From positions 496,001-560,000 of the forward strand of contig CANGYH010000001.1 of assembly GCA_947458545.1 (NCBI GenBank): 64,000 bases of DNA. The letters run 5' to 3'. This document shows, piece after piece, positions 1 through 64,000 of the stretch. The position numbers and the translations under genes were made by a program. Position 1 is the stretch's first letter, and each line of letters starts with the position of its first letter. The notes below the pieces were generated by a model. The model did no database searches, was not told where the DNA came from, and saw nothing but the letters and a program-made list of their open reading frames with translations. This stretch comes from Cytophagaceae bacterium. GTDB taxonomy: Bacteria > Bacteroidota > Bacteroidia > Cytophagales > Flexibacteraceae.

Positions 1-580
1 AAACGCAACTACTGACAACCCCAATGTCTTCCCCGACGAAGACCGGATTCTCTCTGGCGGCAACTTCCACGGCCAGCCGCTTGCCCTCGTGCTAGACTTT
101 TTGGCCATTGCACTTGCAGAGCTTGGCAACATCAGCGAGCGCCGCACTTACTTGCTCATGGCAGGCAAAAACGACACCAAGGTTTTCTTGGCCGACAACC
201 CCGGGCTAGAGAGTGGCCTGATGATTGCCCAATACCTGGCCGCGGGCCTGGTTAGTGCAAACAAACAACTTTGCACCCCCGCCTCGGTAGATTCTATCCC
301 CAGCAGCAACGGGCAAGAAGACCACGTCAGCATGGGGGCCAACGCCGCCACCAAATGCTACCGTGTAGTAGAAAACCTATACCGCATCTTAGCCGTGGAG
401 TGGATGAGCGCCTACGCAGCACTCAATCCGGCCCGCCGCCAAAGACTATCTCCCACCCTGGCCCCGTTATGTGATATGGCAGAAGGCCCCCTGGCCATCG
501 GCCACGGAGACAGGTTCTTGAGCCCAGAACTGCAACGCCTTGAAAACTACCTGCGCAACAATGCCTGCCCGTTGGGCTAG
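1..580 (+). CDS. hutH: Histidine ammonia-lyase, C-terminal part (truncated by window edge)
   Basis: Only the 3' end is present; the frame is open from base 2, giving about 192 residues of a family usually near 500. Histidine ammonia-lyase deaminates L-histidine to urocanate in the cytoplasm, the first step of histidine breakdown. The visible part starts with DNPNVFPDEDRILSGGNFHG and continues with a GQPLALVLDFLAIALAELG stretch and SERR, which match the conserved C-terminal core of the HAL/PAL family. The MIO-forming Ala-Ser-Gly lies upstream of the window. Its last 20 bases overlap the most likely start of the next gene. Confidence 0.93.
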   Translation, partial: NATTDNPNVFPDEDRILSGGNFHGQPLALVLDFLAIALAELGNISERRTYLLMAGKNDTKVFLADNPGLESGLMIAQYLAAGLVSANKQLCTPASVDSIPSSNGQEDHVSMGANAATKCYRVVENLYRILAVEWMSAYAALNPARRQRLSPTLAPLCDMAEGPLAIGHGDRFLSPELQRLENYLRNNACPLG

Positions 581-2438
581 CCTTGCCCTTTGGGTGTGGT
601 ACCTATGTACCGGCGTTGGCAGGGAGGCGTCGGCCCAGTCAACGCTGGGCTGCTTCACCTTTCTGACAGACAGCGTGGGTTGTGCACCCTTCACAGTCGG
701 ATTCCAAAACTGCTACACACCAGGCCTGCAAGTGGCCTACAACTTCGACTTTAGCGCCAACCCAGGTCTAAGCGGCTTTGTAACCTCTACCGACCCAACT
801 GGCAATGCTCAGCATACCTACGCTGCCCCAGGCAACTACCAGGTCCGTCAGATCCAGACAGGTGGCTCTATCTCCAGGGCGGCCAGGCGTGTGGTTACAA
901 TTTACCCTCAAGGTGTAAAGCCTGTATTCAGGCTCACCAGTTGCCCCAACAGCATCCAGCTTTTTGTTCAGGATACCATCTTCAGCCGTTGCCGTATAGC
1001 TTGGGCGGGGCAAACACAAGAGGTTTCTGTGCCCCAAGGGGGGGTGCGCATTTCCTTGCCCACAACGGTTACCTCTGCCACACCTGTTGAGGTTACCGTA
1101 ACGGGCCTGCAACCGGCCAACTGCGGCAATACTGCTTTGGCAGATACCATTGTTGTATATCCCTCCATACCACCCGCCCGGCTAGACTCTGCCACCGGCC
1201 AGTTAATAGGTTTACAGCCAACCCTATTAACCAGCCTGCCGCTTTTGAAAGACGTTGCCTATCAGGTCTCCCTGCGAGATCTTTTCACAGGTGCAGTACG
1301 TACGCTAGACAGCCTAGTGCATACCGAGGCGTCTGGGCAGATCGCCAAAGCGTACCCTTTTGCCGGCTTTGGCAAATACAGGCTCCGCTTCGTACAGGCC
1401 GCAGGATGCCCTGCCGCCACCAAAGACAGCCTGCTCGTTGTGCAGCCCACCACATCACAAGCAGAAACTGGCCTTGCCTTCCGCTCACTGGCCCCAGATG
1501 CGGGCCAACAACAGGTCAGCGTAGTCACGCGTGTGTACACCCTATCACCCACCGATACCCTCTTTACCGACACCCTACCCTTCCGGTGTAACGAGGAGCG
1601 CTGTTACATCCTCACTACCACAGCGAACGGCCGTCTTTACCGCGCCTACCCCATCTGCCTGCGTGCGCAAACCGGTGCCGGGCAAGGGCTAATGCTGCTT
1701 GCATCTGGCTGGTCAGATTCTCTACGGCGCCATACCCTCACCTTCGACAGGCGCAACGCCATTGCCCAGTTCTTAGGCCAGGGCTTGCTACGCCTGCCGG
1801 CAAGCCGGCCAACAGTAGCACTCCCTGGCGCGGGCTGCCTGCCCATCGGCTTTGCCGATAGCTGCGGCAATAACGTACCAGGTACAGAAGCTTTTTGCCC
1901 ATTAGCGCTTGATGGTAGGTTAGAGGCCGATACCCGCATCCTCACCGTACAACCCCTCCGGGGCCCCGGCCTTACCCAAGCGGCCGACTTCTTTATCAGG
2001 GCCCGCACTACCACCGGCGAGCTCTTGCAGGAAAGCCCCATCCAAAGCCTTGTCTGGAGCGACAGAAGCAAGTTCCCTCAGCAGACCATCGTTTACCAGG
2101 CCATCATGGCACCTGCACGCCCCGGCATGGATACAAGCTTCTCCAACCCGGTAACCCTCACGCGAACACCCTACGTGCAACTGCCGCAGGCTTTCTCGCC
2201 CAACGGAGACGAAATCAACGATACCCTCGTAGCCACCAGCCAGTTTTTGCAAGCAGTTAAGGTCACCGTATTCGACAGTTGGGGCAGTCCCGTTTACAGC
2301 AGCGGCCTGCCCTTCCGCTGGGCAGGCACTGCCAAAGGCCAACCTATGCCGGCAGGCAACTATCTAGCCATCATAAAAGCCCAAACGCAAGACGGTAAGA
2401 ACTTTGCAGAGCGCAAGTGGTTTGCCTTGGTGCGATAA
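561..2438 (+). CDS. T9SS type-B cargo: PKD-like surface protein with gliding-motility C-terminal domain
   Basis: Large exported protein of 625 aa. I prefer the ATG at 561 over the in-frame ATG at 540, because it puts a clean signal peptide (PARWASLALWVWYLCTGVG) at the N-terminus. A PKD-like module follows at about residues 35-115 (GNAQHTYAAPGNYQV). The middle contains beta-rich, Thr/Leu-rich sequence that I do not recognise. The last 85 or so residues, from PQAFSPNGDEINDTL to the terminal WFALVR, are the type-B (CHU_C) C-terminal domain that directs proteins through the type IX secretion system to the cell surface. No PorP/SprF gene is adjacent, unlike the two other type-B cargos in this window. 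The ligand is unknown; an adhesin is a reasonable guess. Confidence 0.85.
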   Translation: MPARWASLALWVWYLCTGVGREASAQSTLGCFTFLTDSVGCAPFTVGFQNCYTPGLQVAYNFDFSANPGLSGFVTSTDPTGNAQHTYAAPGNYQVRQIQTGGSISRAARRVVTIYPQGVKPVFRLTSCPNSIQLFVQDTIFSRCRIAWAGQTQEVSVPQGGVRISLPTTVTSATPVEVTVTGLQPANCGNTALADTIVVYPSIPPARLDSATGQLIGLQPTLLTSLPLLKDVAYQVSLRDLFTGAVRTLDSLVHTEASGQIAKAYPFAGFGKYRLRFVQAAGCPAATKDSLLVVQPTTSQAETGLAFRSLAPDAGQQQVSVVTRVYTLSPTDTLFTDTLPFRCNEERCYILTTTANGRLYRAYPICLRAQTGAGQGLMLLASGWSDSLRRHTLTFDRRNAIAQFLGQGLLRLPASRPTVALPGAGCLPIGFADSCGNNVPGTEAFCPLALDGRLEADTRILTVQPLRGPGLTQAADFFIRARTTTGELLQESPIQSLVWSDRSKFPQQTIVYQAIMAPARPGMDTSFSNPVTLTRTPYVQLPQAFSPNGDEINDTLVATSQFLQAVKVTVFDSWGSPVYSSGLPFRWAGTAKGQPMPAGNYLAIIKAQTQDGKNFAERKWFALVR

Positions 2439-2463
2439 TCCCAACCCCATCTGACACACCCGT

Positions 2464-2787
2464 ATGTTTGATCTCTTTGGTAAAATGGGCGAGATGAAAG
2501 CTCGCATGGAAGAAGTTAAGAAGTCCCTGGCTACAATGGAGGTAGAGGCCGAGGCAGGTGCAGGCCTCGTCCGCGTAGTAATGACGGGCGAGCGAAAAGC
2601 CAAAGCCCTGCACATAGACGCCAGCCTACTATCTACCACAGACCAAGAGGCCTTGCAAGACCTTATCGTGGCAGCCTTCAACCTGGCCTCTGCCAAGGCA
2701 GAAGAGCAAGCTGCCGCCACCCTCAAAGAGAAAACCGCTGGGCTGCTGCCCAACATACCTGGGCTAGATTTTGGATTCGGCAAGTAG
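2464..2787 (+). CDS. ybaB: YbaB/EbfC family nucleoid-associated protein
   Basis: This 107-residue protein matches the YbaB/EbfC family in length and pattern: an N-terminal helix (LFGKMGEMKARMEEVKKSL), a central strand region with the VRVVMTGERKAKALHID pattern, and a C-terminal helix. Family members form dimers that bind DNA non-specifically in the nucleoid. In many bacteria the gene sits beside dnaX and recR, but here it lies between a surface protein and a glycosyltransferase. Its last 17 bases overlap the TTG start of the next gene, so the two are probably translated from one mRNA. Confidence 0.88.
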   Translation: MFDLFGKMGEMKARMEEVKKSLATMEVEAEAGAGLVRVVMTGERKAKALHIDASLLSTTDQEALQDLIVAAFNLASAKAEEQAAATLKEKTAGLLPNIPGLDFGFGK

Positions 2788-3778
2788 CACACTTTGCACC
2801 GTCGCCATCCTCAACTACAATGGCGAAGGGTGGCTACGCAAATTTCTGCCCGGCGTGCTTGCCAACAGCCCCGGCGCGCAGATACTGGTGTACGACAACG
2901 CCAGCACAGACAATTCGCTGGCTTTTTTGGCAACTTTACCCCAGGTGCAAACCGTGCGCGGTACCCAAAATCTGGGTTTCTGCGCGGGCTACAACAAAGC
3001 CTTCGAGTCTGTAACGACGCCTTACGCCATCCTGCTCAATTCAGACGTCGAGGTAACGCCTGGGTGGCTTGCACCCCTGCTTGCCAGGCTTCAGGCAAAT
3101 CCTAAACTGGCCGCCATCCAACCCAAAATTCTTAGCTACCACAGCAAAGCCCTCTTTGAGTACGCCGGGGCAGCCGGCGGCTTTGTAGATCGCTGGGGCT
3201 ATCCCTTTTGCCGGGGCCGCATCTTCTCTGCCCTAGAGGCAGACGAGGGCCAATACGACCAAGATACGACAATCTTCTGGGGCTCTGGTGCTTGCCTTGC
3301 CGTGCAGACATCCGTCTTCAAGACCCTCGGCGGCTTTGATGAACGCTTCTTTGCCCACATGGAAGAGATTGACTGGTGCTGGCGGGCACAGCGCGCTGGG
3401 TACCAAATAGGATACACATCTGCCGCAACCGTTTACCACGTAGGCGGCGGCACCCTCTCTTACGACTCGCCGCGGAAGCTGTACTTAAACTACCGCAACA
3501 ACCTCCTGATGCTGGCCAACAACCTGAGGGGTATCAACCTTTTCTCCACCATCGGAGCCCGGCTCTTGCTAGATGGAATCTCAGCCTTACACCTTGCCCT
3601 CAGCGGGAAGCCCTCTGCCATCCTAAACATCCTGAAAGCTCATTTTGCCTTTTACAGCCTTGCCTTCAAAAAGAGCAAAAGAGTAGCAAACGCGCAGGTA
3701 GTTAAACTAGCCCCATTCAGTATCGTATGGGCCTTTTTTGTACAGAAAAAGCGCAAATTCTCTGAGCTGGGCCTATAA
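2771..3778 (+). CDS. Family 2 glycosyltransferase (rhamnosyltransferase-like)
   Basis: 335-aa GT-A fold enzyme that transfers a sugar from a nucleotide donor to an envelope glycan or lipid-linked acceptor. Motifs include VAILNYNGEGWL at the N-terminus, VYDNASTDNS, and LLNSDVEVTPGWL, whose S-D-V replaces the classical DXD. A later ERFFAHMEEIDWCWRAQRAG segment is typical of the rhamnosyltransferase-like branch of GT2. The start is TTG at 2771, inside the end of ybaB; there is no better start near the conserved N-terminus. The C-terminal 80 residues are hydrophobic and basic, suggesting membrane association. The gene ends convergently with the PspC-like gene, overlapping it by 6 bases. Confidence 0.88.
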   Translation: MDSASSTLCTVAILNYNGEGWLRKFLPGVLANSPGAQILVYDNASTDNSLAFLATLPQVQTVRGTQNLGFCAGYNKAFESVTTPYAILLNSDVEVTPGWLAPLLARLQANPKLAAIQPKILSYHSKALFEYAGAAGGFVDRWGYPFCRGRIFSALEADEGQYDQDTTIFWGSGACLAVQTSVFKTLGGFDERFFAHMEEIDWCWRAQRAGYQIGYTSAATVYHVGGGTLSYDSPRKLYLNYRNNLLMLANNLRGINLFSTIGARLLLDGISALHLALSGKPSAILNILKAHFAFYSLAFKKSKRVANAQVVKLAPFSIVWAFFVQKKRKFSELGL

Positions 3779-4006
3779 GTCCCAAACCGGGCTGCTGCGC
3801 CGCCGCATGTGCTTGGCCATATCTTTTATAAACCCGAAAGACAGAGCCAGCACCAGAGGGCTCGTCAGTTCCATAAAAGATGTGTAGATGAAAAAAAGGC
3901 GCGTACTGCCACTGGAAACGTGCATCCAGTCGCCTAAAGCGCTAAAGAAATCATAAGCCTGACGCTCGATCAGGTGCTTGGGCTCTATCGGCATTGAAGC
4001 TCGCAT
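3773..4006 (-). CDS. PspC-domain small membrane protein
   Basis: A 77-residue protein with the PspC core: a short helical N-terminus (RQAYDFFSALGDWM), then SSGSTRLFFIYTSFMELTSP, which aligns with the RLFFIYxSFxxxxSP signature of PspC-type membrane proteins. A single hydrophobic segment (LVLALSFGFI) precedes a basic tail (KHMRRR). Phage-shock proteins of this class sit in the inner membrane and sense or regulate envelope stress; that role is family knowledge and not shown here. A second ATG lies at 3994. It is transcribed away from the OmpA/TPR lipoprotein gene, and the two promoters appear to interlock. Confidence 0.72.
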   Translation of the reverse strand: MRASMPIEPKHLIERQAYDFFSALGDWMHVSSGSTRLFFIYTSFMELTSPLVLALSFGFIKDMAKHMRRRSSPVWDL

Positions 4007-4027
4007 ACCTGGTCTGTTTGCAGTTGT

Positions 4028-4063
4028 CTTTGTACAAAGTTATCGTATCCAGTAGGTTTGCAA
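4028..4063. promoter_or_regulatory. Interlocked divergent promoters with a 12-bp palindrome
   Basis: On the plus strand, TTTG at 4029-4032 and TAGGTTTG at 4053-4060 are separated by 20 bp, close to the Bacteroidota -33/-7 consensus, and lead to the lipoprotein gene at 4095. On the minus strand, TTG (4063-4061) and TAACTTTG (4042-4035) are separated by 18 bp and lead to the PspC-like gene. The two promoters share bases, and CTTTGTACAAAG at 4028-4039 is a perfect palindrome. Both cannot easily be occupied at once. The palindrome could also be an operator. Confidence 0.6.
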
Positions 4064-4094
4064 TTCGTTACAACGTCTCATAGAGACTCTTCGA

Positions 4095-5939
4095 ATGCAA
4101 AAACTATTGAACGGTAGCCTCCTGGGCCTATTTACGGCAACTTTGCTGTCGGGTTGCGCACTTAACTCCATGATTAAGAAGGCCAAAGATCAGGCCATCT
4201 CTGTGGTGCCAGCTCCATTAGAACTTGCCGGAGACAGTGTACGCTTCCGCATGGAGGCAACCTTGCCCGCAGGCCTTCTGCGCAAAAACAAGGTTTACAG
4301 CCTCAAGCCTACCTACAAATTCGGAGATCAACGCACCGAGCTGCCCGAGCTCGTCTTCAAAGCCAAAGACTACCCCAAGGGCAAGCAGATTACTGGCAGC
4401 CGCACCTACGCCTTTGCCTACACCGAGGGCCAGATGGACAAGGGTGTACTGCTCGTGCAAGGCACCGCCTCCAACATCAACGGCAAAGGCAAAAAGACCC
4501 CGGAGGTAGAAATTGCCAAAGGCCTCATCACCACGCCTCGCCTGGTTGACTACAACCAGCCCCCCGCCCAGGTTGATTTCGGCTACAACGCCGGAGACGA
4601 GCTTGAGCCCACCACCGTAGACTTTTTCTTCGAGCAAGGCAAGAGTACCCTGCGCCCCTCTGAGGTTAAATCTACCCGCGGCCAGTTCCTGGATAACTTC
4701 ATTGCCGCCAAGAACGTCACCAAAACGGTGGCCATCACAGGCTCCCACTCGCCAGAAGGCCGCGAGGCCAAGAACGTAAGCCTCTCCGAAGATCGCGCCA
4801 AGGTGATCGAGGCCTACTACAAAAAGAAAATGGCTGACTTTGCCTACGGCCCTAAAGGCAAGCCTGCCAAGCGCAAGAAGGGCAAGCCGGCCCCAGGTCC
4901 GGCCGTAAAAGACTCCAACGCCGTTCAGTTTGTAACCAAGTCGCTCATCGAAGACTGGCGCCCGTTTGTGGATACGCTCAATGCCTACACAGGCTTCTCT
5001 GCCGAAGAGAAGAATCAAATCCTGGGCATCGTAAACGGAGGCACTGGCTCTTTTGCAGAGAAGGAGCTCCAACTGCAGGCCCTGCCCACCTACCCCAAGC
5101 TCTTCACAGAGGTCTACCCCAAGCTGCGCTTTGCCCAGACAGAGATCTTGACCCTGCGCCCCAAAAAGTCTGAGGCAGAAATCGTACTTCTAGCCAAAGA
5201 GGCCGTTGCCGGCAATGCCGAGAGCCTCAAAAAACTCAACGAAAAAGAGCTGGCCTACGCCGCTACCTTATCTGCCGACCTCAACGAGAAGGAGGCCATC
5301 TACCGCGCCTCCATCCGTAAAAACGATATGTGGCAGTCGCACAACAACCTCGGTGCCATTGTCATCGCCAAGGCCCAAAAAGCCACAGGCAACCAGCAGG
5401 CAGAGCTACTGGCCGCCGCCAAAACCAACCTGGCGATCTCCGTCAACAAGCAGCCCAATGCCTTTGCCTATGCCAACATGGCCATCGCAGAGGCCATGCT
5501 GGGTAACCTGGCTGGTGCCAAAGACAACATAGCCAAGGCCGAAAAATCGGCTGACGTAGCCCAGGTTTCCGTCCAGGTAAACGCCGTAAAAGGCGCCATC
5601 GCCGTGCGCGAAGGCAAGTACACCAACGCCATCCAGGCACTAACGGCCGCTGGCAACACACCAGCCTCGGCCTTCAACCTGGGCCTGGCCCTGTTGATGA
5701 CGCGCGACTATGCCGGTGCTACGGCGGCCTTCAACCGCGCGCAGCAGGCGGCACCCGGCATGGCCAAATATGCCTACGGCCAGGCCCTCGCCGCAAGCCG
5801 GCAAAAACAGGCGGGCCAAGCAGCCACAGCGCTTAAGCAAGCTTTTGGGCTAGATGCCAGCCTCAAACAAAAAGCCCTTACAGACGCCGAGTTTACCCCA
5901 ATTGCAGGAAATGACGCCTTCGTCAATGCACTAAAATAG
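4095..5939 (+). CDS. Lipoprotein with OmpA-like and TPR domains
   Basis: 614-aa outer-membrane-type lipoprotein. The N-terminus ends in the lipobox LLSGC (Cys21). A beta-rich region of about 150 residues follows. Next comes an OmpA-like segment at about 175-260 (VDFFFEQGKSTLRPSE, then GSHSPEGREAKNVSLSEDRA), the fold that binds peptidoglycan in OmpA-family proteins, although a roughly 30-residue Lys/Pro/Gly-rich insertion (KGKPAKRKKGKPAPGP) interrupts it. The sequence FTEVYPKLRFAQTEI is typical of Bacteroidota OmpA-like proteins. The C-terminal 230 residues form Ala-rich TPR repeats (NPFAYANMAIAEAML-like units). It probably tethers envelope complexes to peptidoglycan. The T9SS protein PorE combines the same domain types in the reverse order, so a T9SS link is only a guess. 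Confidence 0.8.
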   Translation: MQKLLNGSLLGLFTATLLSGCALNSMIKKAKDQAISVVPAPLELAGDSVRFRMEATLPAGLLRKNKVYSLKPTYKFGDQRTELPELVFKAKDYPKGKQITGSRTYAFAYTEGQMDKGVLLVQGTASNINGKGKKTPEVEIAKGLITTPRLVDYNQPPAQVDFGYNAGDELEPTTVDFFFEQGKSTLRPSEVKSTRGQFLDNFIAAKNVTKTVAITGSHSPEGREAKNVSLSEDRAKVIEAYYKKKMADFAYGPKGKPAKRKKGKPAPGPAVKDSNAVQFVTKSLIEDWRPFVDTLNAYTGFSAEEKNQILGIVNGGTGSFAEKELQLQALPTYPKLFTEVYPKLRFAQTEILTLRPKKSEAEIVLLAKEAVAGNAESLKKLNEKELAYAATLSADLNEKEAIYRASIRKNDMWQSHNNLGAIVIAKAQKATGNQQAELLAAAKTNLAISVNKQPNAFAYANMAIAEAMLGNLAGAKDNIAKAEKSADVAQVSVQVNAVKGAIAVREGKYTNAIQALTAAGNTPASAFNLGLALLMTRDYAGATAAFNRAQQAAPGMAKYAYGQALAASRQKQAGQAATALKQAFGLDASLKQKALTDAEFTPIAGNDAFVNALK

Positions 5940-5953
5940 TGCGTTTTGCGTTG

Positions 5954-5961
5954 TACATTTG
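5954..5961 (+). promoter_or_regulatory. Candidate -7 box for the small Cys-rich protein gene
   Basis: TACATTTG matches the TAnnTTTG Bacteroidota -7 consensus exactly and lies 43 bases before the ATG at 6005. No good -33 TTTG is present at the usual 18-20 bp distance, so this rests on the -7 match alone. Confidence 0.4.
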
Positions 5962-6004
5962 AGCCCGTACACTTCTGTTTAACCCCTAACCCCTCACTAC
6001 TGTC

Positions 6005-6211
6005 ATGAAAAACATCATTGCTGCTTTCGCAATCCTTTCTCTGTTTGCCTCTACCACGGCCTTTGCCGGTGGAGATGAAACCAACAAAAAGGCCAAGAAG
6101 TCTTGTTGCGCCAGCATGGCCAAGAAATCTAGCAGCTGCGGTAAAGACGTAGCCGCCAAGAAATCTTGCGGCGACGCTGCCAAGACGGCCACCACAGAGA
6201 AAAACAGCTAA
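6005..6211 (+). CDS. Small secreted Lys/Cys-rich protein with AKKSC repeats
   Basis: 68-aa protein that I cannot assign to a family. Residues 1-21 (MKNIIAAFAILSLFASTTAFA) are a clear signal peptide with an AFA cleavage site, leaving a mature chain of about 47 residues. That chain carries three spaced copies of an AKKS-Cys motif (AKKSCC, AKKSSSC, AKKSC), four cysteines and about a dozen lysines, with little hydrophobic content. It is expected to be periplasmic or surface exposed; cysteines could bind metal or form disulfides. It has its own candidate -7 box and a strong terminator, so it is probably a monocistronic transcript and possibly abundant. Confidence 0.75.
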   Translation: MKNIIAAFAILSLFASTTAFAGGDETNKKAKKSCCASMAKKSSSCGKDVAAKKSCGDAAKTATTEKNS

Positions 6212-6237
6212 TCGGCGGCTTAAAGCCAGATACGGAA

Positions 6238-6273
6238 GCGAGGCCTACCAACGTAGGCCTCGCTTTTGTTTTT
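6238..6273 (+). terminator. Intrinsic terminator after the small Cys-rich gene
   Basis: A perfect 11-bp GC-rich stem (GCGAGGCCTAC with its complement at 6253-6263), a 4-base loop and a TTTTGTTTTTT tail form a textbook Rho-independent terminator. It separates the small secreted protein gene from thyA. Confidence 0.92.
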
Positions 6274-6307
6274 AGGCAGCCCACAAAAAAGAAGCCTCGT
6301 CCGGCCT

Positions 6308-6315
6308 CAACTTTG
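6308..6315 (+). promoter_or_regulatory. Candidate -7 box immediately before thyA
   Basis: CAACTTTG matches seven of the eight TAnnTTTG positions and ends 8 bases before the thyA ATG. thyA follows a strong terminator, so it needs its own promoter here. A transcription start at or next to the ATG would make the mRNA leaderless. Confidence 0.4.
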
Positions 6316-6323
6316 GGCCAGAA

Positions 6324-7118
6324 ATGGAACAGTATCACCAGCTGCTGCAAGACGTCTTAGATACAGGAACCCTCAAAACCGACCGCACAGGCACAGGTAC
6401 CCTAAGCGTATTTGGCCGGCAGGTACGGTTCGACCTGACGCAAGGCTTCCCCCTCGTCACCACCAAAAAGGTCCACGTCAAAAGCATCGTCCACGAGCTG
6501 CTCTGGTTCATATCAGGCAATACCAACATAGCCTACCTCAAAGAAAATGGAGTCTCGATCTGGGACGAGTGGGCCGACGAAAACGGAGATCTTGGCCCTG
6601 TGTACGGCCACCAATGGCGCAGTTGGCCCACGCCAGACGGGGGCAAAATAGACCAGTTGGCCCAGGTCATCCAGACCCTGAAGCGCAACCCTGACAGTCG
6701 CCGCATCCTCGTCTCTGCCTGGAACGTGGCCGAAGTCCAAGCCATGGCCCTGCCGCCTTGCCATACGCTGTTCCAGTTCTACGTGGCCGACGGCAAGCTC
6801 AGTTGCCAGCTCTACCAGCGCAGTGCAGACCTGTTTCTGGGTGTTCCCTTCAATATAGCCAGCTATGCGCTTCTTACGGCTATGGTAGCGCAGGTATGCG
6901 GCCTCACCCCCTACGAGTTTATCTGGACGGGAGGCGACGTCCACCTCTACACCAACCACCTAGAGCAAACCCGCCTGCAGCTCTCACGGGCCCACAAGCC
7001 TCTGCCCAAGCTGGTGCTAAATCCCGAGGTAACCGATATTTTTGCCTTCACCTACGACGATATACGGATAGAGGGTTACGACCCGCATCCTGCCATCAAA
7101 GCACCCGTAGCCGTATAA
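6324..7118 (+). CDS. thyA: Thymidylate synthase
   Basis: 264 aa, the usual bacterial length. It methylates dUMP to dTMP using methylene-tetrahydrofolate. Conserved features are visible: the [12 protein letters not shown] loop at residues 20-31 with the phosphate-binding Arg, [20 protein letters not shown], and the catalytic nucleophile in [13 protein letters not shown] at Cys146, followed by [20 protein letters not shown] and the C-terminal [10 protein letters not shown]. All expected catalytic residues are present. A GtrA-like gene with a TTG start begins 4 bases after the stop codon and is probably co-transcribed. Confidence 0.98.
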
Positions 7119-7122
7119 GTCT

Positions 7123-7641
7123 TTGTCCACCGTCTCTAAGCTCAAGCGTCAGTTGCAAGACGTGCTCCGCTACCTCTGGGTGGCAGCTCTGGCCACCGGG
7201 GTCAACCTGGGCTCAGCCGTCATTTACCGCGAGCAACTGGGTATGGGCTTCACCTCCAGCGTCACGGCAGGTTATGCTACGGGTATATTGGTGGGCTTTT
7301 TTCTTTCTAGGTCGTTTTCGTTTAAGAACCGCACCAGCTCCGGCGCTAAGACAGAGTCTGTTAAGTTCCTTTTCGTTACCTTCTGCGCTTACCTGGTTAC
7401 CATGGGCGCAGGCTGGCTCATCCTGGCTTCGCTATCCTATTTATTTCAGGTAGCACCTACCTGGCACGACACCGCCGTAGCCATTAGTGGCTTTACAGGC
7501 CAGCGCTGGATCAACCGCGAGCTACTGGCCAACGCGGGCGGTATAGGCATCGGCTTCTTTGTAAACTTCTTTGGGCACAAGTTCCTCACCTTCCGCAGCA
7601 CAGGTGCGTTAGACCGTATCCGGCGTAAGGCCACAACCTAA
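7123..7641 (+). CDS. GtrA-family membrane protein
   Basis: 172-aa hydrophobic protein with four predicted membrane segments: LWVAALATGVNLGSAVIY, AGYATGILVGFFLSRSFSF, FLFVTFCAYLVTMGAGWLIL and AGGIGIGFFVNFFGHKFLTF. The order and the FSFKN and FFVNFFGHKFLTF ends match the GtrA family, whose members are thought to flip or hand over undecaprenyl-linked sugars for cell-wall or O-antigen decoration. The start is TTG at 7123. It is longer than many GtrA proteins because of a loop of about 35 residues before the last membrane segment. It ends convergently with the next gene, overlapping by 4 bases. Confidence 0.78.
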   Translation: MSTVSKLKRQLQDVLRYLWVAALATGVNLGSAVIYREQLGMGFTSSVTAGYATGILVGFFLSRSFSFKNRTSSGAKTESVKFLFVTFCAYLVTMGAGWLILASLSYLFQVAPTWHDTAVAISGFTGQRWINRELLANAGGIGIGFFVNFFGHKFLTFRSTGALDRIRRKATT

Positions 7642-8372
7642 GGCATCTGCTGCCAGGGCCAATGCTGCAGATACTTAGATAGCACCAATCCATCGGGCGG
7701 TGCCAGCCGCATACCTTCCACGCGCTCTACCACGCGCAGCCGAAGGCTGTTCACGGCCAGCATCCATATCACGCCAGGAAAGGCTGCATCCAGTGGTTTA
7801 TCCACAACGCCGTAAGAGACTTGCAACAGCTGCAATGTGGCAGCATTCTGCCTGCCTTCATGGGCAGGAATGCAGAAAACCCCGACATCTGTCCCATACA
7901 CCACGCAGGCAGAGGTAAAGCTGGCTACCCGCCCCTCCTTATTGAGCATTACCGCATCGTCTCCTGTTGCCTCCCTTTGCGCCTGTCTGTAGGTAAACCT
8001 GCTCAGCAACTTGTAACGATGAGCGTGATCTTCCGCATCGAGCGTACGGCTTGCCATGCTAACTGAAATTGGCCCAACAGACAGCTGCAACGGCTGCTCC
8101 GTAAAAGTCGCCAACCAACGATGCGGCTCGCCCATACCTTGAGCCACTGCAAAAACCCGCAGCACACCTTCTTGCCCCGGCACACATCCAGGCAGGGCGT
8201 CAAGCACCTGGGTGGGTAACTCTACACCTAATACTTGCGCCGTCTGTTTCAGTTTAACCTGGTGGAACTGCCAAAGCTGTATAGCCCCCTGCCAAACGGC
8301 CATTGTATCAAAGAAGCCATCTCCATAAAGCAGCCCGGCCAGGTCTTGCCAATTTGGCGACGTACCGTTCAT
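7638..8372 (-). CDS. Class IV PLP-dependent aminotransferase/lyase (PabC-like)
   Basis: About 244 aa from the ATG at 8372, which I prefer because the ATG at 8450 would run into the divergent sdaAB gene. The fold is that of branched-chain aminotransferases and 4-amino-4-deoxychorismate lyase: LLYGDGFFDTMAVW near the N-terminus, HRYKLLSRFTY with the predicted PLP-binding Lys, and MLNKEGRVASFTSACVVYG. In most relatives the last motif contains a conserved Glu (G-x-V-x-E), but here Ser occupies that place. A 4-amino-4-deoxychorismate lyase role in folate synthesis is plausible given the neighbouring thyA, but substrate cannot be settled. Confidence 0.75.
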   Translation of the reverse strand: MNGTSPNWQDLAGLLYGDGFFDTMAVWQGAIQLWQFHQVKLKQTAQVLGVELPTQVLDALPGCVPGQEGVLRVFAVAQGMGEPHRWLATFTEQPLQLSVGPISVSMASRTLDAEDHAHRYKLLSRFTYRQAQREATGDDAVMLNKEGRVASFTSACVVYGTDVGVFCIPAHEGRQNAATLQLLQVSYGVVDKPLDAAFPGVIWMLAVNSLRLRVVERVEGMRLAPPDGLVLSKYLQHWPWQQMP

Positions 8373-8443
8373 CTCCAACCATACGCCACTCGTATAATCA
8401 TACTGAAAAGTAGCTGCCGTATGGCCGTTATTTGCAGGTATAA

Positions 8444-9109
8444 ATGGCATCTGGCGTCTTCGATATGATTGGTCCTGTAATGATAGGGCCTAGCAGCAGC
8501 CATACGGCTGGCGTAGCCAAAATCGGCCGTATGGGCCATAATCTCCTGGGAGGTGTGCCCGCCGAGGCAACGGTCGTATTCTACAACAGCTTTGCCACCA
8601 CCTTCAAAGGACACGGTAGCGACAAAGCCATCCTGGGAGGCTTGCTAGGCATGCAAACCGACGACCCAGGCATCCGAAATGCCGAAGCTGAGGCAGAGTC
8701 CGCGGGCCTTGCGTTCACCTTTCAGATGATTGGCAACGCCAGCCAATACCACCCCAACTCCATAGAGCTGAGGCTTAAAAACGCCAGCCGGCAAATAACA
8801 CTGCTAGGCGAAAGCTTAGGTGGAGGCGTGATCAACATCGCATCCGTTGATGGGTACAAGGCAGGCGTAAACGGAGACCTGACCACCATCATGATCAGCG
8901 CCCAAGACAGGCCCGGTGTCATAGCCTTCGTCTCTGACATCCTCGCACACGACCAGTGCAACATCGCCACCATGACAGTCTCTCGGCAAGAAAAAAATGG
9001 CCTGGCCCGCCATTTCATCGAGGTTGACTCCCCGCCACGCTCCTTGACCATCGAATACCTCAAAAGCCTCCCATGGATCGCCGGATTATACGTAGTGCAG
9101 CCCTTATAG
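8444..9109 (+). CDS. sdaAB: L-serine dehydratase, iron-sulfur type, beta subunit
   Basis: 221-aa protein matching the beta subunit of the Fe-S dependent L-serine ammonia-lyase, which converts serine to pyruvate and ammonia. The N-terminus SGVFDMIGPVMIGPSSSHTA is the family signature. FKGHGSDKAILGGLLGM follows, and the last 75 residues, beginning near TTIMISAQDRPGVIAFVSD, form an ACT-like regulatory domain. The catalytic Fe-S alpha subunit is not next to it and was not seen in this window. The 3' end overlaps the TolC-like gene by 37 bases. Confidence 0.93.
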   Translation: MASGVFDMIGPVMIGPSSSHTAGVAKIGRMGHNLLGGVPAEATVVFYNSFATTFKGHGSDKAILGGLLGMQTDDPGIRNAEAEAESAGLAFTFQMIGNASQYHPNSIELRLKNASRQITLLGESLGGGVINIASVDGYKAGVNGDLTTIMISAQDRPGVIAFVSDILAHDQCNIATMTVSRQEKNGLARHFIEVDSPPRSLTIEYLKSLPWIAGLYVVQPL

Positions 9110-10542
9110 CAGCCTTACTCGTCTGCCTGGCCCAAACCTGGGGGCAAAACGCCAGGCCTGTCTATACCATACAAGACTGTATAGACATTGCCCTCAAAAA
9201 CAATGTGGACATTAAAAACGCCCAGGCCAACAGCGAAGGGGCGCGCCTGGCCAGCAAGAACTTCTTCGGCCAGCGCCTCCCTACAGTAAGCCTCAATGGC
9301 ACGCAGGCCTTCAACGCAGGCTACACCATAGACCCATTTACCAACCAGTTCATTAACCAGAACATACGCTCCAACAACTTTAGCCTCTTTAGCCAAGTGG
9401 TGTTGTTTCAGGGCAACAGTATCAACAACAATACCAATAGGCTTCGGGCCGCCGCTCGAGGGGCAGACTACAACTTTGCCGTAACCCGCAACCAGGTAAC
9501 GCTAGACGTGGCACAGTTCTACACAGCACTGCTTACCGCATACAAAGTAGAATCTGCCACGGCGGCACGCCTGCAGCGCGTCCGCACAGACAGAGACCGC
9601 CTCCGCATCCGGGTAGAGGCCCAAGCCGCCGCCAAAAGCGACCTGGCAGACCTCGATGCCCAGGTCGCCACCGAAGAGCTAAACCTCAGCCGCGCCCAGG
9701 GCGATATCGTCCGTCAAAAACTACTGCTGGCCCAGCGCATGCTCATACCAACTACAGACTTCGATATCGCCATACCTCAAATAGAAAACCTCTTGGCCGA
9801 GCCTGCAGATACCAACGTAGAGCGCGTCTACGCCTCTGCCCTAGAGATTTTGCCCGAGGTAAAGCTGGCCAATACCAACGTAGAGGCAGCCCAATATGCA
9901 GAAAAGGCCGCCCGTGGATTTTTTTACCCCACCATTACAGCCCAGGGCAGCATCGTTACAGGTTACTCTAGCGCCCGCACCAAGGTGGTGCCCGTCAACA
10001 ATACAGGGGGCGGGCCCGTGCTGCCCAGCGCCATCTACTTAAGAGACACGGCGGGCCAGGTCTTCCAGGTACCTACGGCCTTATTTCAAAACCAACGGAC
10101 CTTCAACTCCGTCGATTACCCCTTCCGCAACCAACTCAACGACAACATCAACCGCGGCCTGACACTGCAAGCCAGTATTCCCATTCTTAACCGCTTTACG
10201 GCCAAAACCAATACAGACAACGCCCGCATTCAGCGCATACAAGCCCAAAACGAGGTGCAGCGGACCCGCCAAAACATCTACAACGCCGTAGCGCTGGCCA
10301 TCACAGAGTACAAAATAGCCCTGGCCAACCTAAAGTCTGCCGACAACCAGCTCAAAAGCCTCAACATCTCGCTACAAGCCGCCAAAACGCGCTACGACGC
10401 CGGCGCAGGCTCCAGCTTCGACCTGCTTGCCCAGCAAAGCCTGCTGGCAGCCTCGCAAGCAAACCTGGTGCAGACACAGTTCAACGTCCTCTTCCGCAAG
10501 CTGGTCATAGACTTCTACCAAGGCCGCCCCCTAAAGCTGTAA
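9073..10542 (+). CDS. TolC-family outer-membrane efflux channel
   Basis: 489 aa with a signal peptide (RSAALIAALLVCLAQTWGQ) and the two-fold repeated helical hairpin structure of TolC-type outer-membrane proteins: TIQDCIDIALKNNVDIKNAQ at the N-terminus, and a second half marked by AKTRYDAGAGSSFDLLAQQ, the familiar YxxGxxSxxDLLxAQ signature. It forms the outer-membrane duct of a tripartite exporter. The start lies 37 bases inside sdaAB, and its stop TAA shares a base with the ATG of the periplasmic adaptor gene, so these two are translationally coupled. The inner-membrane pump is not adjacent. Confidence 0.92.
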   Translation: MDRRIIRSAALIAALLVCLAQTWGQNARPVYTIQDCIDIALKNNVDIKNAQANSEGARLASKNFFGQRLPTVSLNGTQAFNAGYTIDPFTNQFINQNIRSNNFSLFSQVVLFQGNSINNNTNRLRAAARGADYNFAVTRNQVTLDVAQFYTALLTAYKVESATAARLQRVRTDRDRLRIRVEAQAAAKSDLADLDAQVATEELNLSRAQGDIVRQKLLLAQRMLIPTTDFDIAIPQIENLLAEPADTNVERVYASALEILPEVKLANTNVEAAQYAEKAARGFFYPTITAQGSIVTGYSSARTKVVPVNNTGGGPVLPSAIYLRDTAGQVFQVPTALFQNQRTFNSVDYPFRNQLNDNINRGLTLQASIPILNRFTAKTNTDNARIQRIQAQNEVQRTRQNIYNAVALAITEYKIALANLKSADNQLKSLNISLQAAKTRYDAGAGSSFDLLAQQSLLAASQANLVQTQFNVLFRKLVIDFYQGRPLKL

Positions 10543-11789
10543 TGAAAAAGAAAACCCTCATCTGGATAGCCATAGCCGTGGCTGTGGTGGCGCTTATAGG
10601 CTACTTTTCGTCACGCAAAAAAGAAACCTTCGTAACCCTTGGAGGCGTGCAAAAGGGCGACATAGAAGAGCTAATCTCTGCAAGTGGTGCCATAGAGAGC
10701 GAGACTTTGGTCAAAATCAGCTCAGAAATCTCAGGCGAGGTTACAGACATCTTCGTTGACATCGGAGACTCCGTCCGGGTAGGTCAGCCGCTTGTCCGTA
10801 TCCGGCCAGACAATTTTAAGTCTGCCGCAGACCGTGCCCGTGCTACCCTCCAAGCACAAGAGAGCCAAGAGAGCCAAAGCCGTACAGCCATAGCCCAGGC
10901 AGAGCTGCGCCTCTCGCGCGCTAAGCAAGACCTGGCCCGCATCCAGCGCCTGGTAGATAAAGAAGTAGCCAGCGGGGCAGACCTACTAGCCGCCCAAAAC
11001 ACCTACGACCTAGCCGTGCGAGACCTGGAATCTGCCAAAAGCCAGGCCGCGGCCGCAAGATTCCAGGTTCAATCTGCCGCCGCCACCCTTAGAGACGCGC
11101 AACTCACCCTGTCTCGCACAGAGATCTTATCGCCCCTCAATGGCTCCGTGCTCAACGTAATCAGCAAAAAAGGCGAGCGTGTCGTAGGCACGGCCCAAAT
11201 GGCAGGCACCACCATTATGAGCCTGGCCGCTATTACAGATCTGCAGGTACGCGTCCAAATCAACGAAAACGACGTCAACCGCATCAAAGTCGGCCAAGAG
11301 GTCCGGATACGCGTAGATGCCGCCGAGGATACCGTCTTCAAAGGCTACGTCCGAAAGGTGAGCAACATCAACAAAGACAAACCAACTCCAGAGGCCGTTA
11401 CCGAGTACGAGGCCATCCTGGCGCTGCCTTACAGGCTTAACGGCCCCAAGCTCAAAATGCTCAAAATCGGCATGTCTGCCAGTGCAGACATCCTCACCAA
11501 CAGCAAGACGGGCGTGCTGATTGCACCCGTGCAAGCAGTCCTCTTCAAAACCGACAGCACTAAACCTAATCCGGACGGCTCTTATCCAGACTACGAATAC
11601 GTGTACACCTACAAGGCCGGCAAGGTGCACAAAAAGGTAGTCAAAACAGGCATCAGCAACAGTGCCATGATAGAGATCGCCACCGGCCTAACCCAGGGCG
11701 ACTCGCTCGTAACCGGCCCGTTCGACGTTCTCAACAACAAGCTCAAAGACGGAGCCGAGGTAGCTAAGCAACCTCAAAATCAACGCTAA
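10542..11789 (+). CDS. Periplasmic adaptor (membrane fusion) subunit of an efflux system
   Basis: 415 aa. Residues 5-22 form one N-terminal membrane anchor (LIWIAIAVAVVALIGYF). A lipoyl half (GEVTDIFVDIGDSVRVGQPL) is followed by a long alpha-hairpin rich in Gln, Ala and Arg (about 95-195), the second lipoyl half (SPLNGSVLNVISKKGERVVG) and a beta-barrel domain with VRVQINENDVNRIKVGQEVRIRVDA. This is the HlyD/MacA-like adaptor that joins an inner-membrane transporter to TolC. The sequence does not tell whether its partner is an ABC (MacB-type) or RND pump. Its 3' end overlaps the convergent MBL gene by 26 bases. Confidence 0.92.
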   Translation: MKKKTLIWIAIAVAVVALIGYFSSRKKETFVTLGGVQKGDIEELISASGAIESETLVKISSEISGEVTDIFVDIGDSVRVGQPLVRIRPDNFKSAADRARATLQAQESQESQSRTAIAQAELRLSRAKQDLARIQRLVDKEVASGADLLAAQNTYDLAVRDLESAKSQAAAARFQVQSAAATLRDAQLTLSRTEILSPLNGSVLNVISKKGERVVGTAQMAGTTIMSLAAITDLQVRVQINENDVNRIKVGQEVRIRVDAAEDTVFKGYVRKVSNINKDKPTPEAVTEYEAILALPYRLNGPKLKMLKIGMSASADILTNSKTGVLIAPVQAVLFKTDSTKPNPDGSYPDYEYVYTYKAGKVHKKVVKTGISNSAMIEIATGLTQGDSLVTGPFDVLNNKLKDGAEVAKQPQNQR

Positions 11790-12543
11790 GGCCATCGTAG
11801 CCAAGCTCTATCCCTTGGGGCAAGGTGGCATTGCGTTCCACATAAAGCCCCATCCGGTGCGATATGTGGGTCAGTATAGTGCGCCTGGGCTTCAGTTGCT
11901 GGGCAAGCTCAATAGACTGCTCAAGCGTAAAATGGCTTAAATGCGGCTCAGGCTGCAGTGCATCCAGCACCAGCGTATCCAGTCCCTGCAAATGCGCCAT
12001 GCTGGCTGCTGAGATGTAGTTGGTGTCTGTCACATACGCCACGTTACCACACCTAAAGGCAAGCACGGGCAATTTGTGGTGCATAACCTCAAACACCGTT
12101 AACGGTATATCGGCCACCCGAATCTCCGTTTCGGTAATCGGATGCAGGTCTAGCCGGGGTATGCCCGGATACTTGAGGTCAGAGAAGGCATAGGCATAGT
12201 CTGCCTTTAGCCTGTCTAATACGCGTGGCCAGGCATAAACGTCCATATCCCTATCTAGGGAGTAATTAAAACCCCGCACGTCGTCTAAGCCGCCAGTATG
12301 GTCCTTATGCTCATGCGTCACCAGCAGCGCATCCACAGACTTCAGCCCAAGCCGCAACACCTGCTGCCTGAAGTCTGGCCCTGGATCCACCCAAATCGCC
12401 CGCCCCTCTACGGACAGATAGGCGCTTGTCCGCAAACGCTTGTCTCTCGCATCGCCAGATCGGCAAACCTCGCAAGCGCATCCAATGAGCGGCACGCCTT
12501 GGCTGGTGCCCGTACCGGTCAAAACAAGCTTCCCCTTGCGCAT
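11764..12543 (-). CDS. MBL-fold metallohydrolase (PhnP-like)
   Basis: 259 aa from the ATG at 12543; the longer frame to 12621 would overlap the upstream gene, while this start leaves a 1-base gap. Near the N-terminus LTGTGTSQGVPLIGC is followed by C-A-C-x2-C (Cys22, 24, 27), the structural zinc site of PhnP-like phosphodiesterases. THEHKDHTGG at 76-85 is the metal-binding HxHxDH motif, and further His/Asp ligands lie in VMHHKLPV, VTDTNY and THISHRMG. Relatives hydrolyse cyclic phosphodiesters or act as tRNase Z-like enzymes; the physiological substrate here is unknown. Confidence 0.85.
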   Translation of the reverse strand: MRKGKLVLTGTGTSQGVPLIGCACEVCRSGDARDKRLRTSAYLSVEGRAIWVDPGPDFRQQVLRLGLKSVDALLVTHEHKDHTGGLDDVRGFNYSLDRDMDVYAWPRVLDRLKADYAYAFSDLKYPGIPRLDLHPITETEIRVADIPLTVFEVMHHKLPVLAFRCGNVAYVTDTNYISAASMAHLQGLDTLVLDALQPEPHLSHFTLEQSIELAQQLKPRRTILTHISHRMGLYVERNATLPQGIELGYDGLSVDFEVA

Positions 12544-12544
12544 T

Positions 12545-12805
12545 TCAGGGCTTAATCTTAGAGTATAGGGCTCGCCCATGCTCTGTAAGGCTAGCGGTAT
12601 TAATGGGCAGTTGCCGCACAAGGTCCAGCATCACAAAATACCGAGCCTCTCCCTTCAGAAAGCCATTGATCAAGATAATGGGGCTGCCCTTCACAAGGCA
12701 GTAGTTAGACCGAAAAGCGCCTTTCCCCACGCGCAGGTGGTACCCCGCCTCCAACAGCAGGTCTTCCACCTTTGCAGCATTGGCTTTGGTGTAAGCCATG
12801 GCCAT
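12545..12805 (-). CDS. Conserved small protein of unknown function (Bacteroidota)
   Basis: 86 aa, cytoplasmic, no signal peptide. From memory, the pattern AGYHLRVGKGAFRSNYCLVKGSPIILINGFLKGEAR resembles a widespread small Bacteroidota protein of unknown function (GYxVRxxKGxFxSGYCxxxxxxxxxINKF). The N-terminus looks helical (MAYTKANAAKVEDLLLEAG) and is followed by alternating strands. It is packed between a receiver-protein gene (2-base gap) and the MBL hydrolase gene (1-base gap), which suggests one transcript for the group. Confidence 0.72.
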   Translation of the reverse strand: MAMAYTKANAAKVEDLLLEAGYHLRVGKGAFRSNYCLVKGSPIILINGFLKGEARYFVMLDLVRQLPINTASLTEHGRALYSKIKP

Positions 12806-12807
12806 GC

Positions 12808-13176
12808 CTACGTCAGCTCTTTTACCTTCTCTACCAGCAGGTCAAAGTTGAGGGGCTTTTGCATATACAGGTTGATGCCTGCATTCTTAAAATCCTCTTC
12901 AGAATAGTTTTTAGCATTGCCGGTAATGGCAATAATGGGCACCTGGCTCTTGGCAGAATCAGATAGCTTTCTGATTTCGCGCGCGCAGGCCATCCCATCC
13001 ATCTGGGGCATATTGATGTCCATCAGCACAATGCTGATGTTCTCTTTAGCCATGATGGCCAAGACGTCTTTACCGTTTTTTGCAGAAACAATCTCAAAAT
13101 TCTGAAATTCTAAGATTTTCTTCGTGAGGTTCTGAATTACGGAGCTATCCTCAGCCACTAAGACTTTCTTAGCCAT
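12808..13176 (-). CDS. Single-domain response regulator (CheY-like receiver)
   Basis: 122 aa, consisting of one receiver domain and nothing else. The phosphoacceptor is Asp53 in VLMDINMPQMDG, the acidic pair is at Glu9-Asp10 (VAEDSS), Thr85 sits in IIAITGN, and the conserved Lys is Lys107 (MQKPLN). With no output domain it either binds a target protein or passes phosphate on. The ATG overlaps the end of the hybrid histidine kinase gene by 8 bases, so the two are coupled and probably partners. Confidence 0.93.
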   Translation of the reverse strand: MAKKVLVAEDSSVIQNLTKKILEFQNFEIVSAKNGKDVLAIMAKENISIVLMDINMPQMDGMACAREIRKLSDSAKSQVPIIAITGNAKNYSEEDFKNAGINLYMQKPLNFDLLVEKVKELT

Positions 13177-16100
13177 TGTTTCCTTTTGATACTAGATGTT
13201 CAAATACAAAAGTACGACTACGGCCGTAAAGGTTGGCCAAGGCTTCCGCCTGGCCTGGGCTCAACACAAACCCCGCTGACGATGAGGCACTTTCAACCTC
13301 CAACGCAAGCTGAGCCAAGGCTGGCAAGCCCACCGTTCCGGCGGCTCCTTTCAAGGCATGGGCCGCGTCATGGATGGCAGCGGCATCGGTGCCGTCGGTA
13401 ATGGCCAAGACGTAGCCTTTCGCTTCCTCAAAAAATTGCTGGTACATCTCCTCCAGGGCCTCCCACGGCAAATGTTTGTGTAGCTGCTCCACCACTGCGG
13501 CATCAAGCAAGGGCATAGCCGATGCATCGCCGGGCGCCTGGGGCTCAGTTTGCACCTGGGTCAGATTATCCAACCGGCCAAGTGCCGCCCGCAGAGACTC
13601 TAGGTTAATAGGCTTCGAGACATACCCGTCAAAACCCAGGGCCAGGTATTTCTCGGCATCGCCTCGCATGCTGTAAGCCGTCATGGCAAACACGGGGCAC
13701 TGGCCCAAACCACCCTCTCTAATAGCGGCTTGGGTGGCAATCCCGTCCATACCAGGCATTTGGATATCCAGCAAAATCAAATCAAAGTGCTTGCCCATGC
13801 TAAGCACTTCAAGCGCCTCTTGGCCGCTGGCGGCTGTTTCTACGGTGCATCCCAAATGCTCAAGCAAAACCTGCCCCACCTTTAGGTTCGTTTTGTTATC
13901 ATCTACAACTAAAACAGAATAAGCGGTAATGCTCTGCGATGCGCTATAATCCATAGTTGTTTGCCCGGCATCAGGCTCAACAACCAACGGAATCGTAAAA
14001 TAGAAAGACGATCCTCCCCCTTCTTGGCTTGCAAAGCCAATAGTGCCACCCATCAACTGCACCAGAGACTTAGAGATAAACAGACCCAAACCCGTGCCCT
14101 CTGCCGCTTTGGTAGTGCTTGCATCGAGCTGAGAAAAAGCCTTGAACAAAGACTCTTGCCTCGCCAGCGGAATACCCACGCCCGAGTCTTCCACCGCAAT
14201 CGTCAAAGCCTTAGGACCTCCCTCCTGCCCCGCCTCTGCTCCCGCCACAGAGAGATGGATGTAACCCTTTTCCGTAAACTTGATGGCGTTGCTCACCAGG
14301 TTGCCCACAATCTGCATAATCCGGATTTCATCCCCCACAATCCGGGTCGGCCCCTGGTACTTCCAAACAATTTCCAGCTCCAGGCTCTTGGCCAATGCCA
14401 GCGGCTTGTAGAGCTGCACAATCTGCTGCATGGCAACCTTAAGGTCAAATGGTCGGGCCGTTAGCACAAACTTGCCCGCCTCCAGCTTAGACAGGTCTAA
14501 GATGTCGTTGATTATCCGCAGCAAAGACTCTGAGCTAGACTTTATGGTGGCCACATAGTCATCCAGCGGATGCTGCAACCTGCTTGCCGACAGCAGATCT
14601 ACCAGGCCGATAATACCATTAAGTGGCGTGCGGATCTCATGGCTCATATTAGCCAAAAACTGATCCTTGCTTTCGGCCAGCTTCAGAATCTTCTTATTCT
14701 TCTCTTTAAGCTTTTGTTGGTTGTTCAGTAGCTCGGTCAGGTCTTTGGCAACCCCTACAAAGGTCAGCTCGCGCGTATCCGGGTCTAAGATGGGTTTGAT
14801 TTTGCAATCAAAAATAATTTTCTCCCCAGCCTTATTTACTACTTTGATAATGAACGACTTATTCTCCCTATTCTTTAGAATCTGCCGACGGGTTTGCTTA
14901 GAGAGCTGCAGCACCTTGTCCAGGATGGATTTCCCGATCAACTCGCCCGGCGTATAGCCTAGCAGGTCGGCCGAGTGGGTATTTACCTCCAGCAGATTTA
15001 GCCGCTTATCTATGCGGAAGTACAGGTCTTGCATCGAGCTGATAACGTCCTGAAACTTCTTCTCCTTCTGATCGGCTACCTCCCGCTGTATCTCAGCTTC
15101 AGTAATATCCTCACCCACCAGATAGACCACATCGCTCGTTGCCTCTTGTATGCCCAGATACATGATGGCACAATTGAAAATCTTCTCTCCACCCTCCAAG
15201 CTCAATTGCGGCCTTGTTCGCAGCGCAATACGCTGGCCAATATTTCTGGTAATAAAGGCATGGAGCCTTCCGCTTCCTTCTGGCAGCTCATAAGCAAAAA
15301 CAGCCTCTACGGCAGCCTGTAGCACTTCTGCCTGGCCAGCCAATACCCCTGCAGCAAACTTGTTCAGATACACAATGCGGTCGTCGGCGCTGATGCCGAT
15401 CACCATCAGTTGAGTCCCATCTACCGTTTGCCTGATTTGCCTGTTTACCTCCTTATTAATCTCTAGCTGCTGGGTGATAGAGGCCAGCCTGCGCTCGTCG
15501 GTAACATCCACCGCAGACGACACATAGCCCATAAAAAAGCCATTGGAGTCGTAATAAGGCTCTCCGTAATCCTCAAAAAGGCGGTAGGCACCGGCAAGGT
15601 CTCGCAGGTGGTACTCAACCTTATACTTCTGCCGCTTCTTGTAAGCAGCATCTATAGACGCTAATACCCCAGAAAGCTCCCCCTCTTTTATGTAATCAAT
15701 CCAGGTAGCAGACAACGCCTCGTGCGATTCTACACCTGCGAAATTTTGCCAGTTTTTATTAAAGAAATAATAGTAGTTATTAACATTGCTCATTTTTGTT
15801 AAGCCGGGCGTGTTGTCGGCAAAAATCTTGAGCCTGTTCTCGTTCAGCTTCAGTCGGTTAATCTCTTCATAATATGGCTGCGCCGGGTGCAGCCCAAGCT
15901 CATGGTATGTACCAAGGCCCTGCAGGGTTATGGCCTTGGCCTTTATGTCGAAGGTTACCAACTCTTTGCCCAACTGCAGCCGCCATTGAGAAAGCTCAAT
16001 GTCGGCGCCGGCCGCCTGCCCAAAAGCAAGTCTCCATTTGGTTTCAGAGCCTAGCCCATCTGCCTGGTAGGGCGGAAAAAGCGCAAATACGTCCTGGCCC

Positions 16101-16285
16101 ATCAACGCCTCTCTGGCTTGGCCAAGCAACTTGGCAAACGCCTGGTTGCAATCAAAAATCAGATCATCATAGATCCGCGCCACCGGAAAAACCTCTACCC
16201 CAATCGGTACGCGCACAGCGTCTATGATGGCAGCCAATGCCTGGCGATGCTCTGCATCAAGCGCTTCTATTGCCTTACTGTTCAT
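13169..16285 (-). CDS. Soluble hybrid histidine kinase with four PAS-like regions, REC and HPt domains
   Basis: 1038 aa from the ATG at 16285; the longer frame would cross the divergent gene's promoter. Order: PAS-like segments at roughly 10-110, 150-270, 285-395 and 405-525; a short coiled coil (NNQQKLKEKNKKILKLAES); the dimerisation/phosphoacceptor motif NMSHEIRTPLNG (His near 548); ATP-binding boxes (LVSNAIKFTEKG, VEDSGVGIP, GTGLGLFISKSL); a receiver with LLDIQMPGMDG (Asp near 839); and a C-terminal HPt with AAHALKGAAGTVG (His near 976). No membrane segment was seen, so it likely senses cytoplasmic signals. It holds every stage of a His-Asp-His phosphorelay, with the downstream receiver as final acceptor. 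Confidence 0.93.
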   Translation of the reverse strand: MNSKAIEALDAEHRQALAAIIDAVRVPIGVEVFPVARIYDDLIFDCNQAFAKLLGQAREALMGQDVFALFPPYQADGLGSETKWRLAFGQAAGADIELSQWRLQLGKELVTFDIKAKAITLQGLGTYHELGLHPAQPYYEEINRLKLNENRLKIFADNTPGLTKMSNVNNYYYFFNKNWQNFAGVESHEALSATWIDYIKEGELSGVLASIDAAYKKRQKYKVEYHLRDLAGAYRLFEDYGEPYYDSNGFFMGYVSSAVDVTDERRLASITQQLEINKEVNRQIRQTVDGTQLMVIGISADDRIVYLNKFAAGVLAGQAEVLQAAVEAVFAYELPEGSGRLHAFITRNIGQRIALRTRPQLSLEGGEKIFNCAIMYLGIQEATSDVVYLVGEDITEAEIQREVADQKEKKFQDVISSMQDLYFRIDKRLNLLEVNTHSADLLGYTPGELIGKSILDKVLQLSKQTRRQILKNRENKSFIIKVVNKAGEKIIFDCKIKPILDPDTRELTFVGVAKDLTELLNNQQKLKEKNKKILKLAESKDQFLANMSHEIRTPLNGIIGLVDLLSASRLQHPLDDYVATIKSSSESLLRIINDILDLSKLEAGKFVLTARPFDLKVAMQQIVQLYKPLALAKSLELEIVWKYQGPTRIVGDEIRIMQIVGNLVSNAIKFTEKGYIHLSVAGAEAGQEGGPKALTIAVEDSGVGIPLARQESLFKAFSQLDASTTKAAEGTGLGLFISKSLVQLMGGTIGFASQEGGGSSFYFTIPLVVEPDAGQTTMDYSASQSITAYSVLVVDDNKTNLKVGQVLLEHLGCTVETAASGQEALEVLSMGKHFDLILLDIQMPGMDGIATQAAIREGGLGQCPVFAMTAYSMRGDAEKYLALGFDGYVSKPINLESLRAALGRLDNLTQVQTEPQAPGDASAMPLLDAAVVEQLHKHLPWEALEEMYQQFFEEAKGYVLAITDGTDAAAIHDAAHALKGAAGTVGLPALAQLALEVESASSSAGFVLSPGQAEALANLYGRSRTFVFEHLVSKGNNG

Positions 16286-16287
16286 GG

Positions 16288-16317
16288 TTTGCTGCCTGGC
16301 TAAAGATATTAGTTTTG
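16288..16317 (+). promoter_or_regulatory. Promoter for the FecCD permease gene
   Basis: TTTG at 16288-16291 and TAGTTTTG at 16310-16317 are spaced by 18 bp, a near-perfect Bacteroidota -33/-7 pair. The -7 box ends only 8 bases before the ATG at 16326, so transcription would start at or next to the start codon. It lies in the 40-base gap opposite the hybrid kinase gene. Confidence 0.65.
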
Positions 16318-16325
16318 CCCATAAA

Positions 16326-17243
16326 ATGAGGCAGCCACAAGCATTCATCTACCTGCTATTGCCTGTGCTGCTGGTCGGGTCAGTCTGGCCCCTATGGGGT
16401 TTGCCAGCGGATGTTTTCACCCTCAGAGGCATTCGATTGATAAACTGCCTCTGTGCAGGCGGCGCGCTCAGCCTGGCCGGGCTACTCTTCCAGCAGCTTA
16501 CACGCAACCCCCTGGCAGACCCTTTTTTGAGTGGCGTAGCGCCCGCGGCCTTACTGGGGCAATTGCTGGGCATCTTGCTGGGGTTCCAGGCCCAGGCGCT
16601 TTTCCCTCTTGGCGCCTCCATGCTTGTTGCCTGCGCCATCGGAGGGGTAAGTCTGCTCAACATCCGCAAGAGCCGCACCACCATGCTGCTAACGGGCATC
16701 TTGCTGGGTAGCCTTTGCGTTACGGCCACACAGCTACTCACCTACCTCTTCCCGACCGATGCCGTCATCAAGGCCGTTTCCTTCCAGACCCTCAGCACGC
16801 TAGACCTGCCCGATACCCGATTTGGCATACCAGCCCTCTGCCTCTGCCTGATGGCAGCCGCTATGCTGGATACTCGGCTACGCGGTAGCATTATGGCCCT
16901 CACTTTCAGCACAGACAAGGCACACAGCCTGGGCCTCAACCCTACACTTTGGGCCATAGGGCTGCTGTTGCTGGCCTCTTTGCTTACAAGCCTCGTCACG
17001 GTATCCTTCGGGCTTATTGGGTTTGTTGGGTTTCTGGTGCCCAACCTGCTTAGGCTCACGCTCGGTGCGGGGGCGCGCTATACGCATCTGCTTGCCGTGC
17101 TGCTGGGTGGCCTTCTTTTGGCAGCGGCAGATGGCCTGGGCCGGCTCATGTTGGTTCCCTATGGCATTCCTGCGGGTTTGGTAACCTCGCTCATTGGGGC
17201 CCCCTTCTTGTTGGTGGTACTTTTGCATCGGCAAAAGCAGTAG
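16326..17243 (+). CDS. FecCD/BtuC-type ABC transporter permease
   Basis: 305 aa, almost entirely hydrophobic, with eight to ten predicted membrane helices. Family marks are RLINCLCAGGALSLAGLLFQ, the TRNPLADPFLSG motif, GLIGFVGFLVPNLLRL (the cytoplasmic coupling region) and GIPAGLVTSLIGAPFLLVVLL near the C-terminus. Such permeases import iron-siderophore, haem or cobalamin with a substrate-binding protein and an ATPase. Neither partner lies next to it in this window, so substrate is open; cobalamin would suit a cell that uses the B12 enzyme IcmF encoded nearby, but that is only a guess. The start at 16326 follows the promoter box and removes a non-conserved 34-residue extension. Confidence 0.85.
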   Translation: MRQPQAFIYLLLPVLLVGSVWPLWGLPADVFTLRGIRLINCLCAGGALSLAGLLFQQLTRNPLADPFLSGVAPAALLGQLLGILLGFQAQALFPLGASMLVACAIGGVSLLNIRKSRTTMLLTGILLGSLCVTATQLLTYLFPTDAVIKAVSFQTLSTLDLPDTRFGIPALCLCLMAAAMLDTRLRGSIMALTFSTDKAHSLGLNPTLWAIGLLLLASLLTSLVTVSFGLIGFVGFLVPNLLRLTLGAGARYTHLLAVLLGGLLLAAADGLGRLMLVPYGIPAGLVTSLIGAPFLLVVLLHRQKQ

Positions 17244-17245
17244 CC

Positions 17246-17656
17246 ATGCAACCCATCCGTTACCTAGTTTTCCCCTTTTCGGCCACGCACGTCCTTCGGA
17301 GAGCAGACTGGACGGAGGCAGAAAACACCGCCCAATTTGGCCCCTGCTGCAAGCCCAACGGCCACGGCCACAACTTCTATCTGACGGTAGCCTTCAGTAT
17401 CGCCGCACACTCAGTAGCCGTAGGCACAGGCACCGTCATAGACATCTTTGAAGGGCACATTGCCCAGCACCTGCACATGCAATCGCTCAACGACTATCTA
17501 CAAGGCCGTGAGCCCTACAGCCTGCCCACCTGCGAGAACGTCCTCTTCAAATTGCAAGACATGGCCCAGAGCCACTTCGCGGGCAGCCCCATTGTATTGC
17601 AGGCACTCCATCTCGAGGAGACCCGCAACAACGCCGTAGAGCTCCAGCTGGCATGA
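17246..17656 (+). CDS. 6-pyruvoyl-tetrahydropterin synthase family protein (QueD-like)
   Basis: 136 aa of the PTPS/QueD fold. Zinc ligands are recognisable as the His in FPFSATHVL and the pair in NGHGHNFYL, and the candidate catalytic Cys lies just before in GPCCKPNGHGHN. The PTCENVLFKL and LEETRNN motifs follow the family. The usual LDHxxLN, which supplies the catalytic Asp-His, reads LHMQSLN here, so activity may differ. It begins 2 bases after the permease and overlaps lpxB by 4 bases. Possible roles are queuosine precursor or pterin synthesis. Confidence 0.8.
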   Translation: MQPIRYLVFPFSATHVLRRADWTEAENTAQFGPCCKPNGHGHNFYLTVAFSIAAHSVAVGTGTVIDIFEGHIAQHLHMQSLNDYLQGREPYSLPTCENVLFKLQDMAQSHFAGSPIVLQALHLEETRNNAVELQLA

Positions 17657-18777
17657 GAATCTACATCATAGCCGGAGAGAAAAGCGGCGACCAACACGCC
17701 GCCGCCCTATTGGCAGAGCTAAAAAAGCACCTCCCCGGCCTGACGGTACGGGCCGTTGGCGGGCCGGCCTTGCAAGCAACCGGAGCCGAGATCGGTATCT
17801 CCTACGAAGAGATCAACTTCATGGGTGTGTACGAGGTCATCAAAAACATCTCTACCATCCGCAGGAAAATCAAAGAAATTAAGCAAGACATTGCCGCCTT
17901 TAAGCCAGACGCCACCATCCACGTAGATGCCTCGAGCCTCAATTTGCGCCTGGCCGCGTTTGTAAAGACAAAACAGATACCTACCCTCTATTACATAGCC
18001 CCCAAAGTCTGGGCCTGGAACACCGACCGGGTCTATAAAATCAAGCCGCTCTTCGACAAGCTCTTCGTTATTCTCCCTTTCGAGAAAACGTTTTACGAGC
18101 GCTATGGCCTAAAGGTAACCTACGCCGGCAACCCTACCTACGAGGCAGTATCGCGGTACAAGCAAGAGAATAAGCCCAGCGCCCAGCCCCCCTATGTAGC
18201 CCTCCTTGCGGGCAGCCGCAAACAAGAAGTATCAGGCATCTTGCCTACCCTGGTGAATCTGGCCCAATCATTACCAGAGACGAACTTCAAACTGGCTGCC
18301 GTAAGCAACTTAGCCCCAGAGGTGTATGCACAAGCTGCCAAAGCGCCCAACATTACCGTCGTCTTCGACCAAGCCTACAACATCCTTGCCAATGCAGAGG
18401 CTGCCGTCGTAGTAAGCGGTACTGCCACTCTAGAGACGGCCTTGTTTAAGGTGCCGCAAGTAGTAATCTATAAAACCAGTGCATTCACCGCTTTCGTAGT
18501 GGGCCAGGTTATAAAGGTGCCGTATATCTCCTTGGTCAATTTAATTGCCAACAGAGCCGTAGTCCCCGAGCTAATCCAAGACGATTGCACCCCCGATCGG
18601 ATAAGGCAAGAGCTTGTCCGCATCATGCATGGTGGCACAGGCAGGGCCGAAATGCTTAGCGCCTACAACGAGATTGCAGCCAGCATGGGCAATCCGCACG
18701 CCAGCCAAACGGCTGCGCAAGAGATTGCCACCTTCTTGCTGCAGCGTTGTAGCGCAGCAAACAGTTCTAGCAAGTAA
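17653..18777 (+). CDS. lpxB: Lipid-A-disaccharide synthase
   Basis: 374 aa, a normal length. LpxB joins UDP-2,3-diacylglucosamine and 2,3-diacylglucosamine-1-phosphate at the inner face of the cytoplasmic membrane during lipid A synthesis. The N-terminal IIAGEKSGDQHAA, the AVGGPALQATG segment, YYIAPKVWAWN and the C-terminal sugar-nucleotide site (LLAGSRKQEV, VVVSGTATLETAL) are diagnostic. Its ATG overlaps the preceding stop (ATGA). A strong inverted repeat follows the stop codon. It confirms that the organism makes an LPS-type outer membrane. Confidence 0.97.
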   Translation: MRIYIIAGEKSGDQHAAALLAELKKHLPGLTVRAVGGPALQATGAEIGISYEEINFMGVYEVIKNISTIRRKIKEIKQDIAAFKPDATIHVDASSLNLRLAAFVKTKQIPTLYYIAPKVWAWNTDRVYKIKPLFDKLFVILPFEKTFYERYGLKVTYAGNPTYEAVSRYKQENKPSAQPPYVALLAGSRKQEVSGILPTLVNLAQSLPETNFKLAAVSNLAPEVYAQAAKAPNITVVFDQAYNILANAEAAVVVSGTATLETALFKVPQVVIYKTSAFTAFVVGQVIKVPYISLVNLIANRAVVPELIQDDCTPDRIRQELVRIMHGGTGRAEMLSAYNEIAASMGNPHASQTAAQEIATFLLQRCSAANSSSK

Positions 18778-18802
18778 AAAGGGCCCTCTGCGAGGGCCCT
18801 TT
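18778..18802. terminator. Bidirectional hairpin between lpxB and icmF
   Basis: A perfect 11-bp stem (AAAGGGCCCTC with its complement) and a 3-base loop lie between two convergent genes, with A-rich and T-rich ends built into the stem. It could stop transcription from either side; the T tail is short in the lpxB direction. Confidence 0.75.
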
Positions 18803-18814
18803 GCATGGGTAGGC

Positions 18815-21800
18815 TTACATATTCCGCCGGTATTGCCCACCAACCTGATAGAGCGCGTTCGATATCTGCCCTAGCGTGCAGCACTTCACGGCCTCCATCA
18901 AGGCATTAAAGGTATTCTCGCCTTCGGCCGCCACTTTTTGCAATGTCTTTAAGGCCTGCTCGGCCCTTGCGGCATTGCGTGCCTTAAAGGCGTCGTTGTT
19001 GCTGATGGCCAGCTCCTTCTCGCTGGTAGAAGAGCGAATCACCTCCTCCGGCGTGATGGTTGGGCTGCCTTTCTTGTCCAAAAAGGTATTAACCCCAACG
19101 ATTTGAATCTTGCCCTCGTGCTTCAGCGTCTCATAGAGCAGACTCTCGTCCTGAATCTTGTTGCGCTGGTACATCCGCTCCATGGCTCCCAACACGCCTC
19201 CACGGTCAGACAGACGGCGGAACTCGGACATCACGGCCTTTTCTACCAAATCAGCCAGCTCTTCCATGATGAACGAGCCCTGCATTGGGTTCTCGTTCAG
19301 GTTCATGCCGAATTCCTTGTTCAGTATTAGCTGAATCGCCATGGCACGCCGCACGCTCTCTTCTGTAGGCGTGGTGATGGCCTCGTCATAGGCGTTGGTA
19401 TGCAGCGAGTTGCAGTTGTCGTAGATAGCATACAGCGCCTGCAGCGTGGTCCGGATGTCGTTAAAGGCAATCTCCTGCGCGTGCAGGCTGCGGCCGCTGG
19501 TCTGGATATGGTACTTCAGCTTCTGGCTGCGGTCGTTACCCTTGTAGCGATGCTTGATGGCCTTGGCCCAGATGCGCCGCGCTACCCGTCCAATCACGGC
19601 GTATTCCGTATCCGTCCCGTTGCTAAAGAAAAAGCTCAGGTTCGGCGCAAAGTCGTCAATGTGCATGCCCCGGCTCAGGTAATACTCCACGTAGGTAAAA
19701 CCGTTGGCCAGCGTCAGTGCCAACTGCGTAATGGGGTTGGCCCCCGCCTCCGCTATGTGGTAGCCCGAGATAGACACCGAGTAGAAGTTGCGCACCTCCT
19801 TGTCGATAAAGTACTGCTGGATATCGCCCATCATCCGCAGGGCAAACTCCGTAGAGAATATGCAGGTGTTCTGCGCTTGGTCTTCTTTTAAGATGTCGGC
19901 CTGCACCGTGCCACGCACCACCTTCAGCGTCGCGTCTTTAATGGCCTGGTACTCTTCGGCTGGCAACACCTCATCGCCGGATACTCCGAGCAAAGCCAGG
20001 CCTAGGCCATCGTTGCCTTCTGGCAGAGCGCCGTCGTAGGTGGGCACAGCTAGGCCTGCTTCCTCGTAAATGGCTTCAATCTTGCCCTTGGCCTCGGCCA
20101 ACCGGCCCGTCTTAGCCAGCACTTTTTCTACCTGCTGATCTATGGCAGCATTCAAAAAGAACGCCAGCACAATCGGCGCAGGCCCGTTGATGGTCATCGA
20201 AACCGAGGTCGAAGACGCGCACAGGTCAAACCCGGAGTACAGCCGCTTGGCATCATCCACCGTTGAGATGCTCACGCCCGAGTTACCAATCTTCCCATAG
20301 ATATCCGGGCGCAATCCGGGATCCTCGCCATATAGCGTCACAGAGTCAAACGCCGTAGAGAGGCGCTTGGCAGGCATGCCCTGGCTCACGTAGTGGAACC
20401 TGCGGTTCGTTCGCTCGGCATGGCCCTCGCCGGCAAACATGCGGGTAGGGTCCTCCCCCTCCCGCTTGAGCGGAAACACCCCGGCTGCATACGGAAACTT
20501 GCCCGGCACGTTCTCCAGCAAGCGCCAGCGCAGAATATCGCCCCAGTCCCTAAACTTAGGTAGGGTAACCTTGCGCACCTTGGTGCCGCTCAAGGTCGTA
20601 GTCACCAGGCTTTGCTCGATCGTCTTGTCGCGCACTTTGTAAGCGTAGTTGTCGCCCTCGTACTTGGCCACCAGATATTTCCAGTTGTTCAGTACCATCC
20701 TGCATTCGCCGTCCATGCGGTTTTCGGTCTCGAGATACTGCGCTTGCAGAGCGGCCACCGTTTCAGGCTGGCTAGAGCCCAGTGCCTCAATGGCACCTTT
20801 TAGGCAATAGAGCTTGGTGGCCAGCGCAGCCTGCGCCTCCACAAACTCACGGTACATGCGGTTCAGGTCGGCAATCTCGGCCAGGTAGTTGGCCCGGTCA
20901 GCCGGCAGCACTATCTGAGACTGCCGCGCCGCCCGAGGCAACTGCGGCTCAGAGAAGGTACTCGTCTGCTTGGCCTCCAAGTGCGCCATCAGCACCCTGA
21001 AGAGGTTGTCCATGCCCTCATCATTAAACTGGCTGGCACGGGTACCCACAACCGGGAGTTGGTCTTCAGGCGTTGTCCAAAGCTGGCGGTTGCGCACAAA
21101 CTGCTTCTTCACATCGCGTAGCGCATCTAGCGAACCCTTCTTATCAAACTTGTTGATGGCAATCACATCGGCAAAATCCAGCATGTCAATCTTCTCCAAC
21201 TGGGTAGCCGCGCCATACTCAGGCGTCATCACATACAGGCTCACGTCCGCATGCTCGGTAATCTGGGTATCAGACTGCCCGATGCCCGAGGTCTCCAGGA
21301 TCACAAGGTCAAACCCGGCCACCTTGGCCAGCGCCACCGCATCAGACACATACCGGCTCAGCGACAGGTTGCTCTGCCGCGTAGCCATAGAGCGCATATA
21401 GACGCCAAACTGGTGCAGGCTGTTCATCCGGATACGGTCTCCCAGCAAGGCCCCGCCAGACTTCTTCCGGCTCGGATCTACCGATATGATGGCCAGCTTC
21501 TTACCCGGATAAGCAAGTGCAAAGCGCCGCGCCAGCTCATCAATAAGGCTAGACTTACCAGCCCCTCCGGTGCCCGTAATACCCAGCACCGGGGTTGAGA
21601 TTTCTCCCAGTCTATCTGCAATACGTGCGCGGATCAACTGCGCCTCCTCTTCCGAGGCCTCGGCATGGGTTATCAGGCGGGCCAGGGCGTTCTGGTCGCC
21701 CTCCATCAGCGCTTCCAGGTTGGCGGCCAGGGCATCCTGGGGCTCCTCTACCCCGGCAGCGGCTGGGATGGTCCGGTAGGCCCGCACGTCGTAGTCGCAG

Positions 21801-22231
21801 CGCTGCAGCACGTCGTTGATCATCCCCTGCAGGCCCATGGCCCGCCCGTCATCGGGCGAGTAAAGCCGCTCTATGCCATAGGAATGTAGCTCCTCAATCT
21901 CTGTAGGCAGAATGGTACCGCCGCCGCCACCAAAAATCTTGATATGACCGGCACCGCGCTCGTCCAGCAGGTCTTTCACGTACTTAAAGAACTCCAGGTG
22001 CCCCCCTTGATAGCTGGTGATGGCAATACCCTGGGCATCCTCTTGCACGGCACAATTCACAATCTCTGCCGCAGAGCGGTTATGGCCCAAGTGGATGATC
22101 TCTGCCCCGCTAGACTGCAAGATGCGGCGCATGATGTTGATGGCCGCGTCGTGCCCGTCGAACAGCGACGTAGAGGTTACTATGCGGACAGAATGCCTGG
22201 GCTTATAAGGGGCCGGTGTCGGAAAATCCAT
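18815..22231 (-). CDS. icmF: Fused isobutyryl-CoA mutase (B12 domain, G-protein chaperone, mutase)
   Basis: 1138 aa. In IcmF proteins one chain holds a cobalamin-binding domain, a MeaB-like GTPase chaperone and the mutase barrel; they interconvert isobutyryl-CoA and n-butyryl-CoA, and some act on longer branched acyl-CoAs. Here the B12 domain occupies about 15-150, with [11 protein letters not shown] giving the lower-ligand His. The GTPase has Walker [14 protein letters not shown] near 215, the switch [10 protein letters not shown] and NKFD near 360. The mutase barrel starts near 560 ([10 protein letters not shown]) and contains [12 protein letters not shown]. This domain order distinguishes it from ordinary methylmalonyl-CoA mutase. 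Adenosylcobalamin is the expected cofactor. Confidence 0.94.
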
Positions 22232-22350
22232 GTGCGTGTGTGCCTGTTAAGCAAATGTGCAGAGATTGAGGCGGCCGTGTCGGCCACCGGCACGCCAGAT
22301 TTGCACAACCTGACGCCTGGCAACCTAACTCACCATCCCGCAATCCGGTT

Positions 22351-23451
22351 GTGAAATTACGCATATCCATCACCCCAAAGACATTCTGGCCTTCATTTAC
22401 CGTCCGCACCAGCAGAGGTATTATACCCCAGAAGACATCTTACTTCGTGCTGCTGCGGGCTGGCACAGACTGGGGCCTGGGCGAGGGCGCTCCCCTACCC
22501 GGCCTCAGCCTCGATGGTGACGGCGAGTGGCAGCGCCTGCAAACGTGGCTAAGCAAAAATCCCGAGCGCGCCATACCAGACCCTGGCCCAGCTGCCTGCT
22601 ATGCCTGGGCCCAAAACCTGTTACAACAGGCAGGCCTGGCCCACGCAAGCTCTTTGCGGTATGCCCTGGAGGCAGCCGCGCTTTCCCTAACCTCGGGCCA
22701 GCCAGAGGTGTACTTCCGTAACGCCTTTACACGTGGAGCGCAATCGCTAGAAATCAACGGGCTGGTCTGGATGGACGACCTGCAGGCCATGTACCACCAA
22801 GCGCTAGAGAAAGCCCGCCAAGGCTTCAGCACCATCAAGTTCAAAATAGGTACCCACGCTTGGGCAGACGAGTTGGCCTTGCTACAAGCCTTTAGAACGC
22901 AATACCCTGCCGAGGCTGTCACCATCCGGGTAGATGCCAATGGTGCCTACAAGCCCGATGCCGCCCTGCGCGTGATGGACGATCTGGCACGGCTGCACGT
23001 CCATTCCATAGAGCAACCCATAGCCCAAGGCAACCACAACGCCATGCGCCGCCTGGTGGCTGAAGGCGCCATCCCCATCGGCCTAGACGAAGAGCTTATC
23101 ACCCCCATGCCCTCTGACGAGTTGGTAGATATGCTGGCCTACATCTCCGCGCCCTACCTCATCCTAAAGCCCACCCTTATTGGAGGTCTTAAGCATACCG
23201 CAGACCTAATCACACTATCAGCCCAGTGGGGCAGCCAATGGTGGCTCACCAGCAGCCTGGAGACGCCCATAGGCCTCACGGCCCTGGCCCAGTTTGCCGC
23301 TGAGCACAAGGCCAGCCTGCCCCAGGGCCTCTCTACAGGCAAAGTGTACCAAAACGAGCTAACCCACCCCAACCGCCTGGAAGGCAAGCACCTAACCTTC
23401 CACCCAGAGGCCCGCTTTAACCTGGACTTCCTAACTGCCACCGAGGCCTGA
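22351..23451 (+). CDS. menC: o-Succinylbenzoate synthase
   Basis: 366 aa, enolase superfamily. MenC dehydrates SHCHC to o-succinylbenzoate in menaquinone synthesis. Characteristic motifs are present in order: INGLVWMDD, the KFKIG lysine of the first catalytic pair, IRVDANGAY and SIEQPIAQG metal ligands, LDEELI, LILKPTLIGG with the second Lys, and SSLETPIGLTALAQ. The conserved Arg/Thr-rich N-terminus begins at the GTG at 22351, for which no ATG alternative was found. The other men genes are not nearby. The gene lies divergent to icmF across a 119-bp gap in which I see no strong promoter. Confidence 0.88.
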   Translation: MKLRISITPKTFWPSFTVRTSRGIIPQKTSYFVLLRAGTDWGLGEGAPLPGLSLDGDGEWQRLQTWLSKNPERAIPDPGPAACYAWAQNLLQQAGLAHASSLRYALEAAALSLTSGQPEVYFRNAFTRGAQSLEINGLVWMDDLQAMYHQALEKARQGFSTIKFKIGTHAWADELALLQAFRTQYPAEAVTIRVDANGAYKPDAALRVMDDLARLHVHSIEQPIAQGNHNAMRRLVAEGAIPIGLDEELITPMPSDELVDMLAYISAPYLILKPTLIGGLKHTADLITLSAQWGSQWWLTSSLETPIGLTALAQFAAEHKASLPQGLSTGKVYQNELTHPNRLEGKHLTFHPEARFNLDFLTATEA

Positions 23452-23475
23452 ATCACAATCTTTACGCCCAAACAG

Positions 23476-23483
23476 CACCTTTG
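23476..23483 (+). promoter_or_regulatory. Candidate -7 box immediately before nadC
   Basis: CACCTTTG differs from TAnnTTTG only in the first base and ends 5 bases before the nadC ATG. It lies in the 37-base gap after menC. If active, the transcript would be leaderless; otherwise nadC is read from the menC promoter. Confidence 0.35.
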
Positions 23484-23488
23484 CACCC

Positions 23489-24346
23489 ATGTTGCCCTAC
23501 CTGACGCGCGAGAATCTGGACCGATTTATAGCTGATGCCCTGGCAGAAGACATTGGCCCCGGAGACTATTCTACCCTGGCCTGCTTTCCTGAGACAGAGC
23601 GCGGCAAGGTTAGGCTGCTCTGCAAATCCAGCGGCGTTTTGGCGGGTGTCGGCATGGCGCAAGAAATCCTGCGCCGCTTTGATCCTGAAGCCCAATTAGA
23701 TATCCGCCTGTCAGACGGGGCAACTTTCCAAGCCAGTGATGTCGCCTTCTACCTGGAGGCCAGGGTGCAAACCCTGCTGAGCGCCGAACGCCTCATCCTC
23801 AACTGCATGCAGCGTATGAGCGGCATCGCCACCCACACCCGCGCCCTGGCCGACATCGTAGCCGGCACCGGCTGCCAGATACTTGATACCCGCAAAACCA
23901 CGCCCAACTTCCGCCTGGCAGAGAAGTGGGCCGTGGCTATCGGCGGCGGGCAAAACCATCGCTATGCCTTATATGACATGGTCATGCTCAAAGACAACCA
24001 CATCGACTTTTGCGGGGGTATCACCCAGGCCGTAACTAAAACACAAAAATACCTCAAAACCAATAGCTTAAATCTGGACATTGAGGTAGAAATCCGCACC
24101 TTAGACCAAGTTGCAGAAGCGCTTTCGCTACCCGGCATCCGCCGCCTCTTGTTAGACAACATGACGCCCGAGCAGGTCAGTACCTGCGTTACCCTGATCC
24201 AGGGCAGAGTAGAGACCGAGGCCAGCGGCAACATCAACAAAACTAATTTGAGGACCTATGCAGAAACCGGGGTAAATTACGTTTCTATGGGGAGCCTCAC
24301 CTATGGCGCCACTCCGCTAGACCTCAGCCTCAAAGCCTGCAACTAA
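23489..24346 (+). CDS. nadC: Nicotinate-nucleotide pyrophosphorylase (quinolinate phosphoribosyltransferase)
   Basis: 285 aa, the standard NadC length. It converts quinolinate and PRPP to nicotinate mononucleotide in NAD synthesis. Visible motifs: EDIGPGDYST near the N-terminus, ERLILNCMQRMSGIAT, the quinolinate-binding LDTRKTTPNFR, GGGQNHRYALYDMVMLKDNH, and the C-terminal LLLDNMTPEQV. No nadA or nadB was seen nearby, whereas a 3-hydroxyanthranilate dioxygenase lies 14 kb downstream, so quinolinate may come from tryptophan. Confidence 0.96.
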   Translation: MLPYLTRENLDRFIADALAEDIGPGDYSTLACFPETERGKVRLLCKSSGVLAGVGMAQEILRRFDPEAQLDIRLSDGATFQASDVAFYLEARVQTLLSAERLILNCMQRMSGIATHTRALADIVAGTGCQILDTRKTTPNFRLAEKWAVAIGGGQNHRYALYDMVMLKDNHIDFCGGITQAVTKTQKYLKTNSLNLDIEVEIRTLDQVAEALSLPGIRRLLLDNMTPEQVSTCVTLIQGRVETEASGNINKTNLRTYAETGVNYVSMGSLTYGATPLDLSLKACN

Positions 24347-24452
24347 GCCAAAATTCCAACGCCCGCTACAACCCAGATTACCTTTCAATAGGTCTTAGAG
24401 ATGCATGCAAAGGGTTTTTAAGTTATCTTCGCACTTTATTACATTTCACCAC

Positions 24453-27400
24453 ATGCGCCTATCGCTACGGCTGCTTTTATTGGTGTTTCATTTGCCCTTT
24501 TTGAGTTTTGGGCAATTGAACATCGGCCCAGACTCTAACCTCTGCATCACCACGGCCCCCTTTCAACTACGGACGAACGGCAACAGTTTTGGTGGTACCT
24601 GGACGAGTAACCCCGCAGGCTACGTTACGCCCACAGGGGTATTCAACCCAAGGGCTGGTATTCCTTTCCCACCCACGGGCATCGAGGTAACCTACACCGT
24701 AGCTGGGCAGAGCGGCACCAGGCGCTTTGGTATTGCCTCTTTCTCGCCTTTTGTAGAAGCTGGTAAAGACACCATGGTATGCGCAGGCGTACCTCTACCC
24801 CTGGCCATTGGTATGATACCACAGCCGGGCATCACCTACCGCTGGTGGCGGCAACGGCCCATTAATGGTCCGGGCATCCCCGCCAACGGCCTAGACAACA
24901 CCACCAACCCTCGCCCAACCGTCAACCTGCCAGACGTTACCGGCCGAGATTATCGCGTCAAATACTTCCTCGGGGCTACCCCCAACAACGGCGGCTGCAC
25001 CTCTTACGACTCCGTCATTGTTACTGTTTTCCCCCGCACCTCGGTGCAGGTACGCCGCCCCGGCCTGCGCATCTTTTGCGCCAGCAACGACACCGTCCTG
25101 CTGCCCCAAGGCACACCCACCTACGGCCTCTGGTACGGTGCCGGCATCGTGAATCGCTACCCTGGCCTTTTCATCCCATCCAGAGACATTGCCGGTGCCG
25201 TCGTGCTAGACTACCGCACCCCCTGCAACGTAGCGCCGGGCCAGCAAAACATCTTCGACACCGTTTTCGTCTTAGACCCACAATCCTTCTCCGTCGATGC
25301 GGGCCCCAACCAAGAGCAATGCGTCAACCTGGATAGCCTACGGCTGACGGGCTTCCCCGCAGGCGGCAGATGGATCGGCCCAGGCATACGCGCCGATGGA
25401 TGGATAGTCCGCCCTGCCCGCTCTCTGGCAGCCCCTGCGCCCAACAACCCCACCAAATGGTATAAATACTGCTGGCCCGCAGACACCGGCGTATGCAAAG
25501 CCTGCGACAGTATGCAGATCACCTGGAAAGACTACCCCAACGTCCGCCCAGCCAACAACCTGACGCTCTGCAACAACGACGACCCCACCGAGCTTACTGG
25601 CGCAAGCCCAGCCGGTGGCATCTACACCAACCAGAACCCTGCCACGGCGGGGCTCATCAGCGGTAATACCGTAGCCCCAGGCGTCCGCCGCTACGACAAT
25701 ACCGTTTCCGTAATCCGCTACACCTTTACCGCCCCCAATGGCTGCTCCAACTTTGCAGAGAGCTTTGTCACCATCAATAAAATAGACACGGCCAACGTCG
25801 GGAGCGACACCTCTGTTTGCGCCAATGCCAGGTCTTTCAACCTGACGGGGGCCACCCCGCAAGGCGGCTCTTGGTCTTCGCCAGACCCTCGGGCCAACAA
25901 CCTCTTCAGGCCCGCAGGTGGTAGCACCATCCAGCCCAACCCAACGGTAACGGGCGTCTTCAAGTACATCTACACCATTGTGGCCCGTGGTTGTACCTCT
26001 AAAGACAGCCTCAACATCACCTTCTTACAGGCACCACAAAACATCCGGGCCCTCCCCAGAGACACCACCGTCTGCGCCAACAGCCGTCCATTCTCGCTGC
26101 GGGGCACACCTGCCGGTGGCAAATTCTTCAACCGCGCGGGCCGTACACCTGCCTTCGGTATAGATACGGTTGCTGGCAGATTTTTACCGGCTCCATCGTT
26201 AGAGGGCACACAAACCATCTACTACATCGTTAAATCTGCCCAAGGCTGCCCCGGCCGAGACAGCCTGACGGTCAACGTGCGCCCCATACCTCGCGTCAAC
26301 CTGGGCACAGATCTTCAGATCTGCTCCATGCGGCCCAGAGACTCTATAGCGCTTGGCATAGACACCATCACCTGGTCTAACGGCAACCGGTTTACCTACC
26401 AGTGGTCGGGCTCGCAGGGCACACAAGGGCTGCGCGGCAGCTTGCTACGCTCCAAGGTATTTGCCACCCTCGTTAATACAGACACTGGTATCGTTACCAG
26501 GCGTTACACGCTGCGCGTAACCAACACCACCACCAACTGTACCAATACCGATACGCTGGCCATCGCCATCGTACCCCGTCCGCAGGCCATCATCATCGTT
26601 CCCCGAGACACCGCCGCCTGCCAGGGCGACAGCATAACCCTGGTAGCCCGCCGCCCCTTGCGAGAGCTGGCCCGGTACCAATACCAGTGGTACACCCGCA
26701 ACAACGTACTGACGCCGCGCCCGACAGACTCCACCTTCAGGCTTGTCGTCAGAGAGTCAGGGCGCTACTTCTTACGCGTTTTCGACACGACCCAGGTCAG
26801 CTTCGGCCTCTGCTCCGACACCACACCCAGAGACCGTAGCATCAACATTCGCATCAAGCCCAGGCTAAACCCAACCATTGCCGGCAAGCCTGATTTCTGC
26901 GCCAAAGGGCAAGACACCCTCATCGCAAGGCCTGCCTTCAGGCAAGGTCAGGGGGTACGCTACCAATGGTTGCGCAACGGTGCCCTCATCCAAAATGCCG
27001 TCGATACCCTGTACAACGCACGCATCGTGGCCAGCTACCGGGTAATCCTTACAGATTCTCGGTTCGGTGTTACTTGCACCGATACAAGCGCCAGCGTCTT
27101 TGCAGACTCTATCACCGTTCCGTTCAACAACGTAGTTGTCAACGGCACAGACACCACCTTTAGCATCTGCGCCAACCGCCTGCCCTTCACCGTCACGGCA
27201 CCTATAGACTCTATTGCCGGACGCCGCAACAGCTTCCTATACCGCTGGCAAGACGGCAGCACCCGCCACTTCTTTACCATAGACACGACGGGCAACTACT
27301 TCGTCCAGGTCTTCAACCAGTGCGGTAGTGCCACAGACACCATCCGCGTTTCAGAGGTATTACCTGTACCAGTAAACACCATCCTGCGCAGCGGCTTCCC

Positions 27401-27941
27401 AGACACAACCGTCTGCAAAGACATCCCCTGGCGCCTGCGCTCACCCGATGGCCTGTTTGCCAACTGGGGCAGAGACCCAGGCGGGTTCGACTTCCCTGAT
27501 GCCCGAGAGCAGGATATTGCCACCGGTGCCCTGACCCCAGACTCGTCCCGCGTAAAAGTGTGGCTGCGCGTAGAGTCTCCAGAGGGCTGCGTGTACACAG
27601 ATACCATCAGGTACCGCATAGAAAACTGCACCCCCGAGGTTGATGTACCCACCGCCTTTACGCCACAAAACGATGGCGTCAACGAGAAATGGGTACTCCG
27701 AACCTATTCCGTTAGCGACTCGGGCATACGCGTTTACGTTTACAACCGCTGGGGCCAGCAAGTGTACTTCGCAGGCTCGCTCCGCGAGCTGGAGAATAAC
27801 CCCTGGGACGGTACCTACAAAGGTCAGCCATGCCTTGCAGGTGCTTACCGTTACATCATCCTCTTTTCAGGGCCTAACAAAGACGACCAATCCATCGTCG
27901 ACAGTTTTGAGCGTAAAGGCACCGTAACCATCATCCGCTAG
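24453..27941 (+). CDS. Large T9SS type-B cargo protein (surface/adhesin-like)
   Basis: About 1162 aa from the ATG at 24453, which begins a good signal peptide (LRLLLLVFHLPFLSFG); the in-frame ATG at 24405 adds 16 residues that weaken it. The body is a string of beta-rich, Cys-containing modules with recurring patterns such as D-T-x-V-C-x-N-x-R-P-F-x-L (for example around 25800 and 26060), typical of Bacteroidota SprB-like or PKD/Ig-like surface proteins. The last 90 residues, from PTAFTPQNDGVNEKW to TVTIIR, form the type-B (gliding motility) C-terminal domain. A PorP/SprF gene follows 19 bases later, as expected for this class of T9SS substrate. Ligand unknown. Confidence 0.88.
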   Translation: MRLSLRLLLLVFHLPFLSFGQLNIGPDSNLCITTAPFQLRTNGNSFGGTWTSNPAGYVTPTGVFNPRAGIPFPPTGIEVTYTVAGQSGTRRFGIASFSPFVEAGKDTMVCAGVPLPLAIGMIPQPGITYRWWRQRPINGPGIPANGLDNTTNPRPTVNLPDVTGRDYRVKYFLGATPNNGGCTSYDSVIVTVFPRTSVQVRRPGLRIFCASNDTVLLPQGTPTYGLWYGAGIVNRYPGLFIPSRDIAGAVVLDYRTPCNVAPGQQNIFDTVFVLDPQSFSVDAGPNQEQCVNLDSLRLTGFPAGGRWIGPGIRADGWIVRPARSLAAPAPNNPTKWYKYCWPADTGVCKACDSMQITWKDYPNVRPANNLTLCNNDDPTELTGASPAGGIYTNQNPATAGLISGNTVAPGVRRYDNTVSVIRYTFTAPNGCSNFAESFVTINKIDTANVGSDTSVCANARSFNLTGATPQGGSWSSPDPRANNLFRPAGGSTIQPNPTVTGVFKYIYTIVARGCTSKDSLNITFLQAPQNIRALPRDTTVCANSRPFSLRGTPAGGKFFNRAGRTPAFGIDTVAGRFLPAPSLEGTQTIYYIVKSAQGCPGRDSLTVNVRPIPRVNLGTDLQICSMRPRDSIALGIDTITWSNGNRFTYQWSGSQGTQGLRGSLLRSKVFATLVNTDTGIVTRRYTLRVTNTTTNCTNTDTLAIAIVPRPQAIIIVPRDTAACQGDSITLVARRPLRELARYQYQWYTRNNVLTPRPTDSTFRLVVRESGRYFLRVFDTTQVSFGLCSDTTPRDRSINIRIKPRLNPTIAGKPDFCAKGQDTLIARPAFRQGQGVRYQWLRNGALIQNAVDTLYNARIVASYRVILTDSRFGVTCTDTSASVFADSITVPFNNVVVNGTDTTFSICANRLPFTVTAPIDSIAGRRNSFLYRWQDGSTRHFFTIDTTGNYFVQVFNQCGSATDTIRVSEVLPVPVNTILRSGFPDTTVCKDIPWRLRSPDGLFANWGRDPGGFDFPDAREQDIATGALTPDSSRVKVWLRVESPEGCVYTDTIRYRIENCTPEVDVPTAFTPQNDGVNEKWVLRTYSVSDSGIRVYVYNRWGQQVYFAGSLRELENNPWDGTYKGQPCLAGAYRYIILFSGPNKDDQSIVDSFERKGTVTIIR

Positions 27942-27960
27942 CCAGAGACCAAAGCCCAAG

Positions 27961-29019
27961 ATGAAAAAACTTCTAGCCCTCGGCTTGAGCCTCTGCCTGC
28001 TATCGGAAGCCCAAGCGCAAGACCCTCAGCTAAGCCAGTATTACGCAGCTCCGCTGTATCTGAACCCTGCCTTCACAGGCATTCACGACTACGACTGCCG
28101 CAAGCTGCCCGCCAGCCGCATTCGCTACATCGGCAACTTCCGCAGCCAGTGGAACGGCACCCATACTACCTACATGGGTTCTATTGACGGCCGCAACAAA
28201 AAAGGTAACTGGGGCTTCGGCGCCCTCGTCTTTCAAGACGTACAAGATATGTCTTCGGCCAGCGCGCCACCTCTCAAGACCTTTCAAGGAGCAGGCCTGG
28301 TCAGCTATCAGCTCGGCATCACAGGCTCGTGGCGCTTGCATAGCGGCGTGCAGCTAGCCTACATGCAGCAAACCTTCGACCCCAGCAACTACACTTTCCC
28401 AGATCAATACCGTATCCCCGGCCGCCTCTCGCCTACCAACGAGACCCTCAGAGGCGCTGGTGCAGCAGCTGCAGCACCTTCGGCTTCAGCCGGTATGCTC
28501 ATCTTCAACAGCGACTTCTACCTTGGCGGTGCCGTCCATCACATCAACCAACCTAATCTCACGGTTGTTGGAGGTTCGCCTTACCGCTACCCCATGAAGG
28601 TCGACGTGCACACCGGCTACCGTATCCCCTTCAAACGCTCCAAGGGCTTTGCCAAGCGTGGCTCAGAGAAAAGCATAACCCCCGTCATCCACTTCAAACG
28701 CCAGGGAAATGCCCAGCAGCTAGACGTCGGCACCTATCTAAACTACGAGCCACTCGTATTTGGCGCCTGGTATCGTGGCCTTCCCGTAGAGCGTACCCCA
28801 AGCGGGCGCCTGCAACAAGACGCCGTGGTCCTTTTGGCCGCCGTCCGTGCCCCGACAGACTATGGCCTCTTCAAAATCGGCCTCAGCTACGACTTTCCCG
28901 TCTCTTACGGAGCCGTCAATGCAGGCCGCACTTTCGAGTTCAGCCTCGCCTATCAGTTTATCGACGAGCGCTGCCGCAAGCGGATAAGCTACCGCGCCAT
29001 CCCCTGCCCGGGCATCTAA
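27961..29019 (+). CDS. PorP/SprF-family type IX secretion membrane protein
   Basis: 352 aa with a signal peptide ending in AQAQ. The opening DPQLSQYYAAPLYLNPAFTG is the diagnostic start of PorP/SprF proteins, predicted outer-membrane barrels. FRSQWNGTHTTYMGSIDG follows. SprF of Flavobacterium johnsoniae is needed to secrete the adhesin SprB, and many type-B cargos have their own copy. Position directly after the 1162-aa cargo gene (19-base gap) makes that cargo the probable partner. A strong terminator follows, so cargo and partner end one operon. Confidence 0.92.
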   Translation: MKKLLALGLSLCLLSEAQAQDPQLSQYYAAPLYLNPAFTGIHDYDCRKLPASRIRYIGNFRSQWNGTHTTYMGSIDGRNKKGNWGFGALVFQDVQDMSSASAPPLKTFQGAGLVSYQLGITGSWRLHSGVQLAYMQQTFDPSNYTFPDQYRIPGRLSPTNETLRGAGAAAAAPSASAGMLIFNSDFYLGGAVHHINQPNLTVVGGSPYRYPMKVDVHTGYRIPFKRSKGFAKRGSEKSITPVIHFKRQGNAQQLDVGTYLNYEPLVFGAWYRGLPVERTPSGRLQQDAVVLLAAVRAPTDYGLFKIGLSYDFPVSYGAVNAGRTFEFSLAYQFIDERCRKRISYRAIPCPGI

Positions 29020-29039
29020 ACCCGCCTAAACAAGCTAGT

Positions 29040-29073
29040 AGCGCCTGTCCCCCCAAGGATAGGCGCTTTTTTT
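29040..29073 (+). terminator. Intrinsic terminator after the PorP/SprF gene
   Basis: An 11-bp stem (29040-29050 with 29057-29067, one G-T pair) and a 6-base loop are followed by six T residues. It closes the cargo/PorP operon and runs up to the stop codon of the convergent anmK gene. Confidence 0.9.
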
Positions 29074-30112
29074 ATGGACAATACGTGCCCAACACAGCAG
29101 CGCCAGAGGCCCCTGTAACGGATGGGATATTACCCGGCAATCCACGCTGATACAGATACCCCAAATAGGCAAAGGCTATCGCCTCCTTAAAATCTACTAT
29201 TGCCCTTCCCGGCACCTCCACCGCCGCACCAGGCAACATAGCCCGCATACGATTTACCAAAAACGTGTTCAGCGCCCCACCGCCCGTAACCAGCAACCGC
29301 CCTCCCGCAACTTTGGGCGAAATGGCCCGCACCAGTTGCCCGGCCAAATGCTCCGTGTACGTCCGCAGTAAATCGGCAACATCAGCATCGGCAAAAGCCT
29401 CCAGAAGCGGTGCTACACGTTCGGCGACAAACTCTCTACCCAAAGACTTGGGCGGCGGCTGCGCAAAGTAGGCATCTGCGTTAAGGGCCTCCAACAACTC
29501 GGCAATCGCCCTGCCACTGGCGGCAATGGCACCCTCACTGTCGTAGGGCAACCCAAGCTGGTTGGCCAAATCATTCAAAACAGTATTGCAGGGGCAGATA
29601 TCAAATGCCACCATCGGCACCACCTGTGTCAGCGTCACGTTGGCAAAGCCGCCCAGGTTCAGGCAAGCATCATAGGCCCCGAACAAGTCCCGGTCGGCCA
29701 CAGGCACCAGGGGCGCTCCCTGTCCACCCAAGGCTACATCCGCACTTCTAAAGTCGTACACCACGGGCCTGGCCGCAGCCGCACGCAAGCTGGGCCCATG
29801 GCCAATCTGCAGGGTCATACCCTGCCGAGGCTCGTGGAAAACGGTGTGCCCATGGCTGGCTATCAGCACTGGGCCCGGTTCTTCTTCCACAAAATCGGCA
29901 CACAAACGGCCCAGGTAGGTGCCCAGCGCTCGGTCCAAGCGGATCAACTCCAGGCCAGAGAGTGTCGTGGCCTCCCGCAGGCGGCGCTCCCAATCGGAGG
30001 CATACGGCACCGTCTCGGCCTTCTCCACCACAAAGCGGCCATCCTCAAACCGACAAAGGGCAAGGTCCACCCCATCCAGCGAGGTACCACTCATAAGGCC
30101 GAGGTACTTCAT
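29072..30112 (-). CDS. anmK: Anhydro-N-acetylmuramic acid kinase
   Basis: 346 aa. AnmK phosphorylates anhydro-MurNAc released from peptidoglycan so it can be recycled. The N-terminal GLMSGTSLDGVDLAL is the family signature and ATP loop. Other marks are IASHGHTVFHEP, LGGQGAPLVPVAD with the catalytic Asp, LNLGGFANVT, and TGGGALNTFLVNRM near the C-terminus. Its ATG overlaps rarA by 4 bases. With the dipeptide epimerase at 48482, it points to active cell-wall recycling. Confidence 0.95.
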   Translation of the reverse strand: MKYLGLMSGTSLDGVDLALCRFEDGRFVVEKAETVPYASDWERRLREATTLSGLELIRLDRALGTYLGRLCADFVEEEPGPVLIASHGHTVFHEPRQGMTLQIGHGPSLRAAAARPVVYDFRSADVALGGQGAPLVPVADRDLFGAYDACLNLGGFANVTLTQVVPMVAFDICPCNTVLNDLANQLGLPYDSEGAIAASGRAIAELLEALNADAYFAQPPPKSLGREFVAERVAPLLEAFADADVADLLRTYTEHLAGQLVRAISPKVAGGRLLVTGGGALNTFLVNRMRAMLPGAAVEVPGRAIVDFKEAIAFAYLGYLYQRGLPGNIPSVTGASGAAVLGTYCP

Positions 30113-31302
30113 GCATCCTTAGGCTTTATGTCCAGAAAAACGGTGCCTGCCAGCGCATCTGGCAGGTATTGCTGGGCCACCCAGTTGCCAGGGTAGTCGT
30201 GCGGGTACTTATACCCAGCCCCATAGCCCAGCTCTTTCATCAACCCGGTAGGTGCATTGCGCAAGTGTAATGGCACGGGCAGATCGGGCTGCCGCCGCAC
30301 CGACTCTTGCGCCGCGTTTATAGCTTTATACGAGGCATTACTCTTGGCCGACCTTGCCAGATAAGCCGTACACTCCGCCAGAATAATGCGAGACTCCGGC
30401 CAGCCTACACGCTCGCATGCCTCGTAGGTGGCATTGGCCAGCAGCAGCGCGTTAGGGTTAGCCAGCCCGATATCCTCAGCCGCCAAGATGATAAGCCGCC
30501 TTGCAATAAACGTAACGCTCTCGCCCGACTCTACCATCCGCGCAAGCCAGTAGATGGCCGCATCAGCGTCTGACCCACGCACAGACTTGATAAAGGCAGA
30601 GATGATATCATAGTGCTGCTCACCCGTCTTGTCGTAAGACTGTAGCACCGTTTTTGCCACCTGCTCCACGGCTGCGGGCGTTATGGTGCCCTCGGTTGTA
30701 TCCAAGGTAGCCTCCAGCAGGTTGAGCAGCTTGCGCCCATCCCCGCCAGATAGGGCCATCAGGGCCTTGGCCGCCTCAGGCTCCACAAGCCTATCTGGGT
30801 AAAGCGCCAGGCCCCGGGCCAGCAGTTGCTCCAGGTCGGGCACGGTCAGGGCCTTCAAAGTGTACACCCGGCAGCGCGAGAGCAGCGCCTTGTTTACCTC
30901 AAAGCTGGGGTTTTCTGTTGTGACTCCTATCAGGATTATCGCCCCCTCCTCTACAGCGCCCAGCAAGGCATCCTGCTGGCCCTTGTTAAAGCGGTGAATC
31001 TCGTCGATAAACAACACCACAGGCTCTGCCTGCAACCGGGCCTGCTCCAGCACGGCCCGCACCTCCTTCACGCCACTGTCTATGGCAGACAGAAACTGCA
31101 CCGGCAGCCCGGCGGCCTCGCCCAGCAGGCGCCCCAAGGTGGTCTTCCCTACCCCCGGCGGCCCCCACAGCACCATAGAGTGCAGTTTGCCGCTTGCCGC
31201 CAGCTTGGCCAAAGCGCCGCCATCACCCACAAGGTGTTGCTGGCCCACCACATCTTGCAGGTGTTGGGGCCGTAGCCTTGCAGACAATGGCTTTGTATCC
31301 AT
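30109..31302 (-). CDS. rarA: Replication-associated recombination protein A (AAA+ ATPase)
   Basis: 397 aa, related to MgsA/WRNIP1, acting at stalled replication forks. The start PLSARLRPQHLQDVVGQQHL is typical. Walker A is LWGPPGVGKTTLG and Walker [13 protein letters not shown]; the sensor GVTTENPSFEVN and the C-terminal tetramerisation region (SDADAAIYWLARMVESGE, RLIILAAEDIGLANP) are all present. The gene lies 11 bases after tyrS and overlaps anmK, so tyrS-rarA-anmK form a likely operon. Confidence 0.95.
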   Translation of the reverse strand: MDTKPLSARLRPQHLQDVVGQQHLVGDGGALAKLAASGKLHSMVLWGPPGVGKTTLGRLLGEAAGLPVQFLSAIDSGVKEVRAVLEQARLQAEPVVLFIDEIHRFNKGQQDALLGAVEEGAIILIGVTTENPSFEVNKALLSRCRVYTLKALTVPDLEQLLARGLALYPDRLVEPEAAKALMALSGGDGRKLLNLLEATLDTTEGTITPAAVEQVAKTVLQSYDKTGEQHYDIISAFIKSVRGSDADAAIYWLARMVESGESVTFIARRLIILAAEDIGLANPNALLLANATYEACERVGWPESRIILAECTAYLARSAKSNASYKAINAAQESVRRQPDLPVPLHLRNAPTGLMKELGYGAGYKYPHDYPGNWVAQQYLPDALAGTVFLDIKPKDA

Positions 31303-31313
31303 ACCGGGTAAAG

Positions 31314-32615
31314 CTATACCGTGGGCAGCTCCAGCAAAAAGAAGTTCTTTTTGCCCTTCTGGCCAAGTATGTACTTGCCACAGAGCCGGTCCATGCCCGC
31401 CAACTGCTCTTGCCCGATAACCTTCTGCAGGTTCAAGGCAAGCCCACCGTTTTGGATAAACCTGCGGGCCTCGCCCTTGCTGGTAAAGAGCTTGTTGTCT
31501 GTACCGGCGCTAAGGCAATCCAGCAAATCGTCGCCGGGTTGGGTCAGGGCATAGTGCGGAACACCGTCCATCACATCCAGCAGGGTGGCTTCTGGCAAGG
31601 TTTGCCATGCAGCCCAGGTACCACCGCTAAAGAGCAAATCCGTCGCCTGCTGGGCTGCGGCCAAGGCCTCGGCACCATGTACCAATTGGGTCACCTGCTG
31701 GGCCAGCAACTTCTGTGCACCCCGTAGGTGCGGTGCCTGCCCGTGGGCCGCCATCGCCTCGGCAATCAACGGCTGGGTTAAAAACGTAAACCGCTTCAGG
31801 TGCCCTTCCACCTCATCGTCGCCCACGTTGAGCCAAAACTGGTAAAACCGGTAGGGGCTTGTTCGAGCAGGGTCTAGCCAGACGTTGCCGCCCTCTGACT
31901 TTCCAAACTTGCTTCCGTCTGCCTTCGTCACCAAAGGCGTGGTCAACACCTGGCCCTCGGCCTGGTCTAGCCTGCGCAGCATTTCTGTGCCGCTGGTCAT
32001 ATTGCCCCACTGGTCGGCACCGCCCATCTGCAGGGTTACCCCGTAGGCCCGGTGCAGGTGCACAAAGTCGAACCCCTGCAGCAGTTGATAGCTAAACTCC
32101 GTAAAGCTCAAACCCGTCTCCAGCCTAGACTTAACACTGTCCTTGGCCGACATATAGCTCACCGTCAGCGTTTTGCCCACATCCCGCAAAAAGTCTATCA
32201 CAGACATGGGCCCAAACCAATCGGCATTGTTTACCATCTGCACCGGGGCCCAGCCAGCTTCTCCCAGCATAGCTTGGGCATTCTGGTAGATGTGGGCCAG
32301 TTGGCCCGCAATGCCGCGCACGTTCTCGGCCACGGCCTCGGCCGTCTGCAGGGTGCGCTCGGCTGCCTTGCCGCTTGGGTCGCCAATCATACCCGTCGCC
32401 CCTCCCACCAGTGCCAGCGGCCGATGCCCGGCACGGGCAAAGTGCAGCAAAAGTTGCAGCGTGGCCAGATTGCCGATGTGCAGGCTAGGCGCCGTAGGGT
32501 CAAAGCCAATATAGCCTGCACGTGGGCCGGCTTGCAGGTGTGCTTCTAGGCCAGGCGTGGTCTGGTTGACCATGCCCCGCCATTGGAGTTCAGCTAAAAA
32601 GTCCGAATGGGGCAT
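31314..32615 (-). CDS. tyrS: Tyrosyl-tRNA synthetase
   Basis: 433 aa from the ATG at 32615; the longer frame has no conservation and would cross the promoter. Class I synthetase charging tRNA-Tyr. The HIGN at 46-49 is the HIGH motif, YQLLQGFDFVHLH and MGGADQWGNM belong to the tyrosine and tRNA sites, and KFGKSEGG replaces KMSKS. An S4-type RNA-binding domain forms the C-terminus (EARRFIQNGGLALN, GKKNFFLLEL). It starts a minus-strand operon and is divergent to holA. Confidence 0.96.
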   Translation of the reverse strand: MPHSDFLAELQWRGMVNQTTPGLEAHLQAGPRAGYIGFDPTAPSLHIGNLATLQLLLHFARAGHRPLALVGGATGMIGDPSGKAAERTLQTAEAVAENVRGIAGQLAHIYQNAQAMLGEAGWAPVQMVNNADWFGPMSVIDFLRDVGKTLTVSYMSAKDSVKSRLETGLSFTEFSYQLLQGFDFVHLHRAYGVTLQMGGADQWGNMTSGTEMLRRLDQAEGQVLTTPLVTKADGSKFGKSEGGNVWLDPARTSPYRFYQFWLNVGDDEVEGHLKRFTFLTQPLIAEAMAAHGQAPHLRGAQKLLAQQVTQLVHGAEALAAAQQATDLLFSGGTWAAWQTLPEATLLDVMDGVPHYALTQPGDDLLDCLSAGTDNKLFTSKGEARRFIQNGGLALNLQKVIGQEQLAGMDRLCGKYILGQKGKKNFFLLELPTV

Positions 32616-32622
32616 TGTACTG

Positions 32623-32630
32623 CAAAAGTA
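32623..32630 (-). promoter_or_regulatory. -7 box immediately before tyrS
   Basis: TACTTTTG on the minus strand is an exact TAnnTTTG match ending 7 bases before the tyrS ATG. I see no -33 TTG at the right distance. Transcription would begin at the start codon. Confidence 0.5.
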
Positions 32631-32685
32631 GGCCAGCCGCAGCCCCCCTTTTGCCCAACTGGCTGGCGTGGGCTGGGCCAAGCGG

Positions 32686-32693
32686 TATTTTTG
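32686..32693 (+). promoter_or_regulatory. -7 box before holA
   Basis: TATTTTTG fits TAnnTTTG exactly and ends 16 bases before the ATG at 32710. With the tyrS box on the other strand, the 94-bp gap holds two divergent promoters. Confidence 0.5.
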
Positions 32694-32709
32694 CCTGGCA
32701 ACCCACTGT

Positions 32710-33750
32710 ATGGCCAAATCCGCAGAGCGCACCGTACAAAGCCTGGCAGACGAGCGCCTGTTCCAGCAACCCGTCTATTTCTTGCAAGGCGACGAGCCCT
32801 ACTACATAGACGCACTGGTAGATAAACTGGCCGAGTCCGTCGTTCCCGAAGCCGAGCGCTCTTTCAACCTCGCCGTGCTTTTCGGCAAAGACGTCACCAT
32901 GCAGCAGGTGCTTACAGAGGCGCGGCAGTTCCCCTTTATGGGCGACAAGCGCCTTGTCGTCGTCAAAGAGGCGCAAATGATGGACAGCCTCAACCGAGGC
33001 GACGACGGCCCTAACCAACTAGAAAAATACCTTGAGAACCCCCAGCTTTCCACCGTCCTAGTCTTCGCCTTCAAAGGCAAATCGCTAGACGGCCGCAAGA
33101 GCCTGGCCACCAAGCTCAAAAACAAGGGGTGCCTCTTCAGCAGCCCCAAACTGCCAGACTGGGACGTTAAAGGCCTGGAGGCAGCCGTCCAAAGCCTTTG
33201 CGCCCAGGCAGGCATCCGAATAGACCGGTCCGCCGTCGGCCGCCTGGCCCAGTTCGTAGGCAACGACATGGCCCGCCTCTCCAACGAGATCGCCAAGCTC
33301 AAGATTGCCGTACCCGCCAACGCCGCCATTACTGAAGAGAACGTACTGACATACATCGGCGTCAGCAAAGACTACTCCATCTTCGAGTTCCAAAAAGCCC
33401 TGGCCCAGAAAGACTTTGCCACCTCCCTCAAGCTGGCCCACTACTACGCCCGCAACGAGAAAGAGCACCACATCCTCAAAGAGCTGGCCTTCCTGGCTAC
33501 CTTTTTTACCCGGTTACTCATCCTGCAGAGCTACCGGCAAAAGGGCGGCAATATCCCTGATATGTCCACCCTCGGCTTCAAACCCACGCCCGACATGGAC
33601 CGCGCACTGCAGACATATTCTTTGCAGAGCCTGATGGGCATCATCCACATCCTGGCCGAGGCAGACCGCACCGCCAAAGGCGCAGGCCCCATACCTATGG
33701 ACAATGCCGAAATCTGGCCCTGGCTCGTAGCCCGCATCTTCGAGGCCTGA
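32710..33750 (+). CDS. holA: DNA polymerase III subunit delta
   Basis: 346 aa from the ATG at 32710, since the upstream extension is not conserved-looking and contains the promoter box. The delta subunit opens the sliding clamp within the clamp loader. The beginning QQPVYFLQGDEPYYIDALVD is the usual HolA N-terminus. ARQFPFMGDKRLVVVKEA, LEKYLENPQLSTVLVF and VGNDMARLSNEIAKL match the AAA+-like domains, and the C-terminal collar domain follows. Divergent from tyrS, and 13 bases upstream of the CNNM/CorC gene. Confidence 0.92.
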   Translation: MAKSAERTVQSLADERLFQQPVYFLQGDEPYYIDALVDKLAESVVPEAERSFNLAVLFGKDVTMQQVLTEARQFPFMGDKRLVVVKEAQMMDSLNRGDDGPNQLEKYLENPQLSTVLVFAFKGKSLDGRKSLATKLKNKGCLFSSPKLPDWDVKGLEAAVQSLCAQAGIRIDRSAVGRLAQFVGNDMARLSNEIAKLKIAVPANAAITEENVLTYIGVSKDYSIFEFQKALAQKDFATSLKLAHYYARNEKEHHILKELAFLATFFTRLLILQSYRQKGGNIPDMSTLGFKPTPDMDRALQTYSLQSLMGIIHILAEADRTAKGAGPIPMDNAEIWPWLVARIFEA

Positions 33751-33763
33751 TCTTTACACCTCT

Positions 33764-35077
33764 ATGTGGGTAGAAGTCATCATCATCCTGCTGCTCTTCT
33801 TGCTGAACGGAGTCTTCAGCATGGCAGAGATTGCCATCGTCAGTGCCCGCAAAGTCCGCCTAGAGGGCATGGCCAAAAAGGGCAGCAAAGGCGCAAAAGC
33901 AGCCCTTGAGCTGTCTGCCGATCCTACGCGGTTTCTATCAACCGTTCAGGTGGGCATTACCCTCATCGGGGTGCTCACCGGCTTTTACTCCGGTTCTGTC
34001 TTTTCTGACAACGTGGCTGCCTGGCTGGCCTCCGTGGGCATACCGCCCAACTACACGGCAGGTATGGCTGTGGGCCTGGTGCTGCTTGTCACAACCTACC
34101 TATCCCTCGTCCTTGGCGAGCTGGTGCCCAAGAAAATAGGCCTCCTGAGCCCGGAGCGCATTGCCGCAGGGGCAGCCTTGCCCATGGCCTGGGTCAGCCG
34201 CATCAGCGCCCCGGCCGTGCTGCTTCTCACGGCCTCTACCAACTTCATCATCCGCATCTTCCGCCTAAAACCCAGCAACGACGCCGAAGTCACAGAAGAG
34301 GAAGTTAAAAGCCTCATCGCACAAGGCGCCAGCACCGGCACCTTCGAAAAAATTGAGCAAAGCCTCGTAGAGCGCGTCTTCCACTTCTCAGACCGGAATG
34401 TGGGCAGCCTGATGACAAACCGCACCGAGGTCGCCTGGGTAGATGTTACCGACCCTACCGAGGCACTCGTTGAAGAACTCAAAACCACCCGCCACAGCCA
34501 TCTGCTGCTCTGTAACGGATCGCTAGACGAAGTGCAGGGCGTCCTCAACGTACGCCAGGCCATCACCTACTTGCTCAACCACCCCGGCCAGCACCTCGCG
34601 CTTGATGCGCTGGCGGCCAAACCTATGTACGTGCCAGATAGTATGGGCGTGCTCCGGATGGTAGAAAAGCTGCGAGAAAAACGCCAGCACCTGGCCATCG
34701 TCGTCAACGAGTTTGGGGCCGTACAAGGTGTAATTACCCAGACCGACGTTTTCGATGGCCTCCTCAACGATGCCCAGCTCAACACAGACGAGGGCGAGCG
34801 CACCATCGTCAAACGGCCAGATGGTAGCTACCTCATAGACGGCACCTTGCCCTATGCCGACTTCCTGGCATTTTTCGACCTGGATGACGAGGCCGAGCCC
34901 GTGGGCTTCTACACGCTGGCAGGTCTGTTTCTGGCCCAGTTCAAACAAATACCCCAAGTGGGCGACGCCATCGAATGGCGCAACATCCGCCTAGAGGTCA
35001 TAGACCTCGACGGAAAGCGTATAGACAAAATACTCCTCACCCCGCCTGCCCAGGATCTTTCAGCAGAAGACGCCTAA
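33764..35077 (+). CDS. CNNM/CorC-family membrane protein (hemolysin-like)
   Basis: 437 aa. Residues 1-180 form the CNNM (DUF21) membrane domain (LLFLLNGVFSMAEIAIVSAR, TVQVGITLIGVLTG, LGELVPKKIGLLSPERI). Two CBS domains follow (about 205-330), then a CorC/HlyC domain at about 345-430 (EAEPVGFYTLAGLFLAQF, IEWRNIRLEVIDLDGKRID). Members export magnesium or cobalt or protect cells from metal stress; the name hemolysin is historical. The gene starts 13 bases after holA and is probably co-transcribed. Confidence 0.9.
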   Translation: MWVEVIIILLLFLLNGVFSMAEIAIVSARKVRLEGMAKKGSKGAKAALELSADPTRFLSTVQVGITLIGVLTGFYSGSVFSDNVAAWLASVGIPPNYTAGMAVGLVLLVTTYLSLVLGELVPKKIGLLSPERIAAGAALPMAWVSRISAPAVLLLTASTNFIIRIFRLKPSNDAEVTEEEVKSLIAQGASTGTFEKIEQSLVERVFHFSDRNVGSLMTNRTEVAWVDVTDPTEALVEELKTTRHSHLLLCNGSLDEVQGVLNVRQAITYLLNHPGQHLALDALAAKPMYVPDSMGVLRMVEKLREKRQHLAIVVNEFGAVQGVITQTDVFDGLLNDAQLNTDEGERTIVKRPDGSYLIDGTLPYADFLAFFDLDDEAEPVGFYTLAGLFLAQFKQIPQVGDAIEWRNIRLEVIDLDGKRIDKILLTPPAQDLSAEDA

Positions 35078-35119
35078 CCAGGCCGCCCAAAAGGGCCCTG
35101 CGCTTGCCTGCCCGCTGCC

Positions 35120-35154
35120 TACTTTTGCAGGCAGACACCTGGCAGGGCCAGGTG
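35120..35154 (+). promoter_or_regulatory. -7 box and 5' leader hairpin before rfbB
   Basis: TACTTTTG at 35120-35127 matches the -7 consensus. The predicted start of transcription would fall just before a perfect 8-bp hairpin (CACCTGGC, 3-base loop, GCCAGGTG; 35136-35154), which ends 9 bases before the rfbB ATG at 35164. The hairpin could protect the mRNA 5' end or limit ribosome access. It lacks a T tail and is therefore not a terminator. Confidence 0.4.
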
Positions 35155-35163
35155 CCCTTCGGC

Positions 35164-36222
35164 ATGAGCAAAAGTATTTTAGTTACAGGGGGCGCAGGTT
35201 TCATCGGAAGTCACTTGGTCCGTCGCCTGGTTTCGCAACACCCCACTTGGCACATCATCAACCTGGATGCCCTGACCTATGCCGGCAATCTAGAGAACTG
35301 CGCCGACTTTGCCCAGGCCCCCAACTACACCTTTGCCAAGGCAGACATCACGGATGCCGCCGCCCTGGAGGCCGTATTTGCCCAATACAACCCTACGGAC
35401 ATCATCCACCTGGCCGCCGAAAGCCATGTGGACCGTAGCATAGAGGCCCCAATGGACTTCGTGCTGACCAACGTCGTTGGCACCGTCAACCTGCTCAACG
35501 CCGCCCGCAAGTACTGGGCAGGCGCATTCGAGGGCAAGCGCTTCTACCACGTCAGCACAGACGAGGTTTTCGGCAGCCTGCACCAGCCCGGCACCTTCTT
35601 TACCGAAACCACCGCCTACGACCCCCAAAGCCCCTACTCGGCCTCCAAGGCCTCGTCAGACCATTTCGTGCGGGCATACGGCAATACCTACAAACTGCCG
35701 GTTATCCTCTCCAACTGCTCCAACAACTACGGGCCCAACCAATTCCCCGAGAAGTTGATCCCCCTCATGATCAACAATATTCGCACGGGCAAACCCCTCC
35801 CAGTATATGGAGAAGGCATCAACGTACGAGACTGGCTCTATGTAGAAGACCACGCCATCGCCATAGAGCGCATCTTTTTGGATGGCAACCTGGGCGAGAC
35901 CTACCTCATCGGCGGCCTCAACGAGTGGAAAAACATTGATCTGGTGCACCACCTCTGCCAGTTGATGGACCGCAAGCTGAACCTGACAGAAGGCCAAAGC
36001 GCCAAGCTTATCACCTTCGTCAAAGACCGAGCCGGCCATGACCTGCGCTACGCCATAGACCCCGCAAAGCTCCAGCGCGAGCTGGGCTGGCAGCCAACCG
36101 TAACCTTCGAGCAAGGCCTGGAGAAGACCGTAGACTGGTACCTGGCCAACGGCCCCTGGTTGGAGTCCGTCACCAGCGGAGCCTACCGTGCTTATTACGA
36201 CAAGCAATACCAAACGGCCTAA
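35164..36222 (+). CDS. rfbB: dTDP-glucose 4,6-dehydratase
   Basis: 352 aa from the ATG at 35164; the upstream in-frame extension overlaps the CorC gene and is not conserved. It turns dTDP-glucose into dTDP-4-keto-6-deoxyglucose on the way to dTDP-rhamnose and other deoxysugars. The NAD site ILVTGGAGFIGSHLVRRL, HLAAESHVDRSI, the HVSTDEVFGSL active-site region with PYSASKASSDHFVRAY (Tyr-Lys pair), and NCSNNYGPNQFPEKLIPLMI are classic RfbB motifs. The rest of the rhamnose pathway was not seen here. A UDP-sugar epimerase gene begins 1 base after the stop. Confidence 0.96.
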   Translation: MSKSILVTGGAGFIGSHLVRRLVSQHPTWHIINLDALTYAGNLENCADFAQAPNYTFAKADITDAAALEAVFAQYNPTDIIHLAAESHVDRSIEAPMDFVLTNVVGTVNLLNAARKYWAGAFEGKRFYHVSTDEVFGSLHQPGTFFTETTAYDPQSPYSASKASSDHFVRAYGNTYKLPVILSNCSNNYGPNQFPEKLIPLMINNIRTGKPLPVYGEGINVRDWLYVEDHAIAIERIFLDGNLGETYLIGGLNEWKNIDLVHHLCQLMDRKLNLTEGQSAKLITFVKDRAGHDLRYAIDPAKLQRELGWQPTVTFEQGLEKTVDWYLANGPWLESVTSGAYRAYYDKQYQTA

Positions 36223-36223
36223 G

Positions 36224-37159
36224 ATGCTCATCACCGGCGGCGCAGGCTTTATCGGCTCCAACCTGGTGCGCGCGTGTCTGGCGCAAGGCAGGCCCGTTAC
36301 CGTGCTGGATAACTTCTCAACAGGATTTCGAGAGAATCTCTCCGACATCCAAGACCAGATTCAGCTCATCGAGGGCTCTATAGAGGATTTGGCCACCGTG
36401 CAGCAGGCTGTGCAAGGGCAGCCAGAAGTCATCCACCTGGCGGCACTAGGCTCCGTCCCCCGTTCTCTGAAAGACCCACTTGCCACGCACGCCGTCAATG
36501 CCACCGGTTTTCTCAATGTGCTGGCAGCCTGCGGCGCAGCCGGGGTCCGGCGTCTGGTCTATGCCAGCTCCAGCAGCGTGTACGGAGACTCGCCCACCCT
36601 GCCGAAGCGCGAAGCCGAAACCGGCCAAGTCCTTAGCCCATACGCCGCCACCAAAGCCATCAACGAGCACTACGCGCGCACCCTGGCACCCGTTTATGGG
36701 CTCTCTGCAATAGGGCTGCGCTTCTTCAATGTTTTTGGCCCGCGCCAGTCTCCGGCAGGGGCCTACGCGGCCGTCATACCCAAGTTCATAGACGCCGCCA
36801 CCAAGGCAGAACCTCTGCAGATTTACGGAGACGGCCTCCAGTCCAGAGACTTTACCTACGTCTCCAACGTCATAGAAGCTATCCTGCAAGCCGTAGATGC
36901 TCCCCTTCTCGAAGGCCAGGCCCAGGTCTGCAACATTGGCTGCGGAGAGACCATCAGCCTTAACGAAATTGCCCAGGCAATCGTAGATGGCACCGGCTCC
37001 TCCTCTGCCATCGTCCACGTAGCGCCCCGGCCGGGCGATATTCGCCACAGCCTGGCAGATATTGCCCACGCCCGGCGCATCTTGGGCTACCAACCCCAGG
37101 TAAGCGTTCGCACCGGCCTGCAACAGACCATTGCCTGGTTCAAAAGCATCCCCAGCTAA
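36224..37159 (+). CDS. NAD-dependent UDP-sugar 4-epimerase (WbpP-like)
   Basis: 311 aa, extended SDR family, starting at the ATG at 36224, one base after rfbB. LITGGAGFIGSNLVRACL binds NAD; LAALGSVPRSLKDPL, VYASSSSVYGDSPTLPK, PYAATKAINEHYA (catalytic Tyr-Lys) and GLRFFNVFGPRQSPAGAYA follow. The SVPRS and GAYAAVIPKF signatures resemble UDP-N-acetylglucosamine 4-epimerases of the WbpP/TviC kind more than classical GalE, so UDP-GalNAc or a related envelope sugar is the likely product. Substrate is inferred from motif resemblance only. Confidence 0.83.
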   Translation: MLITGGAGFIGSNLVRACLAQGRPVTVLDNFSTGFRENLSDIQDQIQLIEGSIEDLATVQQAVQGQPEVIHLAALGSVPRSLKDPLATHAVNATGFLNVLAACGAAGVRRLVYASSSSVYGDSPTLPKREAETGQVLSPYAATKAINEHYARTLAPVYGLSAIGLRFFNVFGPRQSPAGAYAAVIPKFIDAATKAEPLQIYGDGLQSRDFTYVSNVIEAILQAVDAPLLEGQAQVCNIGCGETISLNEIAQAIVDGTGSSSAIVHVAPRPGDIRHSLADIAHARRILGYQPQVSVRTGLQQTIAWFKSIPS

Positions 37160-37163
37160 TTCT

Positions 37164-37694
37164 ATGGAAGCCCTACGTCCCTTCAACCTGTTGGCCTGGG
37201 TAGACCAGAACCGCGACAAGCTAAAGCCCCCCGTCGGCAACGAGACCATCTACAAGGGCAACGACGACTTCATCGTCATGGTCGTAGGTGGGCCCAACGC
37301 CCGCAAAGACTACCACGTCAATCAGGGCGAAGAGCTATTCTACCAGATCGAAGGCACCATGCGCGTCGGCCTTCAAAAAAAAGACGGCACTTTCACAGAA
37401 GTAAGCCTCGGCCCCGGCGACATGATGCTCGTACCAGGCGGTACGCCTCATAAGCCCATGCGCCCCTCAGGCACCGTCGGCCTCGTGCTAGAGCGCTACC
37501 GCAAACCCCAAGAGCGCGACGGCTTTATATGGTTTTGCGAGAACTGCCAAAATCTTCTGCACAAGGTTGAGATACCCGTCGGCGATATTGTGCAAGATTT
37601 GCCAGCTGTCATGGAAGGTTTCTTTGCAGATAAAGCCCTATGCACCTGCAAAAACTGCGGCACCGTTATGCAAAAACCGCAACCGTTGGCCTGA
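37164..37694 (+). CDS. nbaC: 3-Hydroxyanthranilate 3,4-dioxygenase
   Basis: 176 aa cupin. It opens the ring of 3-hydroxyanthranilate to give aminocarboxymuconate semialdehyde, which cyclises to quinolinate. The iron ligands line up with the bacterial enzyme: His51 and Glu57 in YHVNQGEELFY and His96 in GGTPHKP. The second rubredoxin-like metal site is complete, with Cys125, Cys128, Cys162 and Cys165. The ATG at 37164 gives the canonical N-terminus. It follows the epimerase by 4 bases and precedes a LutB-like gene by 20. Its product would feed the NadC encoded at 23489. Confidence 0.95.
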   Translation: MEALRPFNLLAWVDQNRDKLKPPVGNETIYKGNDDFIVMVVGGPNARKDYHVNQGEELFYQIEGTMRVGLQKKDGTFTEVSLGPGDMMLVPGGTPHKPMRPSGTVGLVLERYRKPQERDGFIWFCENCQNLLHKVEIPVGDIVQDLPAVMEGFFADKALCTCKNCGTVMQKPQPLA

Positions 37695-37714
37695 GTAGTT
37701 AGATATATCATAAG

Positions 37715-39124
37715 ATGAGCAACGTAGCCGAAATCCAAGATCAGTTTCTGACCCGGGCTGAGGATAAAACCTTCGACGCCAAGCACCGCGCTACCCTCAA
37801 CTTCAACATCGGCAAATACCATGCGTCGGTCCAAAATGGCCTGAAGCAGTACCAAGACCATGAGCAGGCCCGGGCCCAGGCCAGCTTCATCAAAAGCAAG
37901 ACCATCAACAAGCTAGACCTGTTCTTGCTCGAGTGGGAGGCCAACTTCGTCCACAACGGAGGCAAGGTCATCTGGGCCCGCAACCGCAACGAGGCCCTGC
38001 AAGAGATCATCCGCATCTTCAAGGCCAGGCAGGCCAAACTGGTAGTAAAATCCAAGTCTATGACTTCGGAAGAGCTCCACCTCAACGAGTTTCTGGAGGG
38101 CAACGGCATAGAGTCTGTAGAGACAGACCTGGGCGAGTACATCGTCCAACTCCGCGGCGAGGCCCCCTACCACATCGTGACGCCCGCCATGCACCTGAGC
38201 AAGAAGGACGTCGGTGAGCTATTCCAGGAAAAGCTCCAAATGCCCCCGACCGACAACGCCGAAGACATGGTGGCCCTGGCCCGCCGCGTTATGCGAGAGA
38301 AATACACCTCGGCAGACGTTGGCATCACCGGTGGCAACTTCTTGGTAGCAGACATCGGCGGCGTAGCATTAACGGAAAACGAGGGCAACGCCCGCTTATC
38401 CGTAACCTTCCCCAAGGTCCACATCGCCATCGTAGGCATAGAGAAAATCGTCCCTTCGCTGGAAGACCTGGATCTTTACTGGCCCCTGTTGGCCACCAGC
38501 GGCACGGGCCAGCAGGTCACCGTGTACAACAGTGTCCTCACCGGCCCCCGCAAAAAAGGCGAAACAGACGGCCCAGAAGAAATGTACGTCGTATTGCTAG
38601 ACAACGGACGCACAGACCTGCTGGCCGACCCCGAAAAGCGCCAGGCCCTCAATTGCATCCGCTGCGGCGCTTGCCTCAATGCATGCCCAGTGTACCGCAG
38701 TGTCGGCGGACATACCTATGCGGCTACCTATTCGGGCCCCATCGGCTCGGTCATTACACCGCACTACGAGGGCATGGAGAAATTCAAGCACCTCAGCTAT
38801 GCTAGCTCTCTGTGCGGTGCCTGCACCTCTGTGTGCCCAGTCAAAATAGACTTGCACAATCTGCTGTTGCTCAACCGCCGCCAAGCAGTAGAAGAGGGCC
38901 TTGCCACCGGCGACGAGAAAAAGGCCATGGCAGGTTTCCGCTTCACCATGCTCAACCGCTGGACCCTGGACCTACCCATAGCCAAGCTAAAAACCTGGGC
39001 TATAGATAAAATCTTCGGCAATACCTGGGGCAAGCGCCGAGAGACGCCCGTCTTCGCTCAAAAGAACTTCAAACGCCTCTGGAAGGAGCGCCAAAAGCAA
39101 GGCCCACAAGGCCGCTCCATTTAA
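37715..39124 (+). CDS. lutB: LutB/YkgF-family iron-sulfur oxidoreductase subunit
   Basis: 469 aa. LutB proteins carry two 4Fe-4S clusters and, with LutA and LutC, oxidise L-lactate to pyruvate. Residues 60-290 form the LUD domain (VWARNRNEALQEI-type strand, VGITGGNFLVADIGGVAL, ATSGTGQQVTVY). The ferredoxin-like part has CIRCGACLNACPVYR and CGACTSVCPVKIDLHNLLLLNRR. No lutA or lutC was found in the window, so substrate is uncertain. It is the last gene of the plus-strand group starting with rfbB and meets a minus-strand ferredoxin gene 7 bases later. Confidence 0.85.
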   Translation: MSNVAEIQDQFLTRAEDKTFDAKHRATLNFNIGKYHASVQNGLKQYQDHEQARAQASFIKSKTINKLDLFLLEWEANFVHNGGKVIWARNRNEALQEIIRIFKARQAKLVVKSKSMTSEELHLNEFLEGNGIESVETDLGEYIVQLRGEAPYHIVTPAMHLSKKDVGELFQEKLQMPPTDNAEDMVALARRVMREKYTSADVGITGGNFLVADIGGVALTENEGNARLSVTFPKVHIAIVGIEKIVPSLEDLDLYWPLLATSGTGQQVTVYNSVLTGPRKKGETDGPEEMYVVLLDNGRTDLLADPEKRQALNCIRCGACLNACPVYRSVGGHTYAATYSGPIGSVITPHYEGMEKFKHLSYASSLCGACTSVCPVKIDLHNLLLLNRRQAVEEGLATGDEKKAMAGFRFTMLNRWTLDLPIAKLKTWAIDKIFGNTWGKRRETPVFAQKNFKRLWKERQKQGPQGRSI

Positions 39125-39131
39125 GTAAAGG

Positions 39132-39434
39132 CTAGTAAGGCAACACCTTATCTGCCACAGGCTCATCGCCTACGATGTGCTGCTCTACGATCCGAGGCAC
39201 GTCGTCCAGCGTCAGATGGCCGTAGCAAACCCCTTCCGGATAGACCGTTACGCTGGGGCCAAAAGCGCACAAGTCCAGGCAACCGGCCTTTTGTGCGCGC
39301 ACATCCTTAATACCACGGGCACGTAAATCCTGCCTGAAGGCATCTACCAGGGCCATCCCCCGCTCAGAGCCGCAATGTGGCTTGGCAGGGTCTTTATCGT
39401 TGGTGCAGATAAATATGTGCTTACGGTATTTCAT
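39132..39434 (-). CDS. 2Fe-2S thioredoxin-like ferredoxin
   Basis: 100 aa from the ATG at 39434. It has the thioredoxin-like 2Fe-2S pattern: an early strand ending in HIFICTNDKD, a second Cys in KPHCGSERG, and the C-terminal pair in KAGCLDLCAFGPSVTVYPEG, as in NuoE-like or Shethna-type ferredoxins. It probably carries electrons, but its partner is unknown. An exact -7 match on the minus strand (39463-39456) lies 21 bases upstream, inside the end of the SRPBCC gene; the two genes are 8 bases apart. Confidence 0.82.
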   Translation of the reverse strand: MKYRKHIFICTNDKDPAKPHCGSERGMALVDAFRQDLRARGIKDVRAQKAGCLDLCAFGPSVTVYPEGVCYGHLTLDDVPRIVEQHIVGDEPVADKVLPY

Positions 39435-39442
39435 AGGTTCTA

Positions 39443-39895
39443 TTAGTCGGGCGTGCAAAAATAGGCCTTATAGGCAGGCTGTCGCCCTTCCATCTGCTTG
39501 CGTACCAGCCACCCCATCATCGGTGCCAGCCACTGTGGTCTAACGCTTAGGGCTATAGAATCCACAATTTCCGTTTGGCCGCCAGGGCATGCATTCAGGC
39601 GATGTTCGTGTCGCCACGCTGCCAAAGGCCATGGCATCACCAGGCCCTGATCTACAAACCCCCAGGTATCAGCCTCATCCCAGTGGCGGACGATGGTCAG
39701 CTTCCAGGGAACCCAAATCGGCCACAGGCCTAGCCTAAGGTCAATAAAATCTCCCGTCTGCTGCCCATCGTAACGGTCAATCCGCAATTGCGGAAAGGCA
39801 GGCGCCAAGGCTTTGAAGAGCTTTATATTAAATTTCGCAGCCGCTTTTGCAAGAGGCGCTTCCACAATCGTACGAACCTCTATAGAACATTGCAT
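39443..39895 (-). CDS. SRPBCC-family ligand-binding protein
   Basis: About 150 aa from the ATG at 39895, which is where homology-like sequence begins (SIEVRTIVEAPLAKAA). The pattern FNIKLFKALAPAFPQLRIDRYDG, GFVDQGLVMPWPLAAWRHEHRL and a terminal hydrophobic helix-rich portion fits a Bacteroidota branch of the START/SRPBCC superfamily, sometimes called a cell division inhibitor homologue in databases. These bind hydrophobic ligands in a deep pocket. The function is not known. Confidence 0.72.
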   Translation of the reverse strand: MQCSIEVRTIVEAPLAKAAAKFNIKLFKALAPAFPQLRIDRYDGQQTGDFIDLRLGLWPIWVPWKLTIVRHWDEADTWGFVDQGLVMPWPLAAWRHEHRLNACPGGQTEIVDSIALSVRPQWLAPMMGWLVRKQMEGRQPAYKAYFCTPD

Positions 39896-39995
39896 ATTTT
39901 CTGCCCCTTTCAGCGCCATTTCGTATGGTAACACGAAGGTCGCGTGCTTACCTTTCGTCTGCAAAAGAGGCTTATCTGTACCCCTAAGCGCTTGA

Positions 39996-42900
39996 ATGAC
40001 TACCTACTTAAGGTCCTTTTTGTTCGGTTTGATTTTCTTGGCTGGTGCTAATGCCCATGCCCAACTCTACCTGAGCCCATCTGGTAGCGATACCAACCCC
40101 GGTACGCAAGCCCAACCCAAGGGCACGTTGCAAGGGGCGCTGTCTGCCATTCCCGTAGGTGGCACAGACGTTATCAGGGTAGCGGCCGGCACGTATGTGG
40201 GCACGGCCAACATAGCCTTGCGCACCTTTACGCTAGAGCCTGCCGATCCCAACGGCCCCCGCCCAGTGTTTACCCAAAACACCGGCACCCAAAACCAGCA
40301 AGCCCTGCTGGCCATAGACGGCTGCCCAAACTCCACCATCAGGGGCATCCAGTTAGACGTAGATCAGTCTTACCTGGTAAACGGCATCACCACCATTGGC
40401 AATTGCACCAACTTCAGGGTAGATAACGTCATAATACGCGCGGTGGGCAGCATTCCTGGCAGGCGGGCAGGCTCGGCCACCAACCCAACCCAGGCCTTGG
40501 CCATAGACGGCAGCAACGTAACTACCTTCCCGAGCGTGGTAATAGAAGGTCTGCAGATTGCCCCCACCTTAGGTACCACCACCGCCAACACGTGGTATTT
40601 CGACCGTGGGCTGCTCTTGCGTGGCGTGCAGGGCCGTGTCGGCGGGCCAAATGCCGCCCAGGCCTGTACCTTCAAAGCAGCCAGAGACATCCTCACCCAA
40701 TTTTTGGCAGGAGGCTCTATGCGGGTAGAGAACAACACCTTCAACGGCGGCGGCATAGACGTTACGCTGCCCCAGTCCACGGCCACCGTTCAATTGGTAG
40801 GCAACCGTTTCGAGCCGCAGAGCACGGCTGCTTGGCTGCTGCCTAACCTCATCTTTCTAAAGCAAAACACCAACGGCGCCCGCATAGAGGTAGATAACAA
40901 CCTTATCAGCGGCTACAGCAATACTGGGCTTCTATCAGCCGGCAGCGCCAACGTTTTTGTCCGCGGCAACCAGTTCTTACCCAACGACACCACCCGCAAT
41001 AACTTCACCTCCCTAGAGGTAAACACCCGCTGGGAGGGCACCACCCAAACACCGGCCGTAGCCAATTCCATCACCATTACGGGCAACACCTTTGGCGCTG
41101 CCCGCGGCACAGCCAAAGGCACCGGCATCCTGTTTAAAAACGAACGCAGGCCCGTGGCCGATGCCTCCTTTGGTGCCCTAACCGTCGGTGGAGCCTCTGC
41201 CGCCGAGGCCAACACCTTTGGCGAAAACCTTGCCAGGTTCATTAAGCTAGACAACCAGCGCCTGCGTACCGTAAACGTAACCCTAGACGTAAGCGGCAAC
41301 CTTTACACCATCGGCGGCTCTGCTCTGTCGCCCGCCGGGATGACAAACGCAGACCTTTTCAGGCTAGAAGACAAACTAGACCACGGCATAGACGACGACT
41401 CCACAGGTTTGCTACGCGTACGGCCGAGCGAGCTCTACATTACCCCCCGCAGCTTTACAGCGCCTCAAACTACCCAGCCCAGTATCCAGCGAGCGGTGTT
41501 TTTCAGCCAGGCCGGAGACATTGTCAACATCAAAGATTCTCTCTACCCACTGCCCGTTGTGGTGAATAAGGGGCTGACCTTCCGCCCCTCGGGCACGGCC
41601 ACCGTCATAGGAGACCTGGCCATACAAACCCCCGGCCCCACAGACCAACTGCTCATAGACAACACAATGGCCACCAGGGGAGTCCTCACACTCACATCTG
41701 GCCGCATATTACTGCAAAACAGCAACCTGAAAGTGCTGGCACCCTCAGCTACCAACCCGCCTACCGGCTCCGATGCCAGCTACGTCATCACCAATGGCAC
41801 GGGCAAGCTGATGCTGGTAGGCCTGGCCACAGAAGACCGCAACTTCCCCATCGGCACGCTCGACGCGTACCGGCCCGTCATCATGGCCAATGCCGGTACG
41901 GCAGATACGGCCTCGCTGCGCATACAGGCCCAGGTGCTGAGCCAGGGCTTTACAGGCACGCCGGTGGATACCGTGGTAGATTTCACCTGGTTCTTTACCG
42001 AAGGCACACCCGGCGCAGGCAACTACACCTTCCGCCCGCAATGGCGCACGGTAGACGAGCGCCCAGACTTTTTCAGAGACCGGGGGTTCCTTCAACGCTG
42101 GAACGCCACCACGGCCTCTTGGGAGTTTCTGACCGGGCCGCGCCCGCCCAACTACCTACCCATCGCCGGCGCCGACCCCTACGTAGCCACGGCCACCGGC
42201 CTGAACCAAACCTTCTCTTTCGATACACCTCTGCGTATTTACGCCCCGCTAGAAATACCAGATACCGTCTTTTACGTTGACGGGATTGACGGGCAAGACA
42301 ACTTCCCTACCCGGTCGGGCCGGACGGCAGAGTTTGCCTGGCGCACACTGCAATACGCCGTCACCAACAGCCGGCGCGTTGCCCCTAGCCGGTTTATCTG
42401 GATTAAGGTACGCTCCGTTGCCCAACCCTATAACCAACCCGTAACCATCCCAGCCGATAAAGGCCGCATGGTTATCAGAGGAGGCTTTGGCGGCGCCGAC
42501 CCTGCCCCGACACTGACCAACGCCACCGGCTCAGACCCCATACTTACAGTATCCGCAGATACCGTCTTGCTCGAAAAGCTGGGGTTGGAGCTGTCAGGCG
42601 CAGGTACTACAACTGGCCTGCGGGGCCAAACCAACTACAACCTCCTCTCGCTCGATAGTTGCATCATCTCGGTAAGCCAGGCCAGCCCAAACACAAGTGG
42701 CATCGTCTTGGAGGCAACCAGCCAGCCTCAGCGCATTGGTTTAACGGCATCCACCATCGGCACAGCGGCAACGCCCTTGGCCACAGGGCTGGCTGCCACC
42801 AATGTATTTGGGCAGATAGGCGGCACGGGCGGGCGCGGCAACACCTTCAATGCGGCCACATCAATAGTTATTACAGGGGCCAATGGGGGCACCCTGTCCG

Positions 42901-44705
42901 CTCGGAATAACACCATCAACAGCACCCGCCGGGGTATCACGGTTCGTGGCGGCAACGGCAGCGTGGTGGTAGCGCAAAACCGCATCAACCCTGCTGGCAC
43001 GGCTGCAGGCACCGGCATCTGGGTAGCAGGCCTCACAGACAACGGCATCAGCCTTACGCTTGACAGCAACCGCCTGGCCGCCGATACCGGCATTGTACTG
43101 GCCAACAACCGCCAAGCCATCGTCAGCAGCAATCAGATTTCCGTAAACCGCATAGGCACCTACGCAGGCTCAGGACTGTCGGGCACCACCTTCCCGGCCA
43201 GCGTGGCGGGCAGCCTTCAGTTTACAGGCAACACCATAGGCGCAGCCGCTGGCTCTGCCCTGGTAGGCATCGTTCTTGGCCACGAGGGCCGCAGCGCAGG
43301 CGTAACCCCAGCCTTCAGCCAGGTTACGATAGGCAATCCGTCAGCCCTTAACACCTTCGACGTTAACCTCCCCCGCTTCATAGAACTGCAAAGCACCGCA
43401 GGGGCTGAGTTTGATGTAAACTTCGATGGCCGCAACAATCTGTTCGGCACGGCCGGCGGGCCCAAACTACCCGTCGCCATGACCCAACCAGAGCTTTTCG
43501 AGCTAGAAGACAAGGTCGTCCATAAGATTGACTTTGCCGCCTTGGGCCTTGTCCGCATGCGCGACAACCAGCTTTACGTCACCCCGGCAAGCTTCATCAC
43601 CCCCCGTACCGCTACGCCCTCCATCCAGCGGGCCGTAGTGCCTTCCGCAGAGGGAGACCAGGTCTTCATCCAAAACGGCCTTTACCCCGATACGGCCCGC
43701 ATAAATAAAAGCCTGACCTTTGTGCCGGCAGGCACACGTGTGGTAGAAAACAACCTCGAAATGATCGGCCCCGGCCGCCAACTTACCCTCAACGGCCCCT
43801 TCACGCTAAGGCGCGGTCTTACACTTACAGACGGTAAAATCCGCCTCAATGCCGACAACCTGATTGTAGAGCAAACGGCCCTGCCCATCATTGGAGGCAA
43901 CAGCGGTAGCTATGTGCATACCAGCGCCGCAGGCAATCTTGTGCTCAAAGGCCTTGGCCAAGGAGCCCGCACAGATTCCACCCTCTTCCCCATCGGGTTA
44001 GAGAACGACTACAACCCTGTCTTTGTGCGCAACGGCGGTGTGGCAGACACTTTTGCCGTACGCATGCTGCCCGATGTGTTCACCGGCGGGCTTACGGGCG
44101 TATCCGTTCAAGACTCCGTCGTACGGGCTTCGTGGGTCGTCACAGAGTCGCTGCCAGGCGGCAGCGAGCTTCGCCTGCGCCCCCAGTGGAACGAAAGCCA
44201 AGAGAAGGCCCAGTTCCGCCGCAATCGGGTGGGCATTCAGGGTTTCTTTGCCAACGTACCCGGTGTCACGGGGCCCATCTGGGAGCCAGACGTCGTGCTC
44301 TCCGTACCGGTTGATGGCAACAACCCCTATTCAGCAGCGCGTGCCTTTCCGGCTGCCCGCAGCTTTGTCAATACGCCCGTCCGCGTCATCTCTTTGCCAG
44401 ACCTGAAGGACGACGTCTTCATCCCCAGCCTCTTCTCGCCCAACGCAGACGGCAACAACGACGTGCTCCTGGCCTACTCAAACACCGTCCAGTCCATCAG
44501 CCTCAAGATCTTTAACCGGCATGGCAACCTGGTCTATGAGGCCAACGACCCCACCCAAGCCCTCACCACCGGCTGGGACGGCACCTTCAACGGCCAGCCT
44601 TGCAAGCCCGACGTGTACGTCTGGACGCTGACCGGCACCTTCCAGAACGGCAAGCCCCTTTCGGCACTGGGCAAAACCACCGGCCATATCCGCCTCATCC
44701 GCTAA
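39996..44705 (+). CDS. Giant T9SS type-B cargo with duplicated beta-helix region
   Basis: 1569 aa with a signal peptide (LRSFLFGLIFLAGANAHA). The sequence after it, LYLSPSGSDTNPGTQAQPKG, is a DUF1565-like start of a right-handed parallel beta-helix; N-x-F/I-x-G-N repeats run through the body. Residues about 22-740 and 750-1465 are two copies of one design (each with a beta-helix, a PxxFLxLEDKxDH-like segment, a TxPSIQRAV repeat and a FRPQW end), so the gene arose by an internal duplication. The C-terminus from FIPSLFSPNADGNNDVL to GHIRLIR is the type-B T9SS domain. A PorP/SprF gene follows after 13 bases. Carbohydrate binding or cleavage is possible from the fold, but no catalytic motif was recognised. 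Confidence 0.87.
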   Translation: MTTYLRSFLFGLIFLAGANAHAQLYLSPSGSDTNPGTQAQPKGTLQGALSAIPVGGTDVIRVAAGTYVGTANIALRTFTLEPADPNGPRPVFTQNTGTQNQQALLAIDGCPNSTIRGIQLDVDQSYLVNGITTIGNCTNFRVDNVIIRAVGSIPGRRAGSATNPTQALAIDGSNVTTFPSVVIEGLQIAPTLGTTTANTWYFDRGLLLRGVQGRVGGPNAAQACTFKAARDILTQFLAGGSMRVENNTFNGGGIDVTLPQSTATVQLVGNRFEPQSTAAWLLPNLIFLKQNTNGARIEVDNNLISGYSNTGLLSAGSANVFVRGNQFLPNDTTRNNFTSLEVNTRWEGTTQTPAVANSITITGNTFGAARGTAKGTGILFKNERRPVADASFGALTVGGASAAEANTFGENLARFIKLDNQRLRTVNVTLDVSGNLYTIGGSALSPAGMTNADLFRLEDKLDHGIDDDSTGLLRVRPSELYITPRSFTAPQTTQPSIQRAVFFSQAGDIVNIKDSLYPLPVVVNKGLTFRPSGTATVIGDLAIQTPGPTDQLLIDNTMATRGVLTLTSGRILLQNSNLKVLAPSATNPPTGSDASYVITNGTGKLMLVGLATEDRNFPIGTLDAYRPVIMANAGTADTASLRIQAQVLSQGFTGTPVDTVVDFTWFFTEGTPGAGNYTFRPQWRTVDERPDFFRDRGFLQRWNATTASWEFLTGPRPPNYLPIAGADPYVATATGLNQTFSFDTPLRIYAPLEIPDTVFYVDGIDGQDNFPTRSGRTAEFAWRTLQYAVTNSRRVAPSRFIWIKVRSVAQPYNQPVTIPADKGRMVIRGGFGGADPAPTLTNATGSDPILTVSADTVLLEKLGLELSGAGTTTGLRGQTNYNLLSLDSCIISVSQASPNTSGIVLEATSQPQRIGLTASTIGTAATPLATGLAATNVFGQIGGTGGRGNTFNAATSIVITGANGGTLSARNNTINSTRRGITVRGGNGSVVVAQNRINPAGTAAGTGIWVAGLTDNGISLTLDSNRLAADTGIVLANNRQAIVSSNQISVNRIGTYAGSGLSGTTFPASVAGSLQFTGNTIGAAAGSALVGIVLGHEGRSAGVTPAFSQVTIGNPSALNTFDVNLPRFIELQSTAGAEFDVNFDGRNNLFGTAGGPKLPVAMTQPELFELEDKVVHKIDFAALGLVRMRDNQLYVTPASFITPRTATPSIQRAVVPSAEGDQVFIQNGLYPDTARINKSLTFVPAGTRVVENNLEMIGPGRQLTLNGPFTLRRGLTLTDGKIRLNADNLIVEQTALPIIGGNSGSYVHTSAAGNLVLKGLGQGARTDSTLFPIGLENDYNPVFVRNGGVADTFAVRMLPDVFTGGLTGVSVQDSVVRASWVVTESLPGGSELRLRPQWNESQEKAQFRRNRVGIQGFFANVPGVTGPIWEPDVVLSVPVDGNNPYSAARAFPAARSFVNTPVRVISLPDLKDDVFIPSLFSPNADGNNDVLLAYSNTVQSISLKIFNRHGNLVYEANDPTQALTTGWDGTFNGQPCKPDVYVWTLTGTFQNGKPLSALGKTTGHIRLIR
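40056..44400 (+). repeat. Two-copy internal duplication inside the giant cargo gene
   Basis: Unit 1 spans about 40056-42240 and unit 2 about 42256-44400. Matching landmarks keep the same order and an offset near 2.15 kb: ITGNTFGAA and FTGNTIGAA (about 41075 and 43220), ENLARFIKL and VNLPRFIEL, LFRLEDKLDH and LFELEDKVVH, QPSIQRAV and TPSIQRAV, and FRPQWR and LRPQWN. Protein identity looks only moderate, so the duplication is old. Confidence 0.75.
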
Positions 44706-44718
44706 TCCTCAAGTCGAT

Positions 44719-46116
44719 ATGCAAAACAGCTACCGTTTCCTCGCATTATTGCTGCTGGCAGCCACTTGGGGTACCGCCGCCCGGGCGCAAGATCCTGCCT
44801 TCTCTCAGTATTACAACACGCCTTTTCTGACCAACCCGGCCATGCTTTCCTTTCGGCCAGACATGGTGGTAGGGGCCAACTTCCGGTCTCAATGGGCGGG
44901 CCTGGGCCAGGCCTACACCACCACCATGGTCAGCGGGTTTTACCCCATTCTGAGCAAGAACAAGCTGCGTCAGTTCGGGGCCGCAGGCGGTTTCGTTATG
45001 TCAGACAGGCAACCCGTGGGCTCCATCAATACCACCAGCTTCGGGCTGGCGGGGGCCTACAAGTTGCCGCTCAACTATGCCAACTTCGTGCATTTTGGCA
45101 TCCAGCTCGGGTACTTCCAACGCTCTTTAAGCCTGGACGGTGCCACCACCGGCAGCCAGGCACAAAACAACTACTACAACCCCAGCCTCCCCCTCAACGA
45201 AGGCACGCTAGACCAGTCTCGCGGGGCGGGCACCATAGCCTTGGGGGCCTCTTGGGTAAACGAAGATGTGGACGGCGACATCCGTGCCCAGGCAGGTATT
45301 TCGGCCTTCCACATGAACGCCCCCAACATCAGCTTCACCCCCGGCTTTTCAGACAACATTTACCGCAACATCATAGCTACGGCCACCGTGCGGGCCGTTA
45401 AGGCGCCTGGCTTTTCGCTCTATCCGGGTGCCCGCTATATCTGGCAGGGCAACGCCCACAAGCTCAATGTAGGCGGCCTGGCCCGCTTTGGCATATCACC
45501 CGGTGGCCGAGGCCCCAACGCCGGCAAAAAAGACGCTATGTTCGGCGCAGGCACCATTGGCTTTGGCCTCTTCTACCAAGCCGTAGACGCCTCGGCGGCC
45601 ATTGCCACCGTAGAGCTGGTGCAGCCCCGCTATGCCGTCAGCGTCAACTACGACCTAGGCGTTGGCCAACTAAAAGACGGTAGCACCCGAGGCAACGCGA
45701 CGGAGTTCTTCGTCTGCTATCGCAAGACGCTCGGCAAACGCCGCAAAGTGGACCTGCGCTACTTCAAAACCAACAAAAACGGCGAGCCTGCCGAAGGTGC
45801 CAATCCTGGAGGCACAGCGCCCGACCCTGCCCCGGCCCCTACCCCGCCAGAGCCACAAGCCGCCCCAACAACTGAGCCTGCCCCAGCCCAAGCCGCGCCA
45901 GCCCCTGCAGACAAACCTGCGGCGTCTGCTGCTGCTCCGGCACCTGCGCCTCAGCCTAAGGTTAGCCCTGCGCCAACAACGGCCAAAGCACAGGCAGCCA
46001 AAGTCACCACCGCCAAGGGCAAGAAGAACACCAAAGCCGCCAAAGCCAAGGCAAAAGCCAAACGGAAGGCCGTCAAACGATCTGGCAGGCGCAGAGACAT
46101 TCGCATGGGGCGGTAA
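44719..46116 (+). CDS. PorP/SprF-family protein with Ala/Pro and basic C-terminal tail
   Basis: 465 aa. After a signal peptide ending in ARAQ, the start DPAFSQYYNTPFLTNPAML is the PorP/SprF signature, and the barrel part continues to about residue 349. The last 116 residues are foreign to the family: first a Pro/Ala stretch (DPAPAPTPPEPQAAPTTEP), then about 45 residues rich in Lys, Ala and Arg (KGKKNTKAAKAKAKAKRKAV, ending RRRDIRMGR), resembling histone-H1-like or peptidoglycan-binding tails. If the barrel sits in the outer membrane, the tail would face the periplasm. It is 13 bases after the giant cargo gene and is its likely secretion partner. Confidence 0.88.
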   Translation: MQNSYRFLALLLLAATWGTAARAQDPAFSQYYNTPFLTNPAMLSFRPDMVVGANFRSQWAGLGQAYTTTMVSGFYPILSKNKLRQFGAAGGFVMSDRQPVGSINTTSFGLAGAYKLPLNYANFVHFGIQLGYFQRSLSLDGATTGSQAQNNYYNPSLPLNEGTLDQSRGAGTIALGASWVNEDVDGDIRAQAGISAFHMNAPNISFTPGFSDNIYRNIIATATVRAVKAPGFSLYPGARYIWQGNAHKLNVGGLARFGISPGGRGPNAGKKDAMFGAGTIGFGLFYQAVDASAAIATVELVQPRYAVSVNYDLGVGQLKDGSTRGNATEFFVCYRKTLGKRRKVDLRYFKTNKNGEPAEGANPGGTAPDPAPAPTPPEPQAAPTTEPAPAQAAPAPADKPAASAAAPAPAPQPKVSPAPTTAKAQAAKVTTAKGKKNTKAAKAKAKAKRKAVKRSGRRRDIRMGR

Positions 46117-46149
46117 CCGCCCCCCTGTGCGCAAGCCGTCGGCAGGCCC

Positions 46150-46157
46150 AATCTTTG
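46150..46157 (+). promoter_or_regulatory. Candidate -7 box before the hydroxyacyl-CoA dehydrogenase gene
   Basis: AATCTTTG matches all but the first base of TAnnTTTG and ends 7 bases before the ATG at 46165, in the short gap after the PorP gene. Another possible leaderless start. Confidence 0.35.
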
Positions 46158-46164
46158 CACCTGC

Positions 46165-47034
46165 ATGAGGGCATACACAGTTTCTGATATTCAAACCGCT
46201 TTGGTGGCAGGTGCCGGTACCATGGGTGCCGGTATCGCCCAGGTTTTGCTGGCCAATGGCCTTCGGGTACATTTGATTGACACCCGGCCTGCCGCACTAG
46301 AGGCTGCGCGTCAGTCCATAGCAGATAGGTTTGCCTCCATGCACGCAAAAGGCAAATGGGCTCAAGACCCAGGCCTTACCCTAGAGCGCCTCAGCATAGG
46401 TACCCTAGACGACGCACCTGCCTTCCAGCTCATGATCGAGGCTATTGCTGAGATTCTGGAGGTCAAGCAGGCCCTGTTTGCTGCGGCAATGGCCCATATG
46501 CCAGATGCCATTTTTGCCACCAATACCAGCAGCCTTTCCGTCAACGAACTGGCCGCCTCCTTGGTACAAAAAGATCGCTTCGTCGGGTTGCATTTCTTCA
46601 ACCCGGCCCCGCTCATGCCTCTGGTAGAGGTAGTGCAGGCAGACACTACGCCCGATTGGCTGGTAGAGCTGTGCCATGCGTTGTGCCAGACCTGGGGCAA
46701 GGCCCCGGTCATAGTCAAAGATTCCCCCGGATTTATCGTTAACCGGGTAGCCCGCCCTTTCTACGCCGAGTCTATGCGCACCCTGGCAGACGGAGCGGCA
46801 TCCTTCCAGGCCATAGACCATGCCCTAAAAGGCCAGGGCTTCAAGATGGGCCCCTTCGAACTTATGGACCTCATCGGCCTGGATGTGAACTACAACGTAA
46901 CCAAACTCGTCTGGGAGGGGCTGGGCAAGCCCGCTCGCTTTACGCCCAACCCTGTGCAGGGAGACCGCGTAGCCCGCGGAGACTGGGGCATCAAAACCCA
47001 CAAAGGCTTCTATGACTACCCCAAAGACGCTTAA
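46165..47034 (+). CDS. 3-Hydroxybutyryl-CoA dehydrogenase
   Basis: 289 aa, typical of single-domain-pair 3-hydroxyacyl-CoA dehydrogenases (Hbd/PaaH). They oxidise 3-hydroxyacyl-CoA to the 3-keto form with NAD. The Rossmann site VAGAGTMGAGIAQVLL, ATNTSSLSVNELA, the catalytic His in VGLHFFNPAPLMPLVEVV and DSPGFIVNRVARPF are all present, and the C-terminal domain has GFKMGPFELMDLIGLDVN. It may work with IcmF in butyryl-CoA metabolism, or in fatty-acid or polyhydroxybutyrate pathways. The 3' end overlaps the next gene by 23 bases. Confidence 0.93.
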   Translation: MRAYTVSDIQTALVAGAGTMGAGIAQVLLANGLRVHLIDTRPAALEAARQSIADRFASMHAKGKWAQDPGLTLERLSIGTLDDAPAFQLMIEAIAEILEVKQALFAAAMAHMPDAIFATNTSSLSVNELAASLVQKDRFVGLHFFNPAPLMPLVEVVQADTTPDWLVELCHALCQTWGKAPVIVKDSPGFIVNRVARPFYAESMRTLADGAASFQAIDHALKGQGFKMGPFELMDLIGLDVNYNVTKLVWEGLGKPARFTPNPVQGDRVARGDWGIKTHKGFYDYPKDA

Positions 47035-47443
47035 ACACCGCGGTTATGCAATAGTGATTGGCCTGCTTGCCACAGCCTGCCGGCAAGAGAACCAGTTTCT
47101 AGACCCACTTCCCTTCGTTTTCGTAAACGAGCAAGTGTTCGTCAACGAGCTGCGTGCCCAGCCGCTCACCTTACCCGGCGGCTTTATCTACATCAACGGC
47201 GGGCTGAAAGGTATCATCGTTTACCGCCGTGGCCAAGGCGATTTTGTCGCGGTAGAGCGCCAGAGCCCCGTTGTGCCAGGCTGCCAGGTAAAGGCAGACG
47301 CCAGCCGCCTTTTCTTGCGAGACACATGCAGCAACAGCCAGTTTACCTTCGAAGGGCAGGTTAGTTCGGGCCCGGCCAGTGCCAATTTGCGCCAGTATAG
47401 AGTGAACTATGACGGTACCAGAATCCTTATAACCAATAACTAA
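47012..47443 (+). CDS. Rieske-like lipoprotein that has lost most cluster ligands
   Basis: 143 aa with a lipobox-like N-terminus (IGLLATAC, Cys23). The mature part follows the Bacteroidota Rieske-like pattern: [49 protein letters not shown] and [15 protein letters not shown] functional Rieske 2Fe-2S centre needs a Cys-x-His and a Cys-x2-His pair. Here the first pair reads Gln-Ser-Pro-Val, and the second keeps only Cys106, so no cluster is expected. It starts 23 bases inside the dehydrogenase gene and ends 2 bases before ruvB. Confidence 0.7.
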
Positions 47444-47445
47444 CC

Positions 47446-48480
47446 ATGCGCAATTTGAACCTCAATCCATCTATAGACGGCCTTACGAGCACCGATAAAG
47501 AGATCGAAAAAGCGCTGCGCCCCCTCTCCTTCGAGGACTTTACGGGGCAGGCCCCGATCGTAGAGAACCTGCGCGTTTTCGTAGCGGCAGCCAAAGTACG
47601 CGGCGAGGCACTAGACCATGTGTTGTTGCACGGCCCTCCTGGCCTTGGTAAGACGACCTTGTCCAACATCATCGCCAACGAGCTGGGGGCAGGCATTAAG
47701 ATCACCTCAGGCCCTGTTCTAGAAAAGCCCAGCGATCTGGCAGGCTTGCTAACAAGCCTTGAGCGGGGCGACGTCCTTTTTATTGACGAGATACACCGCC
47801 TCAACCCCGTGGTAGAAGAGTACCTCTACTCGGCCATGGAAGACTATAAGATTGACATCATGCTAGACTCTGGCCCCTCGGCCCGGTCTGTGCAGATTGG
47901 CCTCAACCCATTTACGCTTATCGGGGCCACCACCCGCAGCGGCCTGCTGACGGCGCCGCTGCGCGCCCGGTTCGGCATCACCTGCCGGCTGGAGTATTAC
48001 GATGCCAAGCTGCTCACCACCATCGTCCACCGCAATGCAGACCTATTGCGGACACCCATCGGCGACGATGCCGCGTTTGAAATTGCCCGACGCAGCCGTG
48101 GCACTCCCCGTATCGCCAACAACCTACTGCGCCGCACACGCGATTTTGCCCTCATCAAAGGCGACGGGGAGATTACCATTCAGATTGCCCAGCTAGGCCT
48201 GAAAGCCCTCAACGTTGACCACAACGGCCTAGATGAGATGGATAACCGGATTCTGAACTGCATCATCGGCAAGTATGCCGGCGGGCCGGTGGGCCTAAAT
48301 ACCATAGCCACCGCCGTAGGCGAAGAGGCCGAGACCATCGAGGAGGTGTACGAGCCTTTCCTGATCCAGGAAGGATACATCAAGCGCACCGCCCGCGGCC
48401 GCGAGGCTACCGAGTTGGCGTACAACCACCTGGGTGTACGCTACAATAAAACAGGCCAACCCGGCGATCTATTTCTTTAG
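47446..48480 (+). CDS. ruvB: Holliday junction branch-migration helicase RuvB
   Basis: 344 aa. RuvB is the AAA+ motor that, with RuvA, moves Holliday junctions. It has [10 protein letters not shown] at the N-terminus, Walker [16 protein letters not shown], Walker [17 protein letters not shown], the [20 protein letters not shown] sensor and Arg-finger region, and the C-terminal winged helix ([31 protein letters not shown]). All expected residues are visible. The stop is 2 bases from the convergent epimerase stop. Confidence 0.98.
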
Positions 48481-48481
48481 C

Positions 48482-49480
48482 CTATACCGGCAAAACCAGG
48501 CAGGGCGCAGGGTTGGGAGATAGTTTGCCCTCTGCCTCGCTAACCCAGCCAAAAGGCTCTGCCTGCAGGTACAGCATCGAATCTAGATCGACATAGTCTG
48601 CCAGGCCTGCCAGGTGCAGGCCATGCCAGATGCCCACGCTCGTCTCTACCATGCAGCCTATCATCACCCGCATGCCCAACCGTCGGGCGGCCTGCAATTG
48701 CCCTATGGCCTCCTGAAGCGTACCCGCCTTTTGCAGTTTGATGTTGATGCCGTCAAAATCAGCCGCAAGGGCCTCTATGGAGGTGCTGCGTGTCACACTC
48801 TCGTCGGCCAGAATGGGGCATGGAAACTGACCCCTAATCTGACTGTACAATTCGCTCCCGGCCCGGAAGGGCTGCTCCAGCACCGTTATCAGCAGATGTT
48901 TTTGCCATGCGGCAAAATGCCGCTCCAGGGTAGCAACATCGCTGAAGGCTTCGTTGCCGTCTACCAGCACCGGGCCGTTGTACACCCGGGCCAGTGCTGC
49001 AAACACGGCCTCTGTACTTTGCTTGCCTACTTTGACCTTGATGGCCCCAAAGCGACCCAGGTTGTGCTTTTCAAAGAACGGCTCCACCTCTTCTGCAGGC
49101 ATAATGGGCAGCGTGAAGGTGGTGGCATATGCCGGCAGCAAGGCAGGCAGACCTAGCGCTGCGGCCAGGGTTTGGCCCGTATTTTGAGCCAAAAGGTGCC
49201 TGTGCGCCATATCCAAACCGACCGCAAGGCAGGCTGGTAATCCTAAAGACGCTTCTTGCAACGTCTGCGTATCAAGCTTTTGGCCAGCAAGGTGCGCCAG
49301 CAGAGCTTCTACCTGCTCGGGCGTTTCGTCGTAGCGGATATTGGGGGCCACCTCGCCCCAGCCGGTATGCTCCCCATCGGTAAGCCCTACAATAAAGTTG
49401 GTTTTGGCCACCGAGCTGTTGCGGGCTATGGCCCAGGTAAACTTCAGCGGTAGCTCTATGCGCTTGTAGACCAGCTTCAT
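48482..49480 (-). CDS. Dipeptide epimerase (enolase superfamily)
   Basis: 332 aa, muconate-lactonizing-like branch of the enolase superfamily. The best match is to L-Ala-D/L-Glu-type dipeptide epimerases, which interconvert dipeptides from peptidoglycan. Motifs: IKVKVGKQ with the first catalytic Lys, VDGNEAFSD, VLEQPFRAG and LADESV metal ligands, INIKLQKAGTLQEA with the second Lys, then MIGCMVETSVGI and YVDLDSMLYLQ. It abuts the nuclease gene exactly (no gap). Specificity within this family varies and cannot be read with certainty from the sequence. Confidence 0.88.
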   Translation of the reverse strand: MKLVYKRIELPLKFTWAIARNSSVAKTNFIVGLTDGEHTGWGEVAPNIRYDETPEQVEALLAHLAGQKLDTQTLQEASLGLPACLAVGLDMAHRHLLAQNTGQTLAAALGLPALLPAYATTFTLPIMPAEEVEPFFEKHNLGRFGAIKVKVGKQSTEAVFAALARVYNGPVLVDGNEAFSDVATLERHFAAWQKHLLITVLEQPFRAGSELYSQIRGQFPCPILADESVTRSTSIEALAADFDGINIKLQKAGTLQEAIGQLQAARRLGMRVMIGCMVETSVGIWHGLHLAGLADYVDLDSMLYLQAEPFGWVSEAEGKLSPNPAPCLVLPV

Positions 49481-50386
49481 CTAGTTGTTAAACCAGCTTT
49501 GGATGTCGTTGCCGGCCTCTAGGCGGCGTTCCACCTTATCGTCTAACCTGGGGAAGAAGTCCAGGCCGGTTTCAGCCTCAATCTTATCCACCGACACGCA
49601 AAATTTCTCTATAGATAGCTTGCTGTCCTTGTTTGGCACAAGAAACCCAATCATCTTCACCTCGGGCGGCTGCATGTCCAGCACAACCTTGTAGTATTCG
49701 GCAGGCACGGCGACCCTATTGGGCCCGATTGTCTTATGGCCAGGTTTGATGACGGGCCCCGTTACAACGTAGAGCACCTTATCTCGCTTTTGCCACCGGC
49801 GCACCTTCTCTTCTACTCTGCGCCAAACACCTGTGTTACAGGCCCGTACCTGGGGCGACATATTGCTAAGGTAGAAGCTTTCGGCATAGGCCGCCAAGCT
49901 GAGCTTCATGTCTCCTGCGGGCACAAGGTGGCCCCTATCGTAGCCAGATCCTCGGTAGTCTTGCAGCTCGGCGCTGCCCGTCTTAACGTCAGGGTCAGGC
50001 AAAAACTCAGCATCGGCCTCGTCTCGGCTAAACTTACCCGCAAAGTTGGCTGCCGTCAGCACATGGGCCGTCCAAGAAGGTTGCTCGGTGGCTTCGTTGT
50101 AGCTAAGCGTATAGCCCAGGTGTTTCACCACTTGCTCGCCTTGCACCCGGGCCGGTAGGCCTAGCAGATTATCAACCTCCAACGCCTCGGTAGCGTCTGC
50201 TGATGGTAACTCACCTTGCGTGTCCTGCAAGGCTACCTGTTCCGTAGTTTCAGCCATTGGGCGGGCCTTTTGCTCCTTCCAATAGTGGAACGCCAACCAC
50301 AGTACGGTTATACCCAAAATCAGCCACAAAGACCAGTCGAACCTAACAGGTGGCACCTTAGAGCGGGGCCTTTTCGGATATGCCAT
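49481..50386 (-). CDS. Membrane-anchored DNA/RNA non-specific endonuclease
   Basis: 301 aa. A single N-terminal membrane segment (LWLILGITVLWLAFHYW, about 20-36) follows a basic start, so the enzyme is probably held in the inner membrane with its domain outside the cytoplasm. The beta-beta-alpha-metal nuclease core is clear: GYDRGHLVPAGDM at 148-160 with general base His153, then LSNMSPQVRACNTGVWRRVEE (Asn184 as metal ligand, Glu192). It may degrade extracellular nucleic acid for food. It sits between the epimerase and the exported GATase-like gene in one minus-strand operon. Confidence 0.9.
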   Translation of the reverse strand: MAYPKRPRSKVPPVRFDWSLWLILGITVLWLAFHYWKEQKARPMAETTEQVALQDTQGELPSADATEALEVDNLLGLPARVQGEQVVKHLGYTLSYNEATEQPSWTAHVLTAANFAGKFSRDEADAEFLPDPDVKTGSAELQDYRGSGYDRGHLVPAGDMKLSLAAYAESFYLSNMSPQVRACNTGVWRRVEEKVRRWQKRDKVLYVVTGPVIKPGHKTIGPNRVAVPAEYYKVVLDMQPPEVKMIGFLVPNKDSKLSIEKFCVSVDKIEAETGLDFFPRLDDKVERRLEAGNDIQSWFNN

Positions 50387-50405
50387 GGCGTGATGATGCT
50401 TCGGG

Positions 50406-51680
50406 CTAGGTTTTTTGCTTTTTCTTCTTAGCGGCAGGAAAGAGGATGTTGTTCAGTATCAACCTATAGCCCGGCGAGTTAGGGTGCAGGTTCAAATCCG
50501 TAGGCTCCTCTTCTATAAAGTGCTGGTAGTCTTCCGGATCGTGCCCTCCGTAAAACGTCCAGGTTCCGTTGCCATAGGTGCCGTGGATGTAGCGAGCCTC
50601 CTTTTGGTTCTTGTTTTCACCCATTATCAACACCTCTGGTTTAACTAGGCTGCTGCGGAAGGCCGTCGTTTGCCCCATGAACCCGTGAATCAGGTTCTGG
50701 TGGTTCTGCGTCAGCATCGTGGGGATGGGGTCGTACTTGGCAGAAAAGGTAAAGAGTTGAAAGAAGTCGTCCTTTTCGGGCACCATGCTTGGCAGCGGGT
50801 TGGGCCTGCTGTCTATGTCAGAAAACTCATAAGCCAGCGTGTTGGGCTCTAGTCTAAACTTGTGGAAGGCAAAGCACCTGCCATAGTCAAGCTTGCCTTG
50901 GGCGCGTGGGTCAATGGCGTCGCCGTCGTAGTAGCGATCACAGATATCAGCACCGTCAGCGGCCAGGGCAATGTCGTAGCTGTCTGTTGCAGAGCACATG
51001 GCAAACAAAAAGCCACCACCGGCGCAAAAATCGCGGATTTTCTTGGCCACCTCTAGCTTGAGCTGGCTCACTTTAGTAAAACCATGCTTCCGGGCAATGG
51101 CCTCAGCCTCTCGTACCTGGTCCTGATACCAACCGGCATTGGCAAAGCTGGCAAAGAAGCGTCCATACTGCCCGGTAAAGTCCTCGTGGTGCAGGTGCAG
51201 CCAGTCATACTTGGGCAGCTTATTCTCAAGTACCTCATCATCGAAAACGACGTCGTACGGAATCTCGGCGTAGGTAAGCACCAGCGTCACGGCATCGTCC
51301 CACGGTTGCTTGCTCTTGGGGCTATAGACGGCAATCTTGGGTGGCTTCTCAAGCTTCATCACGTCCTGGTTCACGTCTGGCAGCAAGATCTGCGCCTTTA
51401 TATCAGCCGCTTGCCCCTCAGAGAGCTTCTCGACAGTAATGCCCCTTACCCGCGCCTCAGACTCTACAAAGGGCTGCGCAGATACCAAGAAGCTACCGCC
51501 ACGGTAGTTAAGCAACCACTCTACCTCTACCCCCTTAGACAGTACCCAATAAGCCAGGCCATAGCTTTTAAGATGATTGGCCTGCCCCTCGTCCATAGGG
51601 ATAAGCAAATGCTGGGCTTGCAACGGCCTGGCCAATAGGCCTAGTACCAGCAAGGCAACAATGGCAATGCGCTTTGTCAT
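50406..51680 (-). CDS. Exported conserved protein with class-I glutamine-amidotransferase-like motifs
   Basis: 424 aa from the ATG at 51680. The signal peptide is RIAIVALLVLGLLARPLQAQ. The protein belongs to a very conserved Bacteroidota family that I recall being labelled asparagine synthetase B, although none of that enzyme's N-terminal Cys or ATP-pyrophosphatase motifs is visible. What is visible suggests a GATase1/ThuA-like fold: KIAVYSPKSK, YDWLHLHHEDFTGQYG, then a nucleophile-elbow-like GGGFLFAMCSAT with Cys229, and GNGTWTFYGGHDPED with His380 and Glu383 in the place of the catalytic HxE. The C-terminus is PAAKKKKQKT. Substrate unknown. It overlaps the upstream glycosyltransferase gene by 4 bases and precedes the nuclease by 19. 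Confidence 0.7.
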   Translation of the reverse strand: MTKRIAIVALLVLGLLARPLQAQHLLIPMDEGQANHLKSYGLAYWVLSKGVEVEWLLNYRGGSFLVSAQPFVESEARVRGITVEKLSEGQAADIKAQILLPDVNQDVMKLEKPPKIAVYSPKSKQPWDDAVTLVLTYAEIPYDVVFDDEVLENKLPKYDWLHLHHEDFTGQYGRFFASFANAGWYQDQVREAEAIARKHGFTKVSQLKLEVAKKIRDFCAGGGFLFAMCSATDSYDIALAADGADICDRYYDGDAIDPRAQGKLDYGRCFAFHKFRLEPNTLAYEFSDIDSRPNPLPSMVPEKDDFFQLFTFSAKYDPIPTMLTQNHQNLIHGFMGQTTAFRSSLVKPEVLIMGENKNQKEARYIHGTYGNGTWTFYGGHDPEDYQHFIEEEPTDLNLHPNSPGYRLILNNILFPAAKKKKQKT

Positions 51681-53653
51681 GAGGCGGCCCTTTGGTCTAG
51701 CTGGCTGATGCAACGGATGAAGAGCGACAAATCGTTGAAAACCGAGTAGTCTTTGGCGTAGAGGCTATCTAGCCTGCGTAGTGTAAGCTCGTTGGCGGCG
51801 GCGTTGGCGGCGCTGCTGGTGGTAAGGACGCCGGGCTTGCTGTAGGCCATGGCGTTTTTCCGGCTCAGGCTGACCCAGGTCTTATTACCGGCCAACACGT
51901 CTAAGATGTTGGCAACAAGGCCTGCCTTATCGTGGTAAATCCACAAGGTAATCGGCAGCGAGGCAGCCATCATTGTAGCCAGAGCCACATCTACGGTGCG
52001 CTTCTTGTACCTCTCAAAACTGCCCCAGGGTTGCAGCTTAAGCTCCACGCTGTAGAGCTCTCCGGCAGCCCGGCTGTTGCTGGAGCCTAGCACGAAGTCT
52101 GCCTCTGCCGGCGCTATCTTAAACTGCAAGTGCTTGAGGGCCAACTGGCTCATCCACTCTATGATGGCGTACGACTCAACGTCTTTGCCACAGAAGATGA
52201 CCTCCTCGGCCTGGAAGAGGTGCACCAACTGGGGCAAATCTTTCACATCCCCCGCATAGAGGGCATCGAGGTGGGCCTCAGGCTCGGTAGCCACTCGCCC
52301 AGCCATCCAGACGGGTGCCTCGGCGCGGTTCAAAAGCCAGGTTACGCGCTCAACCTCTGGCTGCGAGCCCACAATGAGTGCCCGCCGTTTGTAGCTACCA
52401 GAGAGCGAGAAACGCCCATACAACCGGAGATTGTCTAGCAACCTGATGGCCCACATGGCCACGAAGGTGTAAATCCCCCCCATCAAGATCAACGCCTTCG
52501 AGAACCGGTAGGCATCAAAGTAGTTAGACCCGGCCGAGATCAATATCGTACCCAGCGCCGAGCCCAGTATGAGCGCCCGCAAAGAGAATGGCCGCCGGTA
52601 GGCCCCGGTAAACAGGGCTGCGCCCAACCAACCCACCACATACAACGGTACGGCGACGCCCATGTAAGAGGCTGGGTAATAGTCGTCGTAGCGGTAGTTG
52701 GCCTCCCACCACTCTTTAAGGCCATACATACCGGCATAGATAGCCAAACCATCTACCGCAGGCATGTACACCTGCCAGAAGACCCGCGCCGCCAGGCTGT
52801 ATGCCGCACGCAGGTAGATGGCCATCAGGATGAGCACACGGAGTACACCGGCATACCCTTGCGAAAAGTGTTTCTCCGCAAAGAGGGCCATGGCCTGGTA
52901 GAAGTTCTTGACGTAGTTTACACTGGCCCGCTTGGTGCTCTCGCCCTTGTAGTGGATGATGCGCGTGGTGGGCAGGTAATAGTTTTTGTAGCCAGCCTTT
53001 TGCAGGCGGTAAGAGAGGTCCACATCCTCTCCATACATAAAGAAACGCTCGTCTAGATATCCGGCCTTGTCTAGCGCCTCTTTGCGCATCAGCATAAACG
53101 CGCCTGATAGGATATCAATCTCGTGCGTATGCTCATCTGCCAGGTAACCCAGATGATACCGGTTGAATATCCTGCTCTTGGGGAAGAGCGAAGACAGGCC
53201 GAATATCTTGTAGAAGGCTACGGCCGGCGTTGGCAGGCCCCGTTTGCTCTCGGGCAAAAAGGCACCTTTGCCGTCCAGCATTTTGACGCCGAGGCCGCCT
53301 GCTTCGGGGTGGGCTTCCATGAAATCGAAGCATACGGCCAGGGTATCTTCTTGCAGCACCGTGTCTGGATTAAGCAGTAACACGTGTTTGCCCCGGGCCT
53401 GGGCTATAGCCTGGTTGTTGGCCTTAGAGAACCCCCTGTTGTCTGCATTAGCAATAAGTGTAACCCAGGGAAAGAGCCGCTGCACCATCTGCACAGAGCC
53501 ATCTACGCTGGCATTATCTACCACAAATACCTCTAGAGACAAGCCTTGCCCCGCGCGCGCCACAGAGTCTAGGCACTGTTGCAAAAAGTGCCTGACGTTG
53601 TAGCTGACGATTACAACGGTAAGGTCAACCGGGCCTGTGGAGGAGTGGAACAT
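51677..53653 (-). CDS. GT2 glycosyltransferase fused to membrane and degenerate sugar-transferase domains
   Basis: 658 aa. Residues 1-250 form a GT2 domain (VVIVSYNVRHFLQQCLDSV, VDNASVDGS, LLLNPDTVLQED, FFMYGEDVDLSYRLQKAGY). Four membrane segments follow (about 265-415). Residues 420-540 are a Rossmann-like CoA_binding_3 domain (RALIVGSQPEVERVTWLL) as in polyprenyl glycosylphosphotransferases. The end has KKRTVDVALATMMAASLP and VLAGNKTWVSL, resembling the beginning and end of the initiating sugar transferase, while the catalytic middle is missing. It may extend a lipid-linked glycan without priming it. Likely first gene of the 53653-48482 operon. Confidence 0.82.
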   Translation of the reverse strand: MFHSSTGPVDLTVVIVSYNVRHFLQQCLDSVARAGQGLSLEVFVVDNASVDGSVQMVQRLFPWVTLIANADNRGFSKANNQAIAQARGKHVLLLNPDTVLQEDTLAVCFDFMEAHPEAGGLGVKMLDGKGAFLPESKRGLPTPAVAFYKIFGLSSLFPKSRIFNRYHLGYLADEHTHEIDILSGAFMLMRKEALDKAGYLDERFFMYGEDVDLSYRLQKAGYKNYYLPTTRIIHYKGESTKRASVNYVKNFYQAMALFAEKHFSQGYAGVLRVLILMAIYLRAAYSLAARVFWQVYMPAVDGLAIYAGMYGLKEWWEANYRYDDYYPASYMGVAVPLYVVGWLGAALFTGAYRRPFSLRALILGSALGTILISAGSNYFDAYRFSKALILMGGIYTFVAMWAIRLLDNLRLYGRFSLSGSYKRRALIVGSQPEVERVTWLLNRAEAPVWMAGRVATEPEAHLDALYAGDVKDLPQLVHLFQAEEVIFCGKDVESYAIIEWMSQLALKHLQFKIAPAEADFVLGSSNSRAAGELYSVELKLQPWGSFERYKKRTVDVALATMMAASLPITLWIYHDKAGLVANILDVLAGNKTWVSLSRKNAMAYSKPGVLTTSSAANAAANELTLRRLDSLYAKDYSVFNDLSLFIRCISQLDQRAAS

Positions 53654-53744
53654 GCAGTCTGAATGGAGGATGCATCAGCAGTTTAGGCCAATATACGGCC
53701 TAATCGGTTGCCAAGCTACGTAAAGCCGAGCAACCGTTGTTGCA
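53654..53744. other. Short gap with two inverted repeats downstream of ffh
   Basis: TTAGGCC pairs with GGCCTAA across 7 bases near 53680-53705, and CGGTTGC pairs with GCAACCG around 53705-53735. No T run follows either, so neither is a convincing terminator. They could be mRNA processing or weak attenuation elements between ffh and the glycosyltransferase gene. Confidence 0.35.
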
Positions 53745-55079
53745 CTAACGGCGCATGGCGGCCTTCAATTGCGCGGCCATACGCGGATTGGCCTGCATCT
53801 GGTTCATTTTACGCATCATTTTGCGCATTTCCTCAAATTGGCTCAAAAACGCATTTACTTGCTGGATTGTGGTGCCAGAGCCGTTGGCAATACGCTTTTT
53901 GCGGCTGCTGTTGAGCACCTCGGGGTTGGCGCGCTCGTGGGGCGTCATAGAGCGGATCATGGCCTCGATGGGCTTAAAGGCATCGTCCGAAATCTCCACG
54001 TCCTTGAGCATCTTGCTCACGCCCGGTATCATCGAGACCAGATCTTTGATGGAGCCCATCTTTTTGAGCTGCTCCAACTGCGAGAGGAAGTCGTTGATGT
54101 CGAACTGGTTCTTGCGGATTTTGGCGTCAATGCGCTTGGCCTCCTCCTCGTCATAAACCTGCTGGGCACGCTCTACCAGGCTGATGACGTCGCCCATGCC
54201 CAGGATGCGCTGGGCCATCCTGTCGGGGTAAAACTGGTCTAGCTGCTCGGGTTTTTCGCCAGTGCTGATGAACTTGATGGGCTTCTCAACGACGGTGCGG
54301 ATGGAGAGCGCAGCCCCGCCACGGCTGTCACCATCAAGCTTGGTGAGTACGACACCGTCGAAGTTGATGCGGTCGTTAAAGGCTTTGGCCGTGTTGACGG
54401 CATCCTGGCCCGTCATAGAATCTACCACAAACAGCGTCTCGCTCGGGTTGAGCGTCCGCTTCATCTGTTCGATCTCGGCCATCATGGCCTCGTCAACAGC
54501 CAAACGGCCCGCCGTATCTACAATGACGATTTTCTTGCCAGTCTGCCTGGCCTGGGCCACGCCGCGTTGGGCAATGCCTACCGGGTCGGTAACGCCGTCT
54601 TCGGCATAAACGTCCACCCCCACGGTCTGGCCCATCACTTTGAGCTGCTCGATGGCCGCCGGGCGGTACACGTCTGCCGCCACCAGCAATACCTGCCGGC
54701 CTCCGCGCTTGTAGAAGTTGGCCAGCTTAGAGGCGAAGGTCGTTTTACCAGAGCCCTGCAGGCCCGAGAGCAAGACAATGGCCGGGTCACCCTTGAGCAC
54801 TACATCTTCCTTCTCGGCACCCATGAGCTGCACCAGCTCGTCGTACACGATTTTGGTGAGCAGCTCGCCTGGCTTTACGGCTATGCGGACCTCTTGGCCC
54901 ATGGCCTGGTCTAGAATTTTATCCGTTACCTGCTTGGCTACCTTGTAGTTAACGTCTGCGTCTACCAGGGCACGGCGAATCTCTTTGACGGTTTGGGCAA
55001 CGTTAATGTCGGTAATGCGGCCCTGGCCCTTTAAGGTTTTGATGGCGCGCTCCAGCCGGGCGTTGAGATTGTCGAACAT
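53745..55079 (-). CDS. ffh: Signal recognition particle protein
   Basis: 444 aa. Ffh binds signal sequences and 4.5S RNA and brings nascent membrane proteins to FtsY. N domain: LNARLERAIKTLKGQGRITD. G domain: LSGLQGSGKTTFASKLA, VLLVAADVYRPAA, IVDTAGRLAVDE, and TKLDGDSRGGAAL. The M domain has GSGTTIQQVNAFLSQFEEMRKMM. The very N-terminus MFDNL is standard. Transcribed divergently from the WG-repeat gene. Confidence 0.98.
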   Translation of the reverse strand: MFDNLNARLERAIKTLKGQGRITDINVAQTVKEIRRALVDADVNYKVAKQVTDKILDQAMGQEVRIAVKPGELLTKIVYDELVQLMGAEKEDVVLKGDPAIVLLSGLQGSGKTTFASKLANFYKRGGRQVLLVAADVYRPAAIEQLKVMGQTVGVDVYAEDGVTDPVGIAQRGVAQARQTGKKIVIVDTAGRLAVDEAMMAEIEQMKRTLNPSETLFVVDSMTGQDAVNTAKAFNDRINFDGVVLTKLDGDSRGGAALSIRTVVEKPIKFISTGEKPEQLDQFYPDRMAQRILGMGDVISLVERAQQVYDEEEAKRIDAKIRKNQFDINDFLSQLEQLKKMGSIKDLVSMIPGVSKMLKDVEISDDAFKPIEAMIRSMTPHERANPEVLNSSRKKRIANGSGTTIQQVNAFLSQFEEMRKMMRKMNQMQANPRMAAQLKAAMRR

Positions 55080-55149
55080 AGATACAGTTGAGACGTAGAG
55101 ATGCCGAAAGGCACAAAGTCAGGCCCACGATCGGGCCGTGTAAGACTTG

Positions 55150-55157
55150 CAAAGATA
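55150..55157 (-). promoter_or_regulatory. -7 box for ffh
   Basis: TATCTTTG on the minus strand fits TAnnTTTG exactly and lies 71 bases before the ffh ATG, leaving a conventional leader. No clear -33 match at 18-20 bp. Confidence 0.5.
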
Positions 55158-55192
55158 CTTTACGTGCGCCGGGCCTGTTATGGTGTAAAAGC

Positions 55193-55200
55193 GATATTTG
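55193..55200 (+). promoter_or_regulatory. Candidate -7 box before the WG-repeat gene
   Basis: GATATTTG has the A and TTTG of the consensus and ends 6 bases before the ATG at 55207, again too close for a leader with a ribosome-binding site. Confidence 0.35.
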
Positions 55201-55206
55201 CCCGGT

Positions 55207-57213
55207 ATGAGAGCCACACTCTGCACATTTATAACCTTTTTGCTGCTTGCGGCAACAGCGGCAGGCCAGTCTAAAAACGGAGCAGGCTACGACTGCGACG
55301 AAGAGATCTTCCCCCGCTACGACAAAGCCACCCGCACCTACGGCTACGTCAACATCGTAGGGCAGTGGCGGGTAGAGCCTACCTTCACCAAGGCAGAGCG
55401 ATTCAATGGCAAGTTGGCCGTGGTGCAGCGGGGCAGCAAGTTTGGCCTCATCAATTGCCAGGGCTTTTTGGTAGCCAGCACCGTTTACGACGAGATCCAA
55501 AACCTGGTCAACGGCCGGGCCTGGGCCCGCCAAGGTAATCTGTGGGGTTTGCTCGATGACAAGGGCAGGCTCGTGGTGCCCCCCGCCTTCGAGGAGATTC
55601 GTCCCGTAGCCCCCCGCAACGAGCTGACTTGGGTCAAGAAGAAAAACCTCTGGGGCGTCTTCAGCAAAGACCGCATCAAGATGCTGGTGGAGCCTCGGTT
55701 TGAAGGGTGCCGGTCCATCTCTGACTCCCTGGGCCTGGGCCTCAAAGAAGGACTAATCTACCCCATCTACCTGGGTACGGCGCAGGTCATCTACGACAGT
55801 TGCACCCAGTTCACACTGGCCCGGGGCAACGCCTATTTGTTCACATATCGCAAAAAAACCGGCCTCATGGAGGCCAGCGGCAGCGTCTTGCTCCGCCCCG
55901 AGTACGACAGCCTGCGGGCCCATGACAACTATCTGCTCGCCTACCAGAACGGACGCGGCGGCGTGGCCACCTACACCGGCAAGCGCACCACCCCCCTGGC
56001 CTACGATGCCCTGCTCGGCTCCGACGGCGTGCTGATTGCCGCCAGACAAAACGGCAAATGGGGCTACCTGCTGCCCTCAGGCAAGGTGTACATCCCCTTT
56101 GAATATACCCGGGCGCTGCCCCAGCAATCTGGCTACTACGCCCTGCAACAGGCCACCGAAGGCAAGCGCTGGGCACTGGCCAACACGGCCGAGCGCACCC
56201 CGCTGCGCTTCCAATACCAAGACGTCCGGTTCGACTTGCAGGGGCTAGGTGCCGTGCTGCAGGTCGGGGCAGACAGTTTGCAGGTCTTCAGCTTCCGCAC
56301 CCGGCAGCTGCACCCAGAGGTATTCCGCAGCTACGCGCAAGACGTTGACTCGGCCCAATTTCTCTACATAGCCCCCAGCAAAGGGCCCCTGGCCGATTTG
56401 GCACAAACCTCACATGGCCTGGTGCATCTAACCAATTTTCGCAAGAGTATCGCGCTGACATCCGGCCAAAACCCCGTGCACCTGCAAGGGCCTTGGTTTC
56501 GCATCTACGCCCAGGCGGCAGAGGGCATCTACAACATAGCCACCCGTCGCATCGTGGTAGAGCCCAGGTTCGCCGCTGCAGGCCTCATAGACGGTGCCAA
56601 CAACATGCTGCAAGGCTCAGATGGTAAGACGGTGCAGGTGTTCTCGGCCGCTGGCAAACCCATGTTTACAGCCTCTGGCGAGGCCTTGGCCTTTGTGCAG
56701 GGCAACAAATACATCTTTAAGAAGGAGGGCGCTTACGGTTTGGTGGCCCTGCCAGATGGTGATGTTATCTTGAAAGCACAGTATGCCCCGCTCCAGCCGG
56801 CAGGCGGCTTCGCCGGACTTGAGCGAAGCCCGTTGATCGGGTATCGCAAAGGGAAAGCCCGGCTGTTGGGCATAGATGGCAAAGAACTCTCGGAGGCGGT
56901 GGACTCCATACGCTACGTGGGCCAGCAAAAGTTTGCCTTTCTTGAAAATGACAACTACTACCTGGTTGACAAAGCGGGTAAGCGCGTGTCTGAGGCTGTT
57001 TACCAAGCTGTGGATTTCTACGCTGATGACCTGCTGCTGGTAAAAGCCTCAGACGGCAGCTTTGCCTACCTGAACAAGCAAGGTTCGGTAGCTTTTACCT
57101 TGAGCCAAGCTACGCACGCAGGCCGTTTCAACAAAGGGGTGGCCCGCGTTAGTTGGACGAATAAAACGGGCCTGATAAACAAGCAAGGGAAGTTGGTACA
57201 AATCCTTCCCTAG
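55207..57213 (+). CDS. WG-repeat exported protein
   Basis: 668 aa from the ATG at 55207; a TTG at 55198 is in frame but falls within the promoter-like box. Signal peptide RATLCTFITFLLLAATAAGQ. The rest is built from WG repeats of about 35-50 residues, with units such as FGLINCQGFLVASTVYDEI, LWGLLDDKGRLVVPPAFEEI and WGYLLPSGKVYIPFEY, and the last ending KTGLINKQGKLVQILP. WG-repeat proteins form beta structures and are often surface-located; no enzyme domain was recognised. It ends convergently with pyrG, 28 bases apart. Confidence 0.88.
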   Translation: MRATLCTFITFLLLAATAAGQSKNGAGYDCDEEIFPRYDKATRTYGYVNIVGQWRVEPTFTKAERFNGKLAVVQRGSKFGLINCQGFLVASTVYDEIQNLVNGRAWARQGNLWGLLDDKGRLVVPPAFEEIRPVAPRNELTWVKKKNLWGVFSKDRIKMLVEPRFEGCRSISDSLGLGLKEGLIYPIYLGTAQVIYDSCTQFTLARGNAYLFTYRKKTGLMEASGSVLLRPEYDSLRAHDNYLLAYQNGRGGVATYTGKRTTPLAYDALLGSDGVLIAARQNGKWGYLLPSGKVYIPFEYTRALPQQSGYYALQQATEGKRWALANTAERTPLRFQYQDVRFDLQGLGAVLQVGADSLQVFSFRTRQLHPEVFRSYAQDVDSAQFLYIAPSKGPLADLAQTSHGLVHLTNFRKSIALTSGQNPVHLQGPWFRIYAQAAEGIYNIATRRIVVEPRFAAAGLIDGANNMLQGSDGKTVQVFSAAGKPMFTASGEALAFVQGNKYIFKKEGAYGLVALPDGDVILKAQYAPLQPAGGFAGLERSPLIGYRKGKARLLGIDGKELSEAVDSIRYVGQQKFAFLENDNYYLVDKAGKRVSEAVYQAVDFYADDLLLVKASDGSFAYLNKQGSVAFTLSQATHAGRFNKGVARVSWTNKTGLINKQGKLVQILP

Positions 57214-57241
57214 TTTGCGTGTGGCTGCGCCAGGCACATAA

Positions 57242-58933
<1,692 letters not shown>

Positions 58934-58991
58934 TTACGCCATGGTAACAAATATCAAATTCAGCGCACGGCATGGCCAGGAGGCATGGCTA

Positions 58992-59696
58992 TTAAGTAAA
59001 CAGCTCTCGCAGCACATCTAAACTGCGGATTTGTGGCATGTCTGCGATGTGCAGTCTGTAAAACCGCACCAGGTCGTCTAAGAGCTGGCGGCGCAGGGCA
59101 CTGGGGATGGCCACCCGGCTAAAGTAGGGCGTCTGCAAGAGGGTTTGCAGGGCCTCTTGCTCTTCTTGGTGGGCCAAGCCGCTTGCCGAGCCAAAGCGGG
59201 CGTCTAGCTGATAAATCTGGTGGTATAGTTCTGATGCATCTGATACGCCAAACCCAAGGCGTCGGCTCAGGCCAAGCAGAAATTGCAGGTGGAAGTTCTC
59301 CGTCTGCTCGTCGGCATGTTCAAAGGCCAGCAGGCTAGTGAAAATGAATGCGAACTTTTCTGCATCAGCCTCTTGCTCTTTGAGCACCCGCGTCAGCATC
59401 TCTGACAGAAACAGGCGGATGCTGGACTTTCGAACGTCTAAACTCGGCAACAGGGTAGCGTCGTAGAACTGCACCTGGCTGATGCGGTTCAGGTCTGCGC
59501 CCTCGCGGTGGTACACAACCAGGCTCAGCAGGCTCAAGGGCTGGTAATAGGCAATTTTAGCCGTGCCTTTGGCGCTACGTACCGAGTTGACAATGTAGCT
59601 CTGCAACCCAAAAGCCTCTGTGTAGCACCGCACGATGATGGATGTCTCTCGGTAGCGGATGTAGTTTAAGACCAAGGCTCGGGTTTGCGTAAGCAT
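58992..59696 (-). CDS. recO: DNA repair protein RecO
   Basis: 234 aa. RecO loads RecA onto SSB-coated DNA with RecR. The N-terminal OB-fold has TRALVLNYIRYRETSIIVRCYTE and the GLQSYIVNSVRSAKGTAKIA strand; the helical C-terminus contains HLQFLLGLSRRLGFGV. The C-terminal zinc-binding cysteines of E. coli-like RecO are not visible, which is common in Bacteroidota. Gap of about 97 bases to pyrG with no recognisable feature other than the pyrG promoter. Confidence 0.93.
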   Translation of the reverse strand: MLTQTRALVLNYIRYRETSIIVRCYTEAFGLQSYIVNSVRSAKGTAKIAYYQPLSLLSLVVYHREGADLNRISQVQFYDATLLPSLDVRKSSIRLFLSEMLTRVLKEQEADAEKFAFIFTSLLAFEHADEQTENFHLQFLLGLSRRLGFGVSDASELYHQIYQLDARFGSASGLAHQEEQEALQTLLQTPYFSRVAIPSALRRQLLDDLVRFYRLHIADMPQIRSLDVLRELFT

Positions 59697-59763
59697 CAGG
59701 AGTGTTTGGGGCAGCTAATCGTCTAACAAATGTGGTTGCTTTTTGGTGCTAAGGCTGGCCTGC

Positions 59764-60318
59764 CTACCAGGCAATGGCCCTGGGCCCGGCCCTGCTGTGG
59801 GCCAGTTGGCGCAGGTAGCGGTGGGCCTCGTCGTGGCGCTGGTTGTAGTCTTGCCACATGCGCTCCATAAAGGCACCGGCATCCGGGCGGGCTTCTGTGG
59901 GCAATGCTTCTGTATACGCCTCTTGGCCGGGCGGTTCGGGCTCGGGCTGCTGTTCTTGCCTCAGGCTGGCTTGCCAGGGTTTCTCGTCGGGCTGATCTGT
60001 TGCCTCGTCTTGCAATGCCTCAGTTGGCAGATGGGTAGAGCTCTTGGCGAAGGCCAGGGCGGGCGCTGGCGCGGGCGGCTGCGTGGCGGGCACGGCCTTG
60101 GCCTGGCCCATGGCGATGCGGTGGTCTATCCAGCGCTGCTTTAGGGCGTTGTCGGCCACGTCCTTTTCCTTCTTCAACCGGCGCATCTCCAGCCGGTGGA
60201 AGTCTTGCGAAAGCTGGGCGAAGTGCTTGCGCAGCTCATCGCCCGTGGCCGTTTCTAGCTCGGCCTCCATCTTGTCGAGGTAAGCCTGGTATGGATGCTG
60301 CTTTTTGGATGGCTGCAT
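59764..60318 (-). CDS. Unknown helical protein
   Basis: 184 aa from the ATG at 60318. I do not recognise it. Residues 1-75 are charged and look like a coiled coil (QAYLDKMEAELETATGDELR, then FHRLEMRRLKKEKDVAD). A Pro/Ala/Gln/Glu-rich linker (about 80-140) has no obvious structure. The C-terminus (AFMERMWQDYNQRHDEAHRY) is helical again. No signal peptide or membrane segment. The reading frame has normal codon use for the region, so I believe it is expressed. It precedes recO by 67 bases. Confidence 0.6.
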   Translation of the reverse strand: MQPSKKQHPYQAYLDKMEAELETATGDELRKHFAQLSQDFHRLEMRRLKKEKDVADNALKQRWIDHRIAMGQAKAVPATQPPAPAPALAFAKSSTHLPTEALQDEATDQPDEKPWQASLRQEQQPEPEPPGQEAYTEALPTEARPDAGAFMERMWQDYNQRHDEAHRYLRQLAHSRAGPRAIAW

Positions 60319-60372
60319 GGCAGGCAATGTAGGGCCCATAGAATGGCGGTGGGCAGATTTGTGCCTAAACAA

Positions 60373-60400
60373 AAAAGGGCAGGTGTAAACCTGCCCTTTT
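60373..60400 (-). terminator. Intrinsic terminator after the type-A T9SS gene
   Basis: A 12-bp stem (60373-60384 with 60389-60400) and a 4-base loop end in a run of T on the minus strand, 19 bases beyond the stop of the type-A cargo gene. The bases at both stem ends are A/T, so it may also work on the plus strand. Confidence 0.82.
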
Positions 60401-60418
60401 GCTGTAAGCGCCTGTCCC

Positions 60419-63400
60419 TTATCTCACAATAAACCTTCTAAAAACAACGCCGCGGTTGTTCTGCACACGTACGTAATACATGCCTGGGAGTAAAGACATT
60501 GATATATCACTTTGTCTTGACCCAGGCACTAATGCTCCGGACAAAAGCAGCCTGCCTTGAGCATCATAGACGTGGTAAGGCAGCGGGGCATAAATCTCAT
60601 TGTGCAAGAGGGAGAATTGCCCTGTATTGGGGTTAGGGGCAATTGTTACCCTTAAACCTGAAGACACCTCGGCCTTATCTACCCCAGAAACCCGTGTCGA
60701 TGCATCCGCAATAGCAGGCGGTTGTTCCATATTCCCCGCCGAATCCAGCGCAACTGAATAGAAAGAGTATGTGCTGTCAAGCTGCCCAACGAAGATGCCT
60801 GTAGTACTATCGGTAGTCTTCCAAAGTCGGTATTTGCCATCATTGACCTTGAAGAAGATGGAGTACTTGCTTATACCGCTGCCTTGGTCGCTGCCGGCCC
60901 ACCTCAGGATAAACCTATCAGAGCTACTATCTGGGAGTGTAGTTACCCGGCTTTGAGGGACTATGTTATCTACCCTGTTTACCCAAGCGGGCGTCAGAAT
61001 CTGGGCATTGTTGTCGAAAATGATGGACGCCCGGTTCTTAATTACTGTACCAACAGGAAGATTGGGCCTTACACCGATGGTAAAGAATACAGCCCCTTCG
61101 CCTTCTGGAGAGTTTTGGTTGGGAGGCAGAAAGCCGTCGTCGGCTCCAAAAACAGGCTCAAGCGTAGTTTGATCTAGCGTCTCGAAATACCAGCTTAAGA
61201 CGCGAGTGCCCGGATTGTAACCGGCAGAAATACGGATTACATAAGGTTTAATAGGCGCAAGGCTGACTTCTGTCTTCCAGCGATTTAACCCTGTGGGCGG
61301 TATGATGATGGTATCGCCAAAACCCACGTAGCCCAGCTCGATTGTTGCTGGATCAAAGACACGGGTGTCAAGCGTATCGTTGATGGTTACTGTTGCTGCC
61401 GGGGCAGTAGCCGTTCTTAGGTTTTCAAACCTTATCAGATAGGGAAACTTCGCATTGGTTTGGGTGTAACCCAATCGGTTGTTGCCGGTAGTACCCAGTT
61501 TATCATTGGGATCGAACGAGCCAGCAATACGGGGTGTTTTGGGGTTTGGCGGTGTTGGCGGGGGTGGTGGGCATGGACCGGGGGTGCCACCAAAACCCGA
61601 TTGAATAATGCTTCCTGCCTTATAACCATTAACACCTGCTGTCGCGATTTTAACAATGATTTCAGATATACCAATTACTGCCTCTATTCGGTTACTAAAG
61701 GCACTACCTGGAATACAGGAAAACAGTGCTAATCCATATGTAGAAAGGTAGTCCGCTGGCTTACGGTCGCCCTCTGGATTAGCTGTTGCTGCGTCAATGA
61801 TCGTACAAGCTACAGTACTCACCAGCTCAAACGCACATGCCGCCGCAGGGCCGCCTAGTGCTGGGATTGCAGAAATAGCATCAATGGCGAGTTCTGCTTG
61901 CTTTTTCTGGCATTCGCTATCCGCGAATTGAGTCAAACAACCAAGACCCGCCGGCGAGGCATTTTCAATAGACTTTCCTTCTGGGTAACTCTGGGAAGAA
62001 CCCATCAATGGTGCCAAGGCATACGCCGCCATTCGATTGTTAGTCGCTGCGCTTGCCGGCATTTTTCCATGGAAGGAAAAAACCATTGTTTCACCAGCCC
62101 GGACTACAGGAAGAAGCCACATGGCAACCCCATTGATGGTCGTAGTGGAGTTAAGAGCGCTATCCAGCCGAGCAAATTGAAACCTTGGTTGCAAGCTGTC
62201 TATCAAGGATTGACGACTTCCAAATGCCTTTAGATAAAATCCCCACCTTACTTCGGCTCCTTCAGGCAGTTGGATAACAACAGGAATGCTTCGCGCATCA
62301 ATATTCCCTTGATTCTGGATAACTACCTGAAAGGGCGTCCAGGTATTAATACGTATGGCCGGGTAGGTAATGAGCTCAGCCGTAACCAGTGGGGGCCTGC
62401 CCCCTTCTATGCGGAAAGCTCTGGCCAATACAATGACCGTGTCCGGCCTACCTCTGAATGTCGCCTCCAGGTTGAAGGTACCTGTATCTAATCCGTTAAA
62501 ATCAAAGCTTATAAGCAGGTTTCGACCTTCCGTCTGCACAAGACCTGTGTCTAGCACAATGGGGGCACGCCCTCCAAAAGTAGGTACCAGCCTTAACCGC
62601 GTGCTGTCTGTAAATGCCTCGCCGGTTATCCTAAGCGTGGCAGTGCCAATGTTGCCGACGGCAGAAGGGGCAATTGCAGTAAGTCTGGGCCTGGTAATGG
62701 TAAACGTCCTGGTTTGCAGCGGCGTCCACCTGCCAGAAGAGTCAGCTATCCTTAGCGATAGCCTATGATCGCCCAAGGATAACCCTGTCATCGAAATTCC
62801 GCGGATGATATCTACCTCGGCACCAGGTGTGAAACCTATTACTCGAGTAGCGCGGCCTGGGCCTGGATCTCTACCGTCTAAGAAATACTCGGCTTTGGCT
62901 AGGCCCCTTCGGCTGTTAGCCTGTGAAGCACTAAGGATGAAAAAGGGGCTAGACCTAACAGCTCCCCAACGCCCCAAGCTATCTGCCATGCGTATACCAA
63001 AGGTGTGGTAGCCCGGTTGCAGCCCTGATGTACCTGCAGAGGCCGTAAATAAGGCTGAGTCTCCTACGATGGCACTTGGCAGGCGGGTAGCCCTCCCAGG
63101 GCCTGGATCTGTATCTATGAACCACTCAGCTCTTGACAAGCGGGCCTTTGTACGGGCAATAGGAGTTCTTATTATCCAGAATACTCGGGCTAGTTGCACG
63201 CCCCATGTGCCGCCTGCATCTTTAAAGCGCACACCAAGGGTATGGATACCATCTGACAAAACAGCTACAGGAACACTCAGGTTCACGTCCACCGAATCTG
63301 CATTGGGTACCGCTGCTATCCGGATTCCATTACCAGGGCCAGGGTCTGTATCAATAAAATACTCGCCAGCGGCGATTCTAGGGGCGGGGCCTTGTGTGGC

Positions 63401-63679
63401 TGGCACGCGCACAACCATATACCACCTGCTGGTGGCAACACCCCAACGCCCACGAGCTTTGGCCCGCATGCCCAAGACATGGATACCTTCTGAAACTGCG
63501 CCCCCCGATAGGTTGAAGGTCCGGTCAATACTGTCTGCCGGGGTTATGCTTAGCGGTGTACCGAGGCCTACGCCCGGGTCTGCGTCAACAAAATACTCCA
63601 GGCTCGTAATCGTCTGGCCACTGACATTGCAGGCAAAGCAAAACCAAAGGCCCAGCGCCCAAAAAAGTACCTTTCTCAT
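60419..63679 (-). CDS. T9SS type-A surface protein with four DPG modules
   Basis: 1086 aa. A signal peptide (VLFWALGLWFCFACNVSG) leads into four tandem modules of about 79 residues, each starting EYFVDADPGVGLG or a close variant and ending near a GxHxLGxR...GRWG motif. An IPT/Ig-like region (TAIAPSAVGNIGTATLRITG) and a long middle section with a Pro-rich hinge (PCPPPPPTPPNP) follow. A DUF7619-like module comes next (SFDPNDKLG, FPYLIRFENLRT, INDTLDTRVFD). The last 80 residues (VTIAPNPNTGQFSL to RRFIVR) form the type-A sorting domain, normally cleaved with surface attachment. The DNA is visibly more A/T-rich than its neighbours, so it may have been acquired separately. Confidence 0.87.
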   Translation of the reverse strand: MRKVLFWALGLWFCFACNVSGQTITSLEYFVDADPGVGLGTPLSITPADSIDRTFNLSGGAVSEGIHVLGMRAKARGRWGVATSRWYMVVRVPATQGPAPRIAAGEYFIDTDPGPGNGIRIAAVPNADSVDVNLSVPVAVLSDGIHTLGVRFKDAGGTWGVQLARVFWIIRTPIARTKARLSRAEWFIDTDPGPGRATRLPSAIVGDSALFTASAGTSGLQPGYHTFGIRMADSLGRWGAVRSSPFFILSASQANSRRGLAKAEYFLDGRDPGPGRATRVIGFTPGAEVDIIRGISMTGLSLGDHRLSLRIADSSGRWTPLQTRTFTITRPRLTAIAPSAVGNIGTATLRITGEAFTDSTRLRLVPTFGGRAPIVLDTGLVQTEGRNLLISFDFNGLDTGTFNLEATFRGRPDTVIVLARAFRIEGGRPPLVTAELITYPAIRINTWTPFQVVIQNQGNIDARSIPVVIQLPEGAEVRWGFYLKAFGSRQSLIDSLQPRFQFARLDSALNSTTTINGVAMWLLPVVRAGETMVFSFHGKMPASAATNNRMAAYALAPLMGSSQSYPEGKSIENASPAGLGCLTQFADSECQKKQAELAIDAISAIPALGGPAAACAFELVSTVACTIIDAATANPEGDRKPADYLSTYGLALFSCIPGSAFSNRIEAVIGISEIIVKIATAGVNGYKAGSIIQSGFGGTPGPCPPPPPTPPNPKTPRIAGSFDPNDKLGTTGNNRLGYTQTNAKFPYLIRFENLRTATAPAATVTINDTLDTRVFDPATIELGYVGFGDTIIIPPTGLNRWKTEVSLAPIKPYVIRISAGYNPGTRVLSWYFETLDQTTLEPVFGADDGFLPPNQNSPEGEGAVFFTIGVRPNLPVGTVIKNRASIIFDNNAQILTPAWVNRVDNIVPQSRVTTLPDSSSDRFILRWAGSDQGSGISKYSIFFKVNDGKYRLWKTTDSTTGIFVGQLDSTYSFYSVALDSAGNMEQPPAIADASTRVSGVDKAEVSSGLRVTIAPNPNTGQFSLLHNEIYAPLPYHVYDAQGRLLLSGALVPGSRQSDISMSLLPGMYYVRVQNNRGVVFRRFIVR
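62690..63607 (-). repeat. Four tandem DPG modules in the type-A cargo
   Basis: The modules begin near 63598, 63361, 63124 and 62888, about 237 bases apart. Each has the core E-Y/W-F-x-D-x-DPG-x-G near its start and G-x-H-x-L/F-G/S-x-R near its end. The copies differ enough at DNA level that they are not recent duplicates. Confidence 0.8.
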
Positions 63680-63691
63680 AATTGAGAGGGC

Positions 63692-64000
63692 TTAGCGACC
63701 TTTTTGAGCCTTTACTCGAACCTGCAGTGTGCCACCAGGCGCCACACTTGGGTTCAGGATATTAACCATCTCGACGTAGGGCAGCTGTCCGTCATTAGAA
63801 AGCTGGTGATACCAAGGGTATAGCCCACCAGTTGGCCCTATGTTGGTGCCGTCTGTCCCTGCGTTGCGGCCGGGGCTGCTGTTTTGCAACCTGTAGTCGC
63901 TATTTACATCGAAATTGGTAGTGGTTGATAACGCACCAACAAATTGGGGGTCTTGATTTAGGTTGTTAGCACCCACATTAGTACCATAAGGTAATGGGTT
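63692..64000 (-). CDS. End of a parallel beta-helix surface protein (cut by window edge)
   Basis: The frame is open to the last base; about 102 C-terminal residues are visible. DPQFVGALSTTTNFDVNSDY followed by RLQNSSPGRNAGTDGTNIGP is the common closing part of right-handed parallel beta-helix (pectate-lyase-like) proteins. The final residues do not look like a T9SS sorting domain (ends VRVKAQKGR). It lies 12 bases upstream of the type-A cargo gene on the same strand and so probably in its operon. Confidence 0.75.
   Translation of the reverse strand, partial: NPLPYGTNVGANNLNQDPQFVGALSTTTNFDVNSDYRLQNSSPGRNAGTDGTNIGPTGGLYPWYHQLSNDGQLPYVEMVNILNPSVAPGGTLQVRVKAQKGR

Follow-up and report, generated by a model that had tools for sequence, protein, structure and literature searches.

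The gene at 44719–46116 of the window, by which we mean the whole 64,000-nucleotide stretch of DNA analysed here, encodes a type IX carrier of the PorP/SprF family, and sequence comparison suggests that its long basic C-terminal tail is most likely the linker left in a PorP-OmpA carrier from which the OmpA domain has disappeared. We assign a probability of about 0.55 to the complete reading, namely that a member of the PorP-OmpA clade serves as carrier of the cargo encoded upstream, that its OmpA domain has disappeared, and that the basic linker, now a free C-terminus, would act as a weak charge-based tether. The features concerned are as follows.

44719–46116, forward strand: PorP/SprF-type carrier gene, 465 codons plus stop (open reading frame; PF11751 and TIGR03519 over cut-off; barrel trees).
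44785–45732, forward strand: predicted 14-strand outer-membrane barrel following the signal peptide, residues about 23–338 (AlphaFold2 strands; Foldseek).
45766–45975, forward strand: Pro/Ala-rich part of the tail, residues 350–419 (21 Pro and 21 Ala of 70 residues; pLDDT below 50).
45976–46113, forward strand: Lys/Arg/Ala-rich tail end, residues 420–465 (12 Lys, 7 Arg and 11 Ala of 46 residues).
39996–44705, forward strand: cargo of 1569 residues, a right-handed beta-helix protein (PF13585, TIGR04131, PF13229).

The family assignment of the carrier is based on matches to PF11751 (PorP_SprF; residues 22–333, E 1.5e-29, 103.8 bits against a cut-off of 22.3) and TIGR03519 (residues 8–335, 144.9 bits against a cut-off of 90.55), together with the barrel fold and an adjoining cargo gene with a type B sorting domain, both characteristic of PorP/SprF proteins. 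The signal peptide was read from the sequence only. In the AlphaFold2 model, calculated from an alignment of six sequences, the barrel strands run to residue 338 with pLDDT blocks of up to 83, and residues 341–465 (approximately 125) stay below 50 and are predicted to be disordered; since the mean pLDDT is as low as 56.7, the model backs a barrel plus disorder and nothing further. Foldseek matches of the model are outer-membrane barrels. The same genome contains nine PorP/SprF matches, eight of them over the cut-off, and the gene located 3′ of the carrier begins 48 bases past the stop codon. No convincing sequence relative was found among solved structures (best E 0.23), plasmid relatives were limited to two records with 27% identity over the barrel only, and a first scan of genome contigs with the window protein as the query gave no relative.

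The composition of the tail agrees with the original prediction, which described a Pro/Ala-rich part followed by about 45 residues high in Lys, Arg, and Ala; the tail end includes a single acidic residue among 46. For the 116 tail residues (45766–46113), Pfam gave no match at E 0.1 and NCBIfam only a poor one (E 0.099). There is no Cys beyond residue 333, which itself lies in the last barrel strand, and thus the protein does not belong to the Cys-tailed carriers. Tandem repeat expansion was considered as the origin of the tail and rejected, as no array was found. The other PorP of the window (27961–29019, 352 residues) ends in a short Cys-containing peptide and lacks a tail of this kind, as had been noted.

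The tails of related carriers were compared in three samples. The first one includes 11 genomes of the same family, with only one genome of the window's genus, and yielded 85 PorP/SprF matches at E 1e-12. In 74 of these 85 proteins, the part following the barrel is shorter than 60 residues; in ten it has at least 187 residues and carries OmpA, and in the window protein it has 123 residues and no OmpA. The second sample came from searching 390 genomes of the order with a profile restricted to the barrel of the clade and comprises 109 matches in 61 genomes, with open frames of up to 380 codons (40 matches), none between 381 and 483, between 484 and 808 (68), and of 5005 (one, in genome G018). 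We collected 69 proteins of at least 450 residues, namely the 68 long ones, including the window protein, and one additional fusion from the same family. The OmpA-like domain was detected in 68 of these 69 proteins with a profile built here, the window protein being the sole exception, and in 65 of 69 by Pfam at E 0.01, again with no match in the window protein. The third, phylum-wide sample of 61 genomes contains 107 matches at E 1e-20 in 14 genomes, and 10 of these open frames, including that of the window, reach 440. The remaining nine comprise three carriers ending in OmpA, one ending in SPOR, three ending in 640–1197 residues of Lys/Ala/Glu-rich repeats plus the sequence beyond the repeats, and two with an N-terminal extension; hence four of the seven C-terminally extended carriers end in a Pfam domain. 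Long C-terminal extensions are a minority habit of the PorP/SprF family.

The expectation that the family normally ends with the barrel is thereby borne out for most of its members, which end 5–40 residues past the barrel, and fails for the clade to which the window protein belongs, where a linker plus an OmpA-like domain is the rule. The tail is accordingly not an addition to a barrel-only family, as first proposed. The other part of that proposal stands: a basic tail located in the periplasm and able to touch the cell wall is a fair reading, because the C-terminal tail of SprF, which has the same kind of barrel, is described as lying in the periplasm in the available text of PMC12635249.

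Several of the extended carriers have architectures of their own. L218, L219, and L220, three carriers from one taxonomic family in the same class, bear the 640–1197 post-barrel residues, mostly TolA-like Lys/Ala/Glu-rich repeats; the ends of two of them look like SPOR by eye but are not matched by Pfam, and in the third the frame apparently slips close to the end. In L217 (924–2273), a PorP carrier is joined to a SPOR domain via a Pro/Glu/Lys linker, and two PorP carriers (L214, 774–2099; L215, 542–1978) have an extra 100–130 residues before the barrel. The PorP protein with a SPOR domain in G028 (450 residues) resembles the window protein in having a barrel and a Pro/Glu/Lys linker, but it ends in SPOR, a peptidoglycan-binding domain.

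Two barrel trees were built, a quick one of 106 rows and a careful one of 78 rows, from which 19 near-duplicates were removed along with 9 rows that had long branches or truncated ends. The smallest starred set containing the window protein in the careful tree consists of 32 rows (support 100/99), and the same set was recovered in the quick tree (support 99). It is composed of 30 PorP-linker-OmpA fusions, the window protein, and a 350-residue carrier of G009 that is both the neighbour and the sister of an OmpA-fused carrier. The barrel of the window protein therefore falls within the fusion clade, with its nested or basal place not fixed by the tree. The 21 rows from other families originate from a search with a profile including OmpA and are biased toward fused proteins for that reason; the same-family rows are free of this bias.

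The fusions of this clade (e.g., 607 residues in G009, 613 in G001, and 607 in G002) share with the window protein the barrel clade, a homologous cargo, and a Pro/Glu/Lys-rich and then lysine-rich linker that is comparable to the window tail; unlike the window protein, they have an OmpA-like domain of about 90 residues after the linker. The tail end at 45976–46113 corresponds to the place after which the relatives continue into this domain. The net charge of the most basic 40 post-barrel residues is +17 in both the window protein and G009, +14 in G002 and G006, +13 in G001 and G005, +12 in G010, and only 6–9 in G003, G004, and both fusions of G008. A net charge of at least +12 within 40 residues before OmpA was observed for 6 of 10 same-family fusions versus 1 of 21 fusions from other families, and in this lone case (+12) the basic stretch sits at the end of the OmpA domain itself. 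The histone-like linker is thus a trait of the window's family, going with OmpA in 6 of 10 fusions. Since the linkers are of low complexity and their alignment is not trustworthy, the likeness is one of composition and place only. Given both the near-universal OmpA domain and the lysine-rich linkers, the oddity of the window protein is the missing domain after the tail rather than the tail.

The cargo gene ends 13 bases upstream of the carrier gene, and the type B sorting domain occupies residues 1476–1569 of its product (TIGR04131, 42.5 bits against a cut-off of 35). The cargo proteins encoded upstream of OmpA-fused carriers in G001–G006 and G009 match the window cargo. After removal of the sorting domain, the cargo body still matches those of G001–G004, G006, and G009 (E 2.6e-33 to 1.7e-132); the contig of G005 holds the cargo end only, and the other-family loci had too little upstream DNA for this comparison. 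The best matches of the window sorting domain outside its own locus are also in the cargo of OmpA-fused loci of the same clade. The pairing with a 1569-residue cargo had been offered as a possible explanation for the tail, but homologous cargo bodies are found with OmpA-fused carriers, and the large cargo consequently does not account for it.

No OmpA domain of the carrier could be traced within this genome. PF00691 has no match in the carrier at E 0.1, no OmpA remnant was detected in the six frames of the surrounding region, and no OmpA gene adjoins the carrier, the nearest OmpA match being approximately 39 kb away. All 12 OmpA matches of the genome are located elsewhere than the carrier. A displaced domain among them was considered and rejected, as none of the 12 shows the Cys-type motif common in the same-family fusions; a tree of short OmpA domains did not resolve this question. 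Elsewhere in the window, a lipoprotein-like protein of 614 residues (4095–5939) has a weak OmpA match followed by TPR-like repeats recognized by eye.

Taken together, the placement of the barrel, the matching cargo, the presence of OmpA in 68 of 69 long relatives, and the basic linkers of the same-family fusions argue that the tail is such a linker and that its OmpA domain is gone; we infer a loss of the domain and not an original absence. The carriers of the clade consist of a barrel, a long flexible linker, and an OmpA-like periplasmic domain, and the window carrier would be dedicated to the large beta-helix surface protein of the adjoining upstream gene. The barrel would take this cargo from the SprA translocon via the type B domain and retain it at the cell surface, in the manner of SprF and SprB. 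The tail would extend into the periplasm, with a length that should suffice to reach the wall, and may bind anionic envelope polymers weakly and non-covalently through its charge, with peptidoglycan and lipid A phosphates as candidates, in place of a folded wall-binding domain. How far the lost domain itself bound the wall is uncertain, since the residue at the Asp of the GHTD motif, taken here as the peptidoglycan-binding Asp of OmpA domains, is Cys in 41 of the 69 domain rows of the fusions and Asp in 25, with Arg kept in 66 of 69.

Weak tethering by charge is our preferred guess for the role of the tail, and its main rival is an idle remnant, i.e., OmpA was removed by truncation or rearrangement and the functionless linker left behind is now drifting. 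In the related loci of genus g2, the carrier is followed by an open reading frame resembling a glycosyltransferase by eye, and in the window by a different gene; this difference fits a 3′ rearrangement, and the genus of the window is represented by one genome only in our sample. However, the net charge of the tail end is +18 versus 6.1 ± 3.8 upon base shuffling of the last 46 codons, a value reached without a stop codon by only 14 of 20,000 shuffles, and the tail is as basic as the most basic linker of its relatives (+17 in 40 residues). The reading frame is also open to the end, a weak argument, as a recent loss would look alike. We regard the idle remnant as unlikely, albeit as the most serious of the alternatives.

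Another explanation is that the protein split off before OmpA joined the barrel, so that the tail is original and the relatives gained OmpA later. The AU test does not reject a topology that groups the other 31 rows into a clade excluding the window protein (p-AU 0.389), and a carrier that never had OmpA is thus possible. Against this stand the cargo body, which is homologous to those of six same-family loci with OmpA-fused carriers, the lysine-rich linker, which is otherwise almost confined to the window's family, and the occurrence of OmpA-fused relatives in many families of the order. This order of events seems improbable to us.

The basic tail might also dock on periplasmic parts of the type IX and gliding machinery instead of the wall. 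In Flavobacterium johnsoniae, the short Cys-X-Cys tail of SprF is disulfide-bonded to GldK, according to the available text of PMC12635249, and the genome studied here also has a gene for a GldK-like protein. The window protein differs from that SprF in its long basic tail lacking Cys, and it is the PCP-tail carriers of the same genome that have Cys in their tails instead, which makes docking rather doubtful. An artefact foreseen in the original prediction, in which a frameshift or a faulty assembly attached a frame of other origin to the barrel, was rejected as very improbable. In its favour, the GC content at third codon positions is 0.74 for the barrel and 0.57 for the tail, and the synonymous codons used in the Pro/Ala part point to other frames. 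Against it, a drop in third-position GC also occurs in the linkers of six of seven relatives, the frame yields the Pro-then-Lys pattern of the relatives, and no frame of 45600–46400 has an OmpA match (best E 1.1); as far as can be judged from the sequence, there is no frameshift.

Other carriers are associated with OmpA through the neighbouring gene. In a survey of 24 same-family loci, chosen by tail class and not at random, an OmpA gene lies directly downstream of all seven Trp-ending carriers, of all five carriers with IPC/VPC/IPS tails, of two of five in the TPRI/SPLY class, and of none of five with PCP tails; two further loci contain OmpA-fused carriers. All eight downstream proteins that were scanned have OmpA, and seven of them also have a PD40 propeller repeat, a layout resembling that of PorE as described in part of PMC9143113. 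One Cys-tailed class among the 24 chosen loci lacks OmpA both in cis and next door. A Cys tail was nonetheless rejected as a mark of carriers without an OmpA neighbour, as four of the five IPC/VPC/IPS carriers have Cys and all five have OmpA downstream. In the window carrier, OmpA is missing both from the protein and from the adjoining genes, and the tail is free of Cys. The short C-terminal tail classes seen in loci L056–L143 and L192–L211 (PCPKF-like, TPRYRK, RPSMW/SLKVW, KRFDTPRI, and IPC.KF) follow the barrel tree and differ in the downstream OmpA gene.

One of the closest known systems is that of Porphyromonas gingivalis, where PorE binds PorP and the C-terminal domain of PorE binds peptidoglycan. 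The available part of the same source (PMC9143113) proposes that PorP-PorE complexes attach immobile type B cargo to the wall and that mobile cargo, e.g., SprB, lacks this attachment. The window clade likewise combines a carrier barrel with an OmpA-type wall-binding function; OmpA resides in a separate lipoprotein in PorP-PorE, is fused to the barrel in the window clade, and is absent from the window protein. Natural PorP-OmpA fusions would be expected from this proposal. No description of PorP-OmpA or PorP-SPOR fusions was found in the searched literature, including the accessible portions of PMC9143113, PMC12618676, PMC12635249, PMC9581022, PMC5053529, and PMC6851124, and a literature search for lysine-rich tails of outer-membrane barrels gave nothing on point in the texts as far as they were available.

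More broadly, we tentatively suggest, as a possibility well short of even odds, that a disordered polybasic tail has replaced an OmpA-type wall tether, and that the C-terminal part of each carrier class sets how the carrier is fixed in the periplasm, be it a short peptide, a Cys tail, a fused OmpA, a fused SPOR, or a polybasic tail. If true, a giant surface protein would now be held by bulk charge instead of a binding pocket, and the bare tail may be the sole remaining tether. The window gene represents a natural experiment, a PorP-OmpA carrier with the domain missing, and along with the fusions it makes the periplasmic tie of the carrier testable by swaps of tails and domains.
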